Source: Oligoflexales bacterium (lineage in GTDB: Bacteria > Bdellovibrionota_B > Oligoflexia > Oligoflexales > JALZUQ01). Taken from it: a stretch of DNA of 36,160 nt. The notes beneath the pieces were generated by a model, which saw only the letters and a program-made list of their open reading frames with translations, was not told the origin of the DNA and searched no databases. Below, piece after piece: positions 1 through 36,160 of this stretch (positions within the stretch are counted from its first letter, which is position 1; the number at the start of each line of letters is the position of its first letter). The stretch covers positions 1 through 36,160 of the forward strand of contig JALZUO010000067.1 in assembly GCA_023301565.1 (NCBI GenBank), read 5' to 3'. A program made the translations under genes and the position numbers.

Positions 1-458
1 AGCTCCAAAGACAAAGTGTCTTTTCTTAGCTTGTAGCCAACAGAAGCTTGGATGGCTCTGCTTTTTATAAGGGTATCATTTACCGGAATTACCGACTGCA
101 GATTGATTTGCAGAGGTCCTCGGATATAAGATGCATTCAAAATCCCTTGAAAAGAAGTAGACTCTTCATTTCCAAAGTTTTGGTTTTCTCCGCGTTCATC
201 TAAAATCTGTAAGCGATCCCATTCGTAGACTGTCGAGGAAATTCCGGCATCTACCTGGATATAATCGGAGAGATCAATGCGTTCGGCAAGAAACTGCAAC
301 TCAGCACTATATGGTCCACGGATGATTCCAAACTCTTGCGACAAACCAGAAGAGCTAGCGTTTTGCGTCGCGATACTTAGCCTGAACTGAGTTTGAGCTT
401 GTAAGCTCAGGTTCCATGCTAATAGAGAACATAAGGTTAATGTGCACAGACGCTGCAT
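1..458 (-). CDS. Outer-membrane-like protein, N-terminal part (DUF3570-like by context), cut by left edge
   Basis: An open minus-strand frame starts with ATG at 458 and runs off the left edge; 152 codons are visible. A ribosome-binding site AAGGAAG precedes the ATG. The first ~22 residues form a signal peptide ending in LSLQAQ. The rest alternates polar and hydrophobic residues (for example IQVDAGISSTVYEW, LQINLQSVIPV), as in a beta-barrel, so an outer-membrane location is likely. The start overlaps the end of the upstream small lipoprotein gene by 22 bp, which suggests translational coupling. As I recall, DUF3570 outer-membrane proteins are often encoded beside a DUF4266 lipoprotein and a thioredoxin-like protein, and that is the basis for the tentative family call; the sequence alone does not let me confirm it. 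Confidence 0.6.
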   Translation of the reverse strand, partial: MQRLCTLTLCSLLAWNLSLQAQTQFRLSIATQNASSSGLSQEFGIIRGPYSAELQFLAERIDLSDYIQVDAGISSTVYEWDRLQILDERGENQNFGNEESTSFQGILNASYIRGPLQINLQSVIPVNDTLIKSRAIQASVGYKLRKDTLSLE

Positions 459-652
459 GCGCTTCCTTTCGTACCACTTGAACTAGCAAAGGGTGTGATG
501 ACCGCTTGCGGCTCGCCCGTTAAGGCGCTCGTTGTATCCATAGCCACGTGGTTGATTCTGCTGCGAGAAATATCTTGGGGACTCTGGCAGCTGAGGCTGC
601 CAGAACCAAGGGTGATCAAAGCGGCAAGTTTAAGTGCTTGCTTTAAAGTCAC
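437..652 (-). CDS. Small cysteine-tailed lipoprotein, DUF4266-like
   Basis: A 71-residue protein read from a GTG start at 652, two bases after the stop of the thioredoxin gene, with GGAGAG as ribosome-binding site. Residues 1-22 look like a lipoprotein signal (hydrophobic ALKLAALITLGSGSL, then Cys22), although the lipobox is weak. The mature part is only ~50 residues and ends in a Cys66-x-x-Cys69 pair followed by Ala-His. Size, lipidation signal, cysteine-containing C-terminus and neighbours resemble DUF4266, a family of unknown function. The flanking CXXC thioredoxin-fold protein could act on the terminal cysteines; that is inference. Confidence is good that it is a gene and moderate for the family. 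Confidence 0.6.
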   Translation of the reverse strand: MTLKQALKLAALITLGSGSLSCQSPQDISRSRINHVAMDTTSALTGEPQAVITPFASSSGTKGSACSVCAH

Positions 653-654
653 GG

Positions 655-1170
655 TTACTCTCCACTCACGATAGATTTAATCTCTTCTACGTCAGAGTCT
701 CTAAGGAGCCCCTGGTGCTTGTAAACAACTGTGTTGTCACGATCGAGGATAAAGAGAGTAGGTGTTTTTCTTACACCGTATGCCTTTGTCGCAAGCCTTT
801 CGTTGTCAAAAGCCACAGGCCCAAACAGGTTATCTGCATTGTCAGCAATAAAGTCTTTTACCGAATCTGCATCACGGTCAGTTGAGATTTGACGAAGCGT
901 TACGTTGTCTTGAAGCTCACTTGCTAGGCTAAAAAGAACTGGGAGGTTCTTTGCACAGGTGCCGCATGAAATGCTAAAAAACTCTACAAAAGTGAACGCG
1001 TGCTCTTCATCTAAAACGTCACGAATACACCCTTTTGTTTGGCTGCCGTCTGTGCTCTGTTGCTCTAGTACAACGCATGGCGCTTTGTCGCCTACATTTA
1101 AACCTTGTGCTAGGGCTATGCTAGACACCATAAAAGAGAAAATCATACTGATTCTGATTGCTTGTTTCAT
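655..1170 (-). CDS. Exported thioredoxin-fold (TlpA/ResA-like) protein
   Basis: A 171-residue protein. I start it at ATG 1170 rather than the longer frame at 1200, because AAGGAG lies 8 bases upstream of 1170 and the hydrophobic signal peptide (residues ~5-21, ending ALAQ) begins there. GLNVGDKAPCVVLEQ is the usual start of an AhpC/TSA or TlpA-type thioredoxin domain. The active site is Cys69-Gly-Thr-Cys72 in FSISCGTCAKNLP. The cis-proline loop is seen as KTPTLFILD. Such proteins act in the periplasm as disulfide reductants. An extra cysteine pair, Cys32 and Cys48, is present. It is first in a tight operon with the small lipoprotein and the outer-membrane-like protein, so it may reduce the lipoprotein's cysteines. 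Confidence 0.88.
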   Translation of the reverse strand: MKQAIRISMIFSFMVSSIALAQGLNVGDKAPCVVLEQQSTDGSQTKGCIRDVLDEEHAFTFVEFFSISCGTCAKNLPVLFSLASELQDNVTLRQISTDRDADSVKDFIADNADNLFGPVAFDNERLATKAYGVRKTPTLFILDRDNTVVYKHQGLLRDSDVEEIKSIVSGE

Positions 1171-1258
1171 CCTTGAACTCCTTCTTGTTTGATTTGTCAT
1201 TTAACCAGATACTCGTGCTTACGGTAAACGGATAAGTTATGTGACTAGCTTCGTGAAT

Positions 1259-1287
1259 TTAATAAATCGCCAAAGGTTTTTTGTGAA
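1259..1287 (-). promoter_or_regulatory. Candidate sigma70-type promoter for the thioredoxin operon
   Basis: On the minus strand TTCACA (1287-1282) and TATTAA (1264-1259) are separated by 17 bp. This matches five and four of six consensus bases and lies ~90 bp upstream of the operon's ATG. Pattern match only. Confidence 0.4.
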
Positions 1288-1290
1288 AAT

Positions 1291-1309
1291 ATGCTTATTA
1301 CTTAAGCAT
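1291..1309. promoter_or_regulatory. 19-bp palindrome, candidate operator
   Basis: ATGCTTA-ttact-TAAGCAT is a perfect 7-bp inverted repeat with a 5-bp spacer. It lies immediately upstream of the -35 of the candidate thioredoxin-operon promoter, in the divergent region shared with dcd. This geometry fits a dimeric regulator. No regulator family is identifiable. Confidence 0.35.
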
Positions 1310-1411
1310 GCATAAATGGCGGCAGTTACAGGCGGCATCTGACCAGTTTAGAATTTGCTCAGCCCGCAGAATCCTTTGGACGGTCTGGCACATAAGCGCT
1401 ACCCTCCATCT

Positions 1412-1957
1412 ATGATACTTACTGACGCAGCCATTTTAGAAGCCGTAGAACAAAAACAGATCGTAATCGAACCTTTTGACAGGCAAGCACTTGGTTCGAA
1501 CAGCTACGACGTAAAGTTGGGGTCGACGCTCGCCTTGTATAAAGACGAAGTGTTGGATGCGAGCTCGCACAACGAAGTAGATTACTTTGAAATCCCACCT
1601 GAAGGGTATGTGCTCATGCCAGATCAGTTCTATTTAGGCGTTACATTAGAGTACACCGAGTCGCATAAACATGTCCCCTTTTTAGAGGGCAAGTCGAGTA
1701 TAGGTAGGCTTGGCATTGATATCCATGCCACAGCGGGCAAAGGTGATATTGGTTTTTGCAATCACTGGACTCTCGAGATCTCGGTTAAAAAACCTGTGAA
1801 GGTATTTGCGGGGATGCCTATTGGGCAGCTTATTTATTTTGACGTGAACGGCTCTTGCGAGACCCCGTACAAAGTAAAAAAATCAGCTAAATACAATGCG
1901 CGTTCGACGGTGCCGGTTGAGTCGCATATGTTTCGGAACTTTCCACTACGCAGTTAG
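1412..1957 (+). CDS. dcd: dCTP deaminase (Dcd family)
   Basis: A 181-residue protein that deaminates dCTP to dUTP for dTMP synthesis in the cytosol. The start MILTDAAI at 1412 matches the family N-terminus exactly; an upstream TTG at 1355 would add a non-homologous tail. Visible signatures are IEPFD and SNSYDVKLG (residues ~19-37), GKSSIGRLGI (93-102, with Ser95/Ser96 and Arg99), and HATAGKGDIGFCNHWTLEIS with Glu122 in the position of the catalytic glutamate. Length is normal. The sequence does not decide between a mono-functional deaminase and a bifunctional deaminase/dUTPase. No convincing ribosome-binding site precedes the ATG. It is divergent from the thioredoxin operon and followed by a DMT transporter. 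Confidence 0.9.
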   Translation: MILTDAAILEAVEQKQIVIEPFDRQALGSNSYDVKLGSTLALYKDEVLDASSHNEVDYFEIPPEGYVLMPDQFYLGVTLEYTESHKHVPFLEGKSSIGRLGIDIHATAGKGDIGFCNHWTLEISVKKPVKVFAGMPIGQLIYFDVNGSCETPYKVKKSAKYNARSTVPVESHMFRNFPLRS

Positions 1958-2009
1958 ATGAGTGGTTGTAGGCTATATGTAGCTATTGTATTTAAGTGTT
2001 AGAAAGTCC

Positions 2010-2975
2010 ATGCAACCAAAACTTGAAAATTCTTCTTATTCGCTAGGTTTGGCAATGGCCCTCGGTTGGGCGGTGTTGACTGCGGCGCGAGATGTCGCTG
2101 CTGGGAAGCTTGTGCAGAGTTTTCCACCTATGCTCTTCGCTCTTGCGATGGGGCTGCTATGTTTTTTTGCCTACGGACTTTTAAACTTAGGTCGGGGTAA
2201 TTTTAAAAAGCTTTGGCAGATGGTTTTAAAACACCGGATGAACGTTGTAGCGCTATCTATTGCTAGTTTGGTAGTTTGGATTACATCGATTTTTTCGGTG
2301 AAGTTTCTGGAACCTGCTGTAGCCTCCGTGGTTACGCTTGGAGTAACCCCTCTTACAACCTCCATTTTTAGTCGTTGGCTCCGACCAAACGCAAAAAGTA
2401 ATATGCGCGACTGGGTTGCTTCCTTAGGTATTATGTTAGGTGTTAGTTTTTTAGCTTACCACTCGCTTAGTGCTAGAGGAGGGCTAGGTGAGCAGCCGTA
2501 CGGATTGATTGTTGTTGGTTTTGGCTGTGCCGTGGTTTCAGGGGTTCTTATCTCTTTGGCTATGTACTTTGCAAAGGACTTGTATGATGCTGGCTGGAAA
2601 CCAGCACAAGTTGTTTTCGTTCGGCTTTGGGGGTTGACCTTTTTTCTTTCCATATATGTTTGTTCTGTTATGAACCCTTTAGAAGCAACTTATTGGACAG
2701 CGGAGAACTCCATTACCATTTTAGGCTTGGGAATATTTTGTTCTTTTTTGCCGATTTATCTTAGTCAAAGTAGCCTTAGGATCTTGGAGCCGCTCGTGTA
2801 CTCCAAAATACTATGCCTGCTTCCCGTCTTTGCTTTTATGTTTCAGTTTCTAGACGGCAGAATAAGCTACTCTGAGCAAACGGCTATAGGCATTGCTCTG
2901 ATTTTGATCTTTGTATTTTATGGGGCAAGAGGGAACGTTCGCAAAAATCTTTTGGTCAAACGGCTTTATCCGTGA
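2010..2975 (+). CDS. DMT superfamily (EamA-type) transporter
   Basis: A 321-residue integral membrane protein with about ten hydrophobic segments in two repeats (SLGLAMALGWAVLTAARDVA at the start of the first; PYGLIVVGFGCAVVSGVLIS opening the second), the layout of EamA drug/metabolite exporters. The conserved glutamate-proline pair at the end of each half is visible (FLEPAVASVV and ILEPLVYSKI). Substrate is unknown. ATG 2010 is preferred over TTG 1986 because the predicted N-terminus then starts in a short cytosolic tail; AGAAAG is a weak ribosome-binding site. Its 3' end overlaps the convergent Ppx/GppA gene by 20 bp, so the two mRNAs share no room for a terminator. Confidence 0.85.
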   Translation: MQPKLENSSYSLGLAMALGWAVLTAARDVAAGKLVQSFPPMLFALAMGLLCFFAYGLLNLGRGNFKKLWQMVLKHRMNVVALSIASLVVWITSIFSVKFLEPAVASVVTLGVTPLTTSIFSRWLRPNAKSNMRDWVASLGIMLGVSFLAYHSLSARGGLGEQPYGLIVVGFGCAVVSGVLISLAMYFAKDLYDAGWKPAQVVFVRLWGLTFFLSIYVCSVMNPLEATYWTAENSITILGLGIFCSFLPIYLSQSSLRILEPLVYSKILCLLPVFAFMFQFLDGRISYSEQTAIGIALILIFVFYGARGNVRKNLLVKRLYP

Positions 2976-3894
2976 TCTCTTTGATGGCTAGCCCGTCTCG
3001 GATAGATGCTTTTGAAATCACTAGTTTTTCGCAGCGGCTAAAGTGCATGACCCCAAGCAGGATGGTCATTCCCGCCCAAATCACTTCTGAACGACGCACG
3101 GACAGTCCTGTGTTTTCTGCTATTTCTCCGGGTGTATTCCAGTTCATCAAAACATTTTGCAGCTCCCAGAGCTGGTTCAAGGAAATGGTGTGGCCATGCA
3201 AAGCCTCGGTTTGTTTGAAAAGGTGCCGGTGCAACTTGCCGATGGCCTTGATAGTTCCTGAAGACCCGTAGCAGCAAACAGGAGCGGACTTTTCTGGTAG
3301 GTTTGTTTTTCTACAAACCTTTTGAATTTTAGCGGCTAGTACCTGTACGCCCCGGTGCTTGTTATTTAAAAAGCCGTACTTCATAGAAGCAGTCACAGCC
3401 CCGAGATTGAGCGAGTGATACAAAGGCCCCTTTTTGGCCCTATTGCCTTGGCCAAATATGACCTCAGTCGAACCACCACCAATATCCATCATCATCCATG
3501 GACGAGAATCTAGGTCAAAGTGCGCCTGCTGACCAATGAAAATAGCCTTGGCTTCTTCTAGGCCCGATAGCACTTGGATGCTGATCCCAGTTTTTTTGCG
3601 GACTTGGTCAATCACATCGCTTGCATTGTTTGCAGTTCTGAGGCTGTAGGTTGCAAAACACTTAAGTGGCGCTCGGTGCGTCTTAGCTAGGTTTATGCAC
3701 TCTGCTACCGCCTTGCAAAGAAGATTCGTGGAGGTTTTGCTGATCTCTGGCCCTTTTGCTAGGTCCTCTCCTAAGCGCAATGGGAACTTTTTGGTGTAGA
3801 CATACTCAAGGTCACCGTGGGCATCTTGGTTGGTTACAAATAGGTGAACCGAGTTTGTTCCAATATCTAAAATTGCGACTCTTGGGTTTTGCAT
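2956..3894 (-). CDS. Ppx/GppA family phosphatase (exopolyphosphatase)
   Basis: A 312-residue enzyme of the ASKHA fold. The first phosphate-binding motif is DIGTNS (residues 10-15), the catalytic glutamate region SGLEEAKAIF is at ~110-119, and the second phosphate motif MDIGGGSTEVIFG is at ~136-148. Later SGTIKAIG and IWAGMTILLGVM complete the Ppx-GppA domain. There is no C-terminal HD-like domain, so it is the short form, which can hydrolyse polyphosphate or pppGpp. It lies 35 bp downstream of ppk on the same strand, so an exopolyphosphatase role is the better guess. The pair likely controls polyphosphate level from one transcript. Confidence 0.9.
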   Translation of the reverse strand: MQNPRVAILDIGTNSVHLFVTNQDAHGDLEYVYTKKFPLRLGEDLAKGPEISKTSTNLLCKAVAECINLAKTHRAPLKCFATYSLRTANNASDVIDQVRKKTGISIQVLSGLEEAKAIFIGQQAHFDLDSRPWMMMDIGGGSTEVIFGQGNRAKKGPLYHSLNLGAVTASMKYGFLNNKHRGVQVLAAKIQKVCRKTNLPEKSAPVCCYGSSGTIKAIGKLHRHLFKQTEALHGHTISLNQLWELQNVLMNWNTPGEIAENTGLSVRRSEVIWAGMTILLGVMHFSRCEKLVISKASIRDGLAIKEITDKAV

Positions 3895-3929
3895 AGGGCT
3901 AGTACCGCTTTTTTAAAAGTTTCGAGGGC

Positions 3930-6257
3930 TTAGATGTTTCTTTTATGCTTTTCTTTAGCTTTTTCTTTTATTTTGGACTTTCGCTTACCAGGTTTTGTTG
4001 AGCGAATGAGGGGACGTCGCCGACCGGCCTTTGACTTTACGCGGATGGCTTCATCATATGGAAGTGACTTGACTCCATCTGTTCTTGCTATTTCAATGAA
4101 CTCAGCCTGGGACCTAAGTTTTTTATCTTCGTCAGGTGCGTGGATGCGATTGTAGCTCCCAAAGGCGTCTAAAACCCATGTCTGACAGTTGTCTTCGAGG
4201 GTGGTGGCAAGGATTTCATCAAGAAGTCTCGCCTTTAGCTCAGGGTCTTCAACCGGGAACATACACTCAATACGGCGGATCATGTTTCTGGTCATCCAAT
4301 CTGCACTTGCCAGGTAACATAGCTGTTCGCCATCATGATGAAAGTAAAAAATCCTAGAGTGCTCCAAGAAACGGTCTAAGACCGAGCGCACATGGATGTT
4401 TTCAGAGAGCCCCTTAATGCCTGGCCTGAGGCAGCAAACCCCGCGTACGATCAATTCAATCTTAACGCCAGCCTGCGAGGCTTCATATAATGCTTGGATT
4501 AAAGCCGGATCTACGAGTGCATTCATTTTGGCGATGATATGTCCTTCACCTGATTTTTTATGAAAGCTAATCTCGTCGCGAATAAGACGCAGGGTATGAT
4601 TTCGTAAGTTGACTGGGGCTAGAATGATTTTTTGAAAGCTTGGTAGCGAACTCTCACCTAGTTCTCGGATCGATCCCTGAAAAATATTAAACCCAGTTAA
4701 CAGGTTAAACATTTTAGAAAGGTCATCCCCGATAACCTTATCAGAAGTCATAAAGCCTATATCTGTGTATAGCTTTGCAGTGCTTGAATTGTAGTTTCCA
4801 GTACTCAAATGCGAGTAACGGATGAGTTTGTTGCCTTTTTTGCGGATGATCAACGTGGCTTTTGCGTGGGTTTTTAGCCCCACAAAACCAAAGACAACGT
4901 TGACGCCACTGCGTTCAAGTTGCCTGGCCCATTGAATATTGTTTTTCTCATCAAACCTAGCTTTGAGTTCGATGATGGCCGTTACTTGTATTCCTCTGTC
5001 AGCTGCTTCAATGAGCGCATCAATAATGGGTGACTCACCGGAGGTTCGGTAAAGGGTTTGTTTGATAGCAACTACATCTGGGTGGTGAGCTGCCGACTGC
5101 AACAGTTCAATCACCGGGTAAAAGCTTTCGTACGGGTGATGCAGCATGACATTTTGTTCATCTAGAATAGAGAAGATGTCTTCTCTGCTTGAGAACACAG
5201 CTGGAATTCGCGGGTTAAAAGGTTCATCTTTTAATATGCTAAGCGGTAGCTTGTATAGCTGCATAATTCCCGGGATATCAAAGACACCTCGGATTTCGCT
5301 GATTATAGTGGTTTTGTCAGCTTTTAGGATATGCATCAAGGTTTCACGCGTATCTTTAGACATTCCCTCGGAAACTTCCATGCGGACAATTTCTTGGTAC
5401 TCCCTGCGTATAACCTCTTTTTGTATGCTTTTAAGAAGATCAACCACTTCATTTTCAAGTAAGTCATAGTCTAGGTTGCGGGTTACGCGGACCATACCTG
5501 CATACTCTACCCCTAGGCCTAAAAATAAATCACCAATATGGCTTGAGACAAGGTCTTCTGTGAGTACATACCTGGTCTCTCCTAGTTTTGGCGTGACGGG
5601 TACGAGGCGGGGAAGAACCTTTGGGACTTGGATAAACCCCAAGTTCGGATTACCTGTGCGTAGCCCATCCAACCGTACAACGACGTAATTGTGCCCGTTA
5701 TTAAAAAAAGGTGCGGGATGGGCAGGGTCTACAACCAACGGTGTTAGAACTGGGAATATATTGCTGCGAAAAAACTTATCCATCACCGTTTTTTCGGATC
5801 CCTTGATTGTATCGTAGCCGACAAGGGTAATTTCATACTCTTCAAGGCTAGGAAGAACTTCTTCACGCAACACTTTTTGCTGTTTTTGAATAAGGTCCTC
5901 TACGATGACGCGTATCTCGCTAAGGGTATCTTCTATGAGGTGCAAAGAGGGGTATTCTTGAGTCGTGATTTCTTCTTTGATTAGAGTCTGTAGTCCGGCG
6001 ACTCGAACCATAAAAAACTCATCGAGGTTACTCGAAAAGATACTTAGAAATTTTAGTTTTTCCAATAAGGGCGTGGACGGGTCCTGGGCAAGCTCTAAAA
6101 CTCTTTGGTTAAAAGCAAGCCAGCTGATTTCTCGGTTGATGAACGTATCTCTAGAGTCCACCCACGAAGAAGGACCTCCCTTTACAGGAGGCCCTTTAGG
6201 TTTTTTTTTCAAGTTCGAAGCTTTTGAGGTTGCATTTATAGGCTTTGTTTTTGCCAC
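3930..6257 (-). CDS. ppk1: Polyphosphate kinase 1
   Basis: A 775-residue PPK1, which reversibly transfers the ATP gamma-phosphate to polyphosphate. Domains are N (FINREISWLAFNQRVLELA, ~39-57), head, C1 and C2. Key residues seen: HHPYESFYPVIELL (~373), KQTLYRTS (~399), the phosphohistidine loop LKTHAKATLI with His464, and YSHLSTGNYN (~481). GTG at 6257 is chosen: AGAGGT lies just upstream, and an ATG three bases earlier is out of frame. The protein is ~85 residues longer than the E. coli enzyme because of a basic ~30-residue N-terminal extension and a very Arg/Lys-rich C-terminal tail (last ~40 residues), both possibly polyphosphate- or nucleic-acid-binding. Upstream of the Ppx/GppA gene in the same direction. 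Confidence 0.97.
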   Translation of the reverse strand: MAKTKPINATSKASNLKKKPKGPPVKGGPSSWVDSRDTFINREISWLAFNQRVLELAQDPSTPLLEKLKFLSIFSSNLDEFFMVRVAGLQTLIKEEITTQEYPSLHLIEDTLSEIRVIVEDLIQKQQKVLREEVLPSLEEYEITLVGYDTIKGSEKTVMDKFFRSNIFPVLTPLVVDPAHPAPFFNNGHNYVVVRLDGLRTGNPNLGFIQVPKVLPRLVPVTPKLGETRYVLTEDLVSSHIGDLFLGLGVEYAGMVRVTRNLDYDLLENEVVDLLKSIQKEVIRREYQEIVRMEVSEGMSKDTRETLMHILKADKTTIISEIRGVFDIPGIMQLYKLPLSILKDEPFNPRIPAVFSSREDIFSILDEQNVMLHHPYESFYPVIELLQSAAHHPDVVAIKQTLYRTSGESPIIDALIEAADRGIQVTAIIELKARFDEKNNIQWARQLERSGVNVVFGFVGLKTHAKATLIIRKKGNKLIRYSHLSTGNYNSSTAKLYTDIGFMTSDKVIGDDLSKMFNLLTGFNIFQGSIRELGESSLPSFQKIILAPVNLRNHTLRLIRDEISFHKKSGEGHIIAKMNALVDPALIQALYEASQAGVKIELIVRGVCCLRPGIKGLSENIHVRSVLDRFLEHSRIFYFHHDGEQLCYLASADWMTRNMIRRIECMFPVEDPELKARLLDEILATTLEDNCQTWVLDAFGSYNRIHAPDEDKKLRSQAEFIEIARTDGVKSLPYDEAIRVKSKAGRRRPLIRSTKPGKRKSKIKEKAKEKHKRNI

Positions 6258-6326
6258 TTCATACCTCTAATAAGACGTTACCCAATATGTTCTCACAAAT
6301 TGTAGCACAGCCTAAAGAGCTTAAAC

Positions 6327-6581
6327 CTATTTTTTGCCGCCGCGTTGGTATTTTTTGCGGAACTTCTCAATCCTACCTTCAGAATCGACTAGTTTTTGCT
6401 GGCCGGTGTAGAAAGGGTGAGATGCACTTGAAACTTCAAGAGTAATGACGGGGTATTCGTTGCCGTCTTCCCACTTCATAGTTTCTTTAGATGTTTTTGT
6501 AGATCTAGATAGGTAAGCAAAGTCGGAAGAGCCGTCTTTGAAGATCACAAAGTTGTAGTCTGGATGTATGTTGCTTTTCAT
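6327..6581 (-). CDS. rpmE2: 50S ribosomal protein L31, type B (zinc-free)
   Basis: An 84-residue ribosomal protein starting MKSNIHPDY at ATG 6581; the longer frame to 6620 adds a non-family tail. [27 protein letters not shown] and the end [10 protein letters not shown] are diagnostic of type B L31. It contains no cysteine at all, so it is the C-minus paralogue that needs no zinc. In many bacteria this form is repressed by Zur and replaces the zinc-binding L31 under zinc starvation. I see no clear Zur-box palindrome upstream, so here it may be the only L31. It appears to be transcribed alone. The ribosome-binding site is weak (GGGACG). Confidence 0.95.
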
Positions 6582-6705
6582 TGTAAACGTCCCATTTCTA
6601 TAAGGATATTGTTCGAGCATTGGAGAATGCCTCAGAGCTCTACAAAAAGCAACACCATCTTGGGCAGCGTTCGGTACGCTTAAGGTGCCAAAATCGCTCG
6701 ATTTT

Positions 6706-7791
6706 TTAGTTTTCGTGCAGCTGTTTATGTGAGCACTGAATATAGTGCCTCAATCGATGGTCCAAAAGCCCGCGTTCTAGCAGGCCTGGGCCAATGACTG
6801 GAAAGGGCCTATGCCTCAAAGGCCAATGCTCAAGCTGCTTGCAACCGTCACGCGACAAGAATATTTGATCTGCTTCCCATTCGTATTTCTTGTGGATCAG
6901 GCCGAAAAACCTTGGCATGGCTACGACCGGATCTTTGTTGTAAATCACTCGCCAAGAGTGTGGGATTTTCTTTTGGTAGAACTTAGAAAGTTGTTCCCCC
7001 AAAAGCTTTGGTGCACCAAAGGTTACGACTCTATCTATTTGGCCACCAGTGGCTTTACCCTCTTGGTGCTTTGCTTCCATCATTACAGCTGTAGCGATAG
7101 CGATAGCACCGCCTTTACTGTGCCCCGTAAACCAAACTGGGAGCCTTTGGCTGTCGGGTTGTAGCTCTTTGATTTTGGCTGCAAGACTACGCTTTTCCAG
7201 TATTGCATCTGCTGCTTTTATGTAGCCGTTATGTCCTACAAAATCTGTTAGTTCTGACAGGTAGCTCCCAATCTTTTTAACGTTTAGGTTTGCGGCGTTA
7301 TAATTTTGAATCCAATCCCAAAAAGTACTTGAACCTCGAAATACTACAACAATAAAGTCTGCGTGTTGCACAATAGCGTATTCGTTTGTTCCGATAGTAT
7401 AAAAATCATAGCTATCAAAACCCCATGCTTTGACCAACTCTCTGGATTTTTCCGTCTCTCTTTTCTTAGAGCCTGCAAAGGTGGTTTTAAAATCTGGCTT
7501 ACTGACATCTTTGTCGTAAACAATGTGGGAAAGCAATGAAAGGACTACTGCATTGCTCCAAGTAAAGGAGGTCGTGTTTGGAGCGAATTCTAAGCAATCT
7601 TTACGGATGTACTCTCCGCAAACCCGAAAGGCTTCGAGGGAGCTGTCTCCAAGATCTACCTCTGGTGCCAGGGTTTGCCAGCTCCCTTTTTGTTTTAAAG
7701 GGCTTTTTAGAGCCGAGTCTTGCAGACTTTTACAGCCTAAAATGATGGCAACAAGGGCAAAAATACTAGGTAGAAGTGGCCTAAATTTCAT
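6706..7791 (-). CDS. Class-3 lipase family lipoprotein
   Basis: A 361-residue alpha/beta hydrolase, lipase class 3 type (PF01764-like). ATG 7791 is chosen because GGAG lies 9 bases upstream and a lipoprotein signal follows directly (hydrophobic residues 6-19, Cys20 in IILGCKS). The oxyanion strand is [14 protein letters not shown] (~147-160). The nucleophile is Ser225 in [11 protein letters not shown], the acid probably Asp287 in VIYNKDPVV, and the base probably His349 in DHRLRHY. The eukaryotic-fungal-type order (FRG, GHSKG, TFGAPK) is complete, so it should be an active lipid-anchored lipase or esterase. Substrate is unknown. It is divergent from the lipoprotein gene at 7937. Confidence 0.88.
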
Positions 7792-7837
7792 GTTGTGAGC
7801 TCCATTGGTTTTTTTAAAACAATACAAAAATTGATCT

Positions 7838-7867
7838 TTACACACAAAAAATACAGCTACTTATAAA
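7838..7867 (+). promoter_or_regulatory. Weak candidate promoter for the 7937 gene
   Basis: TTACAC (7838-7843) and TATAAA (7862-7867) with an 18-bp spacer lie in an AT-rich divergent region about 70 bp upstream of the gene. The -35 is poor; this is a pattern match only. Confidence 0.25.
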
Positions 7868-7936
7868 ACATACCTGCACAGATTTAGTAGGGCTCCGAGA
7901 AAGAATACAGTTAAAAATCTTGTGAGGTTTGTTTCC

Positions 7937-9181
7937 ATGTACCGTTCTTATTTTATCGCTCTTAGCTTAGCACTTTTTCTTTCTAGCTGTGGTTCTGACG
8001 AGCCCGGAGTTTCTCCTGAGGATCAGGTGGAGACAAAAGCAAGTATTGATTTATCTCTTAGCGCCGAAACTGCCTGGAATAACTGTACGGCAAACTGGGT
8101 AGCTCGTTTAGACACGAACCACCTAACCCCGCAGTGGTACTCAGGGGACACGCATGCTGCATACGGTCTGTTCGCTTTCAAAGGAAACAGAAGAAACAGA
8201 TATGTTTTCAAGGTAAAAGGCAGAGTTCCTGACGCCAGGTTTTTCAGCTATGAAAGTTATGAAGGCCCTATGATGGCTATCGGTGACCATATCTTTGACC
8301 ATGAAATTACTGGAAACCCAAGTGGCTATACTGCTTCGATGAATGCAGGCCAAGAATACAACCTGCTTGTATACTCGCCAGAAGACAGATTTCGCCCAAC
8401 GACGCAGCTAGCAGGCTACAAACATTTAGAACTTACTAAGTCAAAAATCCGCAAAACCATCAAAACGGTTATGTTTCGGATATATGCACCCGAGAATCAA
8501 AAAAGCGTAACGCTCGCAGACTTTCCTCAAGTTTATGCCTATGACCCCTACACAGGTCAACCAAAGGCTTGTCCTCGGGTTCACAATTTCAAGCCTTTTG
8601 ATATACCCCAACAAATTGTCACCGCCATGCGTGGGGCGAAAACATCTAGGACTTTAGACTTTGAAAACCCTCCAAAATGGTTTTCAGCCGTAGGTCTCGG
8701 GACGAACTCTGCGGTAAGTGAATATGTGATCAATACAACCCGTATGGAAAACCCAAATGACGTAGCAGTGGTTCAGTTTAGAGCTCCATACTATTCAACA
8801 AAGGAAATGCTCGGAAACGTGCGCTACTGGTCGTTTTGCTTTCCAAACTTTGCCGAAAACACTACGCTTAGCTGCCTTCCAGATTATATAGCTCAAAAAG
8901 ATCAGGGTAAGATGATCACAGTCGTTTACGGCCGCCCAAATGCTGCCGTCCAAGCTGAAGCCGAGCGTCAAGGCTACTACTTTATGCCTGACACTAGAAG
9001 GACAGGTGTTGGCCCAGCTGATTTGCAAAAAATAAACTCTTTCGTCTACCGCAACATGGTGACGAGCGACCAGTTCGCTCCTTACAGCTATCAAGGGGAT
9101 TATAGGCCGCGAGGAAAGATCTGTAACATACAAGAATTTATGAATCCAGGTATGAGGTCATTTGCTTGCCTTAGAAACTAA
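7937..9181 (+). CDS. Lipoprotein of unknown function
   Basis: A 414-residue protein. ATG 7937 is preferred to GTG 7922 because that GTG and the bases after it form the ribosome-binding site GTGAGG. Residues 1-18 are a lipoprotein signal (ALSLALFLSSC, lipid on Cys18). The mature protein has aromatic-rich stretches such as VPDARFFSYESYEGP, YNLLVYSPEDRF and FRIYAPE and five or more cysteines. This resembles a poorly described family of exported proteins in which an ARYFS-like strand recurs; I cannot name it with certainty. No catalytic motif is evident. The gene is monocistronic and ends in a strong terminator at 9195-9241. Confidence 0.8.
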   Translation: MYRSYFIALSLALFLSSCGSDEPGVSPEDQVETKASIDLSLSAETAWNNCTANWVARLDTNHLTPQWYSGDTHAAYGLFAFKGNRRNRYVFKVKGRVPDARFFSYESYEGPMMAIGDHIFDHEITGNPSGYTASMNAGQEYNLLVYSPEDRFRPTTQLAGYKHLELTKSKIRKTIKTVMFRIYAPENQKSVTLADFPQVYAYDPYTGQPKACPRVHNFKPFDIPQQIVTAMRGAKTSRTLDFENPPKWFSAVGLGTNSAVSEYVINTTRMENPNDVAVVQFRAPYYSTKEMLGNVRYWSFCFPNFAENTTLSCLPDYIAQKDQGKMITVVYGRPNAAVQAEAERQGYYFMPDTRRTGVGPADLQKINSFVYRNMVTSDQFAPYSYQGDYRPRGKICNIQEFMNPGMRSFACLRN

Positions 9182-9194
9182 TTAGTCATTTTTA

Positions 9195-9241
9195 AAAAAA
9201 GAGTCTCAGCCATAAATTGCTTTTAGCTGAGACTCTTTTTT
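9195..9241. terminator. Strong rho-independent terminator, bidirectional
   Basis: A perfect 16-bp inverted repeat (AAAAAAGAGTCTCAGC and its complement at 9226-9241) with a 15-base loop. The right arm ends in a T-run, so transcripts from the 7937 gene stop here. The A-run at the left makes it equally usable from the other strand. Confidence 0.9.
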
Positions 9242-9454
9242 ATTTAGGGTCTCTAGGTACCTCGACGCTTTCTTTGAACTAAGCTAGGAATCGATTTTGA
9301 AAACCAAAGTATTCACCCCCATCTTTCTTTGGCGGTGCTGTTATGTTGACATTACACGACACGAAGAGTTCAGATCTAACCTAAGGCTTGTTGTGGTTGT
9401 AACTATTTGATTTAGTTTAATAAAAATCTAAAGTATATTAATACAACTTCCGAT
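9242..9454. other. Intergenic region, no gene seen
   Basis: About 210 bp between the terminator and the palindrome at 9455. It becomes very AT-rich from ~9400 (TTGATT, TTTAATAAAAAT, TATATTAATA) and probably holds the promoter of the next unit, but no -35/-10 pair with normal spacing stands out. Confidence 0.5.
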
Positions 9455-9472
9455 ATTATGTATATACATAAT
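9455..9472. promoter_or_regulatory. Perfect 18-bp palindrome, candidate operator
   Basis: ATTATGTATATACATAAT reads the same on both strands. It ends two bases before the ribosome-binding site GTGAGGG (9474-9480) of the following small gene. A repressor bound here would block transcription or early elongation of the two-gene unit, as in self-regulated small operons. Confidence 0.55.
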
Positions 9473-9488
9473 TTGTGAGGGCATTTTC

Positions 9489-9946
9489 ATGCTCAAAGAG
9501 GTTTTTAAAAAGCTAGATCAATCTATATTTTTTTGAACCAAGAGTTTCAAAAAGAAGGGACAGCTACAGTTCCTTTTTTCTATATTAAAGTACTTGGTCA
9601 AACAGCCTTGATAGAAGCTAAGGTCGACGTGGATGCTTACGCTAACTTTCAGTGGTCAGCGCGAGAGAAATTCTGTGAGATTCTGGCTGAGCAAGGACTC
9701 GTTTACGATGACTTGTCCCAAGAAATTTGGATGCCATCTGAAACTATCTACTGGGTTATATACAAAAGTAAAAACATGGAAGATGCGATAGCTGAACCTG
9801 AGTATGTTCTGCTTTCTGAAGCTTTGAAAGCTCCGTTGAAAAATAGAAATTTGATTAATGAATACTTGGCTTCCGGGCCGGAAAAGCTGTTTTTGGGTCT
9901 ATGCAAAAAGTACCGTGTAGACTTGGAGTATTTTGTGAATGATTGA
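9489..9946 (+). CDS. Unrecognised protein; start and body in different frames (-1 shift at T7)
   Basis: The best start is ATG 9489 with GAGGG 8 bases upstream, but that frame stops after 15 codons at TGA 9534-9536. The long open frame (137 codons, ending VDLEYFVND) has only TTG 9533 as start, without a ribosome-binding site, and is closed by TAA at 9506. The two join by a -1 shift in the seven-T run 9528-9534 (ATA TTT TTT TTG), giving ~152 residues. The body is acidic and soluble with aromatic patches (FQWSAREKFCEILAEQG, ETIYWVIYKS); I recognise no family. Alternatives are programmed or transcriptional slippage, phase variation, a decaying gene or a sequencing error. The stop overlaps the next start. 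Confidence 0.5.
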
Positions 9947-10326
9947 AAGTATTGTAAAAAAAGCTCTTCTTAAAAGTAAGAAAATAGCAGCCCTACAACA
10001 AACTGTAAGCTTCAAAAGGGTCGTTGCCAGCTATTATTCTTAAAAGACCAAGCCTGATGTCTGGGCTGCAAAATATTTCAAAAGATCTAAAAAAAGTTGT
10101 AAGCGATATACGAAAAAACAAAGCTATCGACGATTTTAGAGGCGTTCCCGTAAACCTGTACATGCGCTGGCTAAAGCATGTGAGGCAGCGCAATAAAACC
10201 ACTTCTCTGTTAAAGTCCTTTAGGCGTTGTCCTACTGACCTTGAGCTTCTTGAGTACTTTAAGAGTCAAGGTATGACGGAGGTTGAAGCTGTACGTCAGG
10301 GACTGCGGGCATTTCGCGGTCTGTAA
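9939..10326 (+). CDS. Unrecognised basic protein; apparent +1 frame change
   Basis: ATG 9939 overlaps the previous stop by 8 bp and has GGAG 10 bases upstream, so it looks coupled. That frame (MIESIVKKALLKSKK...) ends after 34 codons at TAA 10041-10043. A second frame, open from 10009, carries 100 codons to 10326, with only TTG 10024 or ATG 10057 as starts and no ribosome-binding site. A +1 shift between 10009 and 10043, for example in AAAAGGG (10014-10020), would fuse them into ~128 residues. The product is Lys/Arg-rich and helical (LQNISKDLKKVVSDIRKNK; VNLYMRWLKHVRQRNK), possibly nucleic-acid-binding. No family recognised. Together with the preceding gene it forms a two-gene unit. Confidence 0.45.
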
Positions 10327-10353
10327 ATATTTTGCAAAACCAATGCAGAATCG

Positions 10354-10773
10354 CTACCGGTCTATTGGCCTTTGGGCTGGGTTTGTTGAGAGAGCTACCC
10401 CAGTCAAAGTCAAAATCCATAGGGGTGGATAGTAGAGGCTGTGGATAACCTCTCCAGGTAGGGTTTCCCAAGGCCCTCCATCGAGTGCGTTACATAGGTG
10501 CGTACCCCAGAAAGTAGAATGAATTCCCGGGTGTGCCGTGCTGATAAATATCAACATAGCCGTAAAAGATACTGCCCATCTGTGAAAATATGCCGATGGC
10601 CCTGCTAAATAAAAGAAGCCGTTAGAAATCAGGTCGAAAAACACAAACAAGATAAGCCCTGATGCGAAGCTATCTGTGCTACCCATCGTGCATGTTCCCG
10701 TGTATGACAGGACGCGTGCTATGGACATTGCTATAAAGAAAAAGGTTCCGGTAAGACTAAGGCTGTACTTCAT
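10354..10773 (-). CDS. Small integral membrane protein, unknown function
   Basis: A 139-residue hydrophobic protein with about four membrane segments: ~5-24 (SLSLTGTFFFIAMSIARVLS), ~36-57, ~65-81 and ~118-128. Conserved-looking polar spots are HRWAVSF and the loop HSTFWGTHLCNALDGG. No family recognised. There is no good ribosome-binding site before ATG 10773, and the codons fit the neighbours. It ends 27 bp from the convergent end of the two-gene unit. Confidence 0.5.
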   Translation of the reverse strand: MKYSLSLTGTFFFIAMSIARVLSYTGTCTMGSTDSFASGLILFVFFDLISNGFFYLAGPSAYFHRWAVSFTAMLIFISTAHPGIHSTFWGTHLCNALDGGPWETLPGEVIHSLYYPPLWILTLTGVALSTNPAQRPIDR

Positions 10774-10880
10774 GCTTTTTGAACTTTTCTGGTCTCTAGT
10801 TCATAAGGTTATAACTAACTTAAAATAGGAGTAGCATGAGGGATAATCACCCAAACCATTTTGCACCGTGTCCTGAAAAG

Positions 10881-11834
10881 CTAAGACCAAAGGCCCTTAA
10901 AGAAAGTTTTCCAATGTAGGAATTGAACTCCTTCTTTTTGCCTGTCAAGTTCGTCTAGGGAAACCAAAAACAGTTCTCCTTTAAACCCTTCGTCCTTAAG
11001 GAGTTTTAGGCTTTTGGCGTCCCGGTCTTTTGTTTTGTTGCTAGCCTTGATTTCTACGGCAAAAGAATCACCTACGATCAAGTCAACTTCCTGTTGACGT
11101 TGTGTTCTCCAAAAAAACAGGTTGTTTCGGGTGCGTTTATAGGACTGTTGCGTTCTAACTTCATGGATAATAAAGTGTTCAAAAGCTCTGCCAAATAGGT
11201 TCGAAGATCTTGGTATCTGGTCAATGCCTGTTAAAAAAGATTGTACGCCCAAGTCAAAAAAGTAAAATTTTGCTGACTGGATGGCTTTTCTATTTGGGCT
11301 TTGCCAGGGCCGGAGATAGAACCCTAAAAGAGTGTCTTCTAAAACTTCGAGATATTGCCTGACTGTCGGAGGGCTCAATTGAATATCCCCTGCAAGGCTC
11401 TGTAAGACGACTACTTCGCTACTCATCGAGGCAACACGCTGCAGGAACCTTTCGAAGCCGCTTAAATTGCGAGTAACAGCCTCTGCTTTTATTTCTGTAT
11501 CTAGGTAACCATCGACATAATCACTAAGCCAGTCAGTAGGGTCGTCAGACAAGTAGGATTCTGGCATCCCGCCAAACTTCAAGTACTTCTCAAAATCAAA
11601 GCTACCGGCAGCTTCAAGCTCATGCCACGTCAGGGGGAAAAAAGATGCTAGGCGGGCTCTGCCGCCAAGTAAGTTTGCTCCTGCTATTTTTAGCTTGCGA
11701 GGGCTACTGCCGGTAAGTAAAAAGCGGTAATCCGTGGTTTCAATTAAATGGTGCACTTCTTCAACGAGCTCAGGAACTAGCTGAATTTCATCAATTACTA
11801 TTGGTAGAGATGGGGGGCATTGTTTTCCCCGCAA
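10881..11834 (-). pseudogene. ATPase of the AAA_14/DUF4143 type, N-terminus lost
   Basis: The frame holds 317 codons but begins in the middle of the ATPase domain. Walker B is present (LPIVIDEIQ, residues ~10-18), as are the sensor-like FLLTGSSPRK and the DUF4143 part (LEDTLLGFYLRPWQ; WRTQRQQEVDLIVG; FAVEIKAS, a nuclease-like segment). Walker A and the first ~70 residues usual in this family are absent. The frame is closed by TAA just before the TTG at 11834, and the adjacent frame ends quickly. The gene immediately follows the HAD gene, so a deletion at ~11835-11858 removed its start. It cannot bind ATP normally. This family often arrives by horizontal transfer. Confidence 0.75.
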
Positions 11835-11858
11835 TCTTCCCTTTTACTGTAGTAGCTC

Positions 11859-12578
11859 TTAAGGTAACTCTAAAATCGACTCAACCTTAGCGTCAGCATG
11901 CTCAAAATCAGAAATCCCCGTAATTGCATTTGGCACGGCTATACATGCAGCGCCTGATGCTTTTGCGGCTTCTACGCCTCGAGCACTATCTTCGAGTACA
12001 AGCACTTCATTAGGGTCGACAGTTGATTTGGGTGATGCCCTTTGCATTCCAAGTAAATACAGGTCTGGGGCAGGTTTTGATTTTTGCCCGGGACCTAGGT
12101 CCGAGCGTGTAACCACAAACTCAAAGTGTTCTGTGATACCAAGCCGTTTTAAGTGAGGCTCGACCCATTCACGCGGTGAGCTTGATACTACGCCAGCTTT
12201 TTTGCCTTTTGCTTTGATATCAAGAAGAAGATTTTTGACACCCGGCAAAAGGCTTTTGCTTTTGCAGATGTCTGTTTTGCGTTTTTCTTTTAGAGCAAAA
12301 AAAGCCTTCGGGTCTTTGGGTAAAAGAGAAGGGTCTTTTGCTGTGAGAAGCTTTTTTAGGTTTTCATCAGGGTGAAACCCCGCATTTTCAGGCCCAGAAC
12401 CTACGCATAATACCCAGTCTTTTAGGGCAAGCTCAAAGCCGAAGTCCTTATAGACGGATGTCCAGGCCTCGAAGGCAGCAGATTCGGAGTCAAAAATAAG
12501 CCCGTCGCAATCAAAAAAAATCCAGGATCTTTCTTGATAAAGCAGACGGGCTTTGGCTATTTGTTCGTTGTTTTCTAT
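11859..12578 (-). CDS. HAD-superfamily phosphatase (beta-phosphoglucomutase-like), no standard start codon
   Basis: The open frame contains all HAD motifs: FFDCDGLIFDSES (motif I, Asp23 and Asp25 from the proposed start), VVSSSPREWV (motif II), SKPAPDLYLLG (motif III) and VLEDSARGVEAAKASG (motif IV). The only ATG/GTG/TTG in frame is TTG 12248, which would delete motif I and the cap. Upstream in frame I find only ATA 12578, preceded by AAAAGG at 10 bases, and this gives a normal 239-residue protein. I annotate ATA 12578; a CTG or ATT further in is possible. It lies 31 bp after nrdB in the same direction, so it may act on phosphorylated nucleotide or sugar metabolites. Confidence 0.75.
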   Translation of the reverse strand: MENNEQIAKARLLYQERSWIFFDCDGLIFDSESAAFEAWTSVYKDFGFELALKDWVLCVGSGPENAGFHPDENLKKLLTAKDPSLLPKDPKAFFALKEKRKTDICKSKSLLPGVKNLLLDIKAKGKKAGVVSSSPREWVEPHLKRLGITEHFEFVVTRSDLGPGQKSKPAPDLYLLGMQRASPKSTVDPNEVLVLEDSARGVEAAKASGAACIAVPNAITGISDFEHADAKVESILELP

Positions 12579-12609
12579 TGCAGCATTACCTTTTGTATTA
12601 GAGGGGTAC

Positions 12610-13605
12610 TTAAAACTCTTCGTCTAGTGCCACAGAGCCTGTGACGCCGACTTGGTAAGCAGAAACTCTGCGCTCAAAAAAGTTTGTAAGTTCTTGGACA
12701 TCTTGCAGGTTCATAAAATCAAACGGATTCTTTGAGTGGTAGATAGGGGTGATCCCCATCGCACTAAGCCTTTGGTCTGCAACGAATTCGAGGTATGATC
12801 GCATATCAGTTTTGCTTAGCCCAATGACACCAAAAGAAAGTACATCTTCGGCAAAGAACATTTCGCACTCAAGCGCCTCATCAAACATCTGAATGACTTT
12901 TTTCTTCATTTCATCGTCAAAAATATCCGGCTCTTCCGTGCGAATTTGTTCGATCACAGAAAAAGCAAAAGCCATGTGGCAGCTCTCATCTCTGAATACC
13001 CAGTTGGTGCCTGTAGCTAATCCGTCTAGAAGCCCGCGGGACCTTAAGTAGTATACGTATGCAAAAGCGGCAAAGAAAAAGAGCCCTTCGATGCAGCCTG
13101 CAAAACAGATGAGGTTTAGCAAAAACTTTTGCTTGTCTTCTCTGGTCTCAAGTTTGTCTAAAGTGTGGACCGAGTCCATCCATTTAAAGCAGAATTCGCC
13201 TTTGCGCTGGATAGAAGGGATGCTTTCAATTGCTGCAAAAGCCTCTTCGCGTTCTTCTGGGTTTTCTAAATAGGTATCAAGCAAAGTCAGGTAAAACTGT
13301 ACGTGCAGCGCCTCTTCATAGAGCTGGCGCGAAAGGTACATGCGTGCTTCTGGAGAGTTGATGTGCTTGTAGAGGTTTAAAACTAGGTTGTTACCAACAA
13401 TCGAGTCTCCCGTAGCAAAAAAGGCTACCAGTCTTTTGATAAGGTGTTGCTCGGCAGGCGTCATGTTTTGGATATCTTTGATATCGTGCGAAAGATCCAC
13501 CTCTTCTACGGTCCACGTATTTTTAATCGCATCGCGGTACATGTCGTAAAACTGTGGGTATTTCATCGGTCGAAGCGTAAGCTCAAATCCTGGGTCTAAA
13601 ATCAT
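12610..13605 (-). CDS. nrdB: Class I ribonucleotide reductase, beta subunit
   Basis: A 331-residue R2 protein that carries the radical cofactor for reducing ribonucleoside diphosphates. All iron ligands are visible: Asp67 (ATGDSIVGNN), Glu98 and His101 (YEEALHVQFY), Glu173 (IEGLFFF), Glu207 and His210 (RDESCHMAF). Tyr105, four residues after His101, is in the radical position, so it is a tyrosyl-radical type rather than the Phe-containing class Ic. The C-terminus ends in acidic ALDEEF, the usual tail for docking to the alpha subunit. GGAG lies 7 bases before ATG 13605. Directly downstream of nrdA (47-bp gap), followed by a HAD phosphatase. Confidence 0.97.
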   Translation of the reverse strand: MILDPGFELTLRPMKYPQFYDMYRDAIKNTWTVEEVDLSHDIKDIQNMTPAEQHLIKRLVAFFATGDSIVGNNLVLNLYKHINSPEARMYLSRQLYEEALHVQFYLTLLDTYLENPEEREEAFAAIESIPSIQRKGEFCFKWMDSVHTLDKLETREDKQKFLLNLICFAGCIEGLFFFAAFAYVYYLRSRGLLDGLATGTNWVFRDESCHMAFAFSVIEQIRTEEPDIFDDEMKKKVIQMFDEALECEMFFAEDVLSFGVIGLSKTDMRSYLEFVADQRLSAMGITPIYHSKNPFDFMNLQDVQELTNFFERRVSAYQVGVTGSVALDEEF

Positions 13606-13652
13606 TTATTTCTCCGTTTTCTCTAATCTTTTTTCTAAAATATTTTTTTGGT

Positions 13653-16235
13653 TTACTGGCAAGCGTCACATGCTTCAGGGTTTTCAAGTGAGCATGCTAG
13701 AGCCTCTTCATCCGTATACTTTTTGGCCGGTTGACTTGTGTTGGTACCTGCAACGGTTGTCTTGCGGATTTTAGTCGCTGGACGTGAACGCAAGTAGTAC
13801 GTGGTTTTGATTCCTTTTTTCCACGCGTACATGTACATCGAAGAGAGTTTGCCAATGGTTGGGCTCTCCATAAATAGGTTCAGCGACTGGCTTTGGTCAA
13901 TATAAGCTCCGCGAGCAGCTGCCATATCAATGAGGGACTTCATCGGAATTTCCCAAGCTGTCCTGTAAAGGTTGCGGATATCTTCTGGGATTTCCTCGAT
14001 TTCTTGAATCGACCCGTCAGCCATCTTGATCTTGTCTTTGATTTCTTGATTCCACAGGTCGCGGTCACGTAGTGACTGCACTAAGTAGGGGTTGATCTGG
14101 ATAAACTCACCGGAAAGAGTCTCTTTTTTGAAGAGGTTCGATACCTGCGGCTCGATGCACTCGTAAGAGCCCATAATGCAAGCGATGGTAGCCGTAGGAG
14201 CAATTGCAATCATAAGTGAGTTACGCAAACCATGCTGCTTAATCTCAGCTTTAAGTGCAGCCCAATCTTCGGTGCGTGTAGGTTTTACGTTCCAAAGGTC
14301 AAACTGAAGGTCGCCATCGGCAGCCCTAGTGTCCTCAAATGCAGAATGTTTACCCTCTTTTTTTGCAAGCTCTAACGATGCCTTGCATGCATGGTAGTAA
14401 ACTTCTTCTTGTATCTTTGTAGATAGCTCTAAAGCCTCCTTACTATCAAACGCATAGCCAAGCTTGAAAAGTACATCTTGCATGCCAAGGATTCCAAGAC
14501 CAACGGGTCTCCACCTTGAGTTAGAGTCTTTTGCCTTTTCGACCGGATAGAAGTTGATGTCCACAACTCTGTCTAGGTACTTAACCGCTTTTGCTACGTT
14601 TTTGCCCATGCGATCAAATTGAAATTTGTTTCCGTCGACATAGTTTCTAAGGTTGATCGAACCGAGGTTGCAAACAGCAATTTCTTTATCACTTGTGACC
14701 TCTAGAATCTCTGTACAAAGGTTTGAAAGGTGAATCACGTTCTCTTTGTTTTTGGTCTGGTTGGCCTTGCGGTTAGAGTGATCCTTAAAAGTCATCCAGC
14801 CGTTTCCGGTTTGAGCCAAGGCCTTCATCATTTTTGCATAAAGCTCTCTTGCTTTGATGCTGTGTCTTGCCAGGCCTTTTTCTTCCGCTTCTGTGTAGAT
14901 CTTTTCAAAAGCATCACCCCAGGTCTCAGATAGTTCTGGAACATCTTTAGGGTCAAATAAGGACCAGTCTGCATCAGCTTCGACGCGTTTCATAAATAAA
15001 TCTGAAACCCAGTTTGCTAGGTTGATGTTGTGGGTACGCATCGACTCGTCGCCGGTGTTTTCACGTAAATCCAAAAAGTCTTTGATGTCTGCATGCCAGT
15101 TCTCAAGGTAAACACAGCAAGCACCTTTGCGTTTTCCGCCCTGGTTCACAGCGTTGATCGAAGAGTCTAGGGTCTTTAAAAAAGGTATGATTCCATTGCT
15201 GTGACCGTTTGTGCCTTTGATCAGTGAGCCACGAGCTCGGACCCTGTGATAAGCCATGCCGATACCGCCGGCAAACTTTGATAGCATTGCAACTTCAGTG
15301 TAACGCTGGTAGATCGACTCCAACGAGTCTATGGGGGAGTCGATTAAGTAGCACGAAGACATCTGAGGTCTTTTGGTTCCGCTGTTAAACAGAGTAGGCG
15401 TAGACGGCAGGTAGTCGAAAGAAGACATCAAGTCGTAGAACTCAATTGCCTCTTTGGTTGATTTTGACAGGCCGCAAGCTACGCGCATCATAAAGAACTG
15501 CGGTGATTCGACAGATAGGCGTGATAGTGGGTCCTTTAACAGGTAACGGTCGTACACTGTGCGTAGACCGATATATTGAAAACTATCGTTGCGAGATGCC
15601 TTGATGGCTGCGTTTAGCTCAACTTGGTTGCTGCTAACGAACTCTAGGGTTTCTTGACCGATCAACCCCTGGGTGTAGCCATATGCGATACTTTCCGAAA
15701 AGCTTCCTATGTTTAACTGTACGAGCTCTTTCTTCATTTTTTTCATCAAAAAACGAGCTGCTACTTTTGAATATTCTGGCTCTTCTAGCGTAAGCATTGC
15801 TGCTGTACGGATAGCCAGGTCAATCAGTTCTTCGTCTTTGACGCGTGGCGGCAGTCCGCTAAAGATTTTTTCAGCCAACATACGGAAATCAACATGGTCT
15901 AAGCCTTGGCATTGGGCCTGAACCATTGCGCAGCACTCGTAAAAGCTAAACCTCTTGGTTTCTTTGCCTTCTTGTTCTTCTACCAATACCCAGCGGTCTT
16001 TTGGCGGCTCTTTGCGCTCTCGAGCCGTAGGTACCTTTCCTTGCCTTGCAAGGTCGCTTACTTTTTCCGTACTTAGTCCAAGCATTGGGCTTTTGTTAAA
16101 AACGGCGGCGTTTGAAAGTTGATTATGTTGGTGCTTATTTACATCTACACTGTCTTTTGTTGCTGCTTTGGCTTCTGCTGCTTTAGTTGTCACGTTTTTT
16201 GTTTCCATCTTCTCACTTCTATTTGATTCCAACAT
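13653..16235 (-). CDS. nrdA: Class I ribonucleotide reductase, alpha subunit
   Basis: An 860-residue R1 protein with the active site for ribonucleoside diphosphate reduction. Cys295 (MSSCYLID) and Cys522 (AVCNLGSINL) form the redox pair; Asn505, Cys507 and Glu509 (SNLCTEI) give the thiyl site; Tyr813-Tyr814 (KTTYYLRSRPA) relay the radical; Cys856-x-x-Cys859 at the C-terminus accepts electrons. ATG 16235 is chosen because GGGAG lies 8 bases upstream. Residues ~81-170 align with an ATP-cone, but the nucleotide-binding VxKRDG motif is replaced by VEEQEGKE, so allosteric activity control is probably lost. The first ~75 residues are an Ala/Lys-rich extension. A long folded leader precedes it. Confidence 0.97.
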   Translation of the reverse strand: MLESNRSEKMETKNVTTKAAEAKAATKDSVDVNKHQHNQLSNAAVFNKSPMLGLSTEKVSDLARQGKVPTARERKEPPKDRWVLVEEQEGKETKRFSFYECCAMVQAQCQGLDHVDFRMLAEKIFSGLPPRVKDEELIDLAIRTAAMLTLEEPEYSKVAARFLMKKMKKELVQLNIGSFSESIAYGYTQGLIGQETLEFVSSNQVELNAAIKASRNDSFQYIGLRTVYDRYLLKDPLSRLSVESPQFFMMRVACGLSKSTKEAIEFYDLMSSFDYLPSTPTLFNSGTKRPQMSSCYLIDSPIDSLESIYQRYTEVAMLSKFAGGIGMAYHRVRARGSLIKGTNGHSNGIIPFLKTLDSSINAVNQGGKRKGACCVYLENWHADIKDFLDLRENTGDESMRTHNINLANWVSDLFMKRVEADADWSLFDPKDVPELSETWGDAFEKIYTEAEEKGLARHSIKARELYAKMMKALAQTGNGWMTFKDHSNRKANQTKNKENVIHLSNLCTEILEVTSDKEIAVCNLGSINLRNYVDGNKFQFDRMGKNVAKAVKYLDRVVDINFYPVEKAKDSNSRWRPVGLGILGMQDVLFKLGYAFDSKEALELSTKIQEEVYYHACKASLELAKKEGKHSAFEDTRAADGDLQFDLWNVKPTRTEDWAALKAEIKQHGLRNSLMIAIAPTATIACIMGSYECIEPQVSNLFKKETLSGEFIQINPYLVQSLRDRDLWNQEIKDKIKMADGSIQEIEEIPEDIRNLYRTAWEIPMKSLIDMAAARGAYIDQSQSLNLFMESPTIGKLSSMYMYAWKKGIKTTYYLRSRPATKIRKTTVAGTNTSQPAKKYTDEEALACSLENPEACDACQ

Positions 16236-16275
16236 TCTTCGTCTCCCTTTTGATCCATTTCATCCCTGATACTTA

Positions 16276-16479
16276 CATTGGGAGTCTGCCGGTAGTTTCT
16301 ACGGACCCAGTCTCTGTTCCAATGCCCTAGTGCACTTCCATGTGCTTTTTGCGTTTGAGCGAAGCGTGCCTGATCCTGGTTGTTTTTAAAAACGACAAAC
16401 CAGGAATTGGTAAAACACCAAATTCAGACATTGGCATCCGGTGGAAGACACAGGGGGTAGATCCTTAGGACTACTTGCC
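16276..16479. ncRNA. Candidate structured RNA: nrdA leader or separate plus-strand RNA
   Basis: Four successive hairpins can be drawn. 16276-16324: outer CATTGG/CCAATG, then GAGTCTG/CAGTCTC with one mismatch and GTAG/CTAC. 16374-16405: TCCTGGTT/AACCAGGA with GTTTTTAAAAAC inside. 16404-16425: GAATT-GGT/ACC-AATTC. 16457-16474: GTAG-TCC/GGA-CTAC, enclosed by GGCA (16433) and TGCC (16476). Hairpins two and three share two bases and so compete. On the minus strand this would be the 5' leader of nrdA; on the plus strand it would be an RNA ending at the terminator at 16736. The strand is undecided. Confidence 0.3.
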
Positions 16480-16562
16480 CGGCCTTGCTTTCAGCGCTAA
16501 ACTCGGGAGAATTCAACACTGCAAATTCTTCGCAAAAAACTTGAAGAACGCCTCTGTTTAAA

Positions 16563-16591
16563 AAGCTATATAGCGTTAACCTATGAGTCAA
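16563..16591 (-). promoter_or_regulatory. Candidate nrdA promoter
   Basis: On the minus strand TTGACT (16591-16586) and TAGCTT (16568-16563) are 17 bp apart. The -35 is good, the -10 weak. It would give a leader of about 320 bases before the nrdA ATG. Confidence 0.3.
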
Positions 16592-16713
16592 ACACTAAAT
16601 GTGGGGTAGGGTCGTTCCCGTGGAGGACGGGTGCTTCAGCGTGTCAAGTTTCAAAAGTTAGCAGATTGCTGCTCATAGGGTATTCAGTTTTCGAGCGATT
16701 TTTGCTTGATTTT

Positions 16714-16736
16714 GGGAAGCTGATTTCCCCTTTTTT
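16714..16736 (+). terminator. Rho-independent terminator reading on the plus strand
   Basis: GGGAA-GCTGAT-TTCCC is followed by CC and six T (16731-16736). No protein gene precedes it on the plus strand for several kilobases, so it either ends an RNA from the 16276-16700 region or protects the convergent DAHP synthase gene. Confidence 0.5.
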
Positions 16737-16741
16737 AAAAG

Positions 16742-17938
16742 CTAAGACCGGCCGTAGTGACTGGAGCACCAGGCGGACAGGGTTTCTACTAGTTCTAAGC
16801 ATTGATGTTTATTCAGTCTTGGATCGCAGTAGCTATCAAATCCTTCGACCAGTTGCTCTTGCCGCACGCCTCGTGAAATTTTTGCACCGCCCAGGACCTC
16901 ACTCACCGATTCAGGGGTCGACTCGAGGTGAATTCCACAAAGCTGGCTTCCTATATTGCGGTGTCCTGTGGCATGCAGGCGGATCTCGGTCAGAATTTCA
17001 AAAAAGGATCTATACTTTTGACCACTAGAGTTGGCATGTTTGTTTCCGTGCATAGGGTCGACCATCCACACAACGTTTTTGTCAGCAAAGTTTGTTTGGA
17101 AGTCAGATAAAAGTTTTTGCAAATCGTCAGCACTGCCCTTGAGTCCAAGCCTTAAGATAAACACAAGTTTACCCATTTCATTTCTGGGATTGAGTAGCTG
17201 GCAATATTGCAAAAGATCATGAGAAGTTGCTGAAGGACCTATTTTGACTCCGACCACATTTTCTACGGTCTGCAAAAGTTTTATGTGAGGCCCATCTACT
17301 TTGCGGGTTCTCTCGCCTACCCATACAAAAGGCGCGCTACCCAAAAACTTTTTGCCAGACCCTTCTCGCAACAAAGCTGTTTCCCAGTCTAGATGCAATG
17401 CCTCGTGAGAGAAAAAAATATCTGGGCTGTGTTCATCTTTTAACTTACAGGTTTCAGCAATGAGTTCATAAGCTTTGAGCAGCCTGTTTGGATCAGGGGT
17501 TCGTGCTTCATGATCTTTTTTGTAGCTGTGGATGGCCTCCCCACGGAAACTTGCAATAGGACCCCAAATGCTTGGCTCCGTTTGGCTAGAGCGCGGCTTA
17601 AAAAGCTGCCCACCCATGCGAGCAACCAGCACAGGAGATGCTCCGCTGAGGCTTTTCCACTGTTTTCCCATTTTGGTCAATAGATCCAATCGAGGCAAAA
17701 CATGTCTTTGGTTCATAAAATCAAAACGCTCTACACAGTCGCCAGCTTGGATGACAAAATTATTTCCGGTAGAGGTTTTGCTCAAGCTTCTTTTTAAGCT
17801 TTCAATTTCAGCAACACCTGTAAAAACCTTCGATAAAGAAAGTTTTTCTAATACTTCGCTCAAGGAGTTTAGGTCCTCGTAAACAGGCTGCTGATTTTGA
17901 GCCAATTTCTGTTTAGAATTTTCCGTAGATTCGTCCAT
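16742..17938 (-). CDS. Class II 3-deoxy-7-phosphoheptulonate (DAHP) synthase
   Basis: A 398-residue enzyme that condenses phosphoenolpyruvate and erythrose 4-phosphate, the first step to aromatic compounds. Family motifs appear in order: VIQAGDCVERFDF with metal ligand Cys68, VARMGGQLFKPRS, FFSHEALHLDWE, FVWVGERTRKVDGPH, GVKIGPSATSHDLL, VWMVDPMHGNKH, CGIHLE (His and Glu ligands) and YCDPRLNKHQCLEL (Asp ligand). At ~400 residues it is shorter than the common 450-460 residue form and close in length to PhzC-type enzymes, so N-terminal regulatory elements are reduced. No other aromatic or phenazine genes are adjacent. The ribosome-binding site before ATG 17938 is poor. Confidence 0.92.
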   Translation of the reverse strand: MDESTENSKQKLAQNQQPVYEDLNSLSEVLEKLSLSKVFTGVAEIESLKRSLSKTSTGNNFVIQAGDCVERFDFMNQRHVLPRLDLLTKMGKQWKSLSGASPVLVARMGGQLFKPRSSQTEPSIWGPIASFRGEAIHSYKKDHEARTPDPNRLLKAYELIAETCKLKDEHSPDIFFSHEALHLDWETALLREGSGKKFLGSAPFVWVGERTRKVDGPHIKLLQTVENVVGVKIGPSATSHDLLQYCQLLNPRNEMGKLVFILRLGLKGSADDLQKLLSDFQTNFADKNVVWMVDPMHGNKHANSSGQKYRSFFEILTEIRLHATGHRNIGSQLCGIHLESTPESVSEVLGGAKISRGVRQEQLVEGFDSYCDPRLNKHQCLELVETLSAWCSSHYGRS

Positions 17939-18034
17939 CGCCTAAGTTCTACCATAAACCCAAACAGAGCCTTTCGAGTTTGCACTGAAGCCAGTCTAAC
18001 AAGCAGAAAACAAAGGGTTTTTTATATCCGGAGC

Positions 18035-18970
18035 TTAGCTGAGACTTGAAAAAAGCCTGCAGGCCTCTGTAAGTTTTGCTTTGATGCCAGGCTCAGAGCT
18101 AGCGTGACCGGCGCTAGGAACTACATGTAGGCTTGCTTCGGGCCACACCTGTTTGAGCTCAAAAGCATTTTTTACAGGGCAAACTACATCGTACCTGCCG
18201 TGCACAATCACACCAGGGATGCCCTTTAGGTTTTTTGCTCGGGCCAAGATAGAGTTTGACTCATTCATAAACCCATTGTTTTCAAAGTAATGACACTCGA
18301 TACGAGCAAACGCATCAGCAAACTTTCCGTCACCCATTCTGGCAATGGCTGCAGGGTTTGGCTCAAGAAAAGCTAGAGTGCCTTCGTAGGTAGACCAAAC
18401 CTTTGCTGCATGTGCGCGAACCCCTGCATCTTCACTTGTTAACAGTTTGTAGTATTTATCGATGTTGCTGCTGCCATTTACACCTTTAATAGGTTTGCAA
18501 AACTCAGCGTATACTTCTGGAAATAGAGGTTCGGTCCCACCCTCGTAAAGCCACTCTAACTCTTCTTGGCGGCACATAAAGATCCCGCGTAAAATTAGGC
18601 CTTTTACCTTGCTCGGATGTTCTTGTGCGTAAGCCAGTGCTAAGGTCGAGCCCCAGCTGCCACCGAAGGCCACCCAAGAGTCGATGTTCAGTCGTTTGCG
18701 GATGGCTTCGATGTCTCCAACCATGCTCCAAGTATCATTTTCTTTTAACTCTGCATGTGGCTTGCTTTGCCCGCAGCCCCGCTGATCAAACAAGGTCAGG
18801 TGCCAGGTGTCGAGGTCAAAGAAATCTGTGTCATTGTCCGAACAGCCACCACCTGGTCCGCCATGCAAAAATATTGCTTTCGGTCCACGAGGGTTCCCAT
18901 ACTGCCTTACATGGATTTGGTGCAGGCTGCTAACACCGAGGTAAAATTCATCAAAAGGTTTTACGGACAT
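18035..18970 (-). CDS. pip: Proline iminopeptidase (peptidase S33)
   Basis: A 311-residue alpha/beta hydrolase that removes N-terminal proline from peptides in the cytosol. The oxyanion segment is FLHGGPGGGCSD (35-45), the nucleophile Ser105 in AFGGSWGSTLALAYA, the acid Asp261 in VHGRYDVVCP and the base His289 in PSAGHASSEPG. LFDQRGCGQSKPHAE is also diagnostic. No signal peptide. AGAGAGG lies 7 bases before ATG 18970. It follows leuS by a short gap on the same strand. Confidence 0.95.
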   Translation of the reverse strand: MSVKPFDEFYLGVSSLHQIHVRQYGNPRGPKAIFLHGGPGGGCSDNDTDFFDLDTWHLTLFDQRGCGQSKPHAELKENDTWSMVGDIEAIRKRLNIDSWVAFGGSWGSTLALAYAQEHPSKVKGLILRGIFMCRQEELEWLYEGGTEPLFPEVYAEFCKPIKGVNGSSNIDKYYKLLTSEDAGVRAHAAKVWSTYEGTLAFLEPNPAAIARMGDGKFADAFARIECHYFENNGFMNESNSILARAKNLKGIPGVIVHGRYDVVCPVKNAFELKQVWPEASLHVVPSAGHASSEPGIKAKLTEACRLFSSLS

Positions 18971-19009
18971 ATAAAGGCCTCTCTTTTTGGTTTACCTGCA
19001 ACTGGCATG

Positions 19010-21805
19010 TTACCCAATCACGATATTGATGATTTTTCCTGGAACAAAAATAAACTTTCGTACAGATTTTCCTTCGATGTATTTTTCGGTGCGTGTGTCA
19101 GCCATCACAGCAGACTCAATTTCAGCTTTTTTGGCGTCTACTGAAAACTCTAAGGTGAACCTTGTTTTACCGTTAAAAGAAACAGGGTAGGTTTTTGAAT
19201 CTTCTGTCAGATGTTTTTTATCTACCTTGGGGTAGGACTCAAAACAGATGCTTTCTTTATTTCCAAGTAGTTCCCAAAGTTCTTCGGAAATATGCGGAGC
19301 AAATGGAGAAAGTAAAATCGCCAAAGGTTCTAGTATTTTTGAGCTTGTTTCTTTGAGCTTAGCTAGCTCGCTAGCACAAATCATGAAGGCGCTGACAGCG
19401 GTGTTAAACGAGAGGTTTTCGATGTCTTTTGTAACTTTGTCAATACAGGTGTGAAGCGCTTTCCAAGACTCTGGTTTTGGCTCTGTTTTGGCCGTGTGCG
19501 TAGGCTGGCCAGCATCATTGACAAAAAGCCTCCAGAACTTACCTAAAAACCTATGAACACCCTCTATGCCCTGGGTTCCCCAGGGCTTGGACTGCTCGAG
19601 TGGTCCAAGAAACATTTCGTATAAACGCAGTGTATCTGCACCGTATTTATCAGCAATATCATCTGGGTTTACGACGTTGAACTTAGACTTGGACATCTTT
19701 TCTACGGCATAGCCACAGATGTACTCGCCGTTTTCGAGTTCAAACTCTGCATCTGCAAACTCAGCTCTCCAGTTTTTGAATGCCTCAATATCTAGCTTGT
19801 CATTTACGACCATAGAGATATCTACGTGGATCGCAGTGACATCTTTGTTCTTGCAAAGACCTTTGGAAATAAATTTGTTTTGGCCTTTTAGGCGGTAGAC
19901 AAAACTCGACCTACCTTGGATCATTCCTTGGTTTACAAGTTTTGCAAAAGGCTCTCTTGTTGGTGCAACTCCAAGGTCGTTTAAAAAGTGCGTCCAAAAC
20001 CTAGAGTATATAAGATGCCCTGTTGCATGCTCATTACCACCTAAGTACAGATCAACCTGCTTCCAGTAGTCGCCTTTTTTCTTGGATAAAAGCTCTTGGT
20101 TATTACTTGGGTCCATGTACCGCAAAAAGTACGCCGAGCTACCGGCAAAACCAGGCATGGTACTGAGCTCAAGTGGGTGCCCTTTGTAGGTCCAATCCTT
20201 GGCTCGCGCAAGTGGTGGTTTTCCATCTTCCGTCGGGAGGTACTGGTCGACCTCAGGCAGCTCAAGCGGTAGGTCCGCTAGTTCCATGGGTTTTGGAAGC
20301 CCGTTTTCAAAGTACATAGGGATAGGCTCTCCCCAGTAGCGTTGCCGAGAAAAGACAGCGTCTCTAAGGCGGTACTGAACCTTGCCAGTACCTAGTTTTT
20401 TGTCTTCGATTTCTTTGATCGCTTTTGCAATGGCTTCGGACACATCCGTGTCGTTCAAAAAATCACTGTTTACAAGCTTGCCGGATTTAGCGTCGTAGGA
20501 TTCGGTTTCAATGCTGCTTTTTGCCGGGTCGGTGGATTCAACTACTTGCACGATAGGCAGGTCAAATTTTTTGGCAAAAGCATAGTCGCGGCTATCGTGT
20601 GCAGGTACGGCCATGATAGCGCCTGTTCCATAACCACCTAAAACATAGTCAGCAATCCAAATAGGTAGCTTCTTTTGCGTAAACGGATGGATGCAGTAGC
20701 GGCCTGTAAACACACCGGTCACGGTTTGGACGTCCGCAATTCGGTCACGTTCGCTTCGTTGTTTGCATTTTTCTAGGTAGCTATCGACGCTTTCTTTTTG
20801 CTCGGCAGTGGTAAGGCTAGCATAGTCACTTTCAGGGGCTACCACCATAAAGGTGCAACCAAAAATCGTGTCTGGTCTAGTCGTAAACACCTTGATGTTT
20901 TTGTCAATATTTGACTCTGCTGAAGATCCTTCTACTTCAAACTGGACCTCAGAGCCGTGAGACTTTCCAATCCAGCCCTTTTGAACTTCTTTCATCGACG
21001 CTGGCCAGGCAACTTGCTCTAGCCCCTGAAGCAGACGGTCTGCATAAGCAGAAATTCTTAGAGACCACTGCACCATCTTCTTTTGTTCGACAGGGTGTCC
21101 GCCCCGTACGCTGAGCCCTTCTTTTACTTCATCGTTGGCAAGTACCGTACCTAGCTTAGCGCACCAGTTGACGGTAGCTTCGGCCAAATAGGCTAGGCGG
21201 TAGTCTAAAAGAGTCTTTTCTTGTTTTTGGCGGTCCCAACCGTTCCAGTCTGAGGCGCTAAACTTTACTTTACAAGAGTTTGCCGCCCATATGCTTTGAT
21301 TGCCTGCTTTCGCAAACTCTTGCTCAAGTTCTTTGATAGCTCTTGCACTTTGCTTGTTTTCATCAAACCAGTGCTCAAACATTTGAATAAAAGCCCACTG
21401 AGTCCATTTGTAGTAGGACGGATCGCAGGTGCGAAACTCTCTGTCCCAATCAAAAGAAAACCCTAGTCTGTCGAGTTGTTCTTTATAGCGCTTTATATTT
21501 TTATCGGTTGTTTTGGCTGGGTGCTGTCCGGTTTGAATAGCGTATTGCTCAGCCGGAAGTCCAAAGGCGTCGTAGCCCATTGGGTGTAGCACCTCAAAAC
21601 CGCTGTGTCTTTTATAGCGGGCATAAATATCAGAGGCAATATAGCCAAGTGGGTGACCGACATGCAGGCCAGCTCCTGAGGGGTAGGGGAACATATCCAA
21701 CACGTAATACTTTGGTTTGCCTGACTCGGTGGTTTTATATAGCTCGTTGTCTTTCCAGATTTTTTGCCATTTTTTTTCGACCTCTGGACCGTTGTATGTA
21801 TTCAA
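19010..21805 (-). CDS. leuS: Leucyl-tRNA synthetase
   Basis: A class I aminoacyl-tRNA synthetase charging tRNA-Leu. The HIGH motif is HVGH in [15 protein letters not shown] near the N-terminus and KMSKS is in [15 protein letters not shown]. The editing (CP1) domain shows [15 protein letters not shown] and [19 protein letters not shown], with the aspartate of the editing site. I prefer TTG 21805 (931 residues): GGGGGA lies 7 bases upstream and [14 protein letters not shown] is a typical LeuS N-terminus. ATG 21829 would add eight residues with no ribosome-binding site. It is ~70 residues longer than usual, partly from insertions in the catalytic region (for example around [13 protein letters not shown]). 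It is between lgt and pip. Confidence 0.97.
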
Positions 21806-21882
21806 TGCTGAATCCCCCGCGCTGTGCATCCGCGAGCATCATAAGGGAATTGGCATGAATTTGCAGTTACTGACGCATAAGC

Positions 21883-22668
21883 CTACACGTTCAAGGGCTC
21901 TTTGCCTTTTTTGAGCGAGTAAGCAACCAGTGCAAGGCCTGCAAGAACCGGAATAATACTAAGCATTTGCCCCATGCTGAGCGTAAGAGTCATCTCAAAG
22001 TCTGAGTGCCGTTCTTTGACAAACTCAACGGTAAAGCGCCAGCAAAAAACCAGAGCGAGGAACAGACCTACCAGAAGCCCGCGCGGGGTTTTGGTTTCGT
22101 ATTTTCTGTAAATAGAAAAAAGAATCAAAAAAATCACAAAATAACCAGCCGATTCATATAGCTGGGCAGGGTGCCGGGCTACGTCATCGATTCTTTTAAA
22201 GGTTACCGCTGTCGGCCAGTCTGTGGCTTTACCAATGATTTCAGAGTTAAAAAAGTTACCAATTCGGATAAAGGTTCCACCCAAGGCGGTAGGTACAGCG
22301 ACCCGGTCGAGAAGCCACAAATAGTTGAGCTTTTCTTTGCGGCAAAATAAATAAAGCGAAGTAAAGATACCAATAGCAGCCCCGTGCGATGCAAGCCCAC
22401 CTTGCCAAACCTTTAGGACTTGTAGCGGGTTTTCCCATAGCCAGTGTGGGTTGTAGAACAGGACGTGACCCAGACGTGCACCGATCAGGGTCCCTGCAAT
22501 CATGTATATGATCCCGTTTTCTACAAGCTCGATTGACTTACCTTCTTTTTTCAGCACATTGGAAAAAAAGGTGTAACCAAACAAAAATCCTAGGCCAAAC
22601 AATACTGAATAGTATCTAAACTCATACGAGCCAAGCCGAAAAATCGCCGGATCTATATCCCAAGTCAT
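21883..22668 (-). CDS. lgt: Prolipoprotein diacylglyceryl transferase
   Basis: A 261-residue inner-membrane enzyme that adds diacylglycerol to the lipobox cysteine of pre-lipoproteins. About seven membrane segments are seen. Signature regions: IGARLGHVLFYNP (~63-74), WQGGLASHGAAIG (~88-100, His95), FIRIGNFFNSEIIGK (133-147, Arg135 and Glu143) and ARHPAQLYE (164-172). AGAGG lies 7 bases before ATG 22668. The next gene, leuS, starts within 80 bp, so they are probably co-transcribed. It serves the many lipoproteins in this window. Confidence 0.97.
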   Translation of the reverse strand: MTWDIDPAIFRLGSYEFRYYSVLFGLGFLFGYTFFSNVLKKEGKSIELVENGIIYMIAGTLIGARLGHVLFYNPHWLWENPLQVLKVWQGGLASHGAAIGIFTSLYLFCRKEKLNYLWLLDRVAVPTALGGTFIRIGNFFNSEIIGKATDWPTAVTFKRIDDVARHPAQLYESAGYFVIFLILFSIYRKYETKTPRGLLVGLFLALVFCWRFTVEFVKERHSDFEMTLTLSMGQMLSIIPVLAGLALVAYSLKKGKEPLNV

Positions 22669-22725
22669 CGCAACCTCTTTTTAGTTTCAAACGTGAGATA
22701 AAATTATGCTAGCGAGTGCAGGGAT

Positions 22726-23091
22726 TTACAAGCGCTCGTTGTAGAGGGCGCGTAATTTTTCTACCCGCTTTCGGTTGATCCCTAAATCGGAGTAACCAAC
22801 CCTTGAGGCTGAACGGATATGGACTAGACCAGCTTTGGCGTCTACAACCAAGTGAACGTCATCGACAAAGCCAAGCCATGCGCTGGTAAAGCTCAGGTGA
22901 GCCGATTGCTCTTCTTTTGTTTGAACTTCGCACCGATCAAAGCTTTGCTGACAAAGACTTACAAGTAGATCGATGCATTCTGCCGGGGTTTTGTTGCAAA
23001 GAGGTAGCGGCTCTACATGGTACGACTTGCGATCGTCGTCCGAACAAACACAATTCTTTTTATCGGGGCATGGTGGCAAATGTTTCGGCAT
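22726..23091 (-). CDS. DUF1499 family protein
   Basis: A 121-residue protein of unknown function. ATG 23091 is chosen because the protein then begins with the family's start, LPPCPDKKNCVCS, and AGGA lies just upstream; the frame further upstream to 23349 overlaps the divergent gene and looks non-coding. The C-terminal signature is VDDVHLVVDAKAGLVHIRSA followed by SRVGYSDLGINRKRVE. No signal peptide or membrane segment is seen. Upstream of lgt in the same direction. Confidence 0.85.
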   Translation of the reverse strand: MPKHLPPCPDKKNCVCSDDDRKSYHVEPLPLCNKTPAECIDLLVSLCQQSFDRCEVQTKEEQSAHLSFTSAWLGFVDDVHLVVDAKAGLVHIRSASRVGYSDLGINRKRVEKLRALYNERL

Positions 23092-23212
23092 AATAATCCT
23101 AAGCTTCTGTATCTGTTTAACTTTTATGGTTTTTTTATGTCTTTTCACAAAAGGCTTTGACCAACCGGCCAAAACCAGATATCCCTTATTTAGGTCATAG
23201 GAGAGATAAACG

Positions 23213-24157
23213 ATGATGGACCAGCACGCAAGGATTCGTGTTGCCTTAGCTGCAATAAGCGGATTTCTATTACTTTGCAGCTCGGCATATGGGCAGGTTT
23301 GTGAACGGCCCCTGTATAGCCCTGAAGAAAGAATTTTTGAAAAATCCAATGACGAAGACCTCCCGTTAAGTTGGTCTCATGTTGCAGATATCCAAGCCAA
23401 AACAATTTTTGGCGATTCAGTAGGTAGAGTCTGCGCTGCTTACTCCGAAGATAATTTAACTGAGCTGTTTGGTTTTAAGGTTGCTTTCGGAAGGCTCGAG
23501 TACCTTATACCGCTTGATGCAATCTCGCGCGGTGGAAAAAACTATGAAATTGGAGATAGCCCAGCTAGTGAGATTCCCGGTCAGTTTTCTAACCAAGGGT
23601 TTAGTCACTTGTACTCTATTTCTGTGGGGCTTCTAGCTAGAGAGGATTTTGTCGCTGAATCATCAAAAAAAATAGGAACAAAAGGACCAGAAGGCGGACT
23701 GTCTGAATATAGCGCTTATATTCTAAGAGTAGATATTACAGACAAAATTAGTATCCGTTCGGGTAGTGAAGAGGAAAAACCATCCCGGCACGTTTTAACT
23801 TTGGTCAACGAGTGGAACAGGCACGAGGCAAGGCGAAACATCTTTTTAGTTCCTAGCCCAGAGTCGTTAACCGATCGTCTTCGGATTAAGCAGATATCTT
23901 TTGGGACTACTAGTCCTCAAGCTAGCTTAGTACAAGAGGGTCTAAGAGAAATCATTCAATACAAAGTAGTCAAAACTCATACGCCGGCTAGCTATAGACG
24001 TCGAGGACTTTTTGGCAGGTTGCGCGGCCGAACCCCTGGGTTTTCAAGCTATGTATATCAGCCGTTTGCAACGTTTGAACCCATCTATAAGAAAGTTGAA
24101 GATCTAGAAGGGGTACGCTCAGTCATTCGCTACCAGATGGGTTCTTTAAAAGATTAA
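23213..24157 (+). CDS. Exported protein of unknown function
   Basis: A 314-residue protein with a clear signal peptide (residues ~8-27, hydrophobic VALAAISGFLLLCSSAYG, cleavage near YGQ). The mature part starts VCERPLYSPEE and has one further cysteine, suggesting a disulfide. Near the C-terminus is a basic stretch (SYRRRGLFGRLRGR). I recognise no family or catalytic motif. GGAGA lies ~8 bases before the paired ATGs at 23213 and 23216. Followed 48 bp later by another exported protein on the same strand, so probably one operon. Confidence 0.75.
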   Translation: MMDQHARIRVALAAISGFLLLCSSAYGQVCERPLYSPEERIFEKSNDEDLPLSWSHVADIQAKTIFGDSVGRVCAAYSEDNLTELFGFKVAFGRLEYLIPLDAISRGGKNYEIGDSPASEIPGQFSNQGFSHLYSISVGLLAREDFVAESSKKIGTKGPEGGLSEYSAYILRVDITDKISIRSGSEEEKPSRHVLTLVNEWNRHEARRNIFLVPSPESLTDRLRIKQISFGTTSPQASLVQEGLREIIQYKVVKTHTPASYRRRGLFGRLRGRTPGFSSYVYQPFATFEPIYKKVEDLEGVRSVIRYQMGSLKD

Positions 24158-24205
24158 ATTTTCAGTCAAAGGAAGATTGAAAAAACTTACAGGGAAGGTA
24201 AGAGC

Positions 24206-24895
24206 ATGGCACGCAGGCTAGTTTATTTAATGCATTTGTTTTTTTTATTGGCCGGATCGCTGCTCCTAAGTAGCGAGTCACACTCATTTTCATTTCAGGG
24301 ATCTTCTGAGATCTTAGGTGAGGAAGTGATGGAAGATGGAACAACCAGTTACTCGCAGCCTTCGTCTGAGAGCCGGTTTGGGATCAAAGGCTATGAAGGG
24401 AAGTGTGGCCAGACGGCGCTAGCAAACTATTGCAGCATGCTAGCCGGTGAAGGCTCTTTTTTGCCAACGAATAAAAACCTAACTGAGTTGACAGAGGATC
24501 TAGGTCCCGGCGTGCATCCAGTTACATTGGTCGGCGCCGCCAAAAAGCTTTGTAGCAAAAATCACTTGCATGCTTTACGGACGGCAGCTCCAGTAGACCC
24601 GTTGAAGGTTTTGCGTTCAGCTGCCAAAGAGAAAGTGCCTGTGATCGCCTTGTTAAGCTGGCAGGAAAGCTTGTTTTCACTGCACTGGGTCACGGTCGTG
24701 GATATCACAGAAAGCAAAGTCGTTTTTAACCACTGGGGCAGGCAAGATCAGCTGGACATAGATGAGTTCCTAAACCGTTGGGGTATCGAAACTTGCTCGC
24801 ACGGAGAACAAGCAGTGGTAGATGAGCTTTTGCAGTGTAAGCAATATAGCTATGTCTCAGCCGAAAAAATAAAGACTAAAAAAACTAAAGAATAA
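24206..24895 (+). CDS. Exported C39-like (papain-fold) cysteine protease
   Basis: A 229-residue protein with a signal peptide (residues ~5-26). The catalytic cysteine is probably Cys67 in YEGKCGQTALANYC, as in C39-like and related papain-fold peptidases. His160 in SLHWVTVVDI and Asn175 in VVFNHWGRQD fit the rest of the triad. Extra cysteines (76, 116, 197 and 209) could form disulfides. Length is that of a stand-alone peptidase without an ABC transporter, so it probably acts in the periplasm or outside. GGAAGG precedes ATG 24206. It ends 11 bp inside the convergent pgpA gene. Confidence 0.7.
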   Translation: MARRLVYLMHLFFLLAGSLLLSSESHSFSFQGSSEILGEEVMEDGTTSYSQPSSESRFGIKGYEGKCGQTALANYCSMLAGEGSFLPTNKNLTELTEDLGPGVHPVTLVGAAKKLCSKNHLHALRTAAPVDPLKVLRSAAKEKVPVIALLSWQESLFSLHWVTVVDITESKVVFNHWGRQDQLDIDEFLNRWGIETCSHGEQAVVDELLQCKQYSYVSAEKIKTKKTKE

Positions 24896-25400
24896 AAAGA
24901 ATCAAAGTCGGAACTGCCGCAAAACACCCAGCCAACAGGTCGTCCATAATGGTCGCAAAAGGGCTTTTGATGCGGTCGTAATAGCCAATCCACCCAGGCT
25001 TCCAGATATCAAAAATGCGAAAAAACACAAAGCCAACAGGAAGCAAAGCTAAGCTCAATGAAGGAAAAGATTTAAATAGGCCTATGGGCCCAGCAACCTT
25101 AAGAGCCATTGGCATGAGCAAAAAACAAATCGCGTAGCAAACTGCCAGGCCTGCAACCTCGTCTATAACAATGCTTTTGTGATCAAGTTCTTTGGGTGAA
25201 TAGAGAGGGATGGCCCACATGCCCAAAACAGATGAAACTACCGCAATCAAAAACGCTAAAATTGAAGCAGATGACATATTAGAGGGCAGCACAATCCAAC
25301 AAAATACCATTGCTGCTATCGATCCCACTGTTCCCGGTGCTACAGGAGCAAGCCCTACACCACCAAAAGTACATACCCATTTTGAAATCATTTTTTTCAC
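24885..25400 (-). CDS. pgpA: Phosphatidylglycerophosphatase A
   Basis: A 171-residue inner-membrane enzyme that dephosphorylates phosphatidylglycerophosphate to phosphatidylglycerol. Signatures: FGGVGLAPVAPGTVGSIAAM near the N-terminus, HKSIVIDEVAGLAVCYA in the middle, and FFRIFDIWKPGWIGYYDRI followed by IMDDLLAG toward the C-terminus. About four membrane segments. Phosphatidylglycerol is the donor used by Lgt, encoded ~2 kb away. The 3' end overlaps the convergent protease gene by 11 bp. Confidence 0.95.
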   Translation of the reverse strand: MKKMISKWVCTFGGVGLAPVAPGTVGSIAAMVFCWIVLPSNMSSASILAFLIAVVSSVLGMWAIPLYSPKELDHKSIVIDEVAGLAVCYAICFLLMPMALKVAGPIGLFKSFPSLSLALLPVGFVFFRIFDIWKPGWIGYYDRIKSPFATIMDDLLAGCFAAVPTLILFIL

Positions 25401-25465
25401 CCTGAGACTTTAAGTCAATTTTTCAATGATTGCGAATCTGTGCCCAATATGATGTATTGTAAGGC

Positions 25466-26725
25466 ATGATTATCTTTTATCTTTTTGCTGTTTTTGGGTT
25501 TACCTATTGGGGTGGACGCTGTTTTATTTATGCTCGCCAGATTCGCTACTTGTCTGACCACGCTGTCAGTCAAGGTGTACCTAAGGCTGCTCCGAAGGTT
25601 TCTATATTGGTGCCGTTTTGCGACGAAGAAGGTTCGATAGTGAAAGCTGCAAAGAAGCTAGCGCTTTTGGAATACCCAAACCTTGAAATCTTATACCTAA
25701 ATGATCGCAGCACCGATGGCGGTGGAGAAGCGTTAGAAACCTATTTGGCTAGCAAATCAAAAAAACTTGAAACTAGCTACAAAGAACACTGCTTTCATAT
25801 CAAAGAGCTCCCCAACGGGTGGCTTGGTAAGCTGCATGCCATAGATTTTGGGCTGAAGCAGGCGCAGGGCAAGTGGGTTCTTTTGATGGACGCAGACGTG
25901 ATGCTTGAGCCGAGTGTGTTGCAAAAAGCTGTTGATCATTGTGAATCAGATAACTTAGATCATTTAGCGCTCATCGCAGAGTTCGGTAGCCCAGGCTTTT
26001 GGACGACTAGTTTGCAGGCTGCCTTCTTTTCTCTTGTACCGCTGGCATTCTTACCGGCCCAAGTTCGGTCACCTAAAAGTAACGTGTATGCAGGGGTAGG
26101 GGCTTTTCAGCTAATTAGGCGGAGCTTTTTGCAGAAAGTCGGTGGTATGAAGTGGCTTGCGCTCGAGGTTATTGACGATATAGGGCTCGGAAAGCTAGTA
26201 AAAGCCAACCACGGAAAAAGTGAGCTTATGAGTGGACGGGGTCTTGCCAAGCTTCACTGGTATGGAAGTATCCCTGAAATGATACGTGGAACAGAAAAAA
26301 ATCTGTTTGCTGCTATGCGCTATTCTTTGTGGAGAATGATCCTGCAGGTTACTTTTTCACTGGGGCTGGCATTTTATTTTGTGTGGTCTTTATATACTTG
26401 TCCGCCTAGCTTACTTGTTTTCGGGCTTGGTATGCTCTCTCTCTTATTCTTTTTTATTGGATTGCACCGTTATTATCGAGTTTGGAACTTCAACGCATTT
26501 CATGCGTTAACTATTTTCTTTATGGTGCCTATTTTGTTTTGGATGCTCGTTCGTAACTCTGTGCTTGCTTGGAGGAAAGGCGGGATTTCTTGGCGCGGCA
26601 CCTTTTATTCTATCGACACATTGATCGAAAACCAGAGGGTTTTTCTCGGAACAGACTTTGTTTTTGGTTACCCAAAGGCCGCGGTTACAGATAAAGAGTC
26701 ACCCGAGGTGCGGCCTTTGTCATGA
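25466..26725 (+). CDS. Membrane family 2 glycosyltransferase (HpnB-like)
   Basis: A 419-residue protein with an N-terminal membrane segment (1-18), a GT-A domain and two to three C-terminal membrane segments (~295-370). The nucleotide-sugar site shows SILVPFCDEEGSI, LNDRSTDGGGEA and the metal motif MDADVML (141-147); the acceptor side has VIDDIGLGKLVK. The C-terminal GGISWRGTFYSI resembles hopanoid- and carotenoid-associated GT2 enzymes. The glycosylated product is unknown. The downstream acyltransferase start overlaps its stop as ATGA, so the two are coupled and likely act on the same lipid-like substrate. Confidence 0.85.
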   Translation: MIIFYLFAVFGFTYWGGRCFIYARQIRYLSDHAVSQGVPKAAPKVSILVPFCDEEGSIVKAAKKLALLEYPNLEILYLNDRSTDGGGEALETYLASKSKKLETSYKEHCFHIKELPNGWLGKLHAIDFGLKQAQGKWVLLMDADVMLEPSVLQKAVDHCESDNLDHLALIAEFGSPGFWTTSLQAAFFSLVPLAFLPAQVRSPKSNVYAGVGAFQLIRRSFLQKVGGMKWLALEVIDDIGLGKLVKANHGKSELMSGRGLAKLHWYGSIPEMIRGTEKNLFAAMRYSLWRMILQVTFSLGLAFYFVWSLYTCPPSLLVFGLGMLSLLFFFIGLHRYYRVWNFNAFHALTIFFMVPILFWMLVRNSVLAWRKGGISWRGTFYSIDTLIENQRVFLGTDFVFGYPKAAVTDKESPEVRPLS

Positions 26726-27465
26726 AAAACATAGAGCTTAGCGGTCAAGAAAAAATATCTTTGCAACGCAAAGGGGCTTTGCTTAGTTGGACTGGGTCCT
26801 CAAACTACTACTACTTGATGGAAGAGCTGGATATCTCGCCTCTTTTAAAAAAGAGAAATAGTCTTGCAAATCAATCAGGTAGCTTCCAGGCAATCTTTAT
26901 TGGTCTTCTTGCAAACTGTGCGGCAAAGCATGATTTTTTTTATCACGCAGTTTTTGGCCAAAAGATATACCGTCGCCTGCACTTAGTCGTGTCGACCCTA
27001 GTTAGTTTTGACAAAGAAATAGCCGGCTCTATTAGGCTTCAAGATCCTCACCTTAAAAGCCTTGACGAGATTCGGGCTGAGTTGGCAGCAGGCAAGGCAA
27101 AGCTAAAAAAAGGAACCAATGTTCCTGGGTGGCTGAATCACGTGCCCATGCTTTTGCTCAGCGCTATGATGCGCCTGACGTTTTTTCTAATGTACAGTTT
27201 TAATTACTGGGCTGCATGGCTTCCTTTGGAGCGCGATGTGATCGGCGCGATGGTTGTCAGCAATGTTGGTGCGGCCGGATCGTCTTCGTGGATCGTGCCA
27301 CAGCAAAACCGCTACCATGCTCCGCCTTGCTCGATTGTCTACGGCAGGGCAGAGGGTAATAAGCTAAAGGTAACTTTTGGTTTTGATCACCGGATCGCAG
27401 ATGGCCGGCACAGTATGGAGTTCGTAGATGACGTGAAGCAGGCTCTTGCAAGCCTCACGTCCTAG
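26722..27465 (+). CDS. Acyltransferase of the 2-oxoacid dehydrogenase E2 / CAT fold, no lipoyl domain
   Basis: A 247-residue protein whose C-terminal half reads like an E2 catalytic domain: AMVVSNVGAAGSSSW (~176-190), then FGFDHRIADGRHSMEF with catalytic His223 and Asp227 of the DHRxxDG motif. Lipoyl and E1/E3-binding domains are missing. It carries a hydrophobic stretch (~142-168) and is too short for a normal E2, so it should transfer acyl groups from CoA to something other than lipoamide. Translation is coupled to the glycosyltransferase by ATGA. I infer acylation of a glycosylated lipid. Confidence 0.75.
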   Translation: MKNIELSGQEKISLQRKGALLSWTGSSNYYYLMEELDISPLLKKRNSLANQSGSFQAIFIGLLANCAAKHDFFYHAVFGQKIYRRLHLVVSTLVSFDKEIAGSIRLQDPHLKSLDEIRAELAAGKAKLKKGTNVPGWLNHVPMLLLSAMMRLTFFLMYSFNYWAAWLPLERDVIGAMVVSNVGAAGSSSWIVPQQNRYHAPPCSIVYGRAEGNKLKVTFGFDHRIADGRHSMEFVDDVKQALASLTS

Positions 27466-27474
27466 TTCTGCTTT

Positions 27475-28455
27475 CTAATTTAAAAACCCTTTGATTTTGC
27501 TAGTGACTTCGTCTGGTATTTCTTCGGCAAGAAAATGTGCATTGTTTTTGTAAATATGGATCCGCTGCGAAGGGATGCTAAATGATTTTCGCAAAATGGG
27601 AATTTGTTTTTTAGTTAGAATACTGTCTTTTCCTCCCCATAGCACCATTACATCGCCTGAAAACTGAGGCCACTTTTTTTGTTTGTTTTGAAGGTTTGAA
27701 AATAAATCTTTGTTTATACTGGTGAAGAAACTATAGAGTGCATGATTTGCGCCTTCACGCATGGGTTTTACATAACCGTAGCACTCGTCTTCTGTGAGTT
27801 TGTGGTCTCCTTTTAAACCTAAGTGCCCTAGGGTTGTTTTTATTATGGCTGCACTAGTGATCCTGGATTTATAGGCTTTCGTGATTTGCGAGACCATAAA
27901 CTTCCCACCGAGTTTAGGCTGGTTAAAGCCTTGGTCGTCGACAATTGTATTGAGTACTATAAGATTTTTGAGTCGAGAAGGTGCTGCTTCGAGCATTTCC
28001 CAGGCTACGAGGCCTCCCATATCATGAAAGAGCAAAGAAAAATTTGATATGCCGCGTGCCGAAACAAGCTGCAAAACACGCCGAGCTTGCTCGCGGTGGC
28101 TATATTTTTCGGCGTCCTCTTTTGGCTTTTCACTACTGCCATAACCTAAAAGGTCTACTGTGATTACGCGGTAATTTTTTTGTAGCTTCGGAATGAGCTT
28201 TCGGTACATCCACGACGAGGTGGGTACGCCGTGTATAAGCACCAGCGCGTGCCCTGTTCCGTGGTCGGTGAAAGCAATCTTTCCAGCGTCCGTTTGGAAG
28301 TGCTGCTGCTGTGCTCTGTGGTGTTTGTAGTCCTTCGGTGGGATGTAAGAGTTTGAAACTTCCGCTGCTACCTCAGGAGTACTCTTTTTGGACACGCAGC
28401 CCATGAAGCCAACAGAGAGAAGTAAAAAGTATAAAGAAATATGTGTTGAGTTCAA
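27475..28455 (-). CDS. Haloalkane dehalogenase/epoxide hydrolase-like lipoprotein
   Basis: A 326-residue alpha/beta hydrolase. I start at TTG 28455: AAGGGGA lies 6 bases upstream and a lipoprotein signal follows at once (ISLYFLLLSVGFMGC, Cys20). ATG 28497 has no comparable site. The oxyanion segment is LIHGVPTSSWMYRKL. The nucleophile is Asp145 in LLFHDMGGLVAW, as in haloalkane dehalogenases and epoxide hydrolases rather than serine esterases; the base is His307 (NNAHFLAEE) and the acid probably Asp277 (LWGGKDS). Met replaces the Trp after the nucleophile that stabilises halide in true dehalogenases, so dehalogenation is uncertain. Lipid anchoring is unusual for this family. Confidence 0.8.
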   Translation of the reverse strand: MNSTHISLYFLLLSVGFMGCVSKKSTPEVAAEVSNSYIPPKDYKHHRAQQQHFQTDAGKIAFTDHGTGHALVLIHGVPTSSWMYRKLIPKLQKNYRVITVDLLGYGSSEKPKEDAEKYSHREQARRVLQLVSARGISNFSLLFHDMGGLVAWEMLEAAPSRLKNLIVLNTIVDDQGFNQPKLGGKFMVSQITKAYKSRITSAAIIKTTLGHLGLKGDHKLTEDECYGYVKPMREGANHALYSFFTSINKDLFSNLQNKQKKWPQFSGDVMVLWGGKDSILTKKQIPILRKSFSIPSQRIHIYKNNAHFLAEEIPDEVTSKIKGFLN

Positions 28456-28697
28456 AGTTTCCCCTTTTTTTTGGTAGTTGTTCCTCAATCTTGTCATTTT
28501 AACCTATGCTCTACCCAAGTGATAGCTGGGCAACCTGGAGTCGTCAAAACCCCTGCACCACATGGTTTTGTGCGGTTAGTTGTCATGCAGCTCTTTCCTT
28601 ATGTATAGTTGTAATGATTTAAGCCCGGACGCCAGTCTTGGAGTGTTTTACTAAGGGACTCAAGTTTTCTGGGTTCGTCTCGGAAGGTTTTTTAGGT

Positions 28698-29150
28698 ATG
28701 AGTCGATTGGTGTTATGTATGGTTTTTGCAATATCTTGTAGTTTATTTGCACAAAAAAATGCTGGTTTCGTTGGTGGGAAGACCTTTGCTCAGGGTTATG
28801 ACCCTGTTAGCTATTTGCTTGAGAACAAGGCTCAAAAGGGCCAGGCTGATTTAGTGTACTCTTATAAAGATACCCGGTTCCACTTTGTTTCTAGAGCTAA
28901 TCTTGAGGCCTTCAAGACCAACCCTGAAAAGCATCTTCCTGCCTATAACGGTTGGTGTGCCTACGCCATGGCAAAAAAGGGGAAATTGGTTTCGGTGAAC
29001 CCAAAGAAATTTATAGTTGTAAATGGACGGGTGTTTTTATTTTACTCAAATATCTTTGCTCGCACTCTGGTACGATGGAAAAACGAAAAGTCGGAAAAAT
29101 CTTTGATCGAAGCAGGGGACCGTAACTGGTTAAAATATAGTGAGCTCTAG
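28698..29150 (+). CDS. Exported YHS-domain protein
   Basis: A 150-residue protein starting at ATG 28698 with a signal peptide (LVLCMVFAISCSLFAQ). The YHS signature follows: FAQGYDPVSYLLE, VYSYKDTRFHFVSRANLEAF, NPEKHLPAYNGWCAYAMAKKGK, VNPKKFIVVNGRVFLFY. YHS domains are small folds linked to metal binding; the function here is unknown. GGAAGG lies ~10 bases upstream. Its stop overlaps the start of the cysteine dioxygenase by 11 bp, so it is the first gene of that operon and may support the iron enzyme; that link is inference. Confidence 0.8.
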   Translation: MSRLVLCMVFAISCSLFAQKNAGFVGGKTFAQGYDPVSYLLENKAQKGQADLVYSYKDTRFHFVSRANLEAFKTNPEKHLPAYNGWCAYAMAKKGKLVSVNPKKFIVVNGRVFLFYSNIFARTLVRWKNEKSEKSLIEAGDRNWLKYSEL

Positions 29151-29577
29151 TCAACTAAATTCAATATTAGAAAACATCGGTGGCGATGCTTCTCAGTCGA
29201 TCGATCAAATCGGTCCACATTTGGGAAATGTCGATCTCTGGCAAGACAGTACTTATAACCGAGTAACTCTTTTAAAGAATCAAGACATAGAGATTGTGGC
29301 GATATATTGGAAAAAAGGTCAAGCCACCCCTTTGCATGGTCACGGACAGAGCAAATGCTTTTTTACAGTTTTTCAAGGCGAGATCGAAGACTCTAGGTTC
29401 TCCTCTCGAGGAGACTTTCCGGATCTAAAGCTAAAGCTAACGCCAAAAGATGGCATGCAAAATGAGGATTGTTTTCACACTTTAAGTTGTGTGAGTGAGA
29501 AAGCTATCAGTCTACATATTTACACTCCTCCTATCTGTACAGAAACCAACTCGACACAATCTAAAAATCAGAAGTAG
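29140..29577 (+). CDS. Cysteine dioxygenase
   Basis: A 145-residue cupin that oxidises cysteine to cysteine sulfinate with non-heme iron. Iron ligands are His66 and His68 (PLHGHGQSKCF) and His113 (CFHTLSC). Arg41 (YNRVTL) matches the substrate-carboxylate arginine. Cys73, seven residues after His66, and Tyr128 (HIYTPP) sit where animal enzymes form their Cys-Tyr cross-link; most bacterial homologues have Gly at the Cys position. GTG 29140 lies inside the end of the YHS gene, which implies coupling, with no separate ribosome-binding site. The decarboxylase gene begins 7 bp downstream. Confidence 0.88.
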   Translation: MSSSQLNSILENIGGDASQSIDQIGPHLGNVDLWQDSTYNRVTLLKNQDIEIVAIYWKKGQATPLHGHGQSKCFFTVFQGEIEDSRFSSRGDFPDLKLKLTPKDGMQNEDCFHTLSCVSEKAISLHIYTPPICTETNSTQSKNQK

Positions 29578-29584
29578 AGCTACA

Positions 29585-31045
29585 ATGCTAAATTCTTTAG
29601 ATATAAAAAAGACCTTGGACATCATTGAAAGCACGCTGATTTCAGTTCGTGAAAGGCAGCTGCAAGAGGAGCTTTCCGACAAGAAGCTTTCTTTTGAAGA
29701 GCTTGAAAAGATTTTTGATACAAACCTTGAAGGGACCCAGTCTCTTGACGCGGTGAAAAGTTTTTTTTCTGATTACTTGCAGTATAGTGTCAACACAGCT
29801 CACCCATATTTTAATAACCAGCTTTTTTCTGGCGTAGAATGGTCTGCTGTACTCGGCGATTTTCTGACATCCATTACCAATACAACTATGGCGACCTTTG
29901 AGTCTAGCCCTGTTGGCACGGTCCTAGAGTCAAAACTTATAGAGAAGCTACTAGCTAAAATAGGTTATGACGGCGGAGAAGGAATTATGGTGGGCGGCGG
30001 CAGCCAGGCCAACATGCAGGCAATGGTTTGTGCTCGCCAGCATATGTTTCCTGATTTTAATGCTGACCCAGCAGCTTGCAAACCATTGACGATGTTTGTT
30101 TCTGAGCATGCGCACTACTCATTTAAAAAAGCAGCAATGGTGATGGGGCTCGGTAAAGCCGGCGTAGTTAAAGTTCCGGTGAATGCCAAAAACCAAATGG
30201 ACCCCAAAGAGCTGGATAGACTCATTCAAAAAACCATCGATGATAACCGGCAGCCGTTTTTGGTCGCTGCCACGGCAGGAACAACGGTCTACGGAGCCTT
30301 TGACTCGGTCCCTGGTTTGGCAAAAGTCTGCAAGAGCCGCAACCTGTGGCTACATGTCGACGGGGCATGGGGAGCGCCAGCTTTTTTCTCTGATAGATAT
30401 AAAGACCTACTTGCTGGCTCTGCCTTGGCAGACTCCTGGACCTGGGATGCGCACAAGCTGATGGGTGCGAGTTTGACAAGCAGTTTTTTTCTAAGCAAGC
30501 ATAAAGGCACACTGTTCAATGCCAATAACATTGACGAGGGCAAGTATATCTTTCATGAAGATGCAGCTGTAAGTTGTGATTTTGGACCAATGTCGCTGCA
30601 GTGTGGCCGTAGGGTTACATCTGCAAGTCTTTGGACTCAGTGGCTAAAAGAAGGCGATGAAGGCTTTAAAAAGAAGGTCGAGAGTTTAGACGACCTAAAA
30701 CTGTATATAGTCGGTCAAATAAAAAAGAACCCTCGCCTAGAGCTGATCACAGAAGCTCCGTTTTTAAACGTGTGCTTCCGGGTTCGCTCAGACAAGGCTT
30801 CTTGCGAAAACCATTTTAATCGCCAGATTCGTGAGACATTAAAAAACCGTGGCCAGTTTTTGGTGAATTTCTACGAGGACACAAACGGTCTTTTGTTCTT
30901 CCGCTTTATCTTGGCCAACTCTTTGTTTGAGCAAAAGCACGTAGACGCGTTTTTAAACTACCTTTTGACTGTCGCAGATGAGCTTGAAGCAGGCGTGCAA
31001 GACGGCGCACACGCCAAAGGTTCTTTGTTGAATTCAGTTGTATAA
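29585..31045 (+). CDS. Group II PLP decarboxylase, probable cysteine sulfinate decarboxylase
   Basis: A 486-residue PLP enzyme of the glutamate/cysteine-sulfinate decarboxylase group. ATG 29585 is chosen because the longer frame overlaps the dioxygenase gene and AGTAGAG lies upstream. Seen: HPYFNNQLFSGVEW near the N-terminus, FVSEHAHYSFKKAAMVMGLG with His177 stacking on PLP, HVDGAWGAPAFF with Asp259, and SWTWDAHKLMGA with the Schiff-base Lys291. LQCGRRVTSASLW also matches animal CSAD/GAD. Substrate is inferred from the preceding cysteine dioxygenase: cysteine sulfinate to hypotaurine. Glutamate or aspartate decarboxylation cannot be excluded from sequence. Confidence 0.88.
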   Translation: MLNSLDIKKTLDIIESTLISVRERQLQEELSDKKLSFEELEKIFDTNLEGTQSLDAVKSFFSDYLQYSVNTAHPYFNNQLFSGVEWSAVLGDFLTSITNTTMATFESSPVGTVLESKLIEKLLAKIGYDGGEGIMVGGGSQANMQAMVCARQHMFPDFNADPAACKPLTMFVSEHAHYSFKKAAMVMGLGKAGVVKVPVNAKNQMDPKELDRLIQKTIDDNRQPFLVAATAGTTVYGAFDSVPGLAKVCKSRNLWLHVDGAWGAPAFFSDRYKDLLAGSALADSWTWDAHKLMGASLTSSFFLSKHKGTLFNANNIDEGKYIFHEDAAVSCDFGPMSLQCGRRVTSASLWTQWLKEGDEGFKKKVESLDDLKLYIVGQIKKNPRLELITEAPFLNVCFRVRSDKASCENHFNRQIRETLKNRGQFLVNFYEDTNGLLFFRFILANSLFEQKHVDAFLNYLLTVADELEAGVQDGAHAKGSLLNSVV

Positions 31046-31080
31046 GTTCTTTCTGAACGAATTTTTCAACTTTAGAGATC

Positions 31081-32517
31081 TTATGTAGAGCTGAGGCTTA
31101 GGCTAAGTGCAGCTTGGTATCCTTTTTCGAAAATAGCCATCTTCTTTAGTTGAGTTATAGTAGCGCCGGATGTAAAAACATCATCTACAAAAATTATAAC
31201 CTTTTTATTCTTACCCTTTTTAAACCTATACTTGGTAGCAACTGCGTTTCCAAGCCTCTGCCAAAGATGTTTTTGAAATTGTTGTTTTTCACCTTTTGAC
31301 CTACTGACAAGCTCCATGTAGTCGACTTCAAGCTGCTGGCTTAGGTGCTGGGCAAAGACCTTGTTGATAGGCTTAGAAGACGGTACTGGAACCAGCGCCA
31401 CCTCCTCTGAGGTGAATTTGTTTTTTTCTAAAAAAAGTTGAAGTTTTTTTCTGTATCCATCTATCGATGGGTTTAGTTCGTTGAGTGTTTTTTGCTGAAC
31501 CGATGGGTCTGGAGCTTCGTCTAAAATAAGTTTTGATATTTTGTTTGCGCCTTCTTTGCTTTCGTCTGTTTTGAATTTTGCGAAAGCTTTATGGCGAACC
31601 ACCTCAGGTATTTCCTGGTCCATGCCGAGACGGGTTGCTGTCGCAAAGATGCCGTCGTTCCACAAGCTGTAGCGCACGAGTAAGTTGAGATCGTGAGGTA
31701 CGCTGTGGACTTTTCCGCCTACAACTGAAGATGTTGAAAATGTCTGTGTGTGGGCCATTCCAGGGCCACTTCTTACCCCAGGTATCCATGTTTCATTTAT
31801 ATCTTCAGGGTATTTTCTTTTGTAAGCTATTCTAAACAGGTTAAGTGCAGCGGCCCTCATTGGGTCAAGTCCTGTGCTTATATAAAAATCGACTAATAGC
31901 TGAGAGGCAATTGGTAGATGGTCAGTTGAAGGTTGTTCAAACTTTCTTTCACCAGGGTCCTTGCTACGCAGCTTCGGTAAGGTTGACATAAAAAAATCAT
32001 AAAAATTTTGATCCGGATAACGCACAGAAAAGACTCTCTGCATAATGTGGAATTGGTTCTTCTTTTCCAATACATCTGTTTTCCCGGTGTTTCTCGACAA
32101 GCTAGGGTAGTCTGTATCCATGAGATGCATCCAGCCTAGGTAAAACGGGATGTTCCCAGGTCGGCTAAATCGATTTTCGAGTCTTTTGGTTATTACTTCG
32201 TGCATAAGCTGACTGCCTAGTGCAACCCATCTTTGTTCGGGGGGGGCTTCTATGGTTCGGCGGGCAGGAGAACCAGCTGGATAGAAGGTTATTTTTCTTG
32301 ACTCTTTATCGTAGGAAACAACGCGCACCACTCCAAACTCAGAGTCAATATAGTATTTGTTCGCGCGCAGCTTTTCTGCAGCTAGCCATTCACCCTTATT
32401 TTTATATTGCCAATTTTGGCTTAAGATCCAGCTAGCTCTCACGCACTCTGTTTTTTGCCGGTTTGGGGCAAAAAGAGTAGTAGTAATAAGTAAACCGAAT
32501 ATCAACAATCTCATCAT
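31081..32517 (-). CDS. Exported protein with C-terminal ComF-like phosphoribosyltransferase domain
   Basis: A 478-residue protein. Residues 1-17 (MMRLLIFGLLITTTLFA) look like a signal peptide. The N-terminal ~360 residues match nothing I recognise. From ~375 it reads like ComF: ALVPVPSSKPINKVFAQHL, then KQQFQKHLWQRLGNAVATKY, then the PRPP loop IIFVDDVFTSGATITQL (443-457). ComF-type domains normally work in the cytosol, so an exported copy is odd; the hydrophobic start could instead be a membrane anchor with the domain inside. AGAGG precedes ATG 32517. Convergent with the decarboxylase gene (35-bp gap). Confidence 0.7.
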   Translation of the reverse strand: MMRLLIFGLLITTTLFAPNRQKTECVRASWILSQNWQYKNKGEWLAAEKLRANKYYIDSEFGVVRVVSYDKESRKITFYPAGSPARRTIEAPPEQRWVALGSQLMHEVITKRLENRFSRPGNIPFYLGWMHLMDTDYPSLSRNTGKTDVLEKKNQFHIMQRVFSVRYPDQNFYDFFMSTLPKLRSKDPGERKFEQPSTDHLPIASQLLVDFYISTGLDPMRAAALNLFRIAYKRKYPEDINETWIPGVRSGPGMAHTQTFSTSSVVGGKVHSVPHDLNLLVRYSLWNDGIFATATRLGMDQEIPEVVRHKAFAKFKTDESKEGANKISKLILDEAPDPSVQQKTLNELNPSIDGYRKKLQLFLEKNKFTSEEVALVPVPSSKPINKVFAQHLSQQLEVDYMELVSRSKGEKQQFQKHLWQRLGNAVATKYRFKKGKNKKVIIFVDDVFTSGATITQLKKMAIFEKGYQAALSLSLSST

Positions 32518-32856
32518 TAAAGCCTCTGAAATTTCTCTTTTGATTATATCAGATAGAAATCCATGTATCTGTCGTAGCGTGGCCCTTGGAAAAGGGTTGT
32601 TGCTCTACCGGCTTATCCCCTAGGTGTCTAGCAAGTCGACACATAAACAGGCAATGAAAGAAAACTTGCAAGGAGGGTCAGAGGTTGGACTGGGGAGTTA
32701 AGGTTAATCAGACACTAAATTCTAAACGCTCCCCATTCGTTGGTACAGGAAAGGTAATACTTTTTTTTCAGTCAAACACACAAAACCTTCTTTTCTAGCT
32801 GTTTGACCTTAGGTTTTACCGTTAAACGCTTTGAGACTTAAGCGCTCAACCACCGA
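32518..32856. other. 339-bp intergenic region, no gene seen
   Basis: Contains two inverted repeats: TGGGGAG (32691) with CTCCCCA (32729) and GTCAAACA (32771) with TGTTTGAC (32800), and an eight-T run at 32761-32768 between them. None makes a clean terminator. A stretch near 32585-32620 resembles a tRNA D-arm on the minus strand but no tRNA can be folded. Confidence 0.6.
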
Positions 32857-34293
32857 TCAAAGGTAGTGTTTCAAGGTATTCAGAAGAGCAAAGTTAGCTG
32901 AAACACCACTTGTATCTACTTCGATTTTAACGTCGACATGCACGCTGTCAACCGTGTAAACAACTAGCAAGCCTTTGGCTTTTGCTTTCACTTTAGTTGT
33001 CCTTTCTTCGGTTGGAGCTGTCGAATCGCGATCTTTGTTTTGAGAGGCTACAGGAGTGTAAGCTGCATATTTTTGGCCGCCCGAAAAAATACTAGCATCA
33101 AATGACACACTGATATCATGCACATTACCAATCACAATCAAACCACTTAGTTCAACGTCTACGTCTGTCTCGTGTGTTTTTTGGGAATTAGATTTTGCTT
33201 CTTTTATATAGTTCTTGATGAACGAATGCTCTAAACCTCGTAAAAAACTTCTGTCGTTCAGCTGTTTTTCTACAGAATCTAACCACTTACTTAAGTGTCC
33301 GTCTGAAAGGGCTGAAACAGCTTCTTTTGGACTAACTTTTCTTTCTTCGAACCAAGATTCGTCGGCGTATACTTTTAAAACATCCGAAATTTTACTTCTT
33401 AATAAAGCCGAGTCTTTTTCAAGCCGCTGTTCCTTTAGGTCCTTTAACAAAGCCTGATTGCTAGACTCCATCCCTACTCTCATAGAGTTTCTTACTGCAC
33501 CAATGGGGTTAGCCGTAAGCCATAGAGTGCTTTTGATCTTGTTTTTTTTGAATTTCATTGCCAAGCTTTTCAAAGGCCTTGCCAGTAGGGATTTTCCCAA
33601 CACAAGGTTTTTATTCTTGATCTTAGTGAACTGAACTCCCATCCCCCAAAAATCCAACAGCTCATCTACTGTATAAAACACCCAGTTGTCTTTAGCTCCA
33701 TTAAGCAAGGTGTTTTGGTTGTAGGGAACCCCAATGGTAAGAGTCTTGTTTTCAGAGTCATTCATATCAAGTTTCATCAGCTGGCCTAGTGAATGCGCGC
33801 TACAGATTCGGACTCTCTTGGGCACCAGTGGATCATTCATATCTCCAGCCATACGAATGTAAAAGTCAGTCATAAACTTAACGGTTTCCCTAGCCTGTGC
33901 TTTCATGTCTTCAAGTTGTTCGTCTGACTTTATTGACAAATCTAAAACCCCACCGAAGTTCTCATAAAAACAGCGTCTTTTTTTGTCAGGAAGGTCGCTT
34001 TCGTCACTAAAACCAATGTCTATATCTACAATTTTTGAAACAGAGCGGGCAGGAACCCTTGTACTTGCGTACTCATCAGCTGCGACCTTTAAGTTACTAA
34101 GGTAGATATTTAGTTGTTGAACTCTGTACTCCGTCCAGGTCTGGTCTTTTTTGGGTTGTGACTCTTCATACGGAATTTTATCTTCTGGAAACTTTAAGTC
34201 ATCGTTCAAGGAGCTTGTGGACGTAATCGCTCCACAAGAAGTAACTGCAAATACCGTCAGTGCAGCAAAAAGAATTTTTATGTTCCTATTCAT
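32857..34293 (-). CDS. Lipoprotein of unknown function
   Basis: A 478-residue protein with a clear lipoprotein signal (ILFAALTVFAVTSC, lipid on Cys20). The mature part is mostly helical and charged, with two further cysteines (CFYENFGG; RICSAHSLGQL) that could pair. Near the C-terminus alternating residues (LSGLIVIGNVHDISVSFDAS; AKGLLVVYTVDSVHVDVKIE) suggest beta-structure. No family recognised. GGGAG lies 8 bases before ATG 34293. It stands alone on the minus strand. Confidence 0.75.
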   Translation of the reverse strand: MNRNIKILFAALTVFAVTSCGAITSTSSLNDDLKFPEDKIPYEESQPKKDQTWTEYRVQQLNIYLSNLKVAADEYASTRVPARSVSKIVDIDIGFSDESDLPDKKRRCFYENFGGVLDLSIKSDEQLEDMKAQARETVKFMTDFYIRMAGDMNDPLVPKRVRICSAHSLGQLMKLDMNDSENKTLTIGVPYNQNTLLNGAKDNWVFYTVDELLDFWGMGVQFTKIKNKNLVLGKSLLARPLKSLAMKFKKNKIKSTLWLTANPIGAVRNSMRVGMESSNQALLKDLKEQRLEKDSALLRSKISDVLKVYADESWFEERKVSPKEAVSALSDGHLSKWLDSVEKQLNDRSFLRGLEHSFIKNYIKEAKSNSQKTHETDVDVELSGLIVIGNVHDISVSFDASIFSGGQKYAAYTPVASQNKDRDSTAPTEERTTKVKAKAKGLLVVYTVDSVHVDVKIEVDTSGVSANFALLNTLKHYL

Positions 34294-34583
34294 AGGTCGG
34301 GCTCCCTGTGTCTATAATTCTTCTACAGCTTCCTATCACAGCCATAAATGGCGAACAATGGCATTTAAAGCCGCTGGCCTCCGATATCAGCTAGTTTGTG
34401 CAAGGGGCCTAGAACCCTTAAAAAACAACAATCTAAGGATGAGCCTTTGGCTAGTGCTTCTGTCGACAATCCAGGGGCAAAGACAGAGAAGTAGGCAGCT
34501 AGCGGCGCTTCGATTGCTTAGTAAAGGGGTTGTGCTGTAAAATATAAATGAATAAATAAACAGGTCAGAGGTTTGAAGCTAGT

Positions 34584-35027
34584 ATGAAAAACTTTCTAAT
34601 TATGCTTTTTGGTGATGTGACAAATGTATTTGTGATTAAAGTCATACTTGCAAGTGTCTGTGGCTTTTTATTTGGAGTAGAAAGACAAAAACGCGATAAA
34701 CCTTTCGGCGTGAGAACCTGTATTTTGGTCTGTGTGGGAACATCACTTTTCATTTCCATTGGAAAAAGTCTTACCGGTGGCGCAGCAGATCCAACACGAG
34801 TTTTGGGTCAAGTGATTACAGGTATTGGTTTTTTGGGGGGAGGCGTTATTTTCTCTCAAAATGGCAACCTCAAAGGCATTACCTCAGCTTCGGTTATCTG
34901 GATGCTTGCGGCGGTAGGCGCAGCCATTGGCCTTGAGCATTTTGGTAAAGCTATTTTTACTACATTTTTTTGTTTAGCGATTCTTACCTTCTCTGACAAG
35001 ATCGAGAACTTTTTTACTAAATACTAA
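34584..35027 (+). CDS. MgtC/SapB family membrane protein
   Basis: A 147-residue inner-membrane protein with about four hydrophobic segments. Signatures: ILASVCGFLFGVERQ, FGVRTCILVCVGTSLF, DPTRVLGQVITGIGFLGGG and LKGITSASVIWMLAAVGAAI. This is the short MgtC/SapB form without the C-terminal ACT-like domain. Family members are tied to growth at low magnesium and to modulating membrane ATPases. The ribosome-binding site is weak and far (AGAGG, 12 bases). Confidence 0.92.
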   Translation: MKNFLIMLFGDVTNVFVIKVILASVCGFLFGVERQKRDKPFGVRTCILVCVGTSLFISIGKSLTGGAADPTRVLGQVITGIGFLGGGVIFSQNGNLKGITSASVIWMLAAVGAAIGLEHFGKAIFTTFFCLAILTFSDKIENFFTKY

Positions 35028-35071
35028 AGATGGCTTCATCACCCTTGGGTAAGGCAAGATCTTTTCTACAA

Positions 35072-36160
35072 TCAGCTGTTTGAATCAAAACCCACATATG
35101 TTTCCCACTGCTCTCCAAAGTACCGTTTAGCTTTCTTTTCGGGTAAGTTTGGTATGTCGACGCTGAGCAGTAGGCCAGGGGTGTTGTTAAAGCTTTCGTC
35201 TACGCCTACAGAATGAAACTGTGCTCCAAGCCCAATATAGTGCTTTAAAAGAACAGGGATATCTTTGCCGTCGTGCTCGATGCATTGAAGAAGCGGCTTG
35301 ATGAAGTCTTTTAGCTGGTTTTCCGCCGCAAAATCAGCAATTTCTGGATGCAGCTTTGCTTTAAACCTAGATCTAGGCGCGGCTATGGATTCATTTTCTG
35401 TAAAAGCTTTTTGTATCAGCGCGACGCTTCGTTTGTCGTAGGTCTTACTTAAAGAAACGGTTCCATAAAGGCGCCTGTAGCGAGGAAACCTGATCAGGTA
35501 TTCTCCAATAGCCTTCCACAAGAAGTGGAGACCATGAATGCTGCGCTGGTAATCCTTTGCTAAAAAAGAACGTCCCATCTCCAAAGAGGGGGTGTTTGGG
35601 TCTAAAAAACCACTTTGCAAATCAAACATTTTGTTTAGATAGAGGCCGCCTATGCCTTGGTCTTTTAGAATTAGGTCCGTTTGCCCAAACCTGTAAGCGC
35701 CAGCTACCTTCTGCTTAGCCGAGTCAAACAGCACAAGCTGCGTGTAGGTTTCATCAAACTGATCGCTATCTTCTGGCTTGCCGCTACCCTCTTCGTGGTC
35801 GCGGTAGGTAAGCTCTCTTAGCCTTGCGACCTCTGCAAAGATCTTTGGTATCTGTTTTTTGTTTGCATAAAAGGCTAGGTAGGAGTTTGTATCTAAGAGT
35901 ATATGTTTGGGGTCAAGGTTCAAGATTTCTTCTTGCAGCTTGCTGCCGCTGGGAGCTGGGGCTACATCCATCATTTTTGTGATTTCCGAAGGTTTCCAGG
36001 GCTGGTTCCACTCGTTTGCCTGCGCGTAACTCATGACCCTGCATAGCTGGCTTCTTTTTTTGTCATGAATACTTTTGCTATGGCCAGAAAAGCTTATAGG
36101 GTACCCGGTGTTTACTTCAAGGGTTTTTCCGCGTTTGTTCAGCAGCTCGCGCGGCAGCAT
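35072..36160 (-). CDS. GNAT-type N-acyltransferase, C-terminal part, cut by right edge
   Basis: The frame is open to the right edge, where an ATG codon happens to fall on the last bases; the real start is probably outside. The first visible residues, LLPRELLNKRGKTLEV, look like the end of a PlsC-type lysophospholipid acyltransferase domain. After ~70 residues comes a GNAT domain of the haemolysin/ornithine-acyl (OlsB-like) kind: KIFAEVARLRELTYR, QLVLFDSAKQKVAGAYRFGQ, SLEMGRSFLAKDYQRS, RYRRLYGTVSLSKTY. Fused PlsC-GNAT proteins occur in proteobacteria and make acylated lipids. Substrate is unknown. Confidence 0.75.
   Translation of the reverse strand: MLPRELLNKRGKTLEVNTGYPISFSGHSKSIHDKKRSQLCRVMSYAQANEWNQPWKPSEITKMMDVAPAPSGSKLQEEILNLDPKHILLDTNSYLAFYANKKQIPKIFAEVARLRELTYRDHEEGSGKPEDSDQFDETYTQLVLFDSAKQKVAGAYRFGQTDLILKDQGIGGLYLNKMFDLQSGFLDPNTPSLEMGRSFLAKDYQRSIHGLHFLWKAIGEYLIRFPRYRRLYGTVSLSKTYDKRSVALIQKAFTENESIAAPRSRFKAKLHPEIADFAAENQLKDFIKPLLQCIEHDGKDIPVLLKHYIGLGAQFHSVGVDESFNNTPGLLLSVDIPNLPEKKAKRYFGEQWETYVGFDSNS

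Follow-up and report, generated by a model that had tools for sequence, protein, structure and literature searches.

The locus raised the question of whether three adjoining genes of an Oligoflexales bacterium would convert cysteine into hypotaurine and whether, as a preliminary description of the same DNA had proposed, they would do so with animal-like enzymes. The window is the whole stretch of DNA that was analysed (36,160 nucleotides; contig JALZUO010000067.1 of assembly GCA_023301565.1, positions 1 to 36,160 of the forward strand). The features required for the argument are as follows:

27475-28497, minus strand: alpha/beta hydrolase gene (PF00561, 94 bits), the divergent left-hand boundary of the operon
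28580-28609, plus strand: candidate sigma-70-type promoter upstream of the operon, TTGTCA-18-TATAGT (10/12 consensus matches)
28698-29150, plus strand: YHS (seleno)domain protein, predicted to be exported (150 aa; NF041384)
29140-29577, plus strand: cysteine dioxygenase-type cupin (CDO; 145 aa; PF05995)
29585-31045, plus strand: PLP-dependent decarboxylase of the CSAD/GAD clade (486 aa; PF00282)
31081-32517, minus strand: convergent right-hand boundary gene, with a weak ComF/phosphoribosyltransferase-like C-terminus (TIGR00201, 31.7 bits, below the cut-off)

The operon consists of the three plus-strand genes (YHS, CDO and PLP decarboxylase) and has a minus-strand gene on either side. The close packing described earlier was borne out: the CDO gene starts with a GTG at 29140, so that its first 11 nt lie within the end of the YHS gene, and the decarboxylase gene starts with an ATG at 29585, 7 nt past the CDO stop. 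The G+C content of the three genes is similar to that of the rest of the window. The site at 28580-28609 is the best promoter-like site of the region and is a weak candidate, because promoter-like sites are in excess there (9 in total, 4.4 expected).

The best reading of the operon, to which we attach a moderate probability, is the conversion of cysteine via cysteine sulfinate to hypotaurine, because of the operon linkage and the co-occurrence of CDO and CSAD-type genes in Planctomycetota. We infer both substrates and the direction of the pathway as follows: the Fe(II) cupin would convert L-cysteine into cysteine sulfinate by adding O2, with Tyr39 and Arg41 gripping the substrate carboxylate and a Cys73-Tyr128 thioether possibly raising CDO activity; the PLP decarboxylase, encoded next to the CDO, would remove CO2 from cysteine sulfinate to give hypotaurine, which could go on to taurine. 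Hypotaurine synthesis, the function proposed at the outset, is still the likeliest one predicted; the animal-like character given to the pathway is not supported. The reading is favoured by the tight coupling of the genes, the presence of all active-site residues of an Arg-type CDO, the placement of the decarboxylase in the CSAD/GAD clade (support 100/99) and the Phe at its selectivity position X1. Against it stand a selectivity motif of F-T-A, not F-S-Y, the genomic context of the nearest decarboxylase relative (locus L044), the short, divergent CDO with its HGH motif, and the lack of adjacency elsewhere in the sample. A TauD-family match was found in the bacterium's own genome, in a family too broad to show taurine use.

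Operons of the CDO-CSAD kind were reportedly described for other bacteria by Agnello et al. in 2013 (ACS Chem Biol). For Synechococcus PCC 7335, a bacterial route to taurine that includes a purified CSAD has been reported (PMC8153620, which cites Agnello et al. for the original work). Both Synechococcus sp. PCC 7335 and the present bacterium carry a CDO-family and a CSAD-clade gene; here the two lie in one operon, F-T-A replaces F-S-Y, the CDO is short and divergent, and a gene for a predicted exported YHS protein stands in front. Bacterial CDO-CSAD pathways are already known, and this operon most likely belongs with them, its CDO being divergent and its decarboxylase pocket departing from the canonical one.

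For the survey of co-occurrence, 392 Planctomycetota genomes were used and decarboxylase matches at 1e-50 or better were counted. CSAD-type matches were present in 43 of the 392 genomes and CDO_I in 142 of the same set. CDO_I was found in 27/43 genomes with a CSAD-type match versus 115/349 without one (odds ratio 3.4; Fisher p 1.9e-4, a value that is only a guide because the genomes are related). Where the two genes share a contig in Planctomycetota, all pairs are more than 100 kb apart, and a CDO or YHS gene was absent within about 6 kb at most of 21 planctomycetal CSAD-type loci (a few of them shortened by contig or region ends). No second copy of the operon was found in genomes of the bacterium's own phylum. 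The two genes were nowhere adjacent in the genomes checked, which leaves the window operon as the sole adjacent pair in the sample.

The decarboxylase matches Pyridoxal_deC (PF00282) with 242 bits (cut-off 27), and its PLP lysine (K291), PLP-stacking His (H177), D259, catalytic-loop Tyr (Y321) and carboxylate Arg (R440) all fall in invariant columns. Its structure model (pLDDT 90, pTM 0.90) matched GAD67, CSAD and GADL1 at TM 0.85-0.90 in Foldseek. The enzyme had been said to resemble animal CSAD, and this stands in so far as the phrases HPYFNNQLFSG, SEHAHYS and QCGRRV are all present and the best PDB match is mouse CSAD (276 bits), ahead of GAD65 (253 bits) and of bacterial diaminobutyrate-type and other decarboxylases (at most 186 bits). 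The closest relatives, however, are bacterial: the best planctomycetal match reaches 418 bits with 46% identity, above any animal enzyme. The contig scan of genomes returned only three decarboxylase relatives, and plasmid matches had about 27-35% identity.

Phylogeny, which had been suggested as a check, gave a divided answer for the decarboxylase: it groups in the same clade as the animal enzymes, but its sister is planctomycetal. Two of its three selectivity positions are unlike those of CSAD. In the tree, the query and L044 are sisters (support 100/99; identity 44-46%) inside a 36-row CSAD/GAD clade of planctomycetal enzymes (100/99), and animal CSAD, GADL1 and GAD branch from within the planctomycetal CSAD-type enzymes, most of which have F-S-Y (support 94/87). 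An animal origin of the decarboxylase was rejected by this tree, with L044 as sister and the animal enzymes in another subclade. The nesting suggests, as far as this narrow sampling goes, that within the GAD/CSAD family the cysteine sulfinate type may have come first. The window enzyme has the clade, the fold and the PLP and catalytic-loop residues in common with animal CSAD (6zek, 2jis), GADL1 (6enz) and GAD65/67, at 29-32% identity; unlike them, it has Thr/Ala at X2/X3 (theirs are Ser/Tyr or Asn/Phe), and it is not their sister.

The motif X1-X2-X3 is reported to be F-S-Y in CSAD and S-N-F in GAD (Agnello et al., 2013), and these residues agree with the CSAD and GAD sequences used in this analysis. 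The three positions set CSAD versus GAD selectivity (PMC8153620), and the pocket is shaped by X1, which is occupied by Ser in GAD, by Tyr in GADL1 and by Phe in CSAD (PMC7367687). In the query the motif is F-T101-A103, the F being that of QLFSG: relative to CSAD, Phe at X1 is the same, Thr replaces Ser conservatively at X2 and Ala replaces Tyr at X3, and the motif also differs from that of GAD. Among the tabulated planctomycetal clade members, most have F-S-Y, some Y-S-Y and one W-S-Y, and L044 has F-S-A.

Within the planctomycetal CSAD-type family, L044 is the nearest to the query (44-46% identity) and has in common with it Ala at X3 and five further residues (S296, G319, I322, S346 and Q204) that set the two against the rest; some of these adjoin the PLP lysine or sit in the catalytic loop. 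Thus the pocket of the query and L044 differs from that of proven CSADs. L044 differs from the query in context: an NRPS gene starts about 100 bp downstream, neither a CDO nor a YHS gene lies near it and its genome (G131) has no CDO_I match, whereas the query belongs to a CDO operon. Because the F-S-A relative is found upstream of an NRPS gene in a genome without detectable CDO, the substrate of the query is uncertain. These observations, together with the replacement by Ala103 of a Tyr or Phe conserved in all 22 bacterial clade enzymes compared and in animal CSAD/GAD, speak for an alternative in which the substrate would be aspartate (giving beta-alanine), cysteate (giving taurine) or, given the pocket that Ala103 opens, a larger amino acid, and the CDO would merely dispose of cysteine. 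We consider this alternative fairly unlikely: at the main selectivity position, X1, the query has the Phe of CSAD, and the close linkage to the CDO gene would otherwise be hard to explain. Phe at X1 and the operon linkage favour cysteine sulfinate, and with Ala at X3 a different substrate could still fit.

A speculative extension, which we hold to be rather doubtful, gives the Ala103 decarboxylase and its sister from Planctomycetota a specificity class of their own; a cross-link-capable CDO would then be coupled to the decarboxylation of a sulfinate or an acidic amino acid, the end product would not be hypotaurine, and the predicted exported GxC YHS protein would serve as redox or metal partner. 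The F-T-A pocket is in any case a natural variant with which the published selectivity rule of the acidic amino acid decarboxylases could be tested. Separately, it was observed in region L089:6247-14000 of genome G131 that the gene immediately downstream of L044 encodes a large NRPS with several modules; its first two adenylation domains have codes that look, by eye, like those for aspartate and valine, respectively.

The first enzyme of the preferred cysteine-to-hypotaurine reading, the CDO, matches CDO_I (PF05995) with 41.5 bits (cut-off 23) over model positions 59-163 of 170, and gave no match to NCBIfam models. In the phmmer and 64-sequence alignments, His66, His68 and His113 fall on the iron ligands; all three stand in invariant columns. 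The substrate-carboxylate residues are found in Y39-N-R41, in which Arg41 corresponds to rat Arg60 (invariant) and Tyr39 to rat Tyr58, and Ser124-His126-Tyr128 corresponds to the Ser-His-Tyr network of Arg-type CDO. The near-invariant HDH is replaced by HGH (Asp to Gly67). Every residue tested puts the window CDO among the Arg-type, cysteine-oxidising enzymes, and it is predicted to oxidise cysteine. A Gln-type 3-mercaptopropionate dioxygenase was considered and rejected because Arg41 is present. The HGH motif was also seen in a planctomycetal CDO (L147, genome G267), together with Cys93 and Tyr157.

In Foldseek, the AlphaFold2 model of the CDO (pLDDT 82, pTM 0.76) was matched first by B. subtilis CDO with cysteine bound, and lower down by mammalian CDO, 3-mercaptopropionate dioxygenase and ergothioneine dioxygenase (of similar length). 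The sequence scores followed the same order (B. subtilis CDO 39.5 bits, rat CDO about 29 bits). In the CDO tree the query was placed nowhere firmly, on an extremely divergent end branch of 4.25, and its position relative to rat CDO did not resolve; no close CDO was found in the plasmid and viral collections. The three His, the Tyr/Arg carboxylate clamp, the Ser-His-Tyr network and the cupin fold are common to the window CDO, B. subtilis YubC (3eqe, 4qm9) and rat/human CDO1; the window protein differs in its identity of 27% or less, its length of 145 aa and its HGH motif. Such a short and very divergent cupin, with the ergothioneine and 3-mercaptopropionate dioxygenases among its structure matches, could instead oxidise another thiol (3-mercaptopropionate, a thiol of the ergothioneine type or one in a peptide), in which case the operon would make a different sulfinate; with Tyr39-x-Arg41 and the Ser-His-Tyr network being those of Arg-type CDO, and a cysteine-bound CDO as the top structure match, we regard this as improbable.

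The preliminary description had also noted the three iron histidines and had placed Cys73 and Tyr128 at the positions of the animal cross-link, and the alignment agrees: with no gaps between them, Cys73 falls on rat Cys93 and Tyr128 on rat Tyr157, Cys73 lies five residues past His68 just as rat Cys93 lies five past His88, and both residues are within confidently predicted strands of the AlphaFold2 model. The accompanying statement that bacterial homologues usually have Gly at this site was found to depend on the phylum. CDO_I homologues of the bacterium's own phylum have Gly in 15/15 cases, but the CDOs of Planctomycetota and close relatives (loci L106-L150) have Cys in 41/46, Gly in 4/46 and Val in 1/46. 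The 46 were the best-scoring loci and loci from genomes with a CSAD-type gene, and the proportion of Cys may be biased by that choice. Since Cys is the usual state in Planctomycetota, the window CDO stands out within its own phylum but not among bacteria at large. According to one review, the Cys-Tyr cofactor is eukaryotic and the bacterial forms of CDO use an unmodified Tyr (PMC8050391); according to another, the Cys is missing from many bacterial CDOs (PMC4019311). On the sequences compared here, Planctomycetota contradict the claim that the Cys is absent from bacteria, and the reviews state the opposite or a weaker version.

Both Cys and Tyr of the pair are present in 40/46 planctomycetal CDOs, and the pair is therefore not specific to animal CDO. 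The label of an animal-like dioxygenase could not be upheld: Cys73 is common in Planctomycetota, B. subtilis CDO outranks rat CDO in both bits and Foldseek, and the tree gives no firm placement and hence no support for an animal origin of the CDO. At the Cys73 site, the window CDO, rat and Planctomycetota have Cys, whereas B. subtilis has Gly. The idea of a taurine pathway of animal type, either taken over from animals or closely akin to theirs, is suggested by the Cys73/Tyr128 pair and by mouse CSAD as top PDB match, and is highly improbable given that the decarboxylase tree contradicts it (planctomycetal sister L044 at 100/99, animals in another subclade), Cys is ordinary at this site in Planctomycetota, the CDO is not near rat CDO and the operon has the G+C content of the rest of the window. 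Because the pair occurs in most of the planctomycetal CDOs and in this operon, the evolution of the cross-link, how and why, could be tested in a bacterial protein.

The YHS protein passes NF041384 (104.3 bits, cut-off 70). Its N terminus is hydrophobic and signal-peptide-like when read by eye, which is consistent with the export claimed for it. Its site is G85-W-C87, with Cys where selenoprotein members carry Sec; the selenoprotein members of the NF041384 type have a GxU motif (PMC13188914). Cys87 is invariant across two intact-frame homologues from the bacterium's own phylum (L152 and L153), near which no CDO or CSAD gene was found within flanks of about 1.5 kb. No solved structure was similar by sequence. 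The protein resembles the NF041384 family in scoring above the cut-off, in its predicted export and in the conserved G-x-C at the G-x-U site, and differs in having Cys, not Sec, and in being tied to thiol-oxidising genes. It would probably act in the periplasm or at the membrane and be expressed alongside the thiol-oxidising enzymes; a role in thiol redox chemistry or with a metal is a reasonable guess, and gene order suggests its link to the cysteine pathway.

Two further observations were made on neighbouring genes. The product of the right-hand boundary gene (31081-32517, minus strand) combines a signal-peptide-like N terminus with a C-terminal ComF-like phosphoribosyltransferase motif (VIIFVDDVFTSGAT), which is odd for an exported protein. 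The plus-strand gene at 26722-27465 encodes a free-standing catalytic domain resembling 2-oxoacid dehydrogenase acyltransferases (DHRIADG) and overlaps an HpnB-like glycosyltransferase gene (25466-26725).
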